DNA from: Sulfurisphaera javensis
GTDB taxonomy: Archaea; Thermoproteota; Thermoprotei_A; Sulfolobales; Sulfolobaceae
Reading direction: 5' to 3'
Assembly: GCF_041154675.1 (NCBI RefSeq)
Contig: NZ_AP031322.1
Location: 372,001-436,000 of the forward strand
Length of the DNA stretch: 64,000 nt
Shown here: positions 1 through 64,000 of the stretch, one piece after another
Layout of the letters: each line of letters begins with the position of its first letter
Position numbering within the stretch: the stretch's first letter is position 1
Program-made: the position numbers and the translations under genes
The notes under the pieces: model-generated
The model's input: the letters and a program-made list of their open reading frames with translations, nothing else
Databases searched by the model: none
What the model was told of the DNA's origin: nothing

Positions 1-199
1 TTCTATTAATAGAAGCCTTTGATAATTTTAAGTCCGTCTCTAAATCTTCTGTTCCTCTAGCTTCGGATTTAGCCAAAGCTATTAATACTTGCACATCAGT
101 TTCTGATAGGCCATAGCAAAATGATAGTATGTCGACTAACCCAGCATCTTTTCCGGAGGGTAATTTTATTCTTGTCCCACTAATCTGAGTTTGAGACAT
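1..199 (-). CDS. Lrs14-like winged-helix regulator (N-terminal part; gene runs off the left edge)
   Basis: Sixty-six residues are visible from an ATG at 199, starting MSQTQISGTRIKLPSGKDAG; the rest lies outside the window. The segment FCYGLSETDVQVLIALAKSE followed by LKLSKASINR looks like the first helices and recognition helix of a winged helix-turn-helix. The overall style is that of the Lrs14 family, small Sulfolobales DNA-binding proteins that regulate biofilm and stress genes. The family is my recognition from sequence style, and the C-terminal dimerisation helix is not visible. A TrmB- or ArsR-type regulator is the alternative. Confidence 0.6.
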   Translation of the reverse strand, partial: MSQTQISGTRIKLPSGKDAGLVDILSFCYGLSETDVQVLIALAKSEARGTEDLETDLKLSKASINR

Positions 200-407
200 T
201 TATATCACAAATAAAGATTCTATTATTACCTCTATTTATATTTTTTCGTTATAATTAATGAGACCTTTACTAATCAGTTAAACTTACATATCAATATTTA
301 TTGCATAAGGAATTGAAATTAGCATTTTGTATAAATGAAGAATTACCACATTTACTACTATTTTTGCTTTATCTATTTAAATCTGACTTTTGCCTACTAT
401 AGTAAAG

Positions 408-417
408 TTTTAAATAT
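408..417 (+). promoter_or_regulatory. TATA box for the AbrB-type gene
   Basis: The run TTTTAAATAT lies about 35 bases upstream of the ATG at 449. This would place transcription start near 438 with a leader of about ten bases. It fits the archaeal box A consensus. Inferred from sequence only. Confidence 0.45.
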
Positions 418-448
418 GAGTATCAATATACATTAAATTGTGAAGTAT

Positions 449-613
449 ATGCCTGTGGAAGAAATAGTTAAAGTCTCAAGAAATTATCAAGTAACAATAC
501 CGGCCAGAATAAGACAAAAATTCCAAGTTAAAGAAGGAGATCTAGTAAAAGTAATTTTCGATGAAAACGAAAATGTAATAAAGATCCAAGTCCTAAGGGA
601 ACCTTGGAAATAA
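449..613 (+). CDS. AbrB/SpoVT-type swapped-hairpin DNA-binding protein (54 aa)
   Basis: A short gene of 54 residues. It starts MPVEEIVKVSRNYQVTIPAR and continues IRQKFQVKEGDLVKVIF. The pattern (V-S-x-N-Y-Q-V-T-I-P-x-x-I-R, then G-D-L-V) is the AbrB/MazE swapped-hairpin fold, which dimerises to bind DNA. In archaea such proteins are either antitoxins or stand-alone regulators. No toxin gene follows: the next gene, 30 bases downstream, is a TatD-type hydrolase. A regulator role is therefore more likely, with possible co-transcription. The target is unknown. Confidence 0.8.
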   Translation: MPVEEIVKVSRNYQVTIPARIRQKFQVKEGDLVKVIFDENENVIKIQVLREPWK

Positions 614-643
614 ATATATTTTATTTTTCTCCTTTCTTTTAAT

Positions 644-1372
644 ATGCTAATAGATGTACATGCACACATAGATACAAAAGAATTTGATAAAGACAGAGAT
701 GAAATAGTAAGAAAATGCAATATCCTTATAGTTAATGCAGGAGTCGACCTAGAAAGTAACTTAAAGTCATTAGACCTAGAGAAAAAATATAACAACGTAA
801 TTGCTGCAGTAGGTTTTCATCCAGAATTCATTAAGGATAAAATAAATGAAGTAGAAAAATGCTTACAACTTACGAAAAATGCTAAGATAATTAGTGAAGT
901 AGGAATTGATTATTATTGGATAAAAGAAGAAGAATACAGGAAAAAACAAATCGAAATATTAGCTAAATTCCTTGAAATAGGAGAAAAAGATCAAAAACCA
1001 GTTATAATACATGTGAGAGGAGGATTAAGTGATTTAATTAATTTAATAGAATCTTTTAAAGTAAAATTTGTTATTCATGCTTTTGAAGGAAGTATAAAGA
1101 ATGCTAAAAAGATAATTGATTTAGGTGGTTATATATCAGTTCCACCTATACTTTTGAGAGATAAACAAAGACAAGAAATAGTAAAAAACATTGACCTTGA
1201 ATATATACTTACCGAAACCGATTCACCATTTATGGCTCATGAAAAAATGATAAGAAATGAACCTTGCAATGTTAAACTCACTATAGAAAAATTAGCTGAA
1301 CTTAAAAAAATGAATAAAGAAGAAATTGAGAAAAAAATAGAAGATAACTTTAAAAAATTAGTTCATTTATGA
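644..1372 (+). CDS. TatD-family metal-dependent hydrolase (probable DNase)
   Basis: 242 residues with all expected metal ligands of the TatD family: H6 and H8 (DVHAHID), E85 (SEVGID), H123, H145 and D193 (ETDSP). TatD proteins are TIM-barrel metal-dependent nucleases acting on DNA ends, some linked to D-aminoacyl substrates or to repair. The protein is slightly shorter than bacterial TatD (about 260). It follows the AbrB-type gene by 30 bases on the same strand. Its last 10 bases overlap the end of the convergent doxE. Family assignment is firm; the substrate is inferred. Confidence 0.85.
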   Translation: MLIDVHAHIDTKEFDKDRDEIVRKCNILIVNAGVDLESNLKSLDLEKKYNNVIAAVGFHPEFIKDKINEVEKCLQLTKNAKIISEVGIDYYWIKEEEYRKKQIEILAKFLEIGEKDQKPVIIHVRGGLSDLINLIESFKVKFVIHAFEGSIKNAKKIIDLGGYISVPPILLRDKQRQEIVKNIDLEYILTETDSPFMAHEKMIRNEPCNVKLTIEKLAELKKMNKEEIEKKIEDNFKKLVHL

Positions 1373-1563
1373 CTTTCTTCTTCCTCAGTAGGAGCAAAAT
1401 AGACAAACAAGAAGTACGCTAGAAATCCTATAAAGGCGGATATTGTAAATGGCAATACATATGGTACGGCAGCTTTATGTAACGTTATCTCACTTATTTC
1501 CCAAACTAATCCAGCTATTGCTAATACATAACCAATTCCTAATAACCTAAAGAAACTTACCAT
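1363..1563 (-). CDS. doxE: Terminal quinol oxidase small subunit DoxE
   Basis: A 66-residue membrane protein with two predicted transmembrane segments (about residues 4-22 and 34-56) and a charged tail ending EEEESHK. It is the last gene of a minus-strand operon after doxB and doxC. The Acidianus ambivalens operon doxBCE has the same order and a third subunit of about 64 residues. A ribosome-binding site GGTGAT stands just before the ATG at 1563. It probably stabilises the heme-copper oxidase; no catalytic residues are visible. Assignment rests on size, topology and position. Confidence 0.8.
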   Translation of the reverse strand: MVSFFRLLGIGYVLAIAGLVWEISEITLHKAAVPYVLPFTISAFIGFLAYFLFVYFAPTEEEESHK

Positions 1564-1569
1564 ATTTTA

Positions 1570-2658
1570 TCACCCCTCTACTAAAATTGTTCCCCACAAA
1601 GACATTAAATATCCAGCTTGCTCACCAGTTAATAGGTTTGACATATCATCTAGGTTATAGACATAGTATGCTGGATATATTATTCCATATACATACGCTG
1701 GTGCTGTTGCCTTGAAAGTAAATGTCATATAGGTATTGTATGTTGAAGAGTTCAACACTTTATAAGCTACTGGAGTTATAGTACCATTCCACCATACAGC
1801 ATATACTCCTACATAAAGTCCTGTCATTGGCTGAGGAGTGCCTGCAGATGTATAGTTATATAACCAATTGTGATCATTATTTGGAGTCGGTATATATATT
1901 TTCAACGTTGCAGTAGAATTCGCATTTATTACAAATGTTGGTCCTGGTATAGAATCATTAAATGCTGCATATTTATCGCTTACAGCATATAGTACTGGTG
2001 AAGAGCCACTAACAACTACTATTGGAGGATTATATGGATCGCCAACTAAACCAGATGAATGAGCAGTATTAGAAGAACTAATATAACTGCTAATATCTGA
2101 TGGAGAGAAATAACCAGATGTTGGAATCACTAAAATTTCACCAATATCATATGAGAACCATGGACCATTATACTCACCATCAAGAAAAGCATATGCACCC
2201 TCAGCAATTGGTGAACCACTAGGAGTACCAGCATACCATACTGCATACTGTGTTAACCCTGGCACTATCTGAGTGTCTACAACATATTTTGAATTATAAA
2301 CTGGAATAAACATATTTTCCGTAGCTGTTTTTCCCATTACAGCATACATAGTCATATTAAGATATTGACCAGGGTGAACAACCATTAAATTATAATAATA
2401 TGGTAAAACAGTTCCATTCGGTAAAACTAATTCTGAAGATATTCCACCACCTTTTTCATGAATCATAAATACATATTGTTCAGCATATACGGTAGTTTGT
2501 ACTACCATTGATGAGGGAGTATTAGCTGGTATATCAACTTTAAATACTGATGGAACACCACCAACAGTAAAAACTTCTGGTAAAGTAGTTACCACTACTA
2601 TAGCTAAAAGTAAGATTGCAAATCCAGTCCAAATCCATTCCCAAGTTTCCTTTTTCAT
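1570..2658 (-). CDS. doxC: Terminal quinol oxidase subunit DoxC (subunit II-like)
   Basis: 362 residues. One N-terminal transmembrane helix (about residues 10-28) is followed by a large Thr/Ser/Tyr-rich domain that should face the cell exterior. There is no cysteine anywhere in the protein, so it cannot form the CuA centre of cytochrome c oxidase subunit II. This fits an enzyme that takes electrons from caldariellaquinone-type quinols. GGTGAT lies six bases before the ATG. The gene sits 62 bases after doxB and 6 bases before doxE. Domain content is family knowledge from the Acidianus Dox enzyme. Confidence 0.8.
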   Translation of the reverse strand: MKKETWEWIWTGFAILLLAIVVVTTLPEVFTVGGVPSVFKVDIPANTPSSMVVQTTVYAEQYVFMIHEKGGGISSELVLPNGTVLPYYYNLMVVHPGQYLNMTMYAVMGKTATENMFIPVYNSKYVVDTQIVPGLTQYAVWYAGTPSGSPIAEGAYAFLDGEYNGPWFSYDIGEILVIPTSGYFSPSDISSYISSSNTAHSSGLVGDPYNPPIVVVSGSSPVLYAVSDKYAAFNDSIPGPTFVINANSTATLKIYIPTPNNDHNWLYNYTSAGTPQPMTGLYVGVYAVWWNGTITPVAYKVLNSSTYNTYMTFTFKATAPAYVYGIIYPAYYVYNLDDMSNLLTGEQAGYLMSLWGTILVEG

Positions 2659-2720
2659 CTATTATCACCCAACTTTACAAGTTTTAAAATAAACTTCATT
2701 TAATAAAAAATTAACTAACT

Positions 2721-4502
2721 TTAAACCGTATTAGCCCCCTTAAGGGCACCAACAGCAGATAAAATAATACCTAAAGTTAACATACTAATCCATGCCCATT
2801 CTAATGGATCAGCTGGATTAGAAGCATTACCTACAAGGACTAATGGAATGGCACTTATAATTATTAATATAGCACCTAAAGCAGCAAGACCCCACCATGC
2901 ACCCAAAGCCCTCTTTGATATTTTTGAATGATTAAACACACTCTGAATCCCTCTTATACTAAATCCAGCATTGTTCCAATCTAATTGCATTGCAACAGTA
3001 TTTATTAATTGTCCTAATGATAATCCTTCAGCTTTTAATACTTTACCTTTTACTAATGTCATTACTAAATTAAGGAACCATACTAATGTAGCTAATTGTG
3101 CTATTACTGCACCTACAGTAGCTAGATTCTCTGCATCAATAACATATGGAACTCTTGGTACAATTTCAGCCCTTCTTAAAATACCATCAAGACCTAATAA
3201 CTCAAAACCGATAATCAATAGTGCTGAACCAATTAAATATCCCCAGAAGTGAATCCATGCAGCCTTTATTGAATACCAAGTTCTTCCAGTCATCATTGGT
3301 AACATGAAGTATAATACAGCCATAGCCTCTGGTACAATACCTAATAATATCATAGCGTGGAAGTGTCCTACTACCCACATTGTGTTATGAACTATTGCAT
3401 CAACAGATATTGTTCCATTTGAAATTCCAGTTACACCAGCCAATATAGATCCAGCCCAACCAGTTGCAGTAAATGCAGTTATAACGTTCCAACTTACATT
3501 AGCACCTTTAGCAGTAGCCCATAAGTTTAGGAATGTCATAAAAGTTGGTATAGTTACTGCATAAGTAAGTATTTCTTGAAGTACCTTCAGATCAACTGGC
3601 AAATTAACCATATAGAGGTGGTGTATGGGGATATTGTTAGAGAATATTAAGTATAATACAGCAGCAACTCTACCCATTTTATCACTATATAATGGTTTGT
3701 TAGCTAATGTTGGAATTAGTAAGTACATTGCACCAACTGCTGGCAACCATGCCATATAAACTACAGCATGACCAAATATCCAGAATGCTATTTGATTGGC
3801 AATAACATTTAACCCTACAACACCAGCAAAAGCCAATATATCCCATACATCAGCCACTGTTACACCAGAGTATCCTATCATGAATAATAAGATAATCATT
3901 AAGAAGAATACTAATGGGACTGGTAATTTCTCTTTAATTTGCTTCGAGGCTAAGTAATAATGATAAACAATCCAGAAACCAGCCAAATAAACGAAAGCAT
4001 CATTCAATATCCAGCCTATAAAGAATAATGGACTCATTACATATAGAGAATAACCCGGTATTCCAATAGGTGATAAGTAATACCATGACCCAGCAGAGAA
4101 GTAATTATCAAAACCTTGAGCAGCTGTTATTAAAATTGGTCCTTCCATAAACATCATAGAAATATTTAATAAAACAAAAGATAAGTTTAATAACCATTTT
4201 GCTCTAGGTTGCAAATTAAGTAATTTTATAGTAAAGTAAATAATAATTGCATAAATTACTTGTTGCGCAAAACCAAATAGGTCTCTTTCAGCATGTAATG
4301 TAATACCAGCATAATACTCTTGTGGTGTAAATGGTAATACTCCATAAGTACTCCACATAGTCTCTTGTATTCTTACCATTAATGAATCTATAACACCCAG
4401 TAATCCCCATATTACACCTAAGACTAACATTCCCATAACAATTCTAGTAGTCCAATCCTTATCTAATTGGAATAATGCAACTATTAAATCCTTAAGTCCC
4501 AC
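2721..4502 (-). CDS. doxB: Terminal quinol oxidase subunit I DoxB (heme-copper oxidase)
   Basis: 593 residues with about 14 hydrophobic helices. The heme-copper ligands are present: H70 and H382 for the low-spin heme, H245 with Y249 (HAVVY, a CuB ligand and the candidate cross-linked tyrosine), H294-H295 (CuB), and H380 for the oxygen-reducing heme within GHFH. The protein reduces oxygen to water and contributes to proton motive force at the cytoplasmic membrane. The start is a GTG at 4502 preceded by GGTGA at correct spacing. It leads the doxBCE operon. The sequence is a divergent B-type-like oxidase. Confidence 0.88.
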
Positions 4503-5243
4503 TAAAATTCACCAATTTTAGTTATTCCTTACCCTTTTTAAATCTTATTTTGATAAAAGTTACGTTTTTTATGATTAACTGAGTTTAATACTATTTAATG
4601 AATCAAATATATTATTAATTATTTTTTTTGTGAATATTGTTTTTATCAAATTATATGAATTTATATTAAAAACTTTATATTCTAGCTTTAGCTCACAGTT
4701 GAGACTGTTTCCATGAGAGTATGTACTACAATTTCTAGGCTTTGAATGTTTAGTGGAGAAAGATCTACAAATTTCCTTTCTTCTTTAGATAGTATAAGTT
4801 AAAATGTAATTAATTTCTAGGTTAATTAGATGTTTAAAGAAAAGGGAGAATGTAATTATTTTTTGATAAAAATTAAATTGTTGAACACCTTATTTTTAGA
4901 TCTCACTCTAAATGTGTTTTGTAAATACCTAAATAGTAATAAAGAAGCTCAATGTGCTAATCTCATTTGAGGTTTCCCACTAGAGGGATGAAGAAGGATG
5001 ATTTAGTATCCATTACTTAGGTGAAATTCAAGGACAGAGTTTATGAAACTCAATGAGACCAAAAACCATGTAAAAGAGTTAAAACCACATCAAGTTATTT
5101 CTAAACATGGATAATATAACTACCTTGATAGCTAATTTCATGATATAGCGATGTACAAAGTCTGCAAAGCATTTTGCATATACTAAATTATATAAGAACC
5201 ATGAAACATCTGATTGCCATTTACTGTGATATATCGTAAAAAA
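4503..5243. other. Gene-free stretch of 741 bp between the dox operon and an orphan gene
   Basis: No open frame of useful length exists on either strand. The first 50 bases hold the doxB ribosome-binding site and promoter region. Short readable peptide blocks interrupted by stops occur on the plus strand between about 5035 and 5180, so this may be a decayed gene, but I recognise no family in it. No tRNA, CRISPR array or clear inverted repeat was seen. Confidence 0.5.
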
Positions 5244-6668
5244 TTATAACCATTTAAATATGTTCTTAATAGCATTTGTAACATCATTAGCAATTGTCTC
5301 AATAGACTTACCAGCTTGAACACCCTCACTAACAATCTCACTAACTATATCATGACCCTCAGTACCAAGATTATTTATCACAACACTGCCCAGCTGAGAA
5401 GTAACAATTTGTAAAACTGTACCAATAGTCGCTAACAACTTTATGGTTGAATTGAAGAAATTGGAAGCACCAAAACTGTTCGCTAAATTCATAGCCCATG
5501 ATAAAGTAGGATTATCTGAAATAGAGAATTTTAACATTTGATAAATAGCACCAGAATTCTCATTAGCCTCAACTCCGTTAACCATACCTACAAATGATGG
5601 TTCATAACAATTACCACCACACTCTGAAGCAACAAAAATAGGAGCACCAATAATAGCATTACTACCAAGAATCTTACCCCAACGTATTGCTGTTCTGTCA
5701 CCAATTTCCATAACGTCCGCGAGCTCGGGAGCTAATTTCTCTAGTAATGGGTAAAGTAAGCTTTTGTTAAATGAACCAATCATTGATGGTAAGAATGTGA
5801 CAAGTTGAAAAGTTCTTATTTCATCCTCAATGATGGAAATTGGACCACCTAAAATTAATTCGGGAAACCATAAGGATGGACTATCCTCAGAAATATATCC
5901 TAAAGCGCTATCTTTTATGATAACTTGAGGTCCTTTACTAGTTTCAGAAACAAAGCCTAAAGAAGGACCAGAACCTAGAATAGGATTAGTAACCCTTGGG
6001 GATGTAGCCATTTGTGCTGAGTAATTAGGCATAGTTGCAAGTATCCCAGCCCAGTTCAGAACTGTATTTTGTGGAGATAACTGATTTCCACATGGTGTAG
6101 TAGTTTTTGGATTATACCACTCCTTGTTACCTATTAGATAATTGTCTCTTGTAGCAACAGATTGAGGTTTAATTACACCAACAACTAAATTACCAAATGT
6201 TTGTTGAAGAGCACCAGTATCGAAAGGTAAATAGAAGCCAGCACCACCTTGATATACTCTTGCGGGTCTAGCTCCTAATGCATAGGCTGGAGGTTTACCA
6301 CCTATATAAACAAATGCATAATTATAATTTGTATTACCCCCATAAATTTGTTGAATTTTATCTTGCATAGTATCTACTTTTACCCTTAAGACAATACCAT
6401 GCCTAATAATCTCATAACCGGGAGTACTATAATACCGTTGCATAAAAGATTCTGCTGCTGATAAACGTGCTGGTATCATAAGTGCTGGCCAATATGCAAG
6501 GTTTTGATTACCATATCCAAAGAAATAATTTCTTTCTTGCCAAGTACAAGTAGCATTTTGTATACTTTGCAATACGGTAGTGAATATTATAGTACCTATT
6601 GCTCCTCCTTCTACTAAATCACTTAAACTTATCTTTGTTTGCGGACCTGTATATTTATCTGTAGACAT
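5244..6668 (-). CDS. Orphan protein of unknown function (474 aa)
   Basis: I do not recognise this protein. It is unusually rich in Asn, Ser, Gly, Thr and Tyr and low in Lys and Glu compared with neighbouring cytoplasmic proteins. No signal peptide or strong membrane helix is visible; residues 24-35 are mildly hydrophobic. Cysteines occur in pairs late in the protein (SECGGNCYEP). The C-terminal 70 residues look helical (IVSEIVSEGVQAGKSIETIA). Composition resembles structural or virus-encoded proteins more than enzymes. It stands alone between a 741-bp gap and tRNA-Ser, a common integration target. ATG at 6668 is the only good start. Confidence 0.7.
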   Translation of the reverse strand: MSTDKYTGPQTKISLSDLVEGGAIGTIIFTTVLQSIQNATCTWQERNYFFGYGNQNLAYWPALMIPARLSAAESFMQRYYSTPGYEIIRHGIVLRVKVDTMQDKIQQIYGGNTNYNYAFVYIGGKPPAYALGARPARVYQGGAGFYLPFDTGALQQTFGNLVVGVIKPQSVATRDNYLIGNKEWYNPKTTTPCGNQLSPQNTVLNWAGILATMPNYSAQMATSPRVTNPILGSGPSLGFVSETSKGPQVIIKDSALGYISEDSPSLWFPELILGGPISIIEDEIRTFQLVTFLPSMIGSFNKSLLYPLLEKLAPELADVMEIGDRTAIRWGKILGSNAIIGAPIFVASECGGNCYEPSFVGMVNGVEANENSGAIYQMLKFSISDNPTLSWAMNLANSFGASNFFNSTIKLLATIGTVLQIVTSQLGSVVINNLGTEGHDIVSEIVSEGVQAGKSIETIANDVTNAIKNIFKWL

Positions 6669-6884
6669 TCAGATCTAATTATAATTTATTCTTGTCATTT
6701 CTATATTTTTCTCCCCTATAAATTGTAGCTATAACATATTTAAAATAACTAACTACACTCATTCTCTTGGGCTTTAAATCACTAACATCATTTTTACTAT
6801 TCTACAAGATTAAGCTCAGATTAATACTATAGGACTATAAAATATTGCCCTTTAACAATGAGTAACATATGTAAAAATTATAGG

Positions 6885-6981
6885 CGCCGGCGGCGGGATT
6901 TGAACCCGCGCGGGGACGGACCCCAGCGGCTGCCCGCCCTTAATTAGCAGGCCGCCGCCCTACCAGCTAGGCCACGCCGGC
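6885..6981 (-). tRNA. tRNA-Ser (GCT anticodon), 13-nt intron
   Basis: The minus strand folds as a class II tRNA. It has acceptor GCCGGCG/CGCCGGC, discriminator G, a D stem GCCT/GGGC, a long variable arm GGGG-TCCG-CCCC, and T stem GCGGG/CCCGC with loop TTCAAAT. The anticodon stem GCGGC pairs with GCCGC only after removing 13 bases (6932..6944) at the canonical position 37/38; the loop then reads CTGCTAA with anticodon GCT. CCA is not encoded. The mature length is 84 nt. Its TATA box lies at about 7001..7012. Confidence 0.93.
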
Positions 6982-7000
6982 ATTATTAATTATTTTTTGC

Positions 7001-7012
7001 AAATATTTAAAT
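7001..7012 (-). promoter_or_regulatory. TATA box for tRNA-Ser
   Basis: On the minus strand this reads ATTTAAATATTT, centred about 25 bases upstream of the tRNA 5' end at 6981. It lies directly between the end of the SRP RNA gene and the tRNA, so the two RNA genes can be transcribed separately. Confidence 0.6.
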
Positions 7013-7016
7013 CTTA

Positions 7017-7322
7017 GGGTCGGCCCCCTTATACCATGACCCTTTCCTCCCCAGATTTACCTCGGCCCTTCTCACACCGGTGACCGGTGAACGCGGACGG
7101 CCGGACACGGTTGCTCCCTTCCGGACCTGGCCGATTCCTCCGGTTGGCGTGATATCCCCTCTCCCTCCAGAGAGGAGATTCACGCCCGTCTCGCCCCACC
7201 GGGCGGTGCTCATCGTTAGACCGAGATCTGAAGGAGGTAGGTATCATGGTATAAGGGTTACTGGTGCCCCTTTACGCCATGAGGTTACAGGAGGTGGCGA
7301 ACCTCCCCACCCTACCCGACCC
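7017..7322 (-). ncRNA. ffs: Signal recognition particle RNA (7S RNA)
   Basis: The GC-rich block contains, on the minus strand, the helix 8 signature AGGTCCGGAAGGGAGCAACC, the SRP54-binding loop. The ends pair with each other: GGGTCGG at 7322 and CCGACCC at 7017 form helix 1 typical of archaeal SRP RNA. A second long pairing, near CTTATACCATGATACC and GGTCATGGTATAAG, matches helix 5. Total 306 nt, the usual archaeal size. It guides membrane and secreted proteins to the translocon with SRP19 and SRP54. The open frames seen here are shadows of the RNA. Confidence 0.95.
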
Positions 7323-7344
7323 AATTATATTTTAACAACTTACC

Positions 7345-7968
7345 TTATGAGTTTAACTCCTTAAGTATCTCGCAAAGGGAGTTAACAATTTTTGCCCCTA
7401 AAGCTATGACTTTGCTATCATCTATAGGAACCTCTGACCTGACAAGGTATATTTTATATAATCCGGCATTTTTAAAGGCTAATACATCTACTTCAGTATC
7501 CCCTACACCTATAGATAAAGAAGGATTAAGATTTAGCTTTTTTAAGGCTAGAATTACACCTTCGGGATCTGGTTTGCCATTCTTTACTTCATCTGATGTA
7601 ATAAGTAAATCTGGGTTTATTCTTATACTATTCAAAACTTCTTTAGCTGAAATATAATTAGAAGAAGTAACTATAGCAATTTTATATCCGAGTTTTCTCG
7701 CTTTATCTATAAGTTCAATCGCACACTCTCTACCTTTAGCTTTCTTCTTTACTAAATCAAGGTAAATCTTATTTTTAATTTTCATTAATTCTTCCCATCT
7801 TTCTTTTGCTAGAATCTTTGCAATATCTGCTGTTTTTCTCCCTAATAACGTCTCTATTCTTACTTCACTTTTTATATTAAGGCTAGATAATGCAAGTTCC
7901 CATGCTTCTTTATGAATAAAAGCAGTATTAGCTAATGTACCATCTAAATCAAAAATAATACCTTTCAT
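7345..7968 (-). CDS. HAD-superfamily phosphatase (beta-phosphoglucomutase-like)
   Basis: 207 residues. Motif I is DLDGT with nucleophile D7 and acid/base D9. Motif II is IVTSS, the motif III lysine is in NGKPDPEG, and motif IV is GVGDTEVD. A helical cap lies between residues 15 and 80. These are the marks of subfamily I HAD hydrolases such as phosphoglycolate phosphatase or beta-phosphoglucomutase. The substrate cannot be told. It overlaps the upstream alcohol dehydrogenase by 4 bases (ATGA), so the two are likely co-transcribed. Its 3' end lies 22 bases from the SRP RNA start. Confidence 0.85.
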
Positions 7969-9050
7969 GGAATTATCAAACTTCTTATAGCTTCCCCTTC
8001 CTCTAATAATTTTACTGCCTCATTAATTTCTTCTAGTTTATATCTTCCAGTTACAAGCTTAGAAGGATCGTATTTTCCAGTTTTTACTAATTCTAATAAT
8101 CTAGGCATATCTATTCTGGGCCTTCCGCCATAATTACCAATAATCTGTATACCGTTTCTAACTATCATTGCAATTCTGAGAGGAATTTGAGCAGAAACTG
8201 GAGGCAGGCCTACTAAAACTACCCTTCCCCCTATCCTAACGCCTTCAATAGCCATTTGTATGGTTTCTTGTGTGCCTCCAGCTTCAATAACTACATCCGG
8301 ACCTCCACCAGTCATTTCTTTTAATGCCTTAATAGGATCAGTCTCTTTAGTATTTATAACGTCAGTAGCACCTAATTCCATAGCTTTCTCTAATTTCCAT
8401 TTCTTAGTTCCTAAGGCTATTATCCTACCAGCACCACTAGCCTTTAGAAGCTGAATTACTGATAAACCAACACCACCAACACCAATTACAGCAACTGTTT
8501 CACCTGGTTCTATTTTTGCTGAATTAACAGCTCCATATCCAGTTATGCCAGCACATCCTAAGACAGCAACTTTCTCTAAATTCATATCTTGTGGTACGAC
8601 TGTTAATGCATTTTCATGGACAATTGCATATTCTGCAAATCCTCCACCGAGAAAAGTCCTAACTGGAGTACCATTTTTTAATCTTAATCTAGTTGTGCCA
8701 TCAAACATTGTACCTTTTAATCTTACAGAAGAAAATGTTTCGCAAAGATTTTCATGACCAGATATACAATTCCTACATTTTCCACAAGGATGGATAAAAG
8801 CTGAAATAACCCTATCTCCAGGTTTAACCCTAGTAACATTTGGGCCTACTTTCTTTACAATCCCAGCTATTTCATGTCCTGCAACAACTGGAGGAGGGAC
8901 TGGTGTGGCTCCAACAAATACATTAACGTCTGAATGACATAAACCGGTAGCAACTATTTGTACCATTACTTCATTTTCTTTAGGATCATCAATTTCTATG
9001 TCTTCAATCTTTAATGGCTCCTTATAGTTGAAAAGAACTGCAGCACGCAT
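7965..9050 (-). CDS. adh: Zinc-dependent alcohol dehydrogenase
   Basis: 361 residues of the medium-chain dehydrogenase family. Catalytic zinc ligands are C38 (GLCHSD) and H59-E60 (GHE). The structural zinc loop is C89, C92, C95, C103 (CGKCRNC...C). The NAD(P) site is GVGGVG at 190-195. It should interconvert an alcohol or aldehyde with NAD(P). The absence of other pathway genes nearby leaves the substrate open. It is translationally coupled to the HAD phosphatase downstream and 34 bases away from aglH upstream. Confidence 0.88.
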
Positions 9051-9083
9051 GATTTAATAATTTGCTTAAACAGTATAAAAAAT

Positions 9084-10066
9084 TTATATCCTTATCGTTA
9101 TAGTTTGGAAAATTATAGCTAATATTGCAAATATTAACTCAATTCCCCATAATATTGCAACAACTTGATATTCTTTAAATTTACCCATTTTCATAACAAT
9201 ATGGGTTAATGAGTTTGGTTTTTCATCCCAATAAAGATATCCTTCTGGAGATACTTTACCAAAAGATACTCCTTTAAATTTTGTTCTAGCTTTGAGAATA
9301 AATTCTATAGCATATGGTATATATAAAAAGAATAACGCAGTATACATAAATCCGGCTATTCCTATAGATCCAATAACTGATCCTATGAAATAAGTACCTA
9401 TATTACCCGGAAAAACCTTTGCTGGATATTTATTAAATAGAAGAAAAGCGAGTAAAACGAAAGCTAAAATTAAAGCAAGAATGCCAGCATAAAATGAAGG
9501 ACCATCTGATCTAAGCCCTATATAAGCTAAAGCAGAGGCCATAATTAGCCCCATTCCAGCACCTAAACCATTTAAACCCTCTAGCATGTTAAATGCATTA
9601 GCTGTTATAGTTAAAACAGCTGGTAAAATTAAAATGTAGAAAAATATTCCAAAGTCAACTTCTCCGAAAAATGGGATCGAAATTATAGAGTGTCCAGAAC
9701 TATATAGAATTAAGGGAACTGAAGCGAACACTGGTAGGAAAGCCCTTATTGACTGTCTTAAGCTAAAAATGTCATCTAAAATTCCTAAATAACCTATTAA
9801 CAAGGAAGATAAAAGAACTGATATTATGACTTTTTCTATTGTTTCTGAAGCGTTCGATCTATCTGTGAATATTAAATAGGCAAATGAACCAGAAACAAAA
9901 CCAGCAACTATGCTAATTCCTCCCAGTACTGGAATTTCTGGTTTATCTAATTTATTAATATCTTTACCTACAAAACCCTTAGCTTTTGAGATGTTAATTA
10001 TCCATTTAGTTACTATATAGGTGATCAGATATCCTATAATTGCAGAAATTACTATACTCGCTGGAT

Positions 10067-10070
<4 letters not shown>
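9084..10070 (-). CDS. aglH: Dolichyl-phosphate GlcNAc-1-phosphate transferase (AglH-like)
   Basis: 328 residues, about ten membrane helices, glycosyltransferase family 4 (MraY/WecA/ALG7). Signature residues are D99-D100 (LGILDD), NAFNMLEGLNGLG at 158-170 and FPGNIGT in a later cytosolic loop. The family transfers a sugar-1-phosphate from a UDP-sugar to a polyprenyl phosphate. In Sulfolobus acidocaldarius AglH starts N-glycan assembly on dolichol. It overlaps the GGPP synthase stop by 4 bases. Prenyl chain synthesis and the enzyme using a prenyl carrier are thus in one operon. Confidence 0.85.
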
Positions 10071-12806
<2,736 letters not shown>

Positions 12807-12814
<8 letters not shown>

Positions 12815-13661
12815 CGAACCTCACTGAAAGGTAACCAACAACAGAGCTTTTGTCTCCAGAAGTATCACCAGAGGTTGCATGCTTTAAAATATATGGTTTC
12901 TTATTGAACTTCTTTGCTAATATTAAAACTGTCATTATAGGACCGTAACCACAAGCAGTAACATCTTTTTCCTCAACTACGTTAAAAAGACCTTTATAAT
13001 CTAACTTCTCTATTTTTTCAATAGCCCAGCTATCTTTTTCTAACGTTCTCTCATGTGGTTCATAATGATTAAGATCACTACTAGCTATTACTACTATATC
13101 TTTCTGATTATATTTTTGTATTATTCTATAAATTCCTTCAGCTAAATATTCTGATACTTCTGGAGTTTGCATCATTATAACAATTGGTACAATTTTAAAT
13201 CTAGAATCAAAGAAATACTGCAAAAAAGGAACCTGAACTTCAATAGAATGCTCATACAAATGTGCTTTTTCGTCGATGTCTATCATTTCAGTCTCTTTTA
13301 CTAAATCCATAGCTATTTGTTCATCTATTTCAACTTCTCCCAAAGGGGTCTTCCATTTACCTTTAGGCCAAACAGAAACATAAGAACCTAAACCAGTATG
13401 ATTAGGACCCAAAATTATTACAGTATCTGGAGTACCTTCTGAAACTAAATAATAATAAGCGTGAGCAGCTACTGGTCCACTATACATATAACCAGCATGT
13501 GGGACTATAAAGAAAAGATTATTTCTTCTACCTTTCTGTTCTGGAACTTGAGGAATCTTACCTGGTCCTAATGGGTGTAAAAAACTCCATTCAATTTGTT
13601 TCTTTAACTTATCTTCATCTCCTTCATAAAATGACCCAGCCACCGCAGGTAATCTTATCAT
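12807..13661 (-). CDS. MEMO1-family protein
   Basis: 284 residues of the MEMO family, related in fold to extradiol dioxygenases. H55 ([10 protein letters not shown]), H88 (GPNHTG) and C237 (TACGYG) match the metal-binding trio of human MEMO1. [12 protein letters not shown] and [11 protein letters not shown] are family signatures. The biochemical role in archaea is unsettled; redox or metal (copper, iron) binding has been proposed for the human protein. The start overlaps the rps2 stop as ATGA. Its constant place beside rps2 and lipid genes in Sulfolobales suggests a housekeeping role. Confidence 0.88.
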
Positions 13662-14335
13662 TCCACAAGCCTCGTTTCAAAGTCTTCTACCCTTTGTGGA
13701 ATATCTCCTTCTGGAGGAATCTCCTTTCTCTCTCTAAGAATTTGCCTTGCTAAAATCCAGTAAAGTAATGCTAAAGATTTCCTTCCCTTATTATTTGCCG
13801 GAATTATAAAGTCTACAAATTCAACCTTAGCATCAGTATCTGCAAATGCAACTACTGGTACACCAACGCTAGAAGCTTCCTTAATTGCTTGTAAATCAGT
13901 CCTAGGATCAGTAGCTACAATTACTTCTGGTTCAATATGATTAGGTAATTGTGGATTAGTTAAAATCCCTGGTGGAAATCTACCAACAATAGCTTTTCCT
14001 CTGATAACCTCTGCAAATTTTGATACTGGAGTAAAGGCATAAGGTCTTGATGTTACAGCAATTATATTTTCTGGATTAAAACGAGCTAAGAACTTTGCTG
14101 CAATTCTAAGCCTCTCGTCTATTTTTCTTACATCTAAAACATAAAGTCCTTCTGGTCTAACTCTATACACAAATTTCTCCATATACTTTGTACACGTATG
14201 AGTTCCTATGTGAACTCCAGCAGATAAGTAAGTATCTAAGGGTACTAGTAGTTCTATTACTGCACCTTTTTCTGACTTTTGTAGTTCAGCTTTTTCTTCT
14301 TCACTTAATTGACCTTCTTTTTCTTTTTCAGACAT
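13658..14335 (-). CDS. rps2: Ribosomal protein uS2
   Basis: 225 residues. The N-terminal [17 protein letters not shown], central [19 protein letters not shown] and [14 protein letters not shown] are standard archaeal S2 (SA-type) segments. It is a small-subunit head/body protein. The N-terminus carries an acidic, Glu/Lys-rich extension of about 30 residues. It follows rpo10 by 10 bases and is coupled to the MEMO gene by a 4-base overlap. Confidence 0.95.
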
Positions 14336-14345
14336 AAATTACACC

Positions 14346-14546
14346 TCAAATCGGTCTTGTATAATGAACTACCTCTCTTATGATATCTACATGAGATAAA
14401 AGCATTCTCCTACAACAATACCTTTTAACCCCTAAATCATCTAATACTTTACCAGGATCTTCACCTGCAGATACTCTGTTTATAAATGGTTCCCATTTAT
14501 CTCCAATTAAAGCTCCGCAAGTAAAGCATCTAATAGGGATAATCAT
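14346..14546 (-). CDS. rpo10: DNA-directed RNA polymerase subunit Rpo10 (RpoN)
   Basis: 66 residues with the zinc motif C7-x2-C10 and C44-C45 (CFTCG and YCCRR), the CX2C...CC zinc bundle of eukaryotic Rpb10. The protein helps assemble the Rpo3-Rpo11 platform. It lies between rps9 (6 bases) and rps2 (10 bases) in the ribosomal series. Length is normal for crenarchaea. Confidence 0.97.
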
Positions 14547-14552
14547 ACAATT

Positions 14553-14966
14553 TCACCTATAAGCCTTCTGCCTCCATCTTCTAGCACTATATCTCATCCA
14601 TTTCTCTGATTCAGTTTGTCTAGGATCTCCAGCCAACATTGTCCTATCATATACTCTGTAAATTTCTAAAAGCTCTTTACTTCCAGTAAACCTTACTAAT
14701 GCTCTAGCTAATGCCATTCTTGCTGCATCAGCTTGACCCATTACTCCTCCACCATTTACATAAATCTTAGCATCTATAGAAGATGATATTTTATTACCAG
14801 CTAAAAGTAAAGGTTCCATAATTTTCATCCTTACAACTTCCATAGGAATTATCTCCAATGGTATATCATTTATGAAAACCCTACCCTTACCTGGTGTTAA
14901 TATACATTTAGCTCTAGCCATCTTTCTTCTTGCATAAGAAATTATAACCTGGGATTGTTGGCTCAT
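14553..14966 (-). CDS. rps9: Ribosomal protein uS9
   Basis: 137 residues. VNGGGVMGQADAARMALARAL and the C-terminal basic tail RQTESEKWMRYSARRWRQKA (with the final KAYR, the P-site tRNA contact) define S9. It overlaps rpl13 by 4 bases. Archaeal size and sequence are ordinary. Confidence 0.97.
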   Translation of the reverse strand: MSQQSQVIISYARRKMARAKCILTPGKGRVFINDIPLEIIPMEVVRMKIMEPLLLAGNKISSSIDAKIYVNGGGVMGQADAARMALARALVRFTGSKELLEIYRVYDRTMLAGDPRQTESEKWMRYSARRWRQKAYR

Positions 14967-15403
14967 TGAGCGAAACCTCCTAATAATTTCGATAATTCAC
15001 CAACAGTTATATATTTACCTTTCAATCTTTTTACATCAGCATCTTCAAATCTTATCATTTGCTTATCTTTATATTCATTAGGTACTCCAATGTAAACAAT
15101 TAAATTCTTTAACATCATTTTACCAGACTTATTTTTTGGTAACATACCTCTAACAGTTCTTTTCACAATATTAATTGGATTTCTCGGCCTCTTTATTGTA
15201 TTTTTCTCTGGATTTTGGAATTTTCTAACAGTAAAGATTAAACTATAACCTTGAACAACTCTAGCTCTAGGACCACTAATAACAGCTTTTTCAGCGTTAA
15301 CAACAACAACTTTCTTACCTTGAATTAACAGCTTAGCAATATGAGTAGCCATTCTTCCTAAAATCTCATTTTCAGCGTTAACAACTACTATCTGTTCACT
15401 CAT
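14963..15403 (-). CDS. rpl13: Ribosomal protein uL13
   Basis: 146 residues with the L13 segments [32 protein letters not shown] and [12 protein letters not shown]. It is an early-assembly large-subunit protein. It overlaps rpl18e and rps9 by 4 bases each, consistent with coupled translation. Confidence 0.97.
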
Positions 15404-15756
15404 TGCTTCATCAACCTCACATTCTTAAAGTCTTTTATTTCTTCAACAGCTTTATATAAACTCATTACTTTACCACCGCTTTTCTCTATTTTCTCTTTAG
15501 CCGATTTTGAAAAAGATAAAGCCACAACTGTAACAGGGTGATCTAAATTACCTATTCCTAAAACTTTACCAGGAACAATAACGATATCATTAGACTTGGT
15601 ATATTTGTTTATCTTATAAATGTTAATATATGCACGTTTTCTGCTTGGTTTCTGTAATTCCTCGGCTACTTTTTGCCACAATGGTTTTTCTTGTTTATCT
15701 AACAAATCTATGAGTTTTCTAATCATTATATTAGTGCTTCCAGTTCTGGCGACCAT
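15400..15756 (-). CDS. rpl18e: Ribosomal protein eL18
   Basis: 118 residues. The series [38 protein letters not shown] and [20 protein letters not shown] is the archaeal L18e family, related to L15. It lies one base after rpo3 ends and overlaps rpl13. Confidence 0.95.
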
Positions 15757-15757
15757 G

Positions 15758-16552
15758 TCACAATCCCTCTGCTAGCTTTTTTAATTGATCAAGTTTACGT
15801 AATAAACTTTTCCCAGCCTCTATTAAAATTCTCTCTGGCCTTAAACTTCCTACAGATTCAATTTCTAAAATATATTTATTATCAACTGACGAAAGGAAAA
15901 TATTATTTTCACAGTACTTTAAGCATTCCTCACAAAGTGTACAAGCAAGCTCATTTTTGACTATAAGTTGATTATTTTCTATAGCAAAAACACCTTCAGG
16001 ACAAACTTCAGCAGCTTTTTCGCAATTTCCTTTTACTTCAACATGAGGATAATATCTTACTATAGAAATAGAAACTGGACTAAACTTTATATGCTCTTTA
16101 CCATATCCTAAACGTAATCTAGCTTCTAAAGTAACTTTCTGTTTAGGCCCTAATAATACAATTGGAATGTTACCAGAAATAGGAGTTATAGCCGGATCAT
16201 CAGACTTTAAATCTTTAGAATATATCATTAAAGTCTCTCCTTCTCCAGTACCTACATCTAAATAAACTCTCGCATAACATCCTTCACAATTTTCTTTACA
16301 TTCTACACATTCCTCTGGTGGTCTATAATGGTCTATTGCTTCTTCAGAAGAAAAAGGTATCATAGCCAGTCTATGAGCTAATATTTCATCATAAAGAGGG
16401 CTATTATTCTCTATAAAGTATACTTCATCCACAGCCATAACTGGAACATATAAAATTGTTGATCTTCTTATTGAGTTAACTAATTCTAATGGATAACCCT
16501 CAACTACTAATTTAAGGGAATTTTTGTCTTTACTAAGTAAAGAAATAGGCAT
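15758..16552 (-). CDS. rpo3: DNA-directed RNA polymerase subunit Rpo3 (RpoD) with ferredoxin-like domain
   Basis: 264 residues, homologous to Rpb3/alpha. Residues about 170-220 form an inserted ferredoxin-like domain with C177, C184 and C204-x2-C207-x2-C210-x3-C214. In Sulfolobus solfataricus Rpo3 this domain binds an Fe-S cluster and carries a disulfide. A separate quartet C82-x2-C85-x3-C89-x2-C92 lies in the N-terminal half. Rpo3 pairs with Rpo11 to nucleate polymerase assembly. The gene sits in the S13-S4-S11-Rpo3 block. Confidence 0.95.
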
Positions 16553-16558
16553 AGTACG

Positions 16559-16957
16559 TCAGACTCTTCTCCCTCTCCTGCCTCCAGGCCTTCTTATACT
16601 ATCATGAGGAATTGGTGTTACGTCTTCAATTCTTCCTATTATAAACCCTGCTCTTGCTAAAGCTCTAATTGCTGGTTGTGCGCCAGGACCAGGAGTTTTT
16701 GAACCATAACCACCTTGAGCTCTTACTTTTATGTGTATAGCTGAAATACCTTTATCAAAGGCTTCTGTTGCTGCTTTATTAGCTGCTAACATAGCAGCAT
16801 AAGGTGAAGGTTTCTCTCTATCAGCTTTTACTACCATCCCACCAGAGGCTCTAGAGATAATCTCAGCACCAGTTATATCTGTTATTGTAATTAATGTATT
16901 ATTTTGAGATGCATATACTCTTGCTATTCCCCACCTAATTTCACGCCTGCTGGACAT
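16559..16957 (-). CDS. rps11: Ribosomal protein uS11
   Basis: S11 is clear from [40 protein letters not shown] and the C-terminal GGRRGRRV. The longest open frame begins with a GTG at 16966, but that codon lies inside a ribosome-binding site (GGTGAGG) placed correctly before the ATG at 16957. I therefore start at 16957 ([10 protein letters not shown]), giving 132 residues. The start overlaps the end of rps4 by 17 bases. Confidence 0.95.
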
Positions 16958-17474
16958 TTTCCTCACCTTGTTGAGTTGGAGGATGTTGTTTGAATGGAGA
17001 GGTTGGATAGAAGTCTATTAAATCTTCCTCTCCTCTCATTACGATATATCCCGGAGAAGTAACCCTCTTTCCACCAACTGCTATATGCCCATGAACTATA
17101 AGTTGTCTTGCTTGATAGATTGTCCTTGCTAGTCCTTTCTTATATACTATAGTTTGAAGCCTTCTTTCGAGATAGTTTTCCTCAGTTAGACCTAATACGT
17201 CATCTAATGTTGCATTATCTTTTTCTATAATACCCATCCTATATAATTTTTGTATTAATTGTTTTTCTCTAGTAGCTCTTTCTGCTGGTGGTAATGCTAG
17301 CAAAGATCTAGCTTGATGCCTAAAGTTTCTAATTATTGTTTGTGCTAACCACAGTTCTCTTTTGTTTCTTAAACCATATTTACCTACTAAAACTTGTTCT
17401 TTTTCTAAGTTTACTCTAATCCAAGGATGACCAGGGCCTTCCCATTTTCTTCTGCTTTTCTTCGGATCACCCAT
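16941..17474 (-). CDS. rps4: Ribosomal protein uS4
   Basis: 177 residues. [40 protein letters not shown] and [20 protein letters not shown] (the S4 RNA-binding domain) identify it. A short Gln/Pro-rich tail ends the protein. It is a primary 16S-binding assembly protein. It follows rps13 by 5 bases. Confidence 0.97.
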
Positions 17475-17479
17475 TCATA

Positions 17480-18001
17480 TCACCCTTGTTTCTTTTCACC
17501 ACCAGAGGAAGAAGCCTGAGCTTTCTGCTGTTGTGCAGCAGGTTGAGCGGCTTTTGATCTTCTTACTCCGACTGTGGTACCAGTTCTGCCAGTTGTTCTT
17601 GTTCTTTGACCTCTAACTTTTAAGCCTAATGAGTGCCTAACTCCTCTCCAACTTTTGATTTTCTTTTCTCTCTCTATATCATTTCTAACATAGAAAATAA
17701 GGTCTGAAGTAACTAAATGTAAATCAATTCCATTTTCATAATCCTTTCTTCTATTATACATCCAATACGGGACATCTGGAATTTTCTTCTCTGTTAAATA
17801 ATTTTCAATTTTCTTTATATCCTCATCACTTAATTCTCCTAATCTTCTATCCTTATCTAATCCAAGCTTAAAAATGATTGCCCTTGCCGTGTTATACCCT
17901 ATGCCTTTAACCATTGCTAAAGCATAAGGGACTTTCATAGTACCATCTACGTCTTGGCCAAAAAGCCTAACTATGTATTTAAACTGCTGTTGCTGAGACA
18001 T
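17480..18001 (-). CDS. rps13: Ribosomal protein uS13
   Basis: 173 residues. [20 protein letters not shown], the helix-two-turn-helix segment and [20 protein letters not shown] are typical of S13, which contacts the P-site tRNA and intersubunit bridges. The C-terminus adds about 25 residues rich in Gln, Ala and Ser beyond the conserved core; this tail is probably disordered. It is the first gene of the ribosomal series, 26 bases after the PurM-like gene ends. Confidence 0.97.
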
Positions 18002-18027
18002 TAAATATCAACTGATACACCTAATAT

Positions 18028-19296
<1,269 letters not shown>

Positions 19297-19322
19297 ATAT
19301 TTCCCTTATACTATTATAGCTT

Positions 19323-19727
19323 ATGAAAATAATTACAAAGGAATTTACAGTTAAGACGAGAAGTAGATTCGACAGTATAGACATTACTGAACAAGTGAGT
19401 GAAGCTATAAAGGGAATTAATAATGGTATTGCTTATGTTATTGTAAAACACACTACTTGTGCAGTTATTATTAATGAGGCCGAAAGCGGGTTAATGAAGG
19501 ATTACTTAAGCTGGGCTAAAAAATTAGTTCCACCAGAAGGAGAGTTTGAACATAATATAATAGATAATAATGGGCATGCACATATCATTTCTTCAATTAT
19601 TGGTAATTCTAGAATAGTTCCTATTATAGAAGGGAAATTAGATTTAGGAACTTGGCAAAGAATCATTTTGTTAGAATTTGATGGACCCAGAACAAGGACA
19701 GTATTAGTTAAGAGTATGGGAGAATAA
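19323..19727 (+). CDS. YjbQ/UPF0047 family protein
   Basis: 134 residues. HTTCAVIINEAESGLMKDYL, NNGHAHIISSIIGNSRIVPI and LGTWQRIILLEFDGPRTRTV are the three conserved blocks, with a His/Glu-rich putative metal site. The bacterial relative can perform a weak thiamine-phosphate synthase reaction, but the true role is not settled. A thiamine-binding-type protein is also in this window at 53662, too distant to link. It is divergent from the PurM-like gene with 26 bases between starts. Confidence 0.85.
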   Translation: MKIITKEFTVKTRSRFDSIDITEQVSEAIKGINNGIAYVIVKHTTCAVIINEAESGLMKDYLSWAKKLVPPEGEFEHNIIDNNGHAHIISSIIGNSRIVPIIEGKLDLGTWQRIILLEFDGPRTRTVLVKSMGE

Positions 19728-19769
19728 TAGCTTTTTTACCACTTTTTTATTAATTATCTCTGATATTCC

Positions 19770-20087
19770 ATGCCTCCTGGGTTTTTCTCTATATTTGATA
19801 AAATTCAATATTGTTACACTTCCGAGTGCATAGAAAAGGTAGTTAATGAATATCTTTATTCGTTAATTAAAGAAAGAGAAAATTCTACAGAAATGAGGTT
19901 ATTCGATGATGAAGATTCAATAACTGAAAAAGAGTTCTTTAACTATTACAAATTTAGTGAAACTTTAGTAGAAAAAGCGATAGAAAATGATATAGATTTG
20001 TCTGTAGTTATAAATGACTTAGAAGGAAAACTTGGTAAGACTCATCCAATTGTAGTTCTTTTGAAGCAGTTTCTAATTGAGGAATAG
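19770..20087 (+). CDS. Small acidic protein of unknown function (105 aa)
   Basis: Not recognised. The protein is acidic, mostly helical in appearance, with two cysteines close together near the start (C15 and C20). Glu and Asp are common from residue 35 onward. It lies 42 bases after YjbQ and 30 bases before TyrRS on the same strand, so a loose operon is possible. No motif suggests a function. Confidence 0.65.
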   Translation: MPPGFFSIFDKIQYCYTSECIEKVVNEYLYSLIKERENSTEMRLFDDEDSITEKEFFNYYKFSETLVEKAIENDIDLSVVINDLEGKLGKTHPIVVLLKQFLIEE

Positions 20088-20117
20088 AATTTTTTACTAC
20101 CTCTACTTTTCTTTAGT

Positions 20118-21212
20118 TTGGGGATACTTACTTTGAATGTAGAAGAGAAGATTAAAATTATATCGAGAAATACAGCAGAAATTGTAACAATAGAAGAGCT
20201 TAGGAAAAAACTAGAGGAAAATCAAAAATTAAAAGGATACATTGGATTTGAACCTAGTGGACTATTCCATATAGGTTGGCTAATATGGGCTCAGAAGCTT
20301 AAGGATTTAATAGAAGCTGGAATAGACATGTCAGTTTTAGTGGCAACATGGCATGCTTGGATAAATGATAAACTTGGAGGTAATTTAGACAAGATTAAAT
20401 TAGCTGGTCAGTACGCATTAGAAGTCTTAAGTGCCTTTGGAGTAGATATGTCAAAAATTAAAGTAGTTTACGCTGAAGATTTAGTAAAAGACAGTAATTA
20501 TTGGGCTTTAGTAATCAGAATAGCTAAGAATACAAGTCTAGCAAGAATGAAGAGAGCTTTAACTATTATGGGAAGAAAAGCAGAAGAAGCAGAATTAGAC
20601 ACCTCTAAACTTATTTATCCGGCAATGCAAGTTGCTGATATTTTATATCAAGACCTTGATATAGCTTTAGGTGGTACTGATCAAAGAAAAGCCCACATGT
20701 TGGCTAGAGATGTAGCTGACAAACTAAATAAGAAGAAAGTAATTGCAATACACACTCCATTATTAATAGGCTTACAAGGAGGACAAAGAATGGAAGGAGT
20801 TGAGGAAGATGATTATTTGGCCAACGTAAAGATGAGTAAATCAAAACCAGAAACAGCAATATTTGTTCATGATTCCCCAGAGGTAGTAGAAGCTAAACTG
20901 AAAAGCGCCTATTGTCCTAAAGGAGTAATAGTAGATAATCCAGTACTTCAGATTAACAAATATCTTATCTTCTCAAGAGACGGTGCTACATTAAAAGTTG
21001 AAAGGGATATTAAATACGGCGGAGACATAGAATTTAAATCGTATGAAGAATTAGAAAAAGTTTATTCAGAAGGGAAACTACATCCATTAGACTTAAAGCT
21101 TGCGACAGCGAGAAAATTAAATGAAATACTAGACCCAATTAGGAAAAAATTAGAATCAAAATCCGAGTTCACACTTCTCATAGAAGAACTTGAAAAAGGG
21201 ATAACAAGGTGA
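20118..21212 (+). CDS. tyrS: Tyrosyl-tRNA synthetase
   Basis: Up to 364 residues, class I synthetase. The HIGH motif is HIGW in FEPSGLFHIGWLIWA and the KMSKS motif is intact (VKMSKSKPETAIF). QVADILYQDLDIALGGTDQR is the tyrosine pocket typical of archaeal TyrRS. The longest frame starts at a TTG (20118). A second TTG at 20133 (then NVEEKIKIISRN) has a GGGGAT element in ribosome-binding position and better matches relatives, so the true start may be 20133. dnaG follows 4 bases later. Confidence 0.92.
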   Translation: MGILTLNVEEKIKIISRNTAEIVTIEELRKKLEENQKLKGYIGFEPSGLFHIGWLIWAQKLKDLIEAGIDMSVLVATWHAWINDKLGGNLDKIKLAGQYALEVLSAFGVDMSKIKVVYAEDLVKDSNYWALVIRIAKNTSLARMKRALTIMGRKAEEAELDTSKLIYPAMQVADILYQDLDIALGGTDQRKAHMLARDVADKLNKKKVIAIHTPLLIGLQGGQRMEGVEEDDYLANVKMSKSKPETAIFVHDSPEVVEAKLKSAYCPKGVIVDNPVLQINKYLIFSRDGATLKVERDIKYGGDIEFKSYEELEKVYSEGKLHPLDLKLATARKLNEILDPIRKKLESKSEFTLLIEELEKGITR

Positions 21213-21216
21213 AAAA

Positions 21217-22443
21217 ATGAAATACAATATAGTACTCAAATTTGAGGTAGAAGGTATCGTAGATAAACCAGACGTGATTGGAGCAATATTCGGCCAAACC
21301 GAAAACTTGTTTGGAGAAGAATTTGATTTAAGAGAATTGCAAGATAAAGGAAGATTAGGAAGAATCTATGTTAACATTAATACAAGTAAAAATAAAACTG
21401 AAGGAGAAATAATAATACCATCTAATCTTGATCGAATAGAAACAGCATTAATAGCTGCTATGGTTGAGAACGTTGATAAGGTTGGTCCTTATAATGCTAA
21501 GTTTAAACTAGTTGAAATACAAGATATAAGAGAAGAGAAAATAAAGAAAATCATTGATAGAGCAAAGGAAATATTAGGAACTTGGACTAAAGAAAAGACT
21601 CTAGATATTAAAGAGGTAATTTATGAAATTTCTTCTGCGGTAAAAGCTGGTGAACTGATAGAATATGGACCCGATAGATTGCCTGCAGGGCCAGACGTCG
21701 ATAAAGATCCAGAATTAATCATTGTAGAAGGTAGAGCAGATGTAATAAACTTACTAAGATATGGTTATAAAAATGTAATTGCTATTGAAGGGGCTACCGG
21801 AAAAATACCACAAACTATAATTGATTTAGCTAAACAGAAAAAGACTGTAATAGCATTTCTTGATGGAGATCACGGAGGAGATTTAATCCTTAAGGAATTA
21901 CTTGCAAATAACGTGAAAATTGATTATGTTGCTAGAGCACCAACTGGAAAAGAAGTAGAAGAATTAACTGGAAAAGAAATTAACAAATCCCTTGCTAACA
22001 TGATGACAGTAGCTCAATTTCTGAAGAAACAACAAGAAGCCCAACAAGCATTAAAAGAGGCTTTAGCCCCAGAAAGTCAACCACCAGTAGTAGTTACTAA
22101 GCCAGCAGTAGAAGAAGAAGTGAAAGAAATAACAATTAAAATACCTCAAAACATTATTGAAGAAATTAAGAAATTACCAGGAACATTAGAAGGAATAATG
22201 TTTGATGATAATTGGAATCCAGTTGAGAGAATTCAAGTAAGAGATATAGTACAAAGACTAGAAAATTTAGGAGAGAATCATAATATTAGTTATATAATAT
22301 TTGATGGAGTCATTACACAGAGACTATTAGATTTAGCTTCGGCAAAGAATATTAAGGCTTTAGTAGGTGCTAGAATAGGTGGAATATCAAAAAGACCTAA
22401 AAATGTTGAAATATTAACAATAACTGACTTACTTACTTCTTAA
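21217..22443 (+). CDS. dnaG: Archaeal DnaG-like protein (Toprim; exosome-associated primase homologue)
   Basis: 408 residues. The Toprim domain is plain: IIVEGRADV (about 171-179) and FLDGDHGGD (about 215-223). The first 70 residues form the archaeal DnaG N-terminal domain. In Sulfolobus the protein is a stable exosome subunit that favours poly(A)-rich RNA and also shows primase activity in vitro. A Pro/Glu-rich linker lies near residues 285-305. The end overlaps the convergent DNA polymerase gene by 11 bases. Confidence 0.93.
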   Translation: MKYNIVLKFEVEGIVDKPDVIGAIFGQTENLFGEEFDLRELQDKGRLGRIYVNINTSKNKTEGEIIIPSNLDRIETALIAAMVENVDKVGPYNAKFKLVEIQDIREEKIKKIIDRAKEILGTWTKEKTLDIKEVIYEISSAVKAGELIEYGPDRLPAGPDVDKDPELIIVEGRADVINLLRYGYKNVIAIEGATGKIPQTIIDLAKQKKTVIAFLDGDHGGDLILKELLANNVKIDYVARAPTGKEVEELTGKEINKSLANMMTVAQFLKKQQEAQQALKEALAPESQPPVVVTKPAVEEEVKEITIKIPQNIIEEIKKLPGTLEGIMFDDNWNPVERIQVRDIVQRLENLGENHNISYIIFDGVITQRLLDLASAKNIKALVGARIGGISKRPKNVEILTITDLLTS

Positions 22444-24781
22444 AGAAGCTGAGAATATCAACTCCTCCAGTCTTAAGGGAACTTTCTTTTATTCCAAATC
22501 CTTCCAAAATTCTCATAGCTACCGGGATTATTTGTTTATCCACATAATATTCTACGTCAATTTTGTTCTTCTCCTTTACCATAAAGTAAGGCTCAGCTCT
22601 ATCAGATATTTTTCCAGCACCTTTTACTATAACATATCCAATTTTAACACCCTTAGAAATTAAATAACCAGCTTTAGCTGCTTTCTTAGCTGCAACGACA
22701 TGAGGAGCAGTAACATCATATTCATCTAAGTTTTTATCTATACTTTTCCATATTATTAAATCCTCAATCTTAAAGTTATATCTTCTTAAATCGAATATAA
22801 CTGATTTAACATATTTAACGGCATCATCTACTTTACCAGTTTTAAGTATAAGCTCAATAACGTTAATTTGGACTTGTTTAGCCAAGTCACACCAGTCTCC
22901 TCTCACTGCTTCAAAACCTACTATATCTATTTTACCGTCCTCTGTTAAGCCAGCATAACGTTTCTTGTTCTCCGTAAAGAATACACGTTTATATACTTTA
23001 TCTATCTTTATCTCAAGACCGAACTTTGTAGAAATTTCATTAATCAGAGAATTAACATCCCCTTTTCCTTTAACAAATATCGAATCAGTATCCCCATAAA
23101 CAACTATAAAACCTTTCTCTTTTGCCATTTTTGCCGCTTCAGAGATTATTGCCCTACCCCAAGAAGTAACAGCTTCAGCACCTTCTTTGCTATACCATCT
23201 TGCCCCTAACCAACCCATATAACCATAAAAAGCATTAGCCATAATTTTTAATGCCCTTTGCCTAGCATCTAGTACTCTTCTTTCATATTCATCCGTAGTC
23301 TTTTCCATTAACTCTTTTACTTCTTTTCTTTCTTTAACTAATTTTTGCAAAACGTTCTTATATAAACCTGGAGGCTCTTTTCTAAACTTATACCCTGCTG
23401 GAGAAACCCAACAATCATCGCAATCTCCTTTAATTAAAGTATCTGGACCAATGTTATACTTAATCATTATAGAGGGATACATAGAAGAGAAATCTAATAC
23501 GGTAACTTCTTCATGAATTCCAGGTAAAGGAGAAATTACAAGACCTCCTTCGTAACTTTCATATTCTCTTTCCTCTTTATTAGGTATTAATTCATTATAC
23601 TTAAAAGCCTCCCTCATTAATAACCATTCTACTCTATACCCTACACTCGCCATGGAAAGTTGATCTAATGGCAAACCACTAATTTTTGTTAATTCTATAC
23701 CAAATGGTACAAATACTTCGCCTAATAAATAAGCCGATTTTGCATCATCCATGTTGTATTTGAGGAGAATATCTCTTTTCTTCTCATCATCCCAATACTT
23801 AGGAATATCGTACCATTCTATAAGAGACCTTTTTTCCTTTGGCAATACCCCAAGATAATCAGCAACATTTTCTAAAGTTTTGACTTTTACTTCTTGAATG
23901 GATTGTGCAAATCCATAAATATCAACATTTAATCTCCCTGTAACTGAATAGTGACCATAAACACCTTGTGAAGGTTCTCCATTTATTCTTCTACCTACAT
24001 CTAGTTTTAATCCTCTTATGTTTGCCCTTTCTAATAAATATGGCCAATCAAAATTATTCACATTATAACCAACTATAATGTCTGGGTCATATGTCTGAAC
24101 AAAGTTTATGAAATCTCGGATTGCCTTTATGTCATCATATTTATCAGCTAAGAATTGTTTACCTCCTTCTTTAGTCCACACTCCTATTATAATTATAGGA
24201 TCTCTCCTAGGATTAGGAGAACCGTACTTATTATAAACTTCGATATCAAAAGCCATCATTTTTAATTCTGGCATTTTATCCTCATAAATTCTGTTTATTT
24301 TCTTTAATTCATAAACCTTCTTTACTCTAAAATTATTCTCTTTCGCTTCTTCTATTTCAGCTTCTATCCAATAGAACGGTTTTAGATCATTATCTATTGC
24401 ATATCTCATGTAAAAGCGAATATCAGCTTCTAATACATTTTTTACTCCATTGATTTTTGTTACCTCGTCACGGTAAACTCTGACATATGCTGGGATAACT
24501 GTTTCTATTCTAAGTACTTTTACTGGAGATCCAAAGTATTTCTTATCTTGTACTTCTTCTACTTTAGTTATAGGAGAATAAGATTTACTTAGTTTCAGAA
24601 TTTCTTTCTTTATTTCTTCTATGTTAGCATTTTCATCTACTAATACATAAAAGTAAGGACGAAATTTCTTTTCAAGTAATACTACCCTATCATTATTCTT
24701 ATCAATTGCCCAAATATAAATAACTGGCTTATTTTCAACTACATCATAAGAGAAATCAAGTATAAAGAAATTATCTATCAT
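22433..24781 (-). CDS. polB3: Family-B DNA polymerase 3 (PolB3/Dpo3)
   Basis: 782 residues. Exonuclease motifs are intact: FDIEVYN, NVNNFDWPYL and YNMDDAKSAY. Polymerase motifs are intact: DFSSMYPSIMIKYN (A), KIMANAFYGYMG (B) and YGDTDSIF (C). The length and divergent motif surroundings fit Sulfolobus Dpo3 rather than Dpo1 (about 880 residues), and its place beside dnaG matches the arrangement I recall in S. solfataricus. The C-terminus DILSFFKK looks like a PCNA-interacting peptide. Dpo3 assists in repair or replication. Confidence 0.9.
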   Translation of the reverse strand: MIDNFFILDFSYDVVENKPVIYIWAIDKNNDRVVLLEKKFRPYFYVLVDENANIEEIKKEILKLSKSYSPITKVEEVQDKKYFGSPVKVLRIETVIPAYVRVYRDEVTKINGVKNVLEADIRFYMRYAIDNDLKPFYWIEAEIEEAKENNFRVKKVYELKKINRIYEDKMPELKMMAFDIEVYNKYGSPNPRRDPIIIIGVWTKEGGKQFLADKYDDIKAIRDFINFVQTYDPDIIVGYNVNNFDWPYLLERANIRGLKLDVGRRINGEPSQGVYGHYSVTGRLNVDIYGFAQSIQEVKVKTLENVADYLGVLPKEKRSLIEWYDIPKYWDDEKKRDILLKYNMDDAKSAYLLGEVFVPFGIELTKISGLPLDQLSMASVGYRVEWLLMREAFKYNELIPNKEEREYESYEGGLVISPLPGIHEEVTVLDFSSMYPSIMIKYNIGPDTLIKGDCDDCWVSPAGYKFRKEPPGLYKNVLQKLVKERKEVKELMEKTTDEYERRVLDARQRALKIMANAFYGYMGWLGARWYSKEGAEAVTSWGRAIISEAAKMAKEKGFIVVYGDTDSIFVKGKGDVNSLINEISTKFGLEIKIDKVYKRVFFTENKKRYAGLTEDGKIDIVGFEAVRGDWCDLAKQVQINVIELILKTGKVDDAVKYVKSVIFDLRRYNFKIEDLIIWKSIDKNLDEYDVTAPHVVAAKKAAKAGYLISKGVKIGYVIVKGAGKISDRAEPYFMVKEKNKIDVEYYVDKQIIPVAMRILEGFGIKESSLKTGGVDILSFFKK

Positions 24782-24816
24782 AAATAATTACTACTTATAA
24801 TGAGATATATTTTTAA

Positions 24817-25275
24817 TCATTCAAAACCTTTATCTCCTATAAAACTTTTAACCATTATAAAGGCGTGCTTTCCTTTTCCGTAATAGTTTTTCTGTAACTT
24901 AACTACCTTATAACCTAGCTTATTATAAAACTGTATTGCTGCTATATTTTTGTAATTGACTTCTAGATAAGAGTAAGTACATTTATATTCCCTAAATTTA
25001 CGTTCTAACTCCATGAGTAATAATTTTCCTATTCCCCTCTCCCTAAATTCAGTTTTAACAGCGATAGATACGACATGTCCTCTGTATCCAAACTGAATTA
25101 TCCCTAAGCTGTAGCCTAACACTCTTTCTCCTTCTTTTGCCACTAGAAACAATTCACGAGACAAATAATAATATGCTTTTAGCAAGGAATAAGGATACGG
25201 ATCTTCAAAGCTTTCAACTTCCACCTCATATACCTTCGGCAAATCTGCTTCGGTTACATTAGTTATAATTACCAC
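24817..25275 (-). CDS. N-terminal acetyltransferase (RimI/Ard1-like GNAT)
   Basis: 152 residues of the GNAT fold. The acetyl-CoA pyrophosphate loop is RERGIGKLL and the later NYKNIAAIQFYNKLGYK is the classic Nat/RimI ending. Sulfolobus Ard1/Nat acetylates N-termini of many proteins, including Alba. The family is clear; the substrate is inferred from the Sulfolobus homologue. It is divergent from pelota with 24 bases between the two starts, so both promoters overlap. Confidence 0.88.
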   Translation of the reverse strand: MVIITNVTEADLPKVYEVEVESFEDPYPYSLLKAYYYLSRELFLVAKEGERVLGYSLGIIQFGYRGHVVSIAVKTEFRERGIGKLLLMELERKFREYKCTYSYLEVNYKNIAAIQFYNKLGYKVVKLQKNYYGKGKHAFIMVKSFIGDKGFE

Positions 25276-25299
25276 TATCTATCGTATTAAATATGAATT

Positions 25300-26328
25300 A
25301 TGAAGATTTTAGAGTTTGATGATAAGAAAGGCATAATGAAATTACATGTAGAGAACGAGGATGATCTGTGGGTATTACATTTAATTCTAAAGAAAGGAGA
25401 CAAAGTAATTGCAAAAACTACTAGAGATGTTAGCATGGGCAAGGAAAGTAGAAGAGTGCCTATGATAATAGAACTTGAGGTCGAACACACAGAATTTCAG
25501 TCTTTTACAAGTAGGTTAAGGATTCATGGTAAAATAATGGATGCGCCAGAAAGATTCGGAATAAAAGGAGCTTATCATACTATAAACCTCGATATAGGTG
25601 ACGAAATAGTTATCGAAAAAACACACTGGAGTAAATTTGAGTTAGATAAAATAAAAAGACAATCAGAGAAACGCATAAAGCTTTTGATAGTCTTAGTTGA
25701 CTTTGATGAATATCTTATTGCATTACCGATGACACAAGGAATAAGAATCTTGTCAGAGAAGTCTTTAAGGACACCAAATAAGGAAGAAGAAAGCATTATC
25801 GAAGATAATGCTAAGGAAGTTGCAAATGAGATTTTATCTTACGTAAACTCACTAAGAATAGAAATAGTATTACTTGCTGGTCCAGGACCATTTAAAGAAA
25901 TAGTATCTAAATACCTTAAAAATATAAAAGTTTACATAGACAGTGTCTCATCGGCAACAAGAGCGGGATTGAATGAAATTCTCAGAAGAGATATTATTGA
26001 CCAAATAAATAGAGATTATGAATTATCAGAAGAAACAAAAATAATGGAGAAAATAATGGAGAATTTAGCTAAAAATACTGGATTAGTGGCTTATGGAAAG
26101 GATGAAGTTAAGAAGACTGCCGAGTATGGAGCTATCGATAAATTATTAGTCATAGAAGATTTATTATCACCAGAGAATGAAGAAGAAAGAATACAAATAG
26201 AAGAAATAATGGAAAATGTAGAGAATAAAAATGGTGAGGTGCTCATAGTCCCTAAAGATTCGCCAATTTATTATGAAGTGAAGAACTTAACTGGACTAAT
26301 AGCTTTACTTAGATTTAGAATAAACTAA
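25300..26328 (+). CDS. pelA: Pelota (aPelota), ribosome rescue factor
   Basis: 342 residues, homologous to eukaryotic Dom34/Pelota: an Sm-like N-terminal domain (residues 1-125, [20 protein letters not shown]) and two eRF1-like domains. There is no GGQ motif, as expected, since pelota splits stalled ribosomes with ABCE1 instead of hydrolysing peptidyl-tRNA. [13 protein letters not shown] is a conserved central-domain segment. The end overlaps the convergent radical SAM gene by 24 bases. Confidence 0.95.
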
Positions 26329-27327
26329 CTTTTCAGATACTTTTAATCTCCTAGAATCTGGATGCTCTTCTACTAACCAAACTTCATCAGCGTTTATAGA
26401 GGAAATTAGATCTGGAGATATGCTCCAATAGTCTCCTTCTTTCTCTCCATAATCAGAGAGATCATCTTTACTTTTAACAATAGCTCTAACAATAGTTCCT
26501 TCACCAGTGTAATTCTCATAAGGTTTAGATGAATATTTTATAATTCTGAGAAACCTTGTCCTTGTTTCTACTATATCTTTATAAATAGAGCTACAATAAT
26601 GTAGAGCAATTTTAGAGTCTTCAAATTTGCGTAAAAGTTTTAACGCCGTTTCAAAACTACCTTTCACTCCAGCAACTCCATGAGTTATTTTAAATCCCTT
26701 AGCATTGAGTTTTTGATAATTTCTTTCTGTGAGTTCAAGTTCATTTATATTAACGAATTTGACCTTTTTTTCTATTGCCCATTTTATTAATTTCTCGGCA
26801 TACTCTTCTTCCCCGGGAATAGATGGAATCTCTAAACCAACATCAAAATTAAACTTTAAAGCTTTCTCTACAGCGATCAAATACTCTTCTTTGACAGGAT
26901 GGAAACGAATCTCATCTAATCTTACTTTCTCTAACTCCCTTAACACGTCTAAAGTTACGTATCTTCCACTAGTATAAAGATGAATATGAAAATCTTTACC
27001 AAACTCCTCCTTTAGCATTTTTATTAAATTAACTACTCTATCTAAAGCTAAAATAGGATCTCCACCGGTTATTCCAGCACCTAATGCATTCATTCTGTAA
27101 GCTTCATAAATATAATCAATTAACGAGGTAACTTTTGCTTCATTAGCATACATAACATCTTTACCAAATCTTTCTAAACTAACTGGACAATAATAGCAAG
27201 AATCACCGCACTCTCCAGTTATGTAAACAACTAACTTCCCTCCCAATCTACATAATTCACAACCCTTAGGTAAGAACAGATTATAAAGGCCTATATCTGG
27301 GTTACCTTTCAGCAAGTTTACTCTCAA
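26305..27327 (-). CDS. Radical SAM protein of unknown reaction
   Basis: 340 residues. The cluster motif is C40-x3-C44-x2-C47 ([11 protein letters not shown]), with a second cysteine pair C23-x2-C26 just before it. ITGGDPIL is the GGE-like SAM contact. The remainder is a TIM-barrel-like run, and the C-terminal part (residues 230-340) may bind the substrate. It is the third of three overlapping minus-strand genes, after an unknown protein and a nucleotidyltransferase, which suggests a shared modification pathway. The reaction cannot be told from sequence. Confidence 0.85.
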
Positions 27328-27826
27328 TATATCTTCTTACACATTCCCTTTTAACTTCATCTAAAAGTCTTCCTAATTGTCTTTTTTCATCCTCTTTATT
27401 AAGCGGTTTATTTGCTTGCAATTTAGGTGAGCCTTCATTTCCACCCTCTGGATAGTACCAATCCTTAAACCATGTAAATCCAGCCTTCAGTAAAGAGAAA
27501 CCTAATGGAGTATCTGGCGGAGAAAAACCCTTATACAACATCTCTCTTGTTTCATTATCCCTAATGTAAGTTACAAATAATTTTCCGCCTGCTGGTAAGA
27601 AATGATAAATAAAAACAAAAAATTGTTCTTCTAATCCTTCCTTTCTTAACCAAGGATCATAATCAATTTCTAACCAAGGTGAGTAATATCCTCTTCCAGA
27701 AAAGTAAAACGCTAAGCCTAATTTTTTACTATTAACGTAAATGTCAAACTTTTTTAGTTCTCTTATGTGAGTATTTGAAATGTTCTTACTCTCAATTAAC
27801 AAATTTCCAATTTTACCGTTAAGCAT
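27302..27826 (-). CDS. Conserved unknown protein, possibly DUF1122 (174 aa)
   Basis: 174 residues, rich in aromatic residues: [20 protein letters not shown] and [20 protein letters not shown]. The gene overlaps the nucleotidyltransferase by 8 bases and the radical SAM gene by 26 bases. From memory it resembles archaeal family DUF1122, but I cannot confirm it. The segment [20 protein letters not shown] looks like a beta strand-loop from an SAM-methyltransferase-like fold; this is weak. Confidence 0.7.
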
Positions 27827-28475
27827 TCATCATCCTCCTAAAAAACTTGTTATTTTTACTTAAATTCCTAATAGCATACTCAAAACTTTCATTCTCGTCT
27901 AACTCATATTTTAGGAAAACACCCGTATGCCCTCTTTCTTCTCTTTTTTCAAGCAGTTTTTCTCTTTCTAATATAGTATCATGAGATATTTTGAGCAATT
28001 TAACAGCATAATCTTCATTTCCAACTAAAGGAAGTTGGATATGTCCTTTTTCAGAAGGAATAATTAATTCTAATATCTTGTTGACTCCAGCTACTCGTTT
28101 ATTTTTAAGCAAATCATCAAATGATACTAAACCACCAAAATGATAGAATTCTATTTCTTTTCTTTTCAGTTTATTAAGTGGAAAAGATATTATTTCTTTT
28201 TCTTCTTCATCAAGTGAAATATAAGCTTTAGGAGTAGAAAAAGGAGTGGCTTGAACAATAAATTTATGGTGATGAGGAACAAGTTCAAGTTTCAACAGAT
28301 CTGGGTTAAAAACTATAATATCTATATCACTACCCTTTTTTACATCACCTCTTGCTACTGAACCATAAACATAGCCTTCTATTCCTAATTCCCTTAAATT
28401 TCTAAGTATTTCTATTGCTCTATCTCTTTTATTCTTTAAAAGTTCCCAATGTTCTCTACTATACTCTATTTCCAT
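27819..28475 (-). CDS. Nucleotidyltransferase-domain protein
   Basis: 218 residues. VYGSVARGDVKKGSDIDIIV is the polymerase-beta-like nucleotidyltransferase signature (GSxxxG...DxD), with the two metal aspartates in SDID. A third acidic residue should follow in the next strand. The C-terminal half is specific to this family and includes a HHH run (PHHHKF). It probably adds a nucleotide to an RNA, protein or small molecule. It heads the radical SAM operon and is divergent from the site-2 protease. Confidence 0.82.
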   Translation of the reverse strand: MEIEYSREHWELLKNKRDRAIEILRNLRELGIEGYVYGSVARGDVKKGSDIDIIVFNPDLLKLELVPHHHKFIVQATPFSTPKAYISLDEEEKEIISFPLNKLKRKEIEFYHFGGLVSFDDLLKNKRVAGVNKILELIIPSEKGHIQLPLVGNEDYAVKLLKISHDTILEREKLLEKREERGHTGVFLKYELDENESFEYAIRNLSKNNKFFRRMMNA

Positions 28476-28489
28476 AACTATTTAATAGT

Positions 28490-29593
28490 TTGAAATACTC
28501 CTTATATTTTGTGAATACAGCCGAAATATTTGGTATTTCACTTATTGTCTTTTGGGGAATAATGTACTTACTGAGAAAGAAACTTGAAAACAGAGGTTTT
28601 CAGATCTATCCTTTTTTACTATTATGGAGAAAAAGTACAAGAAGTGAGTGGCTACCAAATATAGCTAAGAGCAAAGGGTACAGAATATTTGAAAAAGTTG
28701 GAATAGGATTAGGAATAATATCTATGATAGCTGGTATTGCATTAATTATATATGTTATAAGTGAATTTATTACACCTAAAGCCCCTCAAGCAGCTTCTTT
28801 ACGATTAGAACCAGTTATACCTGGAGTAACAATCGGAATTGACCAATTACCTTACATTCTTCTTGCAATTGGAATATCTGTAACTCTTCATGAACTAGCA
28901 CACGCAATCTCAGCCACGTCTAACAATGTAAAAGTAAGGAGTGGTGGGTTCTTATTCTTAATCTTTTTCCCTGGAGCATTTGTCGAGCCAGATGAAGAGG
29001 AATACAATTCTTCAAGTTCTTCTGTTAGACTAAAAATATTATCAGCCGGTTTAGCTGTAAATTTAATATTAGCAGCAGTGTTTTTCCCATTAGCTGTATA
29101 TTTACCTCCACTGGCATCACAAGGATTACAAATCGTAGGAGAATTAAAAGGATATCCAGCTTATAATGCATCAATTCCAGTAAATAGTGTAATACTAAAA
29201 ATAGATGGACATGCAACTCATACTCCTTCTGAATTAGAAGCTTATTTACATCAAGGAGGAATACAGACACTTACGCTTTTGTATCCTAATGGTAGTATCA
29301 ACAACGTTAAAGTTAATATTTCTGACCCTCAACATCTATTAGGAGTCTATTTAACATACTATTTCCCTTCATGGCTTTATGCAATACTAGATTTTATAAC
29401 TTGGATGTTCACAATTAATTTTAGTTTAGCCTTATTTAATGGTGCTCCGTTAATAATAACTGATGGAGGAAAAGTATTCAATGAAATCCTGAAAAAACTT
29501 GGAGTAAATGAGAGGACTTCTTATCTTATACAAGGTGTAATAACAATGTTATTTATATCCGCAATTTTGCTCTCAATCAATCCTCTTCAATGA
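28490..29593 (+). CDS. Site-2 protease family membrane metalloprotease with PDZ domain
   Basis: 367 residues with about five membrane helices. Zinc ligands are H134-E135-x2-H138 (TLHELAHAI), and the distant aspartate is within [15 protein letters not shown]-like domain lies between the motifs (about residues 210-265). The family cleaves membrane-embedded substrates such as anti-sigma factors or regulatory proteins; the archaeal target is unknown. The frame starts at TTG 28490, with a GTG at 28511 as alternative. It is divergent from the nucleotidyltransferase by 14 bases. Confidence 0.88.
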
Positions 29594-31061
29594 TTTTAGC
29601 ACTTAACATTGGGAATGGAATTACTTCTTTTATACTATAATTATTTGTTAATAACATTACTAATCTATCAATACCTATTCCTAAACCTCCAGTTGGTGGC
29701 ATACCATAACTTAAGGCCCTAACAAAGTCTACATCATATGGGTGTGCCTCTTCATCTCCTCTTCTGAACATCTCTTGTTCTTGTTTGAATAATTTATCTT
29801 GAAGGAGAGGATCATTCAGTTCAGTATATGCATTAGCCAGCTCCATGCCTGCAATAAACAATTCAAATCTCTCCACTAATCCCGGTTTAGATCTATGAGG
29901 TTTACATAGTGGTGTTGTCTCAATAGGATAATCAAGAATAAATGTGGGCTGTATAAGATTTGGTTCCACTAATTTATCGAATAATTTCTCTATCATTAGA
30001 CCTCTTATGTACATATTACCTCTTGGTTTTAACCCGTACTTGTCCATTAAGGCCTTCAACTCATCATCACTTACATTATCAATATTTTTACCTAAAGCTT
30101 CAGAAAGAGAGTCGTATAAGGTTATTTTCCTAAACTGTGAAAAGTCAATTACAAATTCCTTCCCGCCTAACGAGTATTTAATTTTTGTATCGTTAAAGAT
30201 ACTTTTAACTACATATTGTAGCATGTCCTCTGTCAGTTTCATGATATCATTATAATCTGCATAAGCCCAATATAATTCCATCAAAGTAAATTCTGGGTTG
30301 TGAGTGACATCTATATCTTCATTTCTGAAAACTTTACCTATTTCAAAAACCTTATCAAACCCACCTACAATGAATCTCTTTAGATAGAGTTCCAACGATA
30401 TTCTTAAATACCAATCTTCATCTAGATAATTTACATGACTCTTAAATGGTTTAGCTAAAGCTCCACCATAAACTGGTTGTAATATTGGTGTCTCGACCTC
30501 AATAAAACCTTTAGAGTATAAATATTCCCTAATAAGTCTTATCACTTTGAACCTAATTTCCATAGCTTTTCTCGCACTATCGTTATAAAGGAAATCAACA
30601 TATCTATGGGCATATCTAAACTCTGGAGAGAGTTTGCTCCAATCTGGTGGTTCTATTAAAGACTTAGCTAGCATTGTATAATCCTTTATTCTTAAAGTTA
30701 ATTCGCCTTTAATCGTATATAGAAGATCACCTTTAACTCCTATTATATCCCCCCTATCTACAATTTCAAAGAATTTATCATATTTTTCACCTAGCTCATT
30801 TACCCTAAGTTGCAATTGTAATTTTTCACCTTCATCAAAAATATCGACAAAAGATATTTTCCCATGCCTTCTTATATTAGCAACTCTTCCAGCAGTTGAT
30901 ATATCAAACATAAATGGATCTTGTGGTTTATCATTTCTTTCAGAGGCTATCTTCCTTATTTCCGTAATAGTATGAGTTATTTCATATTTTTGCGGATATG
31001 GGTTTATTCCTTGTTTTCTTAGCTCTTCAATAACTTTTATCCTTCTTTCGTCCCACTTCAA
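29577..31061 (-). CDS. lysS: Lysyl-tRNA synthetase, class II
   Basis: 494 residues. The N-terminal OB-fold anticodon domain (residues 50-150) is followed by the class II core: motif 1 around [12 protein letters not shown], motif 2 [20 protein letters not shown] and motif 3 [14 protein letters not shown]. All are intact. Its presence means this organism uses the class II enzyme rather than the class I LysRS found in some archaea. The end overlaps the protease gene by 17 bases. Confidence 0.96.
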
Positions 31062-31460
31062 TTGTAATCAATATAAAGGGATAAAAAGGAGATTAAAATA
31101 TTTCCGTAGATAATCAAAGTGCTCAACGTTAGGGGTTTGGATCCTATTGAATCTCACATAGTATTCAGTTCTAGTTATTGAATTTCATCGAAGTCATGTT
31201 ACTCAATCTTCCCCATTCCTTTCGCAATAAGCCTCATGAAGTAAAACACTAGTAAATCGATTCCTAAATTATCTGATCTAAAGTAGCTCAAAACTTATCG
31301 CAATAATTACTGCACATTCTACAAGTATTCATGCAGACAGCATAAGCCGTATAGATTACCCCCTTCATAAAATTATGAATAGCAGAAGCATAAGTAGAAC
31401 ATAAAAATGATAAACCAACAAAACCCTTCCTTTAGCAAATTAGTCTTCACATTACCAAAC

Positions 31461-31550
31461 TGCATCAATTATATCGTTATTAAAGTTCAAGTCTCTTCAT
31501 ATGTCTCTCTAAGTTTTTGCCGTATGTATCCATTATATTGTTATTAAAGT
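31461..31550. repeat. Pair of 26-bp direct repeats, 23 of 26 identical, with a 38-bp spacer
   Basis: Copies at 31461..31486 and 31525..31550 share the core ATATYGTTATTAAAGT with three mismatches over 26 bases. The 38 bases between them, and the flanks, are unrelated. No third copy occurs 64 bases to either side. The dimension is CRISPR-like, but two copies do not make an array. Confidence 0.6.
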
Positions 31551-31712
31551 GTAAATTATTTCTACAACTTCCCCTATAGGACTTAGCCTTGGTTTTCTTT
31601 CATCCTTCATATAGAGATTGTAGTTATCTTAATTTCGTACTTAAACGATGACATAATGGACACACTTAGAATAAGTCCTAGAAAACACTTGAGATAATCA
31701 GAGTTAAGCTTA

Positions 31713-31721
31713 TTTTATAAA
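31713..31721 (+). promoter_or_regulatory. TATA box for tRNA-Trp
   Basis: TTTTATAAA is centred about 35 bases before the tRNA 5' end, the same distance as the A/T box before tRNA-Pro at 36359..36368. A short 5' leader removed by RNase P is likely. Confidence 0.5.
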
Positions 31722-31751
31722 ATCACTATTAATTAGTTAGTGATCGATAAA

Positions 31752-31882
31752 GGGCCCGTAGCTCAGCCAGGTAGAGTGCCGGGCTCCAGCTTTTCATCGG
31801 GTCTGCTGACCCCATTTGGGGGATGAGTTAAAGCTGGAAAGGAGAGACCCGGTGGTCCGGGGTTCAAGTCCCCGCGGGCCCA
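31752..31882 (+). tRNA. tRNA-Trp (CCA anticodon), 57-nt intron
   Basis: Acceptor GGGCCCG/CGGGCCC, discriminator A, D stem GCTC/GAGT, T stem CGGGG/CCCCG with loop TTCAAGT. The anticodon stem CCGGG pairs with CCCGG after removal of 57 bases (31790..31846) at position 37/38. A textbook bulge-helix-bulge supports this: bulge AGC, 4-bp helix CTCC/GGAG, bulge AGA. The mature tRNA is 74 nt, without encoded CCA. The intron carries sequence resembling box D' (CTGA, 31806..31809) and box C' (GATGAG, 31822..31827). Confidence 0.95.
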
Positions 31883-31995
31883 TTATTTTCTTCTTGTTCT
31901 AAGTTAAGAAGATACTTTCATGAATTCTAATTCTCTACAAAAGGGAAGAATCAGCGCTTGCAGTCCTCTTCATCTATCTAGAGCCCGGAAGCTCA

Positions 31996-32361
31996 TCATG
32001 ATATATCATAAGGACATGCTTGCTCTTGCTTTAATATTTTTCTCCTTGCATAACTGCATAAAATACAAAGAGATAAGGGATCTGCACCATTGTCATTAGA
32101 AACAATCTTTTGTGTAAATGAATTTAGAAGGTCCATAAAATCTGCGTCACTACTCAAAATTTTCTTCAATTGTTCATCTCCTCTCTTACCTTTTAATAGG
32201 TAATTCACTTCTGCTATAGAAATGGTTAATATTTCAGCTATTTCTTTCTGACTAAAACCTCTAGCTGATAATTCAGTTGCAATTAGAGCTTTTATTGCAG
32301 GGATTACATCTTTTACAGCAACTTCACAAGGTACTATTATCTTCTTAGGCAAGATTCTCAT
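31996..32361 (-). CDS. HTH regulator with C-terminal cysteine motif
   Basis: 121 residues. A helix-turn-helix (RGFSQKEIAEILTISIAEVN, residues 34-53) is followed by an alpha-helical region and a cysteine cluster C99-x2-C102-x13-C116; a fourth cysteine, C12, is near the N-terminus. The family looks like predicted archaeal transcription regulators of the XRE-like type. The four cysteines could hold a metal or Fe-S cluster and make it a redox or metal sensor; this is inference. It is followed (in transcription order) only by the decayed region and tRNA-Trp. Confidence 0.75.
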   Translation of the reverse strand: MRILPKKIIVPCEVAVKDVIPAIKALIATELSARGFSQKEIAEILTISIAEVNYLLKGKRGDEQLKKILSSDADFMDLLNSFTQKIVSNDNGADPLSLCILCSYARRKILKQEQACPYDIS

Positions 32362-32409
32362 TTAACAATATGTAATGACATTTAATAAAATTACTTTTAT
32401 ACTATCTTA

Positions 32410-32892
<483 letters not shown>

Positions 32893-32948
32893 TTACAATT
32901 CAAATTTAAAAATTTATACTACTGTTTAATTCTTAGCAAACAGACCGT

Positions 32949-32960
32949 GATATTTAATAA
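32949..32960 (+). promoter_or_regulatory. TATA box for the 3-hydroxyacyl-CoA dehydrogenase gene
   Basis: The A/T run GATATTTAATAA is centred about 29 bases upstream of the ATG at 32983. Transcription would then begin at or next to the start codon, giving a leaderless mRNA, the usual form for first genes in Sulfolobales. Confidence 0.5.
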
Positions 32961-32982
32961 TCAATAAACTGTTTTACTCATA

Positions 32983-34155
32983 ATGATACAAAAAATAGTT
33001 GTCGTAGGAGCAGGAACGATGGGTCATGGAATTGCAGAAGTGGCAGCCTTATCCGGTTTTAGAGTTGGCGTGATAGATGTTTCGTGGGATTTCCTCAATA
33101 GAGCAAAAGATAGAATAAAAGAATCGGTAGTTAGATTATATGAAAAAGGTCAGCTAAAGGAAAAAGCGGAAGATATCCTTGCTAGAATAGAATTTAACAC
33201 TTCTTATGATATCGCTAAAGATGCAGATTTTGCTATTGAAGCAGTACCAGAAAACTTAGAATTAAAGAAAAAAGTTTTTACAACATTAGATGAAATTGCA
33301 CCTCCTCATGCTATTTTAGCAACAAACACTTCATCTATTCCAATCTCTGATATTGCAGAAGCTACTAAAAGAAAAGAAAAAGTAATTGGAATGCATTTCT
33401 TTAATCCTCCAGTTATAATGAAGCTAGTAGAAGTAATCCCAAGTAAATACACTTCAGAAGATGTAACTAACATAACTGTTGATCTTGCAAAGAAAATGAA
33501 CAAAATACCAGTAAGGCTAAAGTATGAAATACCAGGTTTCGTTAGTAATAGAATATTCATAAGGCTACTACAAGAAGCATGTAGGGAAGTAGAAAGTGGT
33601 GAAGAGACTATTGAAGAAGTAGATAGTGCTGCAAGAAATAAATTAAAACTGCCAATGGGATTATTCGAGTTAGCTGATTATGTTGGTTTAGATGTAGTTG
33701 TAGATATATGGAATGTTTTAACAACAAGAGGCACTCCAGACGTTAAGTGTAGCATGTATAGGAATAAGGTAAATGAAAAGAACTTAGGTGTCAAAACTGG
33801 TAAAGGATTTTATTCTTATCCGTCACCCGGCAAATATTCAAAAGTTCAATTGCCTAATGAAAGTAAAACAGACCCAGCAAAGTTAATATCATTAGCAGTT
33901 AACGAGGCTAGTTGGATGATAGAAAATCAAATAGTTAATGCCAAAGATGTAGATACCGTAATGATATATGGTTTCAACTTCCCTAAGGGATTACTTGAAA
34001 TGGCAGATGAGCTAGGTTTAGATAATATTTACAAGTACTTGAAAGAGATTTATGCAAAAGGATATGAAGCTTATAAGCCTACTTCAATCTTAGAAAAAAT
34101 GGTAAATGAAAGAAAGCTTGGAAAGAAGACTGGGGAGGGTTTCTACAAGTATTAA
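32983..34155 (+). CDS. 3-hydroxyacyl-CoA dehydrogenase
   Basis: 390 residues. The Rossmann motif is [20 protein letters not shown] (5-24), the catalytic His is in [16 protein letters not shown], and [16 protein letters not shown] starts the C-terminal helical domain. Two 3HCDH C-terminal domains are present in tandem, the second after residue 300. Many Sulfolobales homologues are fused to an enoyl-CoA hydratase (about 650 residues); this protein lacks that part. It oxidises 3-hydroxyacyl-CoA with NAD in fatty acid or 3-hydroxypropionate/4-hydroxybutyrate metabolism (crotonyl-CoA to acetoacetyl-CoA step). Confidence 0.85.
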
Positions 34156-34187
34156 TATTTTTTAAACTGCTTATACAATTTAAGCAT

Positions 34188-35612
34188 ATGTCTAGTGTTT
34201 TATCTGAATATGAGGCTATCCACAAAGAATTAAGAGAACAGGGATACATTAGGACAGATTATCCTCCAAATCCCTCTGAAATCCTATGGAATAAAAAAAT
34301 AATGTCAATGCCAAGAGAAGAATTAAATAAGATAAAGACTTTTAGACTAAAAAGAATTGTAAAATGGGCCTGGGATAATATTCCTTTTTATAGAAGATAT
34401 TGGAAAGAAAAAGGATTTGAACCAGAAATGATAAAAGACTGGAAAGATATAGTTAAAATTCCTATATTAAGGAAAGATGAATTGAGGAAAGATTTACAAC
34501 AGAATCCTCCCTTCGGAACAATATTTCACCCAGAACTAGCTAAGAGAATAAGATTTGTAGGAGCTACTTCTGGTTCTACTGGATTGCCGACATTTCAAGG
34601 ATGGGGTGCATTAGAGATGGACTACTTCCAGGAAGGGCAAGCTAGATATTTATGGACGTTTGCTGGAGTAAAACCAACAGTAGTTTATGCAAACTATCTA
34701 AACATGAGCGGATTCTATAGCTGGGGACCCCCAGTAGTTGAAACTGCCATGTGGAGATGTGGTGCTACAGCAATTGCTGGCGGTGGAGAAACCTTCTTTA
34801 GTTGGAAAAATAGACATATGTTAATTTTCAAGTTGTGGAAAATTGATGTGTTTGCAACTACACCATGGTTGCATAGATTAATTGGCGAAGAGGCAAAGCT
34901 AGAAGGATGGGATACCCCATTTAAAGTCTTATTGCTTCATGGTGGTGCAGCAGCTGAAAATACAAAGAAGAAATTATTTAGTGTTCATCCTAACGCAGAA
35001 TTAGCAATAAACGTATGGGGAACTACTGATGGTCATATGGCTATTGAGGTACCTGGTTCTGAAGGACAGTTAGTTATATGGGAAGACATGGAAATATTTG
35101 ATATTGTAGATCCTAAGACTGATGAGCCAGTGAGTGAAGGGGAAAGAGGAGAATTAATAGCAACACTTCTAAATCACTTTACAATGCCATTAATCCGTTA
35201 CAGTCTCGGTGATTATGTTAAAAATGAGTTTATTACTGATCCAGATCCTAGATTTGGAATCACCCATATGAGGTTTGCTGAACCAATTCCAGGGAGAGTT
35301 GAATGGATGTTTAGAGTAAGAGGAAAACTATTATTCCCAATATATGTGGAAGATGCAGTAAATGAAATTCCAGATACTACTGGAATGTATAATATTATCA
35401 TATATGATAATGAGATGGATAAATTAAAAATAAAGATTGAGACCAGAAGAGAATTTGTTGATTCACAATATGATAAGCAAGCAAGAGAAATACTAGGAAG
35501 TAGACTTGGAATAAATCCAGATGATGTAGAAATTGATTGGTTAAAACCAGGAAAAACAGTTTGGACTGGATATAAATTACAAGTGTTCCTAGATCAAAGA
35601 AAGAAAAAGTAA
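34188..35612 (+). CDS. PaaK-like AMP-forming CoA ligase
   Basis: 474 residues. The ATP/AMP loop is [12 protein letters not shown] (about 125-136), with [14 protein letters not shown] and [20 protein letters not shown] following, the motifs of phenylacetate-CoA ligase-type enzymes. It activates an aromatic or other organic acid as its CoA thioester. Its own TATA-like run TTTTTTAAAC lies at 34158..34168, 25 bases upstream. The preceding gene is the 3-hydroxyacyl-CoA dehydrogenase, which fits degradation of carboxylic acids. Confidence 0.82.
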
Positions 35613-35646
35613 AATAAAATATTGTTTTTGTTATCAAATTTTTACT

Positions 35647-35841
35647 TTATTTCTTTCCAGATTTTTCTAACATTTGTATTAGTTCTTTTGGTGCATCTTT
35701 TTCGCTTACAGCACCTCTGCCAGTTTTACCATTGTCGTCATAAGTGAATGATATCATTTTTCCTACTCTCCAAACCTTCTTTATCTTTGAAATGTCTACT
35801 TCTTTTTCCTCTCCCTTATACTTGAACTTTACTGTTACCAT
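35647..35841 (-). CDS. Sso7d/Sac7d-family chromatin protein
   Basis: 64 residues: [20 protein letters not shown], then [20 protein letters not shown] and [20 protein letters not shown]. This is the 7-kDa SH3-like DNA-binding protein found only in Sulfolobales. W24, V26 and M29 are the residues that insert into and kink the DNA minor groove in Sso7d. It compacts and stabilises DNA at high temperature. A GAGG ribosome-binding site precedes the ATG. This is the strongest taxon marker in the window. Confidence 0.97.
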
Positions 35842-36397
35842 GTTTCCTCAAGATATCTTACGATACTCAGATAAATAAACCTTACGGTATTAACTTAAGG
35901 ATTACTTATGATATTACCTTAGAGAGATTATAGGGTTTTAGGGTTTGAATTTTAATGAGAATAATGTATTAAAAAACGGTTTGCATAATTAAATTCTCTT
36001 AATAGACATAAACTAAGACATGAAAAATATCTATAGCTTGTAAAGATTTAAAGACTATGTAGAGAATTTTCTTTTTACCTTATTTTACTTGCCAGACGAA
36101 ATTATCATAAATTATTTATCAATTATTAAATAATTCTCTATCTAGATATCCTAGGATAAAAATAAGATTACCCTACTATTGAATGAGTGTGTTCATAGCA
36201 TCTTCGTTAAGGTATTAATTATTCCTATAACTTTTCAATATTCACTAAATGTCTAGCATATATAAACATTTTCATTTAATCTAGATATAAAGATCAGTAA
36301 TTCCTTGAATTTATACCTAAAAGACGACATTATGGACATACTCCGCCTGAGGGAAAAAAATTTAAAAGCATACTCATAAGTATAGGATAAATGTAGT
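35842..36397. other. Intergenic stretch of 556 bp before tRNA-Pro
   Basis: Holds the Sso7d-like gene promoter (TTTATTTAT near 35867) at its left end. A perfect A/T-only inverted repeat lies at 36110..36135 (AATTATTTA/TAAATAATT). A piece near 36265..36342 resembles one before tRNA-Trp, and the tRNA-Pro A/T box is at 36359..36368. No coding frame was found. Confidence 0.5.
36265..36342. repeat. Diverged copy of an element also found near 31600..31665
   Basis: The best part reads TTGAATTTATACCTAAAAGACGACATTATGGACATACT here and a near-match lies at 31628..31665 (about 30 of 38 bases agree by eye after one gap). Weaker similarity extends about 35 bases to the left. Both copies end 55 to 90 bases before a tRNA gene (tRNA-Trp and tRNA-Pro). 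It may be the end of an old mobile element or a shared promoter-region segment. Confidence 0.45.
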
Positions 36398-36473
36398 GGG
36401 GCCGTAGTCTAGCCTGGACTAGGACGCAAGGCTTGGGCCCTTGTGGTCGCGGGTTCAAATCCCGCCGGCCCCA
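36398..36473 (+). tRNA. tRNA-Pro (TGG anticodon), no intron
   Basis: 76 nt. Acceptor GGGGCCG/CGGCCCC, discriminator A, anticodon stem CAAGG/CCTTG with loop CTTGGGC (anticodon TGG), T stem GCGGG/CCCGC with loop TTCAAAT. No intron and no encoded CCA. An A/T box (TTTAAAAG) lies about 34 bases upstream. Confidence 0.95.
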
Positions 36474-36536
36474 TTCTATATAAAAATTCTTAATGTGTAT
36501 CATACTAAAATTTAAGCAATTTAAACTTACTATATA

Positions 36537-36962
36537 ATGATGAGCCAAAAGAGAATTAAAGTTCTAGTTGCGAAATTAGGTTTAGATGGTCACGATAGAG
36601 GAGCTAAAGTAATAGCTAGAGCATTAAAAGATGCTGGTATGGAAGTTGTATATACTGGATTACGACAAACACCAGAGCAAATTGTTAAAGCAGCAGTTCA
36701 GGAAGACGTTGACGTTATAGGTATCAGTATACTAAGTGGAGCTCACTTAGAGTTGGTCCCGTATGTAGTTAACTTAATGAAGGAAAAAGGCCTAAATGAT
36801 GTTGTCCTTGTAGTAGGAGGAGTTATACCACCACAAGATGTGCCAAAATTGAAAGAAATGGGAGTTGATGAGGTATTTTTACCTGGTTCGAGTTTGAAAG
36901 AAGTTGTAGAAAAGATAGCGAAAGCTGTAGAAACCAAAAGGGGTATAAAAGTTGCTTCTTGA
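36537..36962 (+). CDS. mcmA2: Methylmalonyl-CoA mutase, small B12-binding subunit
   Basis: 141 residues forming only the cobalamin-binding domain: [20 protein letters not shown] holds the D-x-H-x2-G motif whose His replaces the lower B12 ligand, and [12 protein letters not shown] and [10 protein letters not shown] complete the fold. In archaea the mutase is split; the large catalytic subunit must be elsewhere. It interconverts methylmalonyl-CoA and succinyl-CoA, a step of the 3-hydroxypropionate/4-hydroxybutyrate carbon fixation cycle. The end overlaps the MeaB gene by 11 bases. Confidence 0.93.
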
Positions 36963-37890
36963 AAAAGCGTTAGCTGGTGAAGAATTAGCAATTTCTAGGC
37001 TTTTAACTAAAATAGAGTATTTTACACAAGAAGGATTAGAAAGTTTACAAGAATTAATTAAAAGGTCTGGAAAAGCACATGTAATAGGCATTACTGGTTC
37101 TCCGGGAGCAGGAAAAAGTACGTTAATTTCTGAATTAATAACAGAGTATATCAAACGTGGTCATAGAGTTGGAGTTATTTTAATTGATCCTTCTAGTCCA
37201 TTTAGTATGGGCTCCTTTATGGGTAATAGAATAAGAATGGTTGGGAAAGATATAAACGGGAATGTTTTTATCAGAAGTATTGCCTCAAGAGGTAATTTAG
37301 GTGGTATATCATCAGAAGCCTTAATGTTAATTGAAGCTCTTGATGGCTTAGGGTTTGACAGGATAATTGTAGAAACTGTTGGTGCTGGCCAAACTGATAC
37401 TGATGTTGTAAGTGGTGTACATACAATTGCTGTAGTTAGTGTTCCAGGCACTGGGGATGAAATTCAAGCACTTAAAGCTGGAATTATGGAAATAGGAGAT
37501 GTTTATGTAGTAAATAAGGCGGATAAAGTTGAAGCAGAGATGTTATATGACGCAATTAGATTTGCATTAGATTCTTCTGAAATCAATTTTAGAGATGGCT
37601 GGACACCTAAAATAGTAAAAACTGTTGCAATAAAAGGAATTGGAATAAGGGAATTAGTAGATAATTTTGAGGAACACTTAGCCTTTATTAAAGAGAAGGG
37701 ATTGTTCGAAAAAAGGATTAAAGAAAGAAGAGTTAAGATGATTGAGTTAATGTTGCGAAAAAAAGTGAATGATGTGATAAATAATGTGATTAAAGCAAAT
37801 TCAGATTATATATCGAATGAAATTAACGAGAAACATAATTTACTTAACTTAATAAATGAAATGTATAGTAAAGTAAGAGAATCTTTCTAG
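36952..37890 (+). CDS. meaB: MeaB/ArgK-family GTPase (methylmalonyl-CoA mutase chaperone)
   Basis: 312 residues. Walker A is GSPGAGKST, followed by [20 protein letters not shown] and [13 protein letters not shown] (switch regions) and VVNKADK for guanine. MeaB protects and reactivates the B12 mutase with GTP. The start is TTG at 36952 within the end of the B12-binding subunit gene; no ATG lies near. Genetic coupling to the mutase subunit supports the function. Confidence 0.93.
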
Positions 37891-38526
<636 letters not shown>

Positions 38527-38529
38527 TAT

Positions 38530-39111
38530 TCACTCTCCCTTTAAGAATTTTGTTAACTCGTCATTAAATCTCATTGGATCATCTAAATAACATGCATGTT
38601 GTTTCCCTACTATAACCAGCTTAGCAGTTTTAACATGATTTAGTATTATTTCTGCGTTTCTTCTTGGTGATACTGAGTCCTTCTCGCCCCAAATTAAAAG
38701 TATAGGTTTACCATCTAAGCTTTTCAATTTACTTTCGTAAGAAGGAACTCCAACAGCACCAACTAAAACTAATCCTTCTACCATTTCTGGATTATTAACA
38801 GCAAATCCTAATACAGCTTCACCACCCATTGAAGCACCCATAAGATAAGCTTTCTGAATACTCATTGCGTCCATAAAATCTTTTATGAAATCTGAAAGAG
38901 AATCAAAATCTCCATTTTGTGATTTTCCAAACCCTGGAAAATCTACCGATATTGCTTTGAATCCCGCTGATGATATACTTTTTACAGTGTTTGTCTCTAC
39001 CCAAGTATATGCGTTAAATCTTGCTCCATGAAATAATAAGAATGGTTTTCCTTCTCCTTCTTCTACAAAATGTATTTTTACACCTTTCACACTAATAAAA
39101 TCGTCTTTCAT
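38530..39111 (-). CDS. Small alpha/beta hydrolase
   Basis: 193 residues. The nucleophile is S94 in GASMGG, the acid D145 (WGEKDSVSP) and the base H172 (GKQHACYLDDP). The oxyanion HGAR is at 28-31. There is almost no cap domain: the core strand after the nucleophile leads straight to the acid, so the enzyme is about 60-80 residues shorter than the usual type. It may be an esterase or thioesterase. It is probably co-transcribed with the winged-helix gene. Confidence 0.83.
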   Translation of the reverse strand: MKDDFISVKGVKIHFVEEGEGKPFLLFHGARFNAYTWVETNTVKSISSAGFKAISVDFPGFGKSQNGDFDSLSDFIKDFMDAMSIQKAYLMGASMGGEAVLGFAVNNPEMVEGLVLVGAVGVPSYESKLKSLDGKPILLIWGEKDSVSPRRNAEIILNHVKTAKLVIVGKQHACYLDDPMRFNDELTKFLKGE

Positions 39112-39175
39112 AGATGAATAGTTAATTTTTAAGACTAAAAAATTTGTTATCTGGTTAAAGATTTATTTTCAGATT

Positions 39176-39997
39176 CTAACTTTTATACTTTTCTTCTTCC
39201 TCTATTTTATTAGAAATAAAATCAATTAAGCTCTTATCTATTACGTTAACTGACGGATATATTTTCCAGCTAGTTACTTTAGAGTATTTTATGAATGTTG
39301 ATACTTTTATATTCCATGGGGGAGAAGAAAACAACTGGAGAACTTTTTTGAAATCCTCCAGAAGAAAAACTTTACCAGGAGATACAGCAAATACTAAGTC
39401 AACATGAGTTGAAAGGATTGTAGGGGCTAATGCATCATTGTAAGATTCTATTATTAAGTTTGAATTGGATAGTAGCGATACAACATAATCTGCAATATGA
39501 GGAGAAGAATCAACTAATTCTTTTAATTTCTCTGGCTGTAAGTTTATTGCATTAACTTCATTAATGAAATCCTTAAGATATGTTTTTATAGAATCTGGAA
39601 TAATCGACAGATAAGATGAAGAGTAAAAATGGTATACTTTGCTTCCGTCAAAGTATCTTACCATAATTGGTAAGCCTAAGTTAACTAATTCGTTATATAA
39701 TCTAACGTCCATTCTAAGCTTTTCTAAGTCAGGTGGGGCTATTAATAGAGCAAATGGATTAATCTCTTCAATTCTTAATCCAGTGTCGTCATAATATTTT
39801 AATGCATCATTTCCAGCTAAAATTCCTAGTTCCTTACTTCTAAGTAAAGTAGAAAAACTAAACCAAACGTTGTGTCCAGCAATAGGCTTTAATGGCCTAA
39901 AATTATAACCTAGATTTTTCAGCTCTCTTAATAGATGTAAGGAAAAAGTAGTCTTACCAGAATCGTATTGTAGTAAACCATTGACTAATATTTTCAT
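39176..39997 (-). CDS. P-loop ATPase/GTPase, dethiobiotin-synthetase-like
   Basis: 273 residues. A Walker A-type loop [11 protein letters not shown] (7-17) sits at the extreme N-terminus, as in SIMIBI-class proteins such as dethiobiotin synthetase or CobQ-like enzymes. [11 protein letters not shown] resembles the lysine-containing second motif (KPI) of that class. Its partner and substrate are unknown. It overlaps PEP carboxylase by 4 bases, hinting at co-expression. No biotin genes are nearby, so a true BioD role is unproven. Confidence 0.72.
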
Positions 39998-41529
39998 CCT
40001 AATGATTTTCTTATTTTAGCCATCTCTAAAAGATAACTCTTTGCCTCTTCAACATTCCCTTCCTTTAAGGCTATTAAAGCTAAAGAAGACATTAGAGCAT
40101 GCTTTCTTCCCACAGAATTATTATCTCCAATTCTTATACCTAGTGTGTGTTCTGCATATGATAAATCGTCCTTAATTTTCTTTATAACTTCGTTATTTAT
40201 ATTCCAAATCTCTTTTATTAGTTCTATCGACTCAAAACTTACATACTTAGCTGCTGTTTGTAAATCATGCCTCATATACTTATAATTCTTTTCTAGAATA
40301 TCCCATTCATTTTCTGATAAAGATGAGAGAGATGAAATCCCTATTAACTCTGGTGGAATACCAACTGAGTACAATGCACCAGTGAATGAAATGGCTCTAG
40401 GCAAGGTCACCTTTCCAGTACTTCTTGAATAGCCAAACAGACCTATATGAAGTTTTCTAGCTCTTCTCCTAGGTAATAATAACGCAATCTTATTTATTAC
40501 ATCTGCTAAGCTTTCTATTATTGGTTGATAGACAGAAGTATATACGTTAGCTATTCTATTCAATATTTTTTCTTCTTCCTCGCTTAATATCTCAAAATCT
40601 GATATTTGCCTTTCATTAATTTTTCTTATTGCATTGGCAACTTCATCATCTTCATAATCATACTTGAAAGCTGATTGAACTGTAAAAGTATAAACTCCCC
40701 TATATTCATCGATGGTTTTTTCAAAATTTTGAGGATTAAAGTGTCCTCTAAATGGTAATGAACCAACGCCAATTAATGGAAATATCTTTAAGCTAAACTC
40801 TTTCTCAATTTTTCCTAGTCTGTTTAAAGCATATTTTACCGCAAGAACTGCAGAAATTAAACCATAATTCATTGCAGGATCAGATCTCGCTAAGAAGACT
40901 CTCATATAAGGAGGTTTGATTGCTTTTATGTAACCTCTAACTATATCATCAATTCTAAACATTGAATCTTTATCTTCTATCAAGGGTATGATTTCAATTG
41001 ATTTTGGATTTATTTCTCCTATCAAATCTTTCACATATATATCATCAACAAGCTTTACGTTTTCTTTGCTAACTATCGCAATCTCGTAATACTTCACTAT
41101 CGCAACTAACTCTTTATAATCAGTAGTAAATGGAAGAATAACTTCAAAGACTGGTGGAGTTGGTTTTGTTCCAAAGAATTTTTCAGCTAAATCATAAGTG
41201 ATTGGTATACTTTCCATGGTTTCAGCAAAGACTTTTTTCTCAGCTCCTTCAATCTTAGGGTTTGGTATTCTATATGTTAGAAATATATCTCTGCCTAAAA
41301 CTCTCTCTTTAAAAAACTCAGGGTATTGAGTTAAAAGTTTCCTTACCACATGGGTATCTACATCTTTACCTTCAGCATCCCACATCACTTCATCAACATT
41401 GTAGTGCTCGTATGCGAGATAAGCCTCAATAACTTCAGCTTCACCACTAATTACTTCACTTTTACTCCACTCTGGAACTCTAGCATTATCTGGATGTTGA
41501 GTAGACATAGTTTTCGGAATCTTTCGCAT
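39994..41529 (-). CDS. ppcA: Phosphoenolpyruvate carboxylase, archaeal type
   Basis: 511 residues, the short archaeal PEPC (bacterial/plant enzymes have about 900). The start [20 protein letters not shown] and the segments [20 protein letters not shown] and [20 protein letters not shown] are family hallmarks. It carboxylates PEP to oxaloacetate, feeding the citrate cycle and carbon fixation. The start is divergent from the peroxiredoxin by 68 bases. Confidence 0.95.
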
Positions 41530-41564
41530 TTCCTTAATAACTCATGTTTTGCCTTTTTAAACTA

Positions 41565-41574
41565 AACTATAAAA
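41565..41574 (+). promoter_or_regulatory. TATA box for the peroxiredoxin gene
   Basis: AACTATAAAA-type sequence centred about 28 bases before the ATG at 41598 predicts a leaderless transcript and argues against the longer frame starting at 41544. Confidence 0.5.
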
Positions 41575-41597
41575 ATAAGTTCGAATTTAGTTTCCAT

Positions 41598-42056
41598 ATG
41601 CCAATAAATGTGGGAGAACCTGCACCAGATTTCGAAGCAGAATCAACTACTGGTAAAATAAAATTATCTGATTTTAAGGGAAAAAATGTTGTACTTTATT
41701 TTTATCCTAAATCATTTACCCCTGGATGCACAAGAGAAATTCAAAGATTTGTTGAATTATATGAAGAGTTTAAGAAATTAAATACAGAGATTATAGGAGT
41801 AAGTGCGGATAGCTTAACGACACAAAAGAGATTTGCTGAAAAGTATAATGCAAAGTTCCCAGTTGTTGCAGACAAAGAAAAGAAAATTATTGAGATGTAC
41901 AGAGTTTTAAATGAAAAAGGGACTAGTGCGCAGAGAGTGACCTTCATAATAGACTCTGAAGGTAAAGTAGTTGAAGTTCTTAAAAATTTGAAGAAAGCAG
42001 AAGAGCATGCTGATAAAGCTTTAGAAGTAATAAAGAAAATTACTTCTACAAAGTAA
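41598..42056 (+). CDS. Peroxiredoxin (Bcp/PrxQ type)
   Basis: 152 residues from the ATG at 41598 (MPINVGEPAPDFEAESTTGK). The upstream extension in the same frame has no family similarity and would overlap the promoter. The peroxidatic cysteine is in FTPGCTREIQRF. The resolving cysteine five residues later, usual in PrxQ/Bcp, is an Ile here, and no other cysteine exists, so this is a 1-Cys form. It reduces hydroperoxides; the redox partner could be a thioredoxin system (thioredoxin at 60513). Confidence 0.9.
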   Translation: MPINVGEPAPDFEAESTTGKIKLSDFKGKNVVLYFYPKSFTPGCTREIQRFVELYEEFKKLNTEIIGVSADSLTTQKRFAEKYNAKFPVVADKEKKIIEMYRVLNEKGTSAQRVTFIIDSEGKVVEVLKNLKKAEEHADKALEVIKKITSTK

Positions 42057-43545
42057 TAACTCTCTTGTATATTTTTTTCTTGAATGACTCTATTGGATCA
42101 TTGAGCACTACTGGTATTTTATTTAAAACATCCGTAGGAGTTATATGAGGCCCTAATTCTGAATAAGCTAAAGTCCCGGCTAGACTATTTATAAAAACTC
42201 CAATAGATGCAGCATCTAGTGGAGAAAGTTTTTGTGCTAACAAAGTTCCAACTACCCCAGTTAAAGTATCTCCCGTACCTCCAACAGTCATCCCAGGATT
42301 TCCAGTCTTATTTAACCTAAAGTCTTTTCCATCACTTATTACATCTACATATCCCTTAAGTAGTATTGTACAATTATATTCTTTGGCTTTCTCTATTACT
42401 TGTTGAATTCTTTTTCTAATTTCTTTTTCGGCTTCTTCTTTAAAAAATATCTTAAACTCTCCTGCATGAGGAGTGATAATTGCATTACTATACAGCTTGG
42501 TCCCGGATATTGCTTTTAGTGCATCAGCATCAATTACTGCTGGCTTATTATTTTGCTTCAAATAGTTAACTATTAACTTAGACGCTTCTATTGTTTCTTC
42601 TGCTAATCCCATTCCAGGTCCTATTATAACGACATCAGCCTTATCTATCCATGGCTTAAGTTCTTCAAAATTTTGAGGAGAAATATTTTTACCAGAAAGT
42701 TTTATCGTAATTAAATCTGGCGAATAACCAGCAATTATCTTTGCTGTTTCTTCTGGTGATGCTACATAAACTAGATCGGCTCCAGTTCTAAGAGAGGCTA
42801 ATGCTGATAATGTAGGGGCACCAGTAAAAGTATAACTACCACCTATAACTAAAACCCTTCCATTGTCACCTTTTTTAGATTTATAATCCCTTTTCTTTAC
42901 ATTAACTATAACATCTCCTGGACCTACGTAAATCTCTGCCTCTGGAGGGATACCTATTTTCTTTACAATAACGTTAAAATTGTATTTTGCCAAACCTTTC
43001 TTTATATCATGAAAAGTAACAACTAAATCTGGTTTTACATACTCTCCTTGAGCTTCTCCAGTATCAGCATCTATTCCAGAAGGGAGATCAATTGACACTT
43101 TATAACCTTTACTTTCGTTAAAAACTTTTATTGCTGTTGCAAAAGGTTCTCTTGGTTTTCCTCTAAACCCTGTTCCTAGCATTGCATCTACTAACACATC
43201 AGCCTCTAATGGTTTTAGATCTGAAGGATCTTTAATTTCTATTAAATCTATGCTATAATCCATATCTTCTATTGCATTAAAGTTTAAAACTGCATCTTTA
43301 TGCTTATTTTCGCCCAGCGTAATTACTTTCACTTTAACCCCTTCTCCAGCCAGATGCCTTGCAGCTACTAAACCATCTCCTCCTTTTCCACCATGCCCAA
43401 CAAAAACTATAGCATCTTTTGGCTTAGTTCTACTCATAATTTCGTCCTTTACACTTCTTCCAGCATTTTCCATTAATAATAAAGTGGGTACTCCGAAGGC
43501 TTCACTATTTATTTCTATGGCTCTCATTCTTTTAGTGTCTATCAT
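42046..43545 (-). CDS. nnr: Bifunctional NAD(P)HX epimerase/dehydratase
   Basis: 499 residues with two domains. The first (1-210) is the epimerase (YjeF_N): FVGHGGKGGDGLVAARHLAG and VDAMLGTGFRGKPR. The second (215-499) is the ADP/ATP-dependent dehydratase: VIGGSYTFTGAPTLSALASL and GNPGMTVGGTGDTLTGVVGT. It repairs hydrated NADH and NADPH, damage favoured by heat. The two activities are often fused in bacteria and archaea. The end overlaps the peroxiredoxin by 11 bases. Confidence 0.94.
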   Translation of the reverse strand: MIDTKRMRAIEINSEAFGVPTLLLMENAGRSVKDEIMSRTKPKDAIVFVGHGGKGGDGLVAARHLAGEGVKVKVITLGENKHKDAVLNFNAIEDMDYSIDLIEIKDPSDLKPLEADVLVDAMLGTGFRGKPREPFATAIKVFNESKGYKVSIDLPSGIDADTGEAQGEYVKPDLVVTFHDIKKGLAKYNFNVIVKKIGIPPEAEIYVGPGDVIVNVKKRDYKSKKGDNGRVLVIGGSYTFTGAPTLSALASLRTGADLVYVASPEETAKIIAGYSPDLITIKLSGKNISPQNFEELKPWIDKADVVIIGPGMGLAEETIEASKLIVNYLKQNNKPAVIDADALKAISGTKLYSNAIITPHAGEFKIFFKEEAEKEIRKRIQQVIEKAKEYNCTILLKGYVDVISDGKDFRLNKTGNPGMTVGGTGDTLTGVVGTLLAQKLSPLDAASIGVFINSLAGTLAYSELGPHITPTDVLNKIPVVLNDPIESFKKKIYKRVITL

Positions 43546-43598
43546 ATGTAGAAAAATGTATAAAGATATTTATCTCAGTTTCGGGTTACTTCTTCATC

Positions 43599-43612
43599 CT
43601 TCAGTATTGAAG
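43599..43612. promoter_or_regulatory. Short dyad CTTCA-GTAT-TGAAG, possible operator
   Basis: A 5-bp inverted repeat with a 4-base centre lies about 28 bases before the TATA-like run TTTTTATATTT (43636..43646) of the ferritin-like gene. Its position upstream of a promoter in a two-gene redox cluster suggests a binding site. Short dyads arise by chance, so this is weak. Confidence 0.25.
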
Positions 43613-43666
43613 TCATTCATCATTTCTTTTTAAATATTTTTATATTTCCACTAATATCCTTTACTT

Positions 43667-44092
43667 ATGAAGGGAACAAAAACCGAAATGGGATTAAAAG
43701 AATTATTCTTAGCTAATAGTGAAGATCATCTTTTCCTATACTTTTTATCTGAAAAACTTGAAGAACTTAATAAAAAAGAAGAAGCGAAAATGATAAGAGA
43801 TAAGGCCTTAGTTGAATTAGGTCATGCAAAGGGAATTTTTGAGAAAATGAACAAGTATTTAGGAACTGAATATTTGCAAAACTGGCTAAATGAGTTAGAA
43901 AATACAGAAGCTAAAGAAATTAAAGAAAAATTTGCATATACAGCTACGCAATATATGTTAAGTAAAATACTTTCAGAAAAAGTAACAGACGAAAAAGTTA
44001 AACAAGAGTTATCAGCTAAGGCTAGTCAAAAATATAATGAAGCTAAACAATGGTTTGAAGAATTGTTAAAGAGTGGATCTGAATTAATGTAA
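43667..44092 (+). CDS. Rubrerythrin-like (ferritin-like fold) protein, diverged
   Basis: 141 helical residues. The opening KGTKTEMGLKELFLANSEDH followed by LFLYF parallels rubrerythrin/sulerythrin starts, and ALVELGHAKGIFEKM holds the E50-x2-H53 metal motif, with E19 as the partner Glu. In the second helix pair the equivalent ExxH is not intact (NEAKQWF), so only half of a di-iron site remains. It may bind one metal or act as a partner subunit. A TATA-like run lies at 43636..43646. The next gene, 87 bases away, is also ferritin-like. Confidence 0.78.
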   Translation: MKGTKTEMGLKELFLANSEDHLFLYFLSEKLEELNKKEEAKMIRDKALVELGHAKGIFEKMNKYLGTEYLQNWLNELENTEAKEIKEKFAYTATQYMLSKILSEKVTDEKVKQELSAKASQKYNEAKQWFEELLKSGSELM

Positions 44093-44133
44093 GAAAAAAT
44101 ATTTTTAAATATAAACGTAAATGAATAAACAAA

Positions 44134-44144
44134 TCTTTATATAT
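44134..44144 (+). promoter_or_regulatory. TATA box for the tandem half-rubrerythrin gene
   Basis: CTTTATATATT is a near-ideal archaeal TATA element, about 40 bases before the ATG at 44179. The leader contains a GGGG run (44167..44170). The gene is likely expressed independently of its upstream neighbour. Confidence 0.5.
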
Positions 44145-44178
44145 TCAGAGAGAACATATTTAGTAGGGGGTTTTCCAT

Positions 44179-44559
44179 ATGGCCCTCGTAGAAATAAAAC
44201 AAGTTCTAAATAAATTTGTAGAAAAGGAAAGTGAAGAACACGTAAGTACATATAATAATGTTGCCTTAACAGCAAAAGCAGAAGGATATGCAGACATAGA
44301 AGCAATGCTATGCGCATACGCTGAAGAAGAGAAAAACATAGCTGAAACAGCTAAAAAAGTACTCGAATTACTATCTGTAAAAGATGTATTAAGCAAATTT
44401 GCTGAGAAAGAAAGTGCTGAGCATGTTGCAACTTATAATAATGTTGCCTTAACAGCAAAAGCAGAAGGATATGCAGACATAGAAGCAATGCTATGCGCAT
44501 ACGCTGAACAAGAAGCTGAGATCGCAAAAACCGCTAAGAAAGTAGCGAGCGCACTTTAA
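44179..44559 (+). CDS. Tandem half-rubrerythrin protein: two nearly identical helical hairpins
   Basis: 126 residues made of two units, 1-65 and 66-126. Each has the pattern KESxEHVxTYNNVALTAKAE, then GYADIEAMLCAYAExE, the spacing of a rubrerythrin helix pair. A 25-residue block is identical in both units and its DNA is identical too. The rubrerythrin Glu ligands are kept (E17, E51, E78, E112), but the His of each ExxH is Ile (I54, I115). Each unit has one Cys (C45, C106). Two hairpins would make a complete four-helix bundle. The family call is from pattern; metal binding is unproven. Confidence 0.8.
   Translation: MALVEIKQVLNKFVEKESEEHVSTYNNVALTAKAEGYADIEAMLCAYAEEEKNIAETAKKVLELLSVKDVLSKFAEKESAEHVATYNNVALTAKAEGYADIEAMLCAYAEQEAEIAKTAKKVASAL
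44251..44508 (+). repeat. 75-bp exact direct repeat (44251..44325 and 44434..44508)
   Basis: The two 75-base blocks are identical at every base, 183 bases (61 codons) apart, inside the tandem half-rubrerythrin gene. Sequence just outside the blocks still aligns but has many differences, both silent and amino acid changing. Purifying selection on protein alone would not preserve silent positions, so recent duplication or gene conversion is implied. Confidence 0.97.
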
Positions 44560-44597
44560 AGCTAATTTTTTTGGTATTACCTATTTTTATAACGAAA

Positions 44598-44606
44598 TCA
44601 TTTAAG
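44598..44606 (+). promoter_or_regulatory. TATA box of the herA-mre11-rad50-nurA operon
   Basis: TCATTTAAG centred about 29 bases before the ATG at 44632 predicts a leaderless operon transcript. The following three genes overlap or abut and need no further promoter. Confidence 0.45.
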
Positions 44607-44631
44607 TCACGATATTATTATCTATTTTTAT

Positions 44632-46119
44632 ATGATAATTGGTTATGTAGTTGGTTCAGCAACAACTCAAGAAGCTAACGTATTACTTGAGAAAAAAGTT
44701 AGATCAGGTTATTATGTTACCCTTGAATACGATGATGAAAAAGTTCTTGGTTTAGTAACTTTAATTACTACTGGAAGTCCGTTAGTTGATGATAATTTAA
44801 ATGATATTGAACTCATCCAAAGAATAAAACAGATGGGCAACAAAATACCATTCTATATGAAGGCTAAAGTTAAATTACTTTGTAAACTTGATGGAAAACT
44901 TTCACAACCAGATTTACCTCCTGTGGCTGGGACACCAGTAAGATTAGCTACTAGAGAAGAGCTCAGTAACATATTTTCAGAAGGAACAATAAAAATTGGA
45001 AATTTGATTGGAAGTGACGTAGAAGTTAAACTTAGAGTTAATGCACTAACAAGACACTTAGCTATATTAGCTGCAACTGGGTCAGGAAAATCAAATACTG
45101 TAGCTGTTCTCTCCTCAAGGCTTTCTGAGATTAATGGCTCAGTAGTTATTTTTGATTATCACGGAGAATATTATGAGAGTGATATTAAGAATTTGAATAA
45201 TATAGAACCTAAAATTAATCCTCTAAATTTAACACCTAATGAATTTGCGACGTTACTTGAAATTAGAGAAAATGCTATAATTCAATATAGGATTTTAAGG
45301 AGAGCATTCAAGAGCTTCTTAAATGAAATAAAAGAAAAATTAAACCAGAGTACCATTAATTATGAAGATCTAAATAATAAATTTAGAGAATACATTATTA
45401 AAAAAGTTGAGGAAGTCAGCAAAACAGAAAAAAGAAAAGATAGTAAGGACGAAGTCATAAACAAAATAGAGGATTTCTTAGATAGATATTCCGATATTAT
45501 TGATTTCACTGCCGGTGATGTAATAGAAAAAATTAGAATTGGTAAAGTTAATGTAGTCAATTTAAGTTCTTTAGATGAAGATGCGATTGACGCAATTGTT
45601 TCTCACTATTTGAGAAAGATATTGACTTCTAGAAAAGAAAATAAGGTAAAAAGAAAAACAGGTTTAAGATTTCCAGTACTAGTAGTAATTGAAGAGGCTC
45701 ACGTTCTTTTGTCAAAAGATAGTAATACACTGACAAAATTATGGGCTAGTAGAATTGCTAGAGAAGGTAGAAAATTTGGTGTTGGATTAATCATTGTTAG
45801 CCAAAGACCAAAGGGAATAGACGAAAACATTTTGAGTCAAATGACAAATAAAATAATTCTTAAGATCGTAGAACCGGCTGATAAAAAGTATGTTTTAGAG
45901 ACTAGCGATAATCTAAGCGAAGATATAGTTGAAGGTTTATCATCTTTAGACACTGGTGAAGCTGTTATTGTTGGAAACATCGTAAGAATGCCAGCAATAG
46001 TTAAGATTGACAAATTTGAAGGTAGATTAGCTGGAAGTGATCCTAACTTAATTGAGGAATGGAAAAATGCTAAAGAAGAAGTGGAGGAACACAGTGATGT
46101 GTTAAATTGGGGTGAATAG
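44632..46119 (+). CDS. herA: HerA DNA helicase/translocase
   Basis: 495 residues. An N-terminal HAS barrel (1-110) precedes the FtsK-HerA ATPase core. Walker A is AATGSGKS (147-154), Walker B VLVVIEEAHVLL, and the arginine-finger region is SRIAREGRKFGVGLIIVSQR. HerA hexamers unwind or translocate DNA and with NurA and Mre11-Rad50 resect double-strand breaks to 3' overhangs for RadA. Its TGA abuts the ATG of mre11. Confidence 0.96.
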   Translation: MIIGYVVGSATTQEANVLLEKKVRSGYYVTLEYDDEKVLGLVTLITTGSPLVDDNLNDIELIQRIKQMGNKIPFYMKAKVKLLCKLDGKLSQPDLPPVAGTPVRLATREELSNIFSEGTIKIGNLIGSDVEVKLRVNALTRHLAILAATGSGKSNTVAVLSSRLSEINGSVVIFDYHGEYYESDIKNLNNIEPKINPLNLTPNEFATLLEIRENAIIQYRILRRAFKSFLNEIKEKLNQSTINYEDLNNKFREYIIKKVEEVSKTEKRKDSKDEVINKIEDFLDRYSDIIDFTAGDVIEKIRIGKVNVVNLSSLDEDAIDAIVSHYLRKILTSRKENKVKRKTGLRFPVLVVIEEAHVLLSKDSNTLTKLWASRIAREGRKFGVGLIIVSQRPKGIDENILSQMTNKIILKIVEPADKKYVLETSDNLSEDIVEGLSSLDTGEAVIVGNIVRMPAIVKIDKFEGRLAGSDPNLIEEWKNAKEEVEEHSDVLNWGE

Positions 46120-47271
46120 ATGCATATTCTTCACATTTCTGATACTCATCTAGGGAAAAGACAGTATAACCTTGATTCAAGAGAAAATGATGTGTATGAA
46201 GTTTTTCACCAGCTAATAAATATTGCCATAAAAGAGCACGTTGATGCAGTTGTCCATACTGGAGATTTTTTTGACGTAAATGATCCTCCAAATAAGGCAG
46301 AAGTAGAGGCTGTTAAAGGATTAAAGAGACTTAAAGAAGCTGGAATTCCCTTTATAGTAATTGCTGGAGATCATGATAGTCCCAAGAAAAATTATGCTAT
46401 TTATCCACAAAAATTACTAGAAGAATTTGAGCTAATCAAATTTTTATCAAAACCTACTACACCTTACAAGCTAGGCGATATCAGCATATATGGCTTATCT
46501 CATATCCCTAATGTAGCCAGAGAGAGATTAAAAGACGTCTTTAGTAATTTAAAGCCAGAAACAAAAAAGAGTATATTACTATTACATCAAGGTCTAAAAG
46601 AAATACTTCCTTATGAAGGAGCTTGGCAAATTCAAATAGCAGACTTACCAAAGAATTTCACTTATTACGCTTTAGGACATTTTCACTCTAGGAAGATTAT
46701 GCATCTAGACGGAGGAAGAATAGTTGAAATAGCTGGATCTCCAGATATTATGAGAGAAGAAGAGATAGAAGGTTATGAAAAAGATGGGAAAGGAGCTACT
46801 CTCATAGATTTTTCTGGAGATTTACCTACAATTCAGTATATCAATGTAGATATTAGAAAACAATATGTTATCAATATAGATACTGGAAAAATAAAAGATG
46901 ATATAAGAAAAATAAAAGAAAAATACAAAAACAATAATTCAAAAAAGCCAATTTTTCACATTATTCTTAGTGGAATTACTATACCTAAAGACGAATTAAT
47001 GAGACAGCTTCGTGAGCTAAATGAAGTTGCAGAACATTGGAGGATTTATAAAGATAATACAAAAAGAAAAGAAGAAAAAGATACTAGTGATTTACCCAAT
47101 GAAACAACCATTGAAAAACTCATTTTCCATTATTTAACTAAAGTAGCACATTTTTCAGAGAATGATGCAAAAATAGTTTTAGACATTATTGAAAAAGCTG
47201 ACGATAGAGCGTATGTAAAAGAGCATCTTAGAAAAATGATAGGTGTTGAAAATGATCATAAGGAAAATTGA
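46120..47271 (+). CDS. mre11: Mre11 nuclease
   Basis: 383 residues. Phosphoesterase motifs: ISDTHLG (D8, H10), HTGDFFD (D49), AGDHDSP (D84, H85), HQG and GHFHSR. The third motif usually reads GNHD; here N is replaced by D84. The C-terminal 80 residues are the Rad50-binding helices. With Rad50 it opens and trims DNA breaks. Start ATG at 46120 follows herA directly, and the rad50 start lies inside its end. Confidence 0.95.
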   Translation: MHILHISDTHLGKRQYNLDSRENDVYEVFHQLINIAIKEHVDAVVHTGDFFDVNDPPNKAEVEAVKGLKRLKEAGIPFIVIAGDHDSPKKNYAIYPQKLLEEFELIKFLSKPTTPYKLGDISIYGLSHIPNVARERLKDVFSNLKPETKKSILLLHQGLKEILPYEGAWQIQIADLPKNFTYYALGHFHSRKIMHLDGGRIVEIAGSPDIMREEEIEGYEKDGKGATLIDFSGDLPTIQYINVDIRKQYVINIDTGKIKDDIRKIKEKYKNNNSKKPIFHIILSGITIPKDELMRQLRELNEVAEHWRIYKDNTKRKEEKDTSDLPNETTIEKLIFHYLTKVAHFSENDAKIVLDIIEKADDRAYVKEHLRKMIGVENDHKEN

Positions 47272-49894
47272 ACTTAAGGACTTTTTAAGTCATAAAGATA
47301 CAACAATAGAATTTAATGGTACTATAAACGTTATCATTGGCCATAATGGGGCCGGAAAAAGCTCCATAATAGACTCTATAATGTTTGGTCTATTTAGAAA
47401 GCCCTTAAGAGATGTGAGGAAACAAGAGGACTTAATAAGAAAAGGAAGTTCTAGGGGGTCAGTAATTTTAACTTTAGAGAACAAAGGAGTAAACTATACT
47501 ATAAAAAGGTATTTGCAGAACAGAGGAGGTTCAACTGAAGATACTATTTCTATTAAAGACCAAAATGGATCGAAAACTTTAGGATATGGTGCACAAAACG
47601 TCACTCAGAAAATAAAGGAAATGTTAAACTTAGATGACGAGGTACTAAGATCTACAATAGTTGTAGGACAAGGTAAAATTGACTCAGTATTTGAAAACTT
47701 GCCCAATACAATTAAGGCTATTCTAAAATTAGATAAGATAGAAAAATTAAGAGATAGTAACGGACCTATTAAGGAGTTAATAGATGAAATTCAGTTAGAA
47801 ATTAAAAATCTTAATACAATAGAAGAATGGCTAAAAAAATATATACAAGAAAAGAAAGAAAAAGAACAAAGATTAACATTTTTAAAAAACGAGCTTTCCA
47901 CTTTATCTAAAAAAGAAGAAGAAGTTTCAAAAAGATATGATGAAATTAAAAAGCGAGTAGAAATAGAAGAAGAGAAAGAGAGAAAGTATTCAGAACTCAA
48001 CTCTCTCCTAGGAAAACTAAACGAAGAAATTAGTAGGTTAGAAAAAGAAATAGAGAAAGAAAAAGGTTTGAAAGAAGAGAAGGAGAAATTAAGTTTAGAA
48101 ACTATACAGCTTGACCAACTAAGAAGAGAGAAGGAGAAATTAATTGAGATACAAAATAAATTTAAGTTGCTTGACTCAGAACTTAACAATTATTCATTAT
48201 TAATTAAAGACTTAGAAACTCTAAAAGAGAAATTAAATAAAAAGAAGGAGTTTTTGCCTTATTATAATGAGTATCAGCAGATTGAAGAAAAAATTGCCAC
48301 CCTAGAAGAAAAGGAGAAAGAGTACGATACTCTTCTAAAGCAAATACAAAAGTTAGAGAATGATATTGAACAAATTAAGGCTAAAATAATGGGAATGGGT
48401 AATATTCCTGATCCTAAGAAAATTGAAGAAGAGATAGAAAAATTAAACAAGGAAATAGAAGAAAAAAGTAGACAAAAAGAGGATCTTAATAATCAAATTG
48501 GAGAAATAAAAGGAAAAATTAGTGAGTTAAATAGAATACTTGAAAACTTAAATGAGGTAAAAGGAAATACATGCCCAGTATGTGGAAGAGAATTAGATGC
48601 TCACCATAAGATTAAAATTTCAACAGAAATTAAGGTAAAGACAGAAGAATTAAAGAAAGAGCTTCAAAATAAACTATTAGAATTAAATTCCATAAGTAAG
48701 CTAATTTCAGATTATAATCAAAAAATAAATGAAAAAAGAAAAGAACAACAGATTGCTATCAAGAAGAGCTCAGATTATGAAAGTCTTAACTCAAGAAAAG
48801 AGGAACTAATTAAAGAAAGAGAGAAGATTTATAACAGAATAGAAGAGTTAAAGCAATATCATGAGTTATATAACGAACTAAAGAAAAAGGAAAAAGAGCT
48901 TAGACCTAAATACGAAGAGTACTTAAAGTATTCTGACGTAGATGAAGATAAAATAAAGGAAAAAGAAGAACAAGTCGCTAAATTAAAAGAGGAAATAGAA
49001 AAACTAAAAAAAGAAACTTCAGGTTATGATAAGAATACGATTGGAGAACAAATAAAAAACATAGAGAAAAAAATTAAAGATTTAGAAGAGAAAAAGAACA
49101 GATTAAATGAGATAGAAAAAGAATTGGCAGTAATAGAAAAGTATAAGCAAATTTTAGTGCAAGACAAGGAACAAGTAGTGAAACTAAAGACAGAAATAGA
49201 AAATCTTAATTTTGATGAAAACAAACTAAAGGAACTAAAAAATACAAAAGATGAAATAGAAAAGAAACTAAATGATATTAGAATTAAAAAAGGTGAAGTT
49301 AGCGGAGAAATTAATGCTATAGAGAATAGTATTAGAGAAATAGATCAAAAGATTAAGGAGTTGGAAGGAAAATTAAAAAATAAGCAGACTTTACTTTCTG
49401 CATTTGATAAACTTAAGAAACTTAGGGATGAACTCTCTGAAACAAATTTACAAGCATATCTTATGAATACAGTAAGAAACTTAGTGGAAGATTCTCTTAA
49501 TAATATTCTTTCTAGATTTGATTTAGCATTTAGCAGAGTAGAGGTAGACTTTAATGGTAAGGAAGGAATTTATGCCTATAATACTTCTGGGCAAAGATTG
49601 TCTATAAATCAGCTAAGCGGTGGTGAAAGAGTTTCTATAGCTTTAGCTTTAAGATTAGCGTTAGCTAAATCACTAATGAATGAAGTAGGTTTCTTAATAC
49701 TTGATGAACCAACAGTTAATCTTGATGAATATAGAAAGAGAGAATTAATTGACATAATAAGGTCTACAGTAGAGGTTGTGCCACAAATCATTGTAGTAAC
49801 TCATGATGAAGAATTATTACAAGCTGGAGATTATGTAATAAAAGTAGAGAAAAAAGGAGACTCAAGTAAAATAGAGGTGATTAATGTTGATTAA
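47252..49894 (+). CDS. rad50: Rad50 ATPase
   Basis: 880 residues from the ATG at 47252, which has AGGTG six bases upstream; the longer frame begins at a TTG (47243) inside that ribosome-binding site and is less likely. Walker A GHNGAGKS (30-37), long coiled coil, zinc hook C441-P-V-C444, signature LSGGERVSIA (about 788) and Walker B FLILDEPTVNLDE. It tethers DNA ends and controls Mre11. It overlaps mre11 by 20 bases and nurA by 11. Confidence 0.95.
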   Translation: MIIRKIELKDFLSHKDTTIEFNGTINVIIGHNGAGKSSIIDSIMFGLFRKPLRDVRKQEDLIRKGSSRGSVILTLENKGVNYTIKRYLQNRGGSTEDTISIKDQNGSKTLGYGAQNVTQKIKEMLNLDDEVLRSTIVVGQGKIDSVFENLPNTIKAILKLDKIEKLRDSNGPIKELIDEIQLEIKNLNTIEEWLKKYIQEKKEKEQRLTFLKNELSTLSKKEEEVSKRYDEIKKRVEIEEEKERKYSELNSLLGKLNEEISRLEKEIEKEKGLKEEKEKLSLETIQLDQLRREKEKLIEIQNKFKLLDSELNNYSLLIKDLETLKEKLNKKKEFLPYYNEYQQIEEKIATLEEKEKEYDTLLKQIQKLENDIEQIKAKIMGMGNIPDPKKIEEEIEKLNKEIEEKSRQKEDLNNQIGEIKGKISELNRILENLNEVKGNTCPVCGRELDAHHKIKISTEIKVKTEELKKELQNKLLELNSISKLISDYNQKINEKRKEQQIAIKKSSDYESLNSRKEELIKEREKIYNRIEELKQYHELYNELKKKEKELRPKYEEYLKYSDVDEDKIKEKEEQVAKLKEEIEKLKKETSGYDKNTIGEQIKNIEKKIKDLEEKKNRLNEIEKELAVIEKYKQILVQDKEQVVKLKTEIENLNFDENKLKELKNTKDEIEKKLNDIRIKKGEVSGEINAIENSIREIDQKIKELEGKLKNKQTLLSAFDKLKKLRDELSETNLQAYLMNTVRNLVEDSLNNILSRFDLAFSRVEVDFNGKEGIYAYNTSGQRLSINQLSGGERVSIALALRLALAKSLMNEVGFLILDEPTVNLDEYRKRELIDIIRSTVEVVPQIIVVTHDEELLQAGDYVIKVEKKGDSSKIEVINVD

Positions 49895-50882
49895 AGATGT
49901 TTACGAATTACTATTAAAAAACAAAGATGAGATAAAAAATGAAATAAGATTACTTTATGAGAAAAAAGATGATAATTTAAATAAAAAAGTCCTAGAAAAA
50001 TGGACTGAATATTGTCCAACTGAATTTAAGTTTTCTACATTTTTAGCCATAGATGGAGGATTATGGACTAAGGAGCTACGTTATGGTTTTGTATATATAG
50101 TAGATGCAGAAATTGTAAAAGCAGAGGGATATAATACTACTCCAATAGATTCAAAAGCGTACATAGGTGTTATAAGACCAGGAAATTTAGCTAAGGAAAG
50201 AGTGTCTCTATTAATGCAATTACTTGAACTTAAATTAGCTCTTAAACATGGAAACGAAGCAGATTATATTTTATTTGATGGGAGTATTACCAAAAAGATC
50301 GGTAAATATAAGTTATCTTCTAAAATATCATTGCTAGATGATATAGATCCTTTATCAGATAAAATTTATTCACTAGAAGAGCAAGACGAAGAACTAATGT
50401 ATAAATATTTGATCGCTGAAAACCATCTAGTTATATCAGAACTTGTAAATAGATATAAAAATAAACTAATTTGGGTATCAAAAAATAGTAAATCAATTGA
50501 ACTATTCAAGGAAGGTATAAGTGATATATCTATTCTTGAGATGTTTACCAGAAACTGTGGATATACAAAACCTTTACAAAAACAGATAAGTGGAGAAAAT
50601 ATAATTTCCACAAAAGCATCACAAACATTAGATCAACAGACTTACTATTCATCATATATAAGACTAAAAGAAGGCGAGAAAGTATTGAAAGTAGACTCAT
50701 TTACTAATAATGTTGAAGAAATTATGAACATTTTGACTCCTATCAATATAAAAGGTTATCCTTATCCATTATTAAAAGTACATACAGACGTAAAAGTGTC
50801 TAAAGAAGATAGACAAAGAATAGAGCAATTGTTAAACATAAAGAAAAGGGATATTGAGTGGTGGCCTAATCAACTCTTTTAG
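49884..50882 (+). CDS. nurA: NurA 5'-3' nuclease
   Basis: 332 residues. The NurA catalytic aspartates are D57 (FLAIDGGLW) and the Asp in YILFDGSITK (about 131), with a conserved C-terminal KVHTDVKVS. It is an RNase H-like dimeric nuclease threaded by HerA. As last gene of the herA operon its neighbourhood confirms the assignment. Its end overlaps the convergent CDF transporter gene by 17 bases. Confidence 0.94.
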   Translation: MLIKDVYELLLKNKDEIKNEIRLLYEKKDDNLNKKVLEKWTEYCPTEFKFSTFLAIDGGLWTKELRYGFVYIVDAEIVKAEGYNTTPIDSKAYIGVIRPGNLAKERVSLLMQLLELKLALKHGNEADYILFDGSITKKIGKYKLSSKISLLDDIDPLSDKIYSLEEQDEELMYKYLIAENHLVISELVNRYKNKLIWVSKNSKSIELFKEGISDISILEMFTRNCGYTKPLQKQISGENIISTKASQTLDQQTYYSSYIRLKEGEKVLKVDSFTNNVEEIMNILTPINIKGYPYPLLKVHTDVKVSKEDRQRIEQLLNIKKRDIEWWPNQLF

Positions 50883-51666
50883 ATTCAAATTGTACAGTTA
50901 TATGATCTATATCATATTTTTCTCTAAGAACTTTTTCTATTTTTTCTCTTTCCTTATCTAATTCCTTAACTGTTAATTTCTCGTCTACTTCAACATGAAT
51001 AGTAGCCACTTTTATATGCCCACAAATTGCCCAAACGTGAATGTGATGAACTCCCGAATTTATATTTTTAAGATCTTTTTCTAATTCCTCAGTATTAACT
51101 GTAGACCCCTCCAAAATAATTAAAAACGACTGCTTTAATGGTTTCATCGAAATAACTATACTTAAAATTACAATACCAAATACTCCGATTATTGTTATTA
51201 TTGTATAAGGTACAAAGTAATATACAAGTAAGATTATAATACCAATCACGTAAGCTAGTACGTCAAAAAGTGCATGAGTAATTACGGATTTTTTATTTAG
51301 ATCTTTTTCATCTTTATCTTTTATCGTAAGTAACAAAAATATTGCAATTAATGAAAGAATTGCTACAAGCAAAGAATAATTCTCAATTGGATTTAAGAAA
51401 GTTAAATAAAGAGTAAGTAAAGCTCCTACTATTATGACAACAGAATTAATTATTGCAGAAAACACTTCTAATCTATGTAAACCATAAGTGAAAGTTGATG
51501 AGGAAATATTAGCAATCTTTGTTACATAATAAGAAAATGTGACAGTAACTGCATCAATTAAGTCATGAAATCCCTCGGCTAATGCTATTATGTTTTTGCC
51601 TAATATAAAAGGAATTAGAAACTCAACAAATATTATCCAGTAAATTATTACAGCACGTTTCATCAT
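50866..51666 (-). CDS. Cation diffusion facilitator (CDF) metal transporter
   Basis: 266 residues, six membrane helices and a cytosolic C-terminal domain. GFHDLIDA and HALFDVLAY provide the two H-x3-D metal pairs of the transport site. VHHIHVWAICGHIKVATIHV is the metal-binding cytosolic domain. CDFs export zinc, cadmium, manganese or iron in exchange for protons. The metal is unknown. The protein is a little short at the N-terminus. Confidence 0.88.
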   Translation of the reverse strand: MMKRAVIIYWIIFVEFLIPFILGKNIIALAEGFHDLIDAVTVTFSYYVTKIANISSSTFTYGLHRLEVFSAIINSVVIIVGALLTLYLTFLNPIENYSLLVAILSLIAIFLLLTIKDKDEKDLNKKSVITHALFDVLAYVIGIIILLVYYFVPYTIITIIGVFGIVILSIVISMKPLKQSFLIILEGSTVNTEELEKDLKNINSGVHHIHVWAICGHIKVATIHVEVDEKLTVKELDKEREKIEKVLREKYDIDHITVQFESKRVD

Positions 51667-51704
51667 AATTTATTACTTTAAACTTGGATAAAAGTGTTAG
51701 GTCT

Positions 51705-51755
51705 GGTAGGATCACTCCCATGAGAGGCTACAAAGCTTCGATGAATGGGAGGCCG
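51705..51755. other. Structured intergenic element of unknown type (7-bp stem with long loop)
   Basis: CTCCCAT (51715..51721) and ATGGGAG (51745..51751) pair with a 23-base loop containing the palindrome AAGCTT. The element is GC-richer than its surroundings. A TATA-like TTTAAACTTG (51674..51683) upstream on the plus strand would start a short RNA near 51700. On the minus strand it sits between the methyltransferase stop and the CDF start and could act on read-through. No box C/D or H/ACA set was found. Confidence 0.35.
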
Positions 51756-52361
51756 CTATTTTGCTTTAGCTTCGATACACACAAAAGAACCATTATCATT
51801 GTCCTCTATTTTATCTACTTTTTCACCCTCAGATGGTGTTATAAACAATGTAGATTTTACCTTAACTATTTCAAAATATTTCTTTAATATATCATATAGT
51901 TCTTTTTTCTTTATAAAATTAGCATAAGAATAATACTTATGACCTTTTAATCCTAATTCATAATAATGCTCTCCCCATGGTGAATCACGAGGTACAAAAC
52001 AAGTTATGACTCTACCCTTCAAAACTCTACTTATCTCCTTATAAAAATCTTCTATATTACTGAGAAAACATATAGTAACTGAGATAAAAGCACATTCAAG
52101 TGATTTGTCTCTAATGGGAAGATAATGAGCGTCAGCTAATATCTTATCTTCATTTTCACCTAATTGCTTAAGCATAAAAATCGATATATCAAGAGAAATT
52201 ATTCTACCAGAAAACACTTCATGAAATATTCCTGGACCAGAACCAATATCTAAGCAATTAGTGGGTTTAAATTGAGAAACTAAATTCCTTTCTGACTCGT
52301 AAATCTTTTCATGAAGTTCATACCATTTTTTATAACCAATTGGATCAGTAAAAATCTCCAT
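51756..52361 (-). CDS. SAM-dependent methyltransferase
   Basis: 201 residues, class I fold. Motif I is CLDIGSGPGIFHEVF, motif II SLDISIFML, and DAHYLPIRDKSLECAFISVT holds the acidic post-motif. The N-terminal DPIGYKKWYELHEKIYESER is a typical helix before the core. The substrate is unknown. It abuts the cysteine-rich protein at 52361 (shared base), so both are likely made together. Confidence 0.82.
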   Translation of the reverse strand: MEIFTDPIGYKKWYELHEKIYESERNLVSQFKPTNCLDIGSGPGIFHEVFSGRIISLDISIFMLKQLGENEDKILADAHYLPIRDKSLECAFISVTICFLSNIEDFYKEISRVLKGRVITCFVPRDSPWGEHYYELGLKGHKYYSYANFIKKKELYDILKKYFEIVKVKSTLFITPSEGEKVDKIEDNDNGSFVCIEAKAK

Positions 52362-52819
52362 TATTTAAATGTTTTTAATAATTCCTTTAATACTTTTATT
52401 TTAGTAGATACATCATTGAGAAGAGCAATTAGATCGTCTCTTCTTCTCCTAAGGGATAAAGGAAAATTTATTCCAATCATTTTATTTTCAATAAAATTTA
52501 ATTCTCTTTCTATCGTCTCTCTGAGTTCTTCATAGTATAATAAAATGTCAAATAAATCTAAAACTATCTCTTTTTCCTCAAATCTTATTGAAAAATAAGG
52601 ACAAATATAACATATTATTGGATGAGGATTCATTCTATTGTTACTTATCCAATTTGCCGGAACGTTAGTATTTGTAACTTTAAATTTCTTACAGTAATTG
52701 CCATCATAATATGCACATAAATCTCTCTTCTTCTTTCCTTCAAAAAGCAAATCCCGGTAATTAGGAATGTGTGAAGATAAGGTAATGTCTATTAAAATTT
52801 CTCTAAACTTTTCCATCAA
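52361..52819 (-). CDS. Cysteine-rich protein of unknown function (152 aa)
   Basis: Not recognised. Four cysteines form a likely metal site: C35-x7-C43 and C70-x2-C73 (YYDGNYC, ICYICPYF). The C-terminal half is helical with basic residues (SLRRRRDDLIALLNDVSTKI). Zinc or an Fe-S cluster is possible. The gene is coupled with the methyltransferase downstream, so it may deliver or recognise its substrate. It is divergent from the four-CBS protein. Confidence 0.65.
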   Translation of the reverse strand: MMEKFREILIDITLSSHIPNYRDLLFEGKKKRDLCAYYDGNYCKKFKVTNTNVPANWISNNRMNPHPIICYICPYFSIRFEEKEIVLDLFDILLYYEELRETIERELNFIENKMIGINFPLSLRRRRDDLIALLNDVSTKIKVLKELLKTFK

Positions 52820-52865
52820 ATAATAAACTAAGCTTTTATGTACTTAAATTTTGTATACTAAATTG

Positions 52866-53672
52866 ATGAGTATAATTAGAGAGCCTATAATAGTGAGACC
52901 ACATGATAGTTTATTACATGCAATAAAGATTATGACAATGGAATACGTACCAAAGCTTGTAGTAGCAGATGAAAATGAAGTTCCTTTGGGTTCTTTATCT
53001 CAAAAAGATGTACTTAATTTTATTTATAAAATGGGGGAAAGAGACTTAGATAACGTTTATGTTTCAGAAGTAATGAGAAAAGATATTATAACAGTAAATA
53101 ACTCAATTGAACCATTAGAAGCATCACAAATTATGATAGAAAAGAAAGCTCCATTGTTAGTAGTTACTACAGATAGTGGTAAACTTTTGGGAATGATTAT
53201 TAAAAGTGATCTAGCACAGTATTATGCTTCACTGGTTAAAGGTATTCATAAAGTTAATGAGTATATGAGCAAAAATCCTATCTCAGTCAATAAGAATTCG
53301 ACACTAGATGAAGCAATAAAAATACTTCTAGATAAGAATGTCGGAAGATTAATAGTAGAAGATGAAGGAAAAATATTAGGTACTATAACAACTACTGATC
53401 TATTATATTTAGCTCCTGTCTTGAAAATAAAGGATATAAAAATAAAAGTTAAAGAAGTTATGACACCAACTATTGTAGTTATGGACGAAAACGAGGACTT
53501 GAGTTATGCTGCCAAGTTAATGGCTAATAGAAAGGTAAAAGGAATACCTATCGTTAGTGCTAATGGAGAAGTTAAGGGAATTGTTACAACCACTGATATA
53601 GTTAAAGCTCTTGCTGATGAAAAAGTTCGAAAATACTTACTAGAGTTAAAACTATACACTTCTACTTTTTAA
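52866..53672 (+). CDS. Protein with four CBS domains
   Basis: 268 residues from the ATG at 52866 ([20 protein letters not shown]); an upstream TTG (52851) is less likely because an A/T box near 52843 would place transcription start after it. Four CBS motifs occur in two Bateman pairs, with repeats such as [28 protein letters not shown] and [14 protein letters not shown]. Such proteins sense adenosine nucleotides. No catalytic domain is attached, so it is a stand-alone sensor. The end overlaps the next convergent gene by 11 bases. Confidence 0.85.
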
Positions 53673-53958
53673 TTACTTCTAGTTTATGATCTATACTATT
53701 TTCTTTATCTCGTCTATCGTCTATTTTTAATAAAGTTACCACTCTTTTTACTCCCATTTTTTCTAGCTCATCATTAATTTCTTTAAGTAAATATCCAAGT
53801 TGTGTTAAATCGTCTAATTCTATCGTTGTCATTGAAGGAGCGGGATAATACTTTATACCTTTCTTATCTAATATTTCTAACACCTTCCTAATATATTTTG
53901 AAATACTTGTAGATGAGGTTCCCAGAGGTTCAATAGCTATATCAACTAGAACTTTCAT
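53662..53958 (-). CDS. Thiamine-binding-type protein (MTH1187/YkoF-like)
   Basis: 98 residues. [40 protein letters not shown] and [16 protein letters not shown] are the characteristic blocks of the MTH1187 family, a small ferredoxin-like fold. Related bacterial YkoF binds the thiamine HMP moiety; the archaeal role is unproven. The assignment is from family knowledge. Confidence 0.83.
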
Positions 53959-54057
53959 ATATTATACTTTCTCATTTTATTTTTATCTTTTATGCTATTA
54001 AAAAACAAGTAGTTTAAAGGAAATTTTAAATGGTTTTGTTATAATAGTTATTACTTG

Positions 54058-54483
54058 ATGGAAGTAGAACTAGCTAATCTATTAAGAAGCCATGGACTAA
54101 AAGTAACCCCACAAAGATTGTCAATACTTAGAATGCTTTATAAAGGAGGACACTTTAGCGGTGAGCAAATATATAATGAATTAAAGAAAACAGAACCTAG
54201 CATAAGCCTTTCTACAGTTTATAATACTCTTAACTCATTAGCAGAAGCTGGAATACTTAACTCATTTGAAATTAATGGGATTACTTGGTACGAAATAAAG
54301 AGAGATTTACATGTAAATGTGTATTGTCAGGACACAAATGAAATAATAGATATTTCGAATGTAGATCTGAAATTCCTATATGACGAACTAGAAAAAAACG
54401 GAATTCATGTTAAAACATTAAATATAGTAGCTATTGCTGAATGCTCTAAGCTTTTGAAAGAGCCTCAAACAAGTACTTCTTAA
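54058..54483 (+). CDS. Fur-family regulator lacking the CxxC zinc pairs
   Basis: 141 residues from the ATG at 54058 (a TTG three bases earlier also reads in frame). [20 protein letters not shown] and [17 protein letters not shown] are the Fur winged helix. [10 protein letters not shown] is the metal-sensing His segment. The usual structural zinc C-x2-C pairs are each reduced to one cysteine (C90 and C129). It may sense iron, manganese or peroxide without a structural zinc. The end overlaps the convergent nucleoside hydrolase by 38 bases. Confidence 0.88.
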
Positions 54484-55366
54484 ACTTTAATGAGTCTACC
54501 TTAGTTACTATTTCAGCATTAGGTTTGCTTTTCTTTAAATTATACCAGTCTATTAGCATTGCACCTCTAGATTTAGAACATAGATCTACTGTTACATATT
54601 TATTTATCTTTTCAGCTATTAATGAGTTATCATAGGCAATAGTTACTGTAAGAGAGTCGGGATGAACACTTCCTTTTGATCCTACTGACTTAGAATATTC
54701 TCTTAGTGTACGATTTACTCTTATAAAAAATTCCGATCTTTTACTTCTAATTTTTTCTATCTTATCCCATTCCTCATCAGTTATAGTTGCTGTCTCTTCA
54801 GCAACCTCCCAAGGCACAATAGTAATGTTAAAGCCAGCATTAAGAATAATGTCTACTGCCTCTGGGTCTACCCAGAAGTTAAATTCTGCTAATTCTGTTG
54901 TATTTCCTCTAGAAAAAGCTCCTCCCATTACCCATATTTTTTTAATTCTATTTGCAATATGAGAATCTTTTAGATAGGCTAACGCTATATTAGTTAGAGG
55001 AGAAACGGCCAAAATCTCTAACTCTCCATTATATTCCTTAGAAAGTCTAATTATTGCATCCACAGCAAATTCACTTTCAGGTTTTTTTGACGATTTAGGA
55101 TATTCCCAATCTCCAAATCCGTTTTTACCATGTACCTCTTCTACAGTCCTCCATTGACCTAATATAGGCCTTCTCGCACCTAAAAAGACTGGAATATCTG
55201 ATTTACCTAAATACTCCAAAGTAAATAGTGCGTTATTAACCTCATTTTCGTATTTCACGTTTCCTGCTACTATTGTAACACCTACAACTTCAAAAAAATC
55301 TAATGCTAGCATTAAGGCTATTGCATCATCACTTGCTGTGTCTGTATCAAATATTACCTTTCTCAT
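54446..55366 (-). CDS. Nucleoside hydrolase (IunH family)
   Basis: 306 residues. [18 protein letters not shown] holds the calcium-binding aspartates D7, D9, D13 and D14. The later [20 protein letters not shown] and the Asp at its end complete the active site. It splits nucleosides to base and ribose for salvage. The base preference is not evident. Upstream, a CTAGAC/GTCTAG palindrome (55406..55423) may regulate it. Confidence 0.92.
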
Positions 55367-55405
55367 TTGATTAAATAATCTTTAAAAGAAATTTTATCCT
55401 TATGG

Positions 55406-55423
55406 CTAGACTAATATGTCTAG
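55406..55423. promoter_or_regulatory. Palindrome CTAGAC-N6-GTCTAG, possible operator
   Basis: A perfect 6-bp dyad with a 6-base centre (TAATAT) lies about 40 bases before the nucleoside hydrolase start and 118 bases before the SMC-like gene. Its size and location fit a dimeric regulator binding between divergent genes. The regulator is not known. Confidence 0.4.
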
Positions 55424-55541
55424 TTAAAAATTTTGTAGTAAATTCAGTTTATACTTTTTAACCTCTAATTTATGATTATTTCTATAGTATATGTAATATG
55501 TAGGCATAATATTTTTAAGGTATAAAAATAAAAAGCAATCA

Positions 55542-57296
55542 ATGAAGATAAGAGTATCAAATATAGGAGGAATAACTAGAGAACTAACTTTGTATATGGA
55601 AAAAGGACTAACGTTATATAAAGCACCTAACGCCTATGGAAAAACTTCTCTTACAAAGGCATTAATTTCATTGCTAACCTCATCAATAACCCCTGCAGAT
55701 CTCTTAAACGTATTTAGTGATGAAGGCTATGTGGAAGTAGAATTGGATGGAAAACTTTATTATAGAAGATTTCACAGAGTTAAGAATAGAATAGAAGAAG
55801 AAAAGAACTTAATAATGGACGATGATAGAGCACTATTACTTTCTTATTTCTCCCCAGAGAATCAACTATTAGCTAGAATTATAACAGGAGATGAAAACGT
55901 AGAATGGTTCATATCTAAAACATCAAAAGTACAAGAATTAAAAACTAAAAAAGAGGATTTAGAGAAAAAATTAAATGAATTAAAAGCTCGACATGAAGAT
56001 CTAAATAAAAAGTATCAAGAGATAAAGGAAATAACTAGGGAACTTGAAAGAGTAGACGAGGAAATTAAAAAACTGGAAAGAGAGAAGAAAACCGCTGAAA
56101 TAAATACAACGCAGACTATAATACTGACTAGACAAAATAGATTAGCTGAACTTAAAGCCAGAGTAGATGCTAGGCAAAAAGATCTTAAAAATTATAAAGC
56201 TAGATTAGAAAAAATAGAAAAAGAAATAGAAGATTTAAAGCAAAGAGCTAATCCTGAGCTCAAAGAGAAAATTAAAAATGAATTAAGCGAAATTAATAAG
56301 AAACTTCAAGATTTAACTTCTAAGCGTAATAATATTGAAATAGAATTAGGTGTGTTAAACCGAGTATTAGATGAAGTTAAAGAAGCAGAGAAAGCGCATG
56401 CATCCACATGCCATGTTTGTGGAAGCAAAGTAGATCCTTCAATCTGGAAAACTAGAATTGATATTATATTAAAAGAAATAGAGGAAACAAGTAGAGCTAA
56501 AAATGAAATAGTGAGTGAACTAAATACATATCTATCAAAGAAAAATGAGTTAGAAGCTAAACTTAATGAAATAGATAAAGCTGAAAAGTTACTAACTGAA
56601 AAGATGACACAAAAAGAAAACTTAGAAGCAAATATAGAAACCCTTCAACACCAAGTAGCTGAGCTAGAAAAACAAATTAAAGAATTAGAAGAAAAGATAA
56701 ATGAAATAACTACTTCTTACTCTATGGAGACAACTGAGAGCGAAATAGATAAGAAGTTAAATGAACTAAGGAAGAAAAGAGGAGATTTAGAATATCAGTT
56801 ACAAACCTTAGGTGTATCTAGTAAGATTCTTGAAGAAATTACTTCAATACAAAATCAAATAGAAGATTTATCTAAGCAAATAGATGAGTTACAAAGAGAG
56901 TATATTAGAAGACTTACTGTAATAAGAGAAAGATTCACAGAAATGGCCACCTCATTACTTAGAGAACTAGAATTTGATTTTACCGCTGAGATAGATAATA
57001 ATTATAGGCTTATTATCAAGAGAAAAGGAGCTCAACTAGAAATTAGAAAATTATCTTCTTCAGAAAGGACAACTGTTGCCCTCATATTAGTTCTTGTAGC
57101 ATTAAAAGAATACTTTAAGACACCATACTTCATCGTTGACGAATCATTTATGACATTTGACCAAAGAAGATTTGAAAAATTACTAAAATATTTAAATGGA
57201 GTAGTAGATTACATTATCATAACAAAGAGTGATGAAATGGTGCAACTAACTAATGAGACAGTTCCGGTGACCATGGCACATCAAGTTGTTTCATAA
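55542..57296 (+). CDS. Rad50/SMC-superfamily ATPase with zinc hook (coalescin ClsN candidate)
   Basis: 584 residues. An N-terminal ATPase half (1-130) is followed by a coiled coil with a CxxC hook at 290-293 (CHVCGSKV), a second coil and a C-terminal ATPase half. Motifs are weaker than in Rad50: Walker A APNAYGKTS lacks the first Gly, the signature reads LSSSE rather than LSGGE, and Walker B is YFIVDES. It is smaller than the Rad50 in this window. Sulfolobales have coalescin (ClsN), an SMC-type protein that makes chromosome compartments; this gene is a candidate, not proven. TATA near 55509..55519. Confidence 0.8.
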   Translation: MKIRVSNIGGITRELTLYMEKGLTLYKAPNAYGKTSLTKALISLLTSSITPADLLNVFSDEGYVEVELDGKLYYRRFHRVKNRIEEEKNLIMDDDRALLLSYFSPENQLLARIITGDENVEWFISKTSKVQELKTKKEDLEKKLNELKARHEDLNKKYQEIKEITRELERVDEEIKKLEREKKTAEINTTQTIILTRQNRLAELKARVDARQKDLKNYKARLEKIEKEIEDLKQRANPELKEKIKNELSEINKKLQDLTSKRNNIEIELGVLNRVLDEVKEAEKAHASTCHVCGSKVDPSIWKTRIDIILKEIEETSRAKNEIVSELNTYLSKKNELEAKLNEIDKAEKLLTEKMTQKENLEANIETLQHQVAELEKQIKELEEKINEITTSYSMETTESEIDKKLNELRKKRGDLEYQLQTLGVSSKILEEITSIQNQIEDLSKQIDELQREYIRRLTVIRERFTEMATSLLRELEFDFTAEIDNNYRLIIKRKGAQLEIRKLSSSERTTVALILVLVALKEYFKTPYFIVDESFMTFDQRRFEKLLKYLNGVVDYIIITKSDEMVQLTNETVPVTMAHQVVS

Positions 57297-57588
57297 GCAG
57301 TTTATTTAAATCTGTTTTTACAGCCTCTTCAACATCTAGAGGAACTTTTGTAATTTCAGTAAACCAACCTACTAAGGCAACCATTCCTAATTCTTCTGCT
57401 TTTTGTTTTAACCACAAAGCTACAGCTAAACTAGCTTTTGTTGGTTTAAATATAACTACGGAAGCGCCTATAGACGAACTAGAAATTTTTATTGCATGTT
57501 TAGATACTGTCTTCCATCTAGTCTTCGTTATTATCTTAACCAACTCTTTTGCTCTGTCTCTTTCACCTATTGCATAGAATATTATCAT
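57250..57588 (-). CDS. Unknown protein (112 aa) overlapping the SMC-like gene end
   Basis: Not recognised. The protein has mixed alpha/beta character with a hydrophobic middle (VSKHAIKISSSSIGASVVIF) and ends VPWSPELSH. Its last 47 bases run antisense to the end of the SMC-like gene. The next gene in its direction is that convergent gene; the gene behind it, also minus strand, is a CBS-zinc protein. Reading frame length and regular codon use make it likely real. Confidence 0.6.
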   Translation of the reverse strand: MIIFYAIGERDRAKELVKIITKTRWKTVSKHAIKISSSSIGASVVIFKPTKASLAVALWLKQKAEELGMVALVGWFTEITKVPLDVEEAVKTDLNKLLMKQLDVPWSPELSH

Positions 57589-57664
57589 TAATTTAAAAAC
57601 CGAATTCTAAGTACTTAAATCTATTTACAAAAAACTAAGAACATTATAATGTCTAATTTATTAA

Positions 57665-58159
57665 TTAACCAGAACCAGCTCCGCAACCGCAGTATCCATA
57701 TTCATCTATTTCCATACCACATACTGGACAAATATATCCAGTGCCCTTTACTTCTTCAGCCCCTTTTTTAAATTGAAAGAAGTGAGGATCTAAAATAGCT
57801 TTCGATAAATCTCTAATTGAAACTATTCCTATAACCTTTCCATCTTTACCAATTATTGGTAAATGTCTAAAACCATGATCTAACATAACATCTAAAGCAT
57901 CGGTAACTGGAGTTTCTTCTGTTACGCCAATAACATTTTTTGTCATGTAATCTTTTACTTTTGCATCTATTTTTCCATCAGCTACAACTTTAACCAAGTC
58001 CCTTTCAGTTATAATTCCAGTGACTTTTCCAGTCTCATCTATAACTACAAGTGCACCTAAATTATGCTTTTTCATTTCTTCGGCTGCATCCTTAATACTG
58101 TCATTTTCTTTAATTACATGGACAACTTTATTTCCTATAATACCTACTGTCAGATCCAT
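57665..58159 (-). CDS. CBS-pair protein with C-terminal zinc ribbon
   Basis: 164 residues. Two CBS motifs form one Bateman module (residues 5-125): [16 protein letters not shown] and [17 protein letters not shown] short zinc ribbon follows at the end, C144-x2-C147 ... C157-x-C159 ([18 protein letters not shown]). This arrangement is known for small archaeal nucleotide sensors that may bind nucleic acid through the ribbon. The target is unknown. Confidence 0.87.
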
Positions 58160-58232
58160 ATTATTTATACTGTATTTATAGTTGAAAAATCTTTCTTACG
58201 ATAATAATATTAAGATTTAACGCAAAAAAGAT

Positions 58233-58847
58233 ATGATGACATTAATAGCTTTCATAAGACATGGGCAGTCAATTTCTAATGTAAATAGAATTCTATCTGA
58301 TGAGTTGAACGCTTATCCATTAACTGATGAAGGAAGAAGACAAGCTCTTAATACTGCTAATGAATTAAAAAAACTTAATCCAGATAAGATATACAGTAGC
58401 CCAGTTCTTAGAGCATATCAAACAGCTATGATAATAGGGGAAGTCCTTAATATTATTCCAATAATTGATGAAAGATTAAGAGAAAGACAATTGGGTGAAT
58501 TAAATAACACAAAAATTGACCAATTAGATCACTGGAAATTAAAAATAGCAAGAAAGGAGATTAATGTTAAAGGAGTAGAACCATGGGATTCTTTAAAGAG
58601 AAGAATGGTAAACTTTGTCGAAAGTATACTTAATGAAGGTAATACAATAATAGCTGTAAGTCATTTTGATCCAATTAGAGCATTTTTAGCTTATATTTTA
58701 GATCTTGATGATATCTCAGCTTGGGGAATTCATATTCCTAATGCAAGTATAACTCTTGTTAATTGCAAAGATATATATAAGTGTAAGATTTTATCAATAG
58801 GCGCGCCAATTATCACAAGTGAGTTATTATCGAGATTGAAACTGTAA
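58233..58847 (+). CDS. Histidine phosphatase-superfamily protein (phosphoglycerate mutase-like)
   Basis: 204 residues. The RHG motif is [10 protein letters not shown] with the phospho-acceptor His; [20 protein letters not shown] and [15 protein letters not shown] supply the other Arg and His. It could be a 2,3-diphosphoglycerate-dependent-type mutase or a phosphatase for small phosphorylated metabolites. An ATG three bases in (58236) is an equally good start. Its end overlaps dtdA by 21 bases. Confidence 0.86.
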
Positions 58848-59540
58848 TTTATACCTAGATAAAACTCCGATTATCTTCTCTCTTATTTTCAAGTTCACAT
58901 TATCAAATATTACTGTATCAATTTTCTCTGCTGTTTTTTCGATAGTCTGCAGAATTACATTCTCAGTTAAATCTGTAATGTAATATTTAGAGATAATATG
59001 ACCTATGCAACTCTTGTCAGCCAGTTTAGAAAAATATGGAGTATAATGAGTTCCACCGAAACCTACTATTCTCCTTTCACATTCTATCTTATCCAAGTTA
59101 TCTATTCCTTTTAATGTAGCTTTAACAAGCTTATTAACTATATTTTCGTTTTCCCAATATTCTTCTGAACTCCCTACTTCTACAAAAATAATGGGAATAT
59201 TCTGATAAGTAGGACCATGATGTGTTGCTTCTATAGTTTTTTCTATATTAATATCAATCTGTTTTATTTCCCTAAAAATTGAAGTTAAAAGAGAAGGAAA
59301 TGCAATTGCTAGTTTTCTTGGTTCTCCTCCCATTGTTTTGTCACTAGGATTTCCGGGATAATGAACAGTTAATGATGGGATTTTAGACGAACTCTCATGC
59401 CTAGAAAAAATTACAATTACATCTCCTTTTTCATACTTAAAATCGATTACATCTTCGTTTATTTCTTCAAATTTATATCCAAGTTTTTTTATTGTCCTTC
59501 CTACAGCATCAGAAATAGAATATAAGATCCTAATGTCCAT
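58827..59540 (-). CDS. dtdA: D-aminoacyl-tRNA deacylase (archaeal/plant type)
   Basis: 237 residues. [28 protein letters not shown] and [11 protein letters not shown] are the DtdA signatures, with paired His residues likely involved in catalysis. It hydrolyses D-amino acids wrongly attached to tRNA, for example D-Tyr. It abuts the FAD oxidoreductase gene, its ATG ending one base after that stop codon. That oxidoreductase belongs to the family containing D-amino acid oxidase, so a D-amino acid theme is suggested. Confidence 0.93.
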
Positions 59541-60449
59541 TTACATCCCCTCAATTATTTTTAAAGCTTCCCTAGCTAGAAAAGGAGCTAATGCAAAACC
59601 AAACCTAAAACCAGAGACTATAATAGTATTTTTAAATACCTTTTTTATAATAGGCTCGCCATCATTTGATACACTTCGAATACCTACTCTAATCTTTACA
59701 TTTTTACTAATTGGAATAATTCTAGATACGATATTTAAATGATCTCTTACTATGTTGTAATTTATTTCTAACGAAGCATCCTTATTTGAGTCCCCGTTTA
59801 TGTACAAATTATTCTCACCTTTTACTATAATTTTGCCCTTATAATGAATAATTCCATTTAATGAATAGTTAGTTGATGTCACAATAAGATGACCTTTAAA
59901 AGGATTTAAATTAATTGGATAAAGTTCATTTATCCAGTATCCTCCAGCAATAATAAGCCTTTCTACTGATACTCTCTCATTTGAGCTAAATCTTATATAT
60001 TTAACTTCTTCATTTTCTACTTCTAATGAAATAACTTTCTTTCCTAAAAATACGTTATTTGTTGAAACTAATTTTTTGATCAATTCTTCCCCTTCTATGA
60101 AGAAACTATTTTCTATTTTTCTTATCTCACCATTTAACCTTATATTCGGTTCTAATTCATGTAATTCGTCTTCACTTAATAGTGTACCATTTAGTTTCTG
60201 ATCAGTAAGAGTATAAGTTATTTTACTATATACGCCATATCTCTTACTAATATCTTCATAAAATTTAATTGAGTCTAAACATTCTTCCATATACTTGCCA
60301 CATAAAGGGGGTATAATGGTCCAAAGACTAGCATTAGAATTAAGGTTTTCAATATTCTTAACTTCTTCATATATTTCACTATTCCCTTTATAAAGACTTG
60401 AAATTAATAACCCCGTTATTCCCGATCCAATAATAGTCAAATCAGCCAT
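59541..60449 (-). CDS. FAD-dependent oxidoreductase (DAO family)
   Basis: 302 residues. The FAD dinucleotide loop is IIGSGITGLLISSLYKG (5-21) and a second FAD segment is RLIIAGGYWINELYP. FRFGFALAPFLAREALKIIE closes the fold. DAO-family proteins include glycine oxidase and D-amino acid or sarcosine oxidases/dehydrogenases. The protein is about 60-80 residues shorter than typical members. Adjacency to dtdA hints at D-amino acid handling, an inference from position. Confidence 0.82.
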   Translation of the reverse strand: MADLTIIGSGITGLLISSLYKGNSEIYEEVKNIENLNSNASLWTIIPPLCGKYMEECLDSIKFYEDISKRYGVYSKITYTLTDQKLNGTLLSEDELHELEPNIRLNGEIRKIENSFFIEGEELIKKLVSTNNVFLGKKVISLEVENEEVKYIRFSSNERVSVERLIIAGGYWINELYPINLNPFKGHLIVTSTNYSLNGIIHYKGKIIVKGENNLYINGDSNKDASLEINYNIVRDHLNIVSRIIPISKNVKIRVGIRSVSNDGEPIIKKVFKNTIIVSGFRFGFALAPFLAREALKIIEGM

Positions 60450-60512
60450 AAATTATTTATAAAACATAAGATAAAATAAACTTTTTAAACAACGAGTAAA
60501 GATAAAATTAGT

Positions 60513-60911
60513 ATGACAACTGAAAAAGACCCCGAATTAGAAAAGCTATTAGAGGAGAAAGCAAAAAAACTAATAACACAAAAACCTAAAGGAGAAGTAG
60601 TTCATTTGGATAGCAAGAACTTTGATTCTTTCTTGGCATCCCATAAAATAGCAGTAGTGGATTTTTGGGCGGAATGGTGTGCTCCTTGTCTAATTTTAGC
60701 TCCAGTAATTGAAGAACTTGCAGAAGATTATCCACAAGTAGGATTTGGGAAATTAAATAGTGATGAAAATCCAGATATTGCCGCTAGATATGGCGTTATG
60801 AGCTTACCTACAGTTATATTCTTTAAAGATGGTGAACCAGTAGATGAAATAATTGGAGCAGTTCCAAGAGAAGAAATAGAGATTAGAATAAAGAACTTAT
60901 TAGGTGAGTAA
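60513..60911 (+). CDS. trxA: Thioredoxin
   Basis: 132 residues. A charged N-terminal extension of about 30 residues precedes the thioredoxin fold. The active site is WCAPC (C56, C59), with the cis-proline in SLPTVIFFKDGEP. Usual thioredoxins have about 105 residues, so the extension is extra. It is a disulfide reductant for enzymes and peroxiredoxins. A TATA-like CTTTTTAAAC at 60481..60490 predicts a leaderless mRNA. The next gene starts within two bases of its stop. Confidence 0.92.
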   Translation: MTTEKDPELEKLLEEKAKKLITQKPKGEVVHLDSKNFDSFLASHKIAVVDFWAEWCAPCLILAPVIEELAEDYPQVGFGKLNSDENPDIAARYGVMSLPTVIFFKDGEPVDEIIGAVPREEIEIRIKNLLGE

Positions 60912-60912
60912 G

Positions 60913-61551
60913 TTGAAGCCTATCCTTTTAGGGATACCAGGTTTAAGTTACTCAAGTTTTATGAAATGTAATCCTAGATTTTTACTAATGCTATTTAGTA
61001 GTACTTTTAGAGGAGTTGTACTAAATAATAATTTAAATTATCATCCTACACCAGCATGGTTAAGTGTTCTACAAATGGATTATGTAAAAACTGATCAGTT
61101 TCTGACTGCAATACCAGATCTTAAATTAGCCAAAATGACTGATGCTGTTTTAATAAATATACCTGTTACTAATCCTACTTATGGAGTAGTAAAACTGCCC
61201 TATGATAGTTCAATTTCTGTAGAAGAAGAATTAGGCAAAGTAAAGGAAGCTGTCTTTGAGTACATAGACGAATATCCAGTTATAGCTAGTGTAAATGCCA
61301 TTGATAGATTACTATTAAATGATGGGAAAGTGAACAAATGTGAAATATATAAAGCTGTGGACAACTTCGTTAAAGAAATTATAAATAAAGTAGAAGACTT
61401 CATATTATTCTCCCCGTATGGAGAACCAAAAGAGAATAAGCTTAGAGAACAGTACGGAATATTCTTAGCCTCAATACCTAGACCGAATGAACACGAAACA
61501 GTAAAGTTACCAGAAATTGGACAACTCTTCTTAAGGCTTTCTGGAAGATAA
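60913..61551 (+). CDS. Unknown protein coupled to thioredoxin
   Basis: Start chosen at TTG 60913 (then KPILLGIPGLSYSSFMKCNP) because AGGTGA lies five bases upstream; the GTG at 60904 lies inside that ribosome-binding site. 212 residues. It starts with a strand-loop GIPGLSYSS like an alkaline-phosphatase or phosphodiesterase metal site, followed by NYHPTPAWLSVLQMDYV, and near the end SPYGEPKENKL. The resemblance is weak and the metal ligands are not complete. Coupled expression with thioredoxin is likely. Confidence 0.6.
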   Translation: MKPILLGIPGLSYSSFMKCNPRFLLMLFSSTFRGVVLNNNLNYHPTPAWLSVLQMDYVKTDQFLTAIPDLKLAKMTDAVLINIPVTNPTYGVVKLPYDSSISVEEELGKVKEAVFEYIDEYPVIASVNAIDRLLLNDGKVNKCEIYKAVDNFVKEIINKVEDFILFSPYGEPKENKLREQYGIFLASIPRPNEHETVKLPEIGQLFLRLSGR

Positions 61552-62061
61552 TTACTCTATCTTGTTATAAAATGGATAAAGTGCTGCAATAACTGGTTGA
61601 ACATAAAGATCTTTCCTTGTAATAACTTTTGTTAAGTAGCCAATAGCACCCTCATGTTGTTTGCTTCCTTTTGTGGAAAAAATTAAATCAGTAGCTTCTC
61701 CTAATTCTTTTCCTTCAAGAATATGTTTTACCATGATAGAAGGTAAGGAAAAAGCCATAGAAAAGGAAAAGTTTTCTTTCCCTTCCTTATTTGCAGCATA
61801 GACTACAGCAAAAGCCATATATCGTTGTTCATAAATACAAATTCCTCCTTCAATACCTATACCTATATCAGCATTAGCAAGCTTTAACGCGTTATAAGCA
61901 CGGTTTTTTGCTCCTACAAAAGTCTCGTGACAAAAAGGTTGAGACGAAACATTAGAGTCTACATTAACACTTATCACCTCGGCCTTTATTCCAATAATTT
62001 TCAATGCCTCCTTTACGGCTTCTACTTTTGCCCTATTTGTTGACCCTACTGCAACAAACAT
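61552..62061 (-). CDS. Non-canonical purine NTPase (DUF84/YjjX family)
   Basis: 169 residues from the ATG at 62061 (MFVAVGSTNRAKVEAVKEAL). The upstream GTG at 62073 is part of a GTGATA ribosome-binding sequence, so it is not preferred. VGSTNRAKVEAV, GIGIEGGICIYEQRYMAFAV and STKGSKQHEGAIGYLT match inosine/xanthosine triphosphatases that remove damaged ITP/XTP. It is divergent from the MqnD-like gene by 29 bases. Confidence 0.9.
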   Translation of the reverse strand: MFVAVGSTNRAKVEAVKEALKIIGIKAEVISVNVDSNVSSQPFCHETFVGAKNRAYNALKLANADIGIGIEGGICIYEQRYMAFAVVYAANKEGKENFSFSMAFSLPSIMVKHILEGKELGEATDLIFSTKGSKQHEGAIGYLTKVITRKDLYVQPVIAALYPFYNKIE

Positions 62062-62090
62062 TTTTATTATCACGCAATATACACTTTAGT

Positions 62091-62957
62091 ATGGTAACAA
62101 TAAAAGTTGGCCCATTAGCAGATTCTGGTGATTTGTACCCTTTTATTCCATTAATTGAAGGTATAATAAAACCGGAAGGTATTAATCTAGAATTTGAAGT
62201 GATTTCTACAGTCCAAGATACTAATGAAAAAGTGTTAAAGAAAGAGGTTGATGTCGCAGTTCCATCTGCTGCTATGTACCCTTATATTCAAGATGATTAC
62301 TACATACTAGGAAATGCAATAGCATCAGCAATAGATGGAATAACAGGGATGCCAATAATTTCTATATCTCCCCTTTCTATAGAAGACTTAAAGAATTCAA
62401 GGATAATAGTACATGGTCATAATACCACTGCATTTACTTTATATAAACTCCTAATAGGTAAGTACAATAAACTAGTTATCGTAAAGAAAGTATTAGATGA
62501 AATAAAAGCTTTAGGAAAAGAAGGTGATGCATTAGTAGCTGTTCATGAACTAAAGATGATGTATGCACTAGAGAAATTAGGAGTTAAAGTTCATAAGATA
62601 ACTAGCATGTGGGAGATGTGGAAAAACTTGGCTGGAAATGTACCTATGCCTATGGGAACAGTGGTAATTAATAAAGATTTAGGAAAAGACGTGGCCTTAA
62701 AGTTTAAGGAAGCATATGAGAAAAGTAAAAGATATGCAGAAAAGCACATAGATGAGATAATAAAGAAGGATGCTGAAATAATGAGAGAAGCACATAAAGA
62801 AAATATAGACGAAGAAATAATAAGGAAAACAATATGGGCTGATATACAAGAATATAATGTGCCTTTAGAAGATGTTAAAAGAGGTATGGAAATATTTTAT
62901 AATTTAACAGCAGAAAGAGGAATTTTACCTAAAGTGAAGAATATAGATATCATATAA
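62091..62957 (+). CDS. MqnD-like periplasmic-binding-fold protein
   Basis: 288 residues from the ATG at 62091 (MVTIKVGPLADSGDLYPFIP); an upstream in-frame extension overlaps the divergent NTPase and is not used. KEVDVAVPSAAMYPYIQDDY resembles the substrate-site block of MqnA/MqnD. MqnD makes 1,4-dihydroxy-6-naphthoate in the futalosine menaquinone pathway. No other mqn genes are in the window. Sulfolobales use caldariellaquinone, a benzothiophene quinone, so the role may differ. A solute-binding protein without signal peptide is the alternative. Confidence 0.72.
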   Translation: MVTIKVGPLADSGDLYPFIPLIEGIIKPEGINLEFEVISTVQDTNEKVLKKEVDVAVPSAAMYPYIQDDYYILGNAIASAIDGITGMPIISISPLSIEDLKNSRIIVHGHNTTAFTLYKLLIGKYNKLVIVKKVLDEIKALGKEGDALVAVHELKMMYALEKLGVKVHKITSMWEMWKNLAGNVPMPMGTVVINKDLGKDVALKFKEAYEKSKRYAEKHIDEIIKKDAEIMREAHKENIDEEIIRKTIWADIQEYNVPLEDVKRGMEIFYNLTAERGILPKVKNIDII

Positions 62958-63654
62958 TCCTTTTTGAAGAGAAGAAGCTATCTGTTGCGACAATTATTTG
63001 ACATTTATTTGCTTCACATATTTCCTTTACTGTTTTGATAACAACTTTAAAGTATCTTTCAGGTACAAATAGTTCTACTAAATAAAGTGGTAAGTCCTCC
63101 TCATTTATTAAAACGTATTCATATCGGATAAAAGGAATGTACTCTAAGACCTCAATTACTCCTAAATCATAAGTTAACACGTCTACATAAAAATCCCTTT
63201 TACCATAATCAACAATAAAACCTTTTATAACAGAAGATCTCACCATGCTCGCTAATGGTTCTTTTAAAGATAGATATTTAAGAGTAGAAACTGTTTCATG
63301 TCTCGCAAATTCATCTGGTAGAATACTTACATAGTTACCTCGTTTATCTAATGATAAATCCCAATCATCTGTTAGAATATTAAAAGCCTCAGCGACCCCT
63401 GAAAAATTTCTTATCTCCTTGACTTTAAGATTTCCTTGAATAGAAACTCCTTTGTTATTTTTTATACTTCTTCTTATCTTACCATCTTCCTTAATAGACA
63501 ACGAAGTTATTTTAGTTATCGGTGTAAATTCTAAATATGGAACTTTTTTCAGAAAATTAAATAAAAGTTTCTCATCGTGTTTAGTTAATACTGATAAAAG
63601 TCTAATATTAGGACCTATGATTCTAAGTATTTTTACTATTTCAGCAAAGTCCAC
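62950..63654 (-). CDS. Unknown protein (234 aa)
   Basis: Not recognised. It begins MDFAEIVKILRIIGPNIRLL and appears to hold two helical/strand blocks, with a beta-rich C-terminal half (VDYGKRDFYVDVLTYDLGVI). C214 and C219 near the end (EICEANKCQIIV) could form a disulfide or bind metal. The frame is long and its codon use matches the neighbours. Its end overlaps the MqnD-like gene by 8 bases. Confidence 0.65.
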   Translation of the reverse strand: MDFAEIVKILRIIGPNIRLLSVLTKHDEKLLFNFLKKVPYLEFTPITKITSLSIKEDGKIRRSIKNNKGVSIQGNLKVKEIRNFSGVAEAFNILTDDWDLSLDKRGNYVSILPDEFARHETVSTLKYLSLKEPLASMVRSSVIKGFIVDYGKRDFYVDVLTYDLGVIEVLEYIPFIRYEYVLINEEDLPLYLVELFVPERYFKVVIKTVKEICEANKCQIIVATDSFFSSKRII

Positions 63655-63780
63655 ATAAGTTTATTGGGCTAAAGATTAATTAACTTTACAAAGCTCACAG
63701 AGTTTAATGGAGTTTTTATAAGATATTGGACAATAAATTTATTAATGATAAAAATAAGTATTTTTAGTTAGGTGAAAATT

Positions 63781-63936
63781 ATGGCTGAGAAGAAAAGTCA
63801 AGAATATGAAATTAACTCTTTCGGCGATTTAATTAAAGCTTTATTTAAATATGATAACTGGTACTTAGGAGGTTTTGTGATCCTTCTAATACTTTTCGTA
63901 ATATTTGATATAATAGCCTTCACTCCACATCATTGA
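63781..63936 (+). CDS. Small single-helix membrane protein (51 aa)
   Basis: A short gene: MAEKKSQEYEINSFGDLIKA, then LFKYDNWYLGGFVILLILFV and a short tail ending FTPHH. AGGTGA stands six bases before the ATG. A charged N-terminal half is followed by one transmembrane helix (about residues 29-47). Its function is unknown; the size recalls accessory subunits of respiratory complexes. Sequence to the right edge (63937..64000) shows no coding start I can support. Confidence 0.65.
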   Translation: MAEKKSQEYEINSFGDLIKALFKYDNWYLGGFVILLILFVIFDIIAFTPHH

Positions 63937-64000
63937 TTTTTTATAAATTAGGAAAGATAAGCTATTTAACATTCATTTTTTAATAGTATTTTGTGGTGTA

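Follow-up and report, generated by a model that had tools for sequence, protein, structure and literature searches.

The window analysed here, a 64,000-nucleotide stretch of the Sulfurisphaera javensis genome (NZ_AP031322.1, positions 372,001 to 436,000), contains two neighbouring genes for helical-hairpin proteins, an upstream neighbour (UP) and a repeat protein (REP). Their features, in window coordinates, are as follows.

43667–44092, + strand: UP, 141 aa, with a rubrerythrin-type first hairpin containing ExxH (E50, H53) and a second hairpin
43670–43864, + strand: first-hairpin module of UP (module N)
43883–44089, + strand: second hairpin of UP, without a metal-ligand motif (from profile comparison)
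44093–44178, + strand: UP–REP spacer, 86 bp, strongly conserved in four species of the genus
44179–44559, + strand: REP, 126 aa, two tandem hairpin units (from reading of the open frame)
44194–44376, + strand: unit 1 of REP, residues 6–66; helix A to residue 34, turn 35–37, helix B from 38; key residues E17, E20, H21, Y25, E41, C45, E51, I54
44251–44325, + strand: 75-bp block, unit 1 copy, the same as the unit 2 copy; gene-conversion tract
44377–44556, + strand: unit 2 of REP, residues 67–126; key residues E78, E81, H82, Y86, E102, C106, E112, I115
44434–44508, + strand: 75-bp block, unit 2 copy, the same as the unit 1 copy

The units of REP are 61-residue hairpins encoded by a direct repeat (44195–44361 and 44378–44544; spacing 183 nt) with 81% identity over 167 nt. 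Within the 75-nt block, both copies use the same codon at 25 of 25 positions, with no silent difference, while outside it silent differences were found in 14 of the 22 codons that specify the same residue (Fisher p = 9e-7 against the block). When the 31 differences were placed at random 200,000 times, a difference-free run of 75 nt never arose. Taken together, these comparisons show that the repeat is real and not a product of chance. An earlier sequence-only reading of this DNA had described two near-identical hairpins in a 126-residue protein, a shared 75-bp block identical even at silent sites, and the change of both ExxH histidines to isoleucine (I54, I115) with four glutamates retained (E17, E51, E78, E112); each of these observations was reproduced.

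The spacer contains a TATA-like element, TTTATATA, at 44136–44143, from which REP is read as probably having its own promoter. An invariant stretch upstream of this element, AAATATAAACGTAAAT, is a candidate regulator site. Elsewhere in the window, a 131-nt Rfam tRNA match at 31752–31882 that received no ARAGORN call is probably an intron-containing tRNA. ARAGORN called a tRNA-Ile with anticodon AAT at 6883–6981, adjoining the SRP RNA at 7017–7322; such a tRNA is unusual in archaea, and the call is likely a misread intron-containing tRNA.

When a single-unit profile was compared with all PDB chains, the best matches were sulerythrin and other rubrerythrins (sulerythrin residues 92–140, whole-sequence E = 6.4e-4), while a two-unit profile reached E = 6.4e-5 against solved rubrerythrins. 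Sulerythrin of Sulfurisphaera tokodaii, a rubrerythrin without the rubredoxin domain (PDB 1j30, 7o8a), was the best sequence match of the unit. The first-hairpin profile matched rubrerythrin residues 5–64, and the first hairpin followed by a unit, which form one protein in other Sulfolobaceae, aligned in that order with rubrerythrin from end to end (E = 2.9e-6). By profile comparison, the REP unit is thus homologous to the second helix pair of rubrerythrin. The proposal that REP is a duplicated half of a rubrerythrin-like protein therefore stood, but the half in question is the second helix pair and not, as first suggested, the first.

REP scored below the curated cut-offs of Pfam PF02915 (15.9 bits; cut-off 22.8) and NCBIfam NF045767 (30.3 bits; cut-off 200), and a one-unit fused relative likewise did not reach them (21.9 and 21.6 bits in the Pfam and NCBIfam comparisons). 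Weak Pfam matches of REP to unrelated families were taken as chance. The protein ends after unit 2, with no C-terminal rubredoxin domain, and an ordinary rubrerythrin is also encoded in the same genome. Because the first hairpin and the unit exist as a fusion that aligns end to end with rubrerythrin, the most fitting reading of two-unit REP is that a rubrerythrin-like protein already existed and one of its halves was amplified afterwards. Module N of UP is the first hairpin found fused to units in Metallosphaera, Saccharolobus, Aramenus and others. The second hairpin of UP was considered as a degenerate REP unit, and this was dropped since by profile its likeness is to the first hairpin of UP itself (P = 4.6e-5) and not to the REP unit. 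From this single profile comparison, UP may also be a doubled hairpin of independent origin, with the ligand motifs lost from its second copy.

When Sulfolobales genomes were searched, the REP unit was detected in 30 of 31 Sulfolobaceae genomes, a set that we take to include S. tokodaii, S. acidocaldarius, Metallosphaera and others; the remaining genome is a 71% complete assembly in which the first-hairpin gene is present. Outside Sulfolobaceae, searches at the level of class, phylum and relatives returned ordinary rubrerythrins or chance matches only. No relatives were found in the plasmids or viral contigs searched, and a strict-pattern scan of genome contigs recovered fused-type Sulfolobaceae only. 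By position, the orthologues of REP are Saci_0054 and, within SSO2253, the C-terminal part, and UP is the orthologue of Saci_0055, since herA is Saci_0053/SSO2251 (PMC2246294). Two earlier reports list Saci_0054 and Saci_0055 as common to Thermoplasmata (PMC1852104) and mention an SSO2253 homologue in Picrophilus torridus, a member of Thermoplasmata (PMC1995220).

Reading of the open frames revealed two architectures, a split type (UP gene and stand-alone REP) and a fused type (first hairpin followed by units). Split loci encode one unit (L057), two units (the window and L032–L039) or three units (L048, L058). Fused loci encode one unit (L059, L060), two units (L041, L044, L046, L047, L049–L055), three units (L042, L043, L045, L056) or four units (L040). 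While the sequence-only reading had asked whether homologues carry one unit or two, the number across Sulfolobaceae is therefore 1, 2, 3 or 4.

HerA–Mre11–Rad50 adjoins the gene in 28 of the 30 loci, and the other flank usually carries Bcp peroxiredoxin, NnrDE and PEP carboxylase (the neighbour check covered peroxiredoxin, NnrDE, HerA, Mre11 and Rad50). This common gene order identifies a single orthologous locus. No HerA was present inside the 12 kb examined at L039 and L056, and in the three-unit genus (L048, L058) UP lies on the opposite strand. In a tree of HerA, Mre11 and NnrDE, in which deep nodes were weakly supported, the split form did not make up one clean clade. HerA appeared as two overlapping open frames at L048:4360-5933 and L060:4326-5860, possibly through frameshift or sequencing error, and Rad50 did so in one Saccharolobus genome (L054:641-3237).

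Silent sites were compared within and between genes over a unit core of 150 nt. In six Metallosphaera species, 17 of 17 within-gene pairs of cores were identical, with 0 silent differences in 850 comparisons, whereas cores differed between species at 598 of 1682 (36%); the first hairpin of the same genes showed 43% silent difference between species. Unit number in Metallosphaera still varies (2, 3 or 4). Within-gene silent differences were likewise absent in genus g6 (L048, L058; 0 of 300, against 24% between species), genus g7 (L035, L036; 0 of 97, against 20%) and HS-7 (L056; 0 of 146). Within-gene silent difference in Sulfurisphaera (25%) and Saccharolobus (21%) was close to the between-species level; in these two genera, homogenisation is therefore patchy.

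The two units are old in the window's own genus, as shown by the resemblance of unit 1 to its counterpart in the sister species. The central identical tract nevertheless differs from species to species (75, 55, 55 and 87 nt) and carries private silent variants common to both copies. At L034 the tract has brought QEEDIART of unit 2 into unit 1, and in Saccharolobus L050 an EQEQHV patch occupies both units while close relatives have EDMQHI in the second. These patterns at silent sites indicate that the units are kept alike by intragenic gene conversion together with unit gain and loss, beyond a merely recent duplication. Of the two explanations originally offered for the identical block, recent duplication or gene conversion, the private tracts and the Metallosphaera comparison support the latter, and the concerted, species-specific differences that it would entail were found.

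The known ligands of sulerythrin are E20, E53, H56, E92, E95, E126 and H129, with Y27 and Y100 nearby (PMC12833474). In the alignment of the REP unit with sulerythrin, E17 corresponds to E92, E20 to E95, Y25 to Y100, E51 to E126 and I54 to H129. Helical-wheel angles of E17, E20, H21, Y25, E51 and I54 of unit 1 deviated by no more than 13 degrees from the angles of sulerythrin E92, E95, W96, Y100, E126 and H129 (the sulerythrin string used is nearly identical to the orthologue in this genome). The two proteins share the same glutamates, the positions of the second-shell Glu and Tyr, and a spacing of 34 between the helix A and helix B glutamates, which holds in every unit and for E92–E126. While the ligand glutamates thus keep rubrerythrin spacing on both helices, ExxI replaces ExxH in all units, and the pair of ExxH motifs of rubrerythrins is absent. 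Sulerythrin has two different hairpins per chain, a 39-residue E53–E92 spacing and two ExxH histidine ligands, whereas REP repeats one hairpin type at a spacing of 21–27 residues, with ExxI and a new histidine on helix A.

This histidine (H21, H82) lies four residues after the first glutamate of each unit, and E17, H21, Y25, C45 and E51 are invariant in all units aligned. H21 lies one turn from E17 and faces the core, where sulerythrin has W96. With one invariant histidine per unit, two units offer four glutamates and two histidines, the count of the canonical site. By sequence, these core-facing histidines do not support a symmetric all-carboxylate site as the sequence-only reading had envisaged. 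Assignment of H21 as a metal ligand is a geometric guess; if confirmed, the histidine would have changed helices, from B to A, an unusual way of rewiring a 2-His/4-carboxylate site.

AlphaFold modelling of REP (15 rows) placed helices at residues 2–34, 38–95 and 99–125, with the hairpins joined by one 58-residue helix and the monomer forming an open Z of three helices. Since confidence was modest (pLDDT 73, pTM 0.47; five models spanning 42–73), the straight linker between hairpins is suggestive only. Foldseek ranked rubrerythrins and sulerythrin first, but at an rmsd of about 18 Å over the whole chain because the two hairpins are placed differently. With the hairpins drawn as joined by one straight helix, the proposed single-chain four-helix bundle is doubtful. 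A four-hairpin relative modelled for i/i+2 pairing gave low confidence (pLDDT 58). Ligand glutamates of successive hairpins are 27 residues apart in the window protein and 21–28 residues apart across the family (in fused genes, 21–22 between units and 27–28 from first hairpin to first unit). The crossover of the ferritin topology requires extra residues, as in the longer linker of sulerythrin, so by our own geometric estimate pairing within one chain in that topology looks impossible. Sulerythrin is a domain-swapped dimer (PMC12833474, PMC12851003), and bundles of REP probably also form by domain swapping.

These observations led to a model, to which we assign about an even chance of being correct, in which REP is an amplified second hairpin that forms swapped or UP-paired bundles with sites of four glutamates and two histidines and acts in metal or peroxide stress. 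The second hairpin of a rubrerythrin-like ancestor would have been amplified in tandem, each unit supplying half of a four-helix bundle. The continuous joining helix would stop neighbouring hairpins from folding back on each other in ferritin topology, and the partner of each hairpin would be either the first hairpin of UP or a hairpin of another chain, the latter giving a domain-swapped antiparallel homodimer. A pair of units would then hold one symmetric di-metal site, its histidine ligands now lying on helix A (ExxxH) and no longer on helix B, where ExxH has become ExxI. Because an antiparallel dimer would satisfy any hairpin count, odd or even, unit number would be free to vary, and odd numbers (1 and 3) do occur in Sulfolobaceae. 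Identical units would be favoured because unit i must fit unit n+1-i, and intragenic gene conversion and unequal exchange would keep them alike.

A known protein with a site shared between hairpins is the encapsulated ferritin EncFtn, a single-hairpin protein whose dimer forms a symmetric di-iron site from Glu32, Glu62 and His65 of two chains, and which was put forward as a model of how hairpin duplication and fusion gave rise to the four-helix ferritin fold (PMC5012862). The likeness is drawn from its description: EncFtn is a two-helix protein that keeps Glu and ExxH, forms decamers inside encapsulin and has no tandem units, whereas REP has ExxI.

With regard to function, SSO2253 of S. solfataricus was detected only in nickel-treated cells, together with the neighbouring Bcp3 peroxiredoxin (PMC1995220). 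On this basis, which is one proteomic table on a fused orthologue, a role in metal and/or peroxide stress is likely, and REP would most likely bind a transition metal and/or reduce peroxide under metal or oxidative stress. The DNA-repair neighbours may reflect a common damage response or mere adjacency.

The partnership with UP could instead be the whole of the mechanism, with REP working as a heteromer whose units pair with UP hairpins and rebuild in trans the bundle that is fused elsewhere. This is possible, though it ranks below the broader model. UP and REP are adjacent and co-occur in split-type genomes, the same first hairpin is directly fused to units in other genera, and the ExxH of UP's first hairpin with the Glu..Glu of the unit would restore the canonical order; the neighbouring protein, suggested early on as a structural partner, is thus a plausible one. 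However, the opposite-strand UP (L048, L058) and the TATA-like element of REP itself make co-expression not obvious, UP lacks a ligand motif in its second hairpin, and hairpin numbers mismatch (2 in UP, 1–3 in REP). In addition, module N has Asn at the position of rubrerythrin Glu20, so a metal site between N and a unit would be incomplete.

It is unlikely that REP is a compact, single-chain, all-antiparallel (up-down-up-down) four-helix bundle in which a tight turn replaces the continuous helix drawn by AlphaFold. While the 27-residue linker would fit two half helices and a short turn, and the confidence of the model is limited, the window linker contains no Gly or Pro, the predicted helix is continuous from residue 38 to 95, and the linkers between units of fused genes are still shorter (21–22 residues). 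Such a topology would also break the two-fold geometry of a ferritin-type site, yet the site residues are invariant, and relatives with one or three units could not complete such bundles alone.

Less probable by a good margin is a structural or membrane-remodelling coiled coil without metal, resembling the hairpin and long helix of PspA and ESCRT-III proteins. VIA-align gave Z of about 10 for PspA, VIPP1 and CHMP1B/IST1 hairpins, equal to that for sulerythrin, but by the program's own warning helical models commonly give Z below about 13, sequence matches go to rubrerythrin, and a plain coiled coil would not need invariant core-facing Glu and His. The PspA/ESCRT-III matches were treated as common helical geometry.

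Finally, that REP is a relic or replay of the founding duplication behind the ferritin-like fold, as its two near-identical hairpins and symmetric Glu set had first suggested, is highly improbable, since the unit is specifically the second rubrerythrin hairpin, its partner first hairpin belongs to the same locus family and is fused to it in order in relatives, the family was found only in Sulfolobaceae among the phylum genomes searched, and the same genome encodes an ordinary rubrerythrin.

The hairpin duplication step in ferritin-like proteins is normally visible only as faint internal symmetry. Symerythrin (PDB 3qhb, 3sid), a weak sequence match of REP (E about 0.4–0.5), is ferritin-like, and its two hairpins are strongly symmetric to each other; its halves have diverged and form one bundle with canonical ligands, which sets it apart from a recent tandem array. 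The ferritin-like character of the present locus is already known: for SSO2253, the orthologue at the same locus (a fused form with first hairpin and two units, judged from its genus), a ferritin-like fold and weak rubrerythrin similarity were predicted in 2007, and the available portion of that report describes neither repeat structure, unit-number variation nor gene conversion (PMC1995220). The variable hairpin array, its homogenisation, the second-hairpin origin and the relocated invariant histidine were not found in the literature searched.

Returning to the preferred model of amplified second hairpins, its furthest extension would be a modular system in which one to four near-identical half-bundles are strung on continuous helices and assemble as antiparallel dimers, each further unit adding one di-metal bundle, with the histidine on helix A in place of helix B and the units kept interchangeable by gene conversion. 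We put this forward tentatively and regard it as doubtful in full; if true, the count of metal sites would be a trait able to evolve through copy number.

The behaviour of the family as a whole is more interesting than the single gene. In this single archaeal family, a hairpin of rubrerythrin is gaining and losing copies, joining with or separating from its partner, and being kept uniform among its copies. Sulfolobaceae are cultured and genetically tractable, which opens hairpin number, domain swapping and metal-site assembly to experiment, and the lineage illustrates how a metal protein of four helices can be built up one hairpin at a time.

Follow-up and report, generated by a model that had tools for sequence, protein, structure and literature searches.

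Sequence-based assignment of a Rad50-like gene in a Sulfolobaceae genome to clsN, the gene for the chromosome organiser coalescin

The locus and its predicted protein

In the window, by which we mean the whole 64,000-nucleotide stretch analysed, we observe a complete frame of 584 codons with an ATG start, whose product carries the elements of an SMC-like ABC-type ATPase (Table 1). A methionine stands at the aligned start position in 31 of 31 family copies, the start in the ortholog set having been taken as the candidate start nearest to the aligned methionine. The frame is not a chance one, as indicated by a score of 365 bits over the whole of a curated family model and by a head dN/dS of 0.04 to 0.05. 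An initial annotation had described a Rad50-type protein that lies apart from the true rad50 operon and combines a CxxC hook with the Walker A sequence APNAYGKTS and the signature LSSSE, and all of these elements are found here. The rad50 run occupies 44632-50882 and contains herA and mre11 (both named by eye), Rad50 and NurA, with the window Rad50 (47243-49894) showing a GHNGAGKSS Walker A and an LSGGE signature; seven listed frames on both strands fill the interval between nurA and clsN, so that the two do not share an operon.

Table 1. Positions of clsN, of the motifs and predicted parts of its product, and of the convergent neighbouring gene in the window
Feature	Position	Strand	Basis
clsN, coalescin, 584-aa SMC-like ABC-type ATPase of the ASRP family	55542..57296	+	frame, profile, tree
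Walker A APNAYGKTS, residues 28-36	55623..55649	+	identical in 26/31 orthologs, K34 in 31/31
Antiparallel coiled-coil arms, ~residues 130-475, predicted	55929..56966	+	AlphaFold2 model, mean pLDDT 76.8
Zinc hook CHVC, C290 and C293	56409..56420	+	both Cys in 31/31 orthologs
Signature LSSSE, residues 504-508	57051..57065	+	LS[ST]SE in 31/31 orthologs
Walker B and D-loop FIVDESFMTFD, residues 530-540	57129..57161	+	D533, E534, D540 in 31/31
H-loop place: T561 then K/R, no His	57222..57227	+	31/31 orthologs
112-aa basic protein, no known family, candidate partner	57250..57588	-	converges with and overlaps clsN 3' end

In both the alignment and the AlphaFold2 model, the hook lies between two coil arms. 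The model was built from four sequences and has long helices at residues ~130-285 and ~299-475, either side of the hook, with weak confidence at Walker A (~60) and in the C-terminal tail. Structural comparison ties two kinds of head as its best matches, those of Rad50 (Z 19.9, rmsd 5.5, 348 aligned) and those of SMC (Z 19.0, rmsd 4.5, 328 aligned). Elsewhere in the window, frames of 152 to 474 aa at 5247-6668 (-), 52361-52819 (-), 60904-61551 (+) and 62950-63654 (-) have no Pfam match at E 0.001.

Family membership, phylogeny and chromosomal setting

The protein scores 365.3 bits on NF045487, the NCBI curated model of the archaea-specific SMC-related protein (ASRP) family, against a cut-off of 300, with residues 7-565 covering model positions 1-593 and thus the whole length. 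Scores on the competing models are far below their cut-offs: 47 bits against 1000 for Rad50_Sulf, 54 against 729 for SMC_prok_A and 56 against 860 for arcadin-4 (Rkd4). The Rad50_Sulf cut-off is strict, being passed by only 6 of the 31 family Rad50s; the best Rad50 piece per family genome scores between 443 and 1132 bits, the lowest value coming from a broken copy. In one family genome (G155:C1:52743-55333), the rad50 match falls into two pieces with internal stop codons, and clsN is intact there.

With respect to genome content, the window genome holds a single place above the ASRP cut-off as well as a Rad50, and among its 22 SMC_N matches only that of Rad50 is in a frame of more than 611 aa. 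Across a sample of 197 genomes of the order, 33 have an ASRP match above the cut-off, namely all 31 genomes of the window family, each with one such place, and two further genomes (G085 and G098). In a phylum sample of 398 genomes, 21 have a match above the cut-off, a single one of them (G487) from outside the order; S. acidocaldarius, a named control, has such a match too. The ASRP family, as defined in the available text of PMC9389158, includes ClsN and Sph, with the Sulfolobales members forming the ClsN clade.

In a tree built on 292 columns from 49 head sequences, with an outgroup side made up of Rad50 and Rad50-like proteins but no canonical SMC, 42 ASRPs group together (98% UFBoot), and Rad50 and the Rad50-like proteins stay outside. 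This tree omits duplicate loci of the same genes, the stop-split L065, L058, L062 and relatives without a fetched locus. The 31 family members form one clade with 94% support, which is below maximal, and the window and S. acidocaldarius copies fall within one clade of eight (support 100), separate from the clade of haloarchaeal Sph proteins. The most distant family copy is still 37% identical to the window protein. Seven loci from the f22 genomes (L058-L063, L066) encode Rad50-like proteins of 705 to 718 aa that reach 151 to 173 bits on the ASRP model; they were rejected as ASRPs, all seven matching the window Rad50 better than the window ClsN. The five that were placed in the tree as outgroup all carry an LSLGE signature, and one f22 protein compared with NCBIfam passed no cut-off, its highest score being with a Rad50 model.

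The S. acidocaldarius counterpart is found where it would be expected. The available text of PMC12361140 places the clsN site of that species at 32,281, beside Saci_0046, and we find its ASRP at 30492-32159 (-). Aligned with the product of this gene, as the initial annotation had proposed, the window protein shows 53.6% identity. The known Sulfolobus ClsN proteins (S. acidocaldarius Saci_0046; S. islandicus ADX84150.1) resemble the window protein in length, hook, motif set and occurrence as one copy per genome, and their genes likewise have rad50 upstream on the same strand and lie near an oriC2-type cdc6. Sequence divergence is the only difference found, in a comparison made on the S. acidocaldarius copy and not on ADX84150.1. 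An oriC2-type cdc6 gene lies 34 kb from window clsN; its product shares 85% identity with that of S. acidocaldarius bases 98-1258, and proximity to oriC2 (within ~60 kb) was judged by this gene. This agrees with PMC10769869, which in its available text reports clsN close to oriC2 and proposes its capture from an extrachromosomal element. In 27 of the 31 family genomes, clsN follows rad50 on the same strand, 3.4 to 7.5 kb downstream; the two genes are far apart in G125 and G167, and the distance is not judgeable in G171 and G183, where they are on different contigs.

Profile, position, phylogeny and genome content thus agree that the window gene is, as far as sequence can tell, clsN, encoding coalescin and representing the single ClsN of its Sulfolobaceae genome, an ortholog of an already known protein. 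What had been offered as a guess is supported: no other SMC-like family shows a closer orthology, and the window genome contains neither a further ASRP above the cut-off nor a long SMC frame.

ATPase motifs and mode of action

The motifs of this protein had been called degenerate, a description that goes too far. GKTS and the Walker B DE (residues 533-534 of window ClsN) are intact, and K34, T/S35, D533, E534 and D540, that is, the Walker A lysine, the Walker B Asp-Glu and the D-loop aspartate among them, are kept in 31 of 31 orthologs. The altered residues are themselves conserved, with Walker A reading APNAYGKTS in 26 orthologs, APNSYGKTS in 3, APNAYGKSS in 1 and APNAWGKTS in 1, and the signature reading LSSSE in 26 and LSTSE in 5. 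All 31 lack the switch histidine at its aligned position, and at the presumed Q-loop place, which was chosen by eye, a glutamine occurs in 5 of 31 and none is kept. A total of 54 residues are invariant, 43 of them among 246 head positions and 11 among 329 coil positions. Relative to three same-genus copies, head dN/dS is 0.04 to 0.05, and coil dN/dS is 0.08 to 0.09 for two of these copies and not computable for the third; overall, 3 of 12 synonymous distances were not computable, probably owing to saturation. Judged by these patterns, the unusual motifs are the normal, family-typical form of ClsN and not signs of decay, and the "odd Rad50" settles as the chromosome organiser ClsN.

The proposal of a mainly structural role finds no support in these data, since the catalytic residues are kept throughout the family and the odd residues are typical of it; conservation likewise does not support a purely structural, ATPase-dead ClsN. 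The accompanying suggestion of slow or absent hydrolysis divides in the same way: absence is not supported by the conservation, and slower turnover survives as a possibility. With no switch histidine and no Q-loop glutamine kept, altered or slow, regulated ATPase kinetics are possible, and the alanine for glycine in Walker A, the two serines for two glycines in the signature and the lysine or arginine for the switch histidine may set the speed of the cycle.

The haloarchaeal relatives provide a contrast. Of 29 records of relatives on plasmids, 15 were fetched, 13 haloarchaeal (L089-L093, L115-L122) and 2 from Methanosarcinales. Haloarchaeal Sph proteins (Sph3 of Haloferax volcanii) share with ClsN the ASRP family name in their records, the hook, the missing switch histidine and, in 11 of 13, an LSxSE-type signature. 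They differ from it in the loss of the Walker B glutamate in all 13 fetched proteins (DS in 11, DG in 2) and of the Walker A lysine in 11 of 13, which have NRTS instead of GKTS; the two Methanosarcinales plasmid ASRPs keep both the Walker A lysine and DE. An annotated rdfA lies beside the ASRP at 12 of the 15 fetched loci, 11 of them among the 13 haloarchaeal ones, and PMC10869688, in its available text, reports that H. volcanii needs Sph3 as well as RdfA to form rods and that the two are frequently found side by side. These sequences suggest that haloarchaeal plasmid ASRPs are ATPase-dead SMC-like proteins, mostly beside rdfA, and the 13-sequence Walker A and B comparison places the decay in the haloarchaeal branch and not in ClsN. 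The ATP-hydrolysing residues kept by ClsN and lost in its fetched haloarchaeal relatives thus offer a testable contrast.

We estimate a probability of about 0.85 that the clsN of this Sulfolobaceae species encodes an ATP-cycling zinc-hook dimer that gathers B-compartment DNA, a function transferred from Sulfolobus, where ClsN binds the B compartment, over-expression gives stronger compartments and the protein is in antagonism with transcription (PMC9764264, available text). Two ClsN chains would most likely be joined by a zinc ion held between their CxxC hooks, and their two heads would bind ATP, close on it and hydrolyse it. The resulting ring or rod could then hold or draw together two DNA segments, and poorly transcribed DNA would thereby be gathered into the B compartment.

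Family membership alone does not fix this role, since a haloarchaeal ASRP acts in cell shape (PMC10869688, available text). A static bridge, nucleotide-bound or empty, whose ATPase is lost or nearly lost and which does not cycle, is an improbable alternative that several observations nevertheless favour: the switch histidine is missing not only from the 31 orthologs but also from 18 further relatives aligned together with two ClsN rows, the presumed Q-loop position has no conserved glutamine, the signature glycines are replaced by SS or TS, and the available text of PMC9764264 leaves a static second-strand-capture model open. In addition, the haloarchaeal losses imply that the ASRP family can do without hydrolysis. 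Against such a bridge stand the five residues kept in every ClsN ortholog and a head dN/dS lower than that of the coil; idle ATPase sites should drift, and in haloarchaea they have done so.

The order of genes could also be read as giving ClsN an accessory role in repair, alongside the neighbouring Mre11-Rad50-HerA-NurA system, and not one in organising the chromosome, given how regularly it lies downstream of rad50 (27 of 31, with two of the other four not judgeable). We consider this very unlikely in view of the seven intervening frames, the two genomes in which the genes are far apart and the published binding of ClsN to the B compartment (PMC9764264, available text). Least credible of all is a mere resemblance to ClsN, with the window protein being in truth a second Rad50, a canonical SMC or arcadin-4. 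It does share a zinc hook and head fold with Rad50, and parts of it score weakly on those models. However, Rad50 has canonical GxNGxGKS and LSGGE motifs and is far off by both model score and tree, in which the window protein sits among the ASRPs. A Rad50 identity is ruled out by the model score, by LSSSE in place of LSGGE and by the tree, a canonical SMC identity by the model score and the CxxC hook between the coil arms, and an arcadin-4 identity by the model score.

Relatives on plasmid-like elements and the convergent neighbour

The two ASRPs found in the order outside the window family lie in unusual settings. In G085, the 48,380-base contig C15 (L123, L046, L124) ends in a copy of its first 14,851 bases with zero mismatches, giving a period of 33,529, and by this exact end repeat it is a circular element or a tandem repeat of 33.5 kb, plasmid-like in character; its host, of the same order and another family, is assigned by binning alone. 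Among the genes of this element is one for an ASRP that exceeds the cut-off and keeps GKTS, DE and the hook; others encode a Cdc6 protein, a DNA methylase, a Tsp45I-like enzyme and a resolvase. In G098, the ASRP is on a 4.1-kb contig without end overlap (G098:C150, 1-4102; L045), beside an archaeal phage-type integrase, and in both genomes a small gene overlaps the ASRP start. The plasmid-borne ASRP of G085 fits the capture idea for clsN in the available text of PMC10769869, and gives that published idea a concrete specimen. Joint capture of clsN and oriC2 finds no support in this plasmid, as its Cdc6 matches the Orc at 1198369 (147 bits) more closely than the oriC2-type protein (102 bits). 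In viral contigs, the candidate stretches contain nothing related to ClsN or to the plasmid ASRP, and a literature search whose coverage left out most subscription papers did not turn up any description of a crenarchaeal ASRP carried on a plasmid.

The gene for the 112-aa protein that converges with clsN is present in all 31 family genomes, convergent with clsN within 1.5 kb in 28 of them, and was not found in the other 166 genomes of the order sample. Its product is better conserved across the family (61-100% identity) than ClsN (37-100%). None of Pfam, NCBIfam and PHROG yields a match to it at E 0.01, and sequence comparison with the PDB gives no relative that convinces (best E 0.31). The predicted structure (pLDDT 79.3) has a ferredoxin-like fold, with middling matches to such folds (best Z 6.8, rmsd 2.3, 73 aligned; Foldseek best E 0.057) that are uninformative on function. 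We ruled out Sul12a as its identity, that protein being Saci_1012 in the portion of the literature available.

NCBIfam named no RdfA among four clsN neighbours, and comparison of the 112-aa protein with seven haloarchaeal and methanosarcinal RdfA-like proteins gave no match (hhalign P 0.15), a test that a distant relative could escape. Against the small gene upstream of the G085 and G098 ASRPs, the match was weak (hhalign P or E 0.0042; 0.001 and 0.00055 after relatives were added, with a probability of at most 30%), and searching the genomes of the window family with a model built for these small genes did not recover the 112-aa protein; kinship between the two is not claimed. It is conceivable, if unlikely, that clsN derives from a plasmid-borne two-gene module of an ASRP and a small basic protein, like that on the circular 33.5-kb crenarchaeal element, with the 112-aa protein as the surviving partner, working with ClsN as RdfA may with Sph3.
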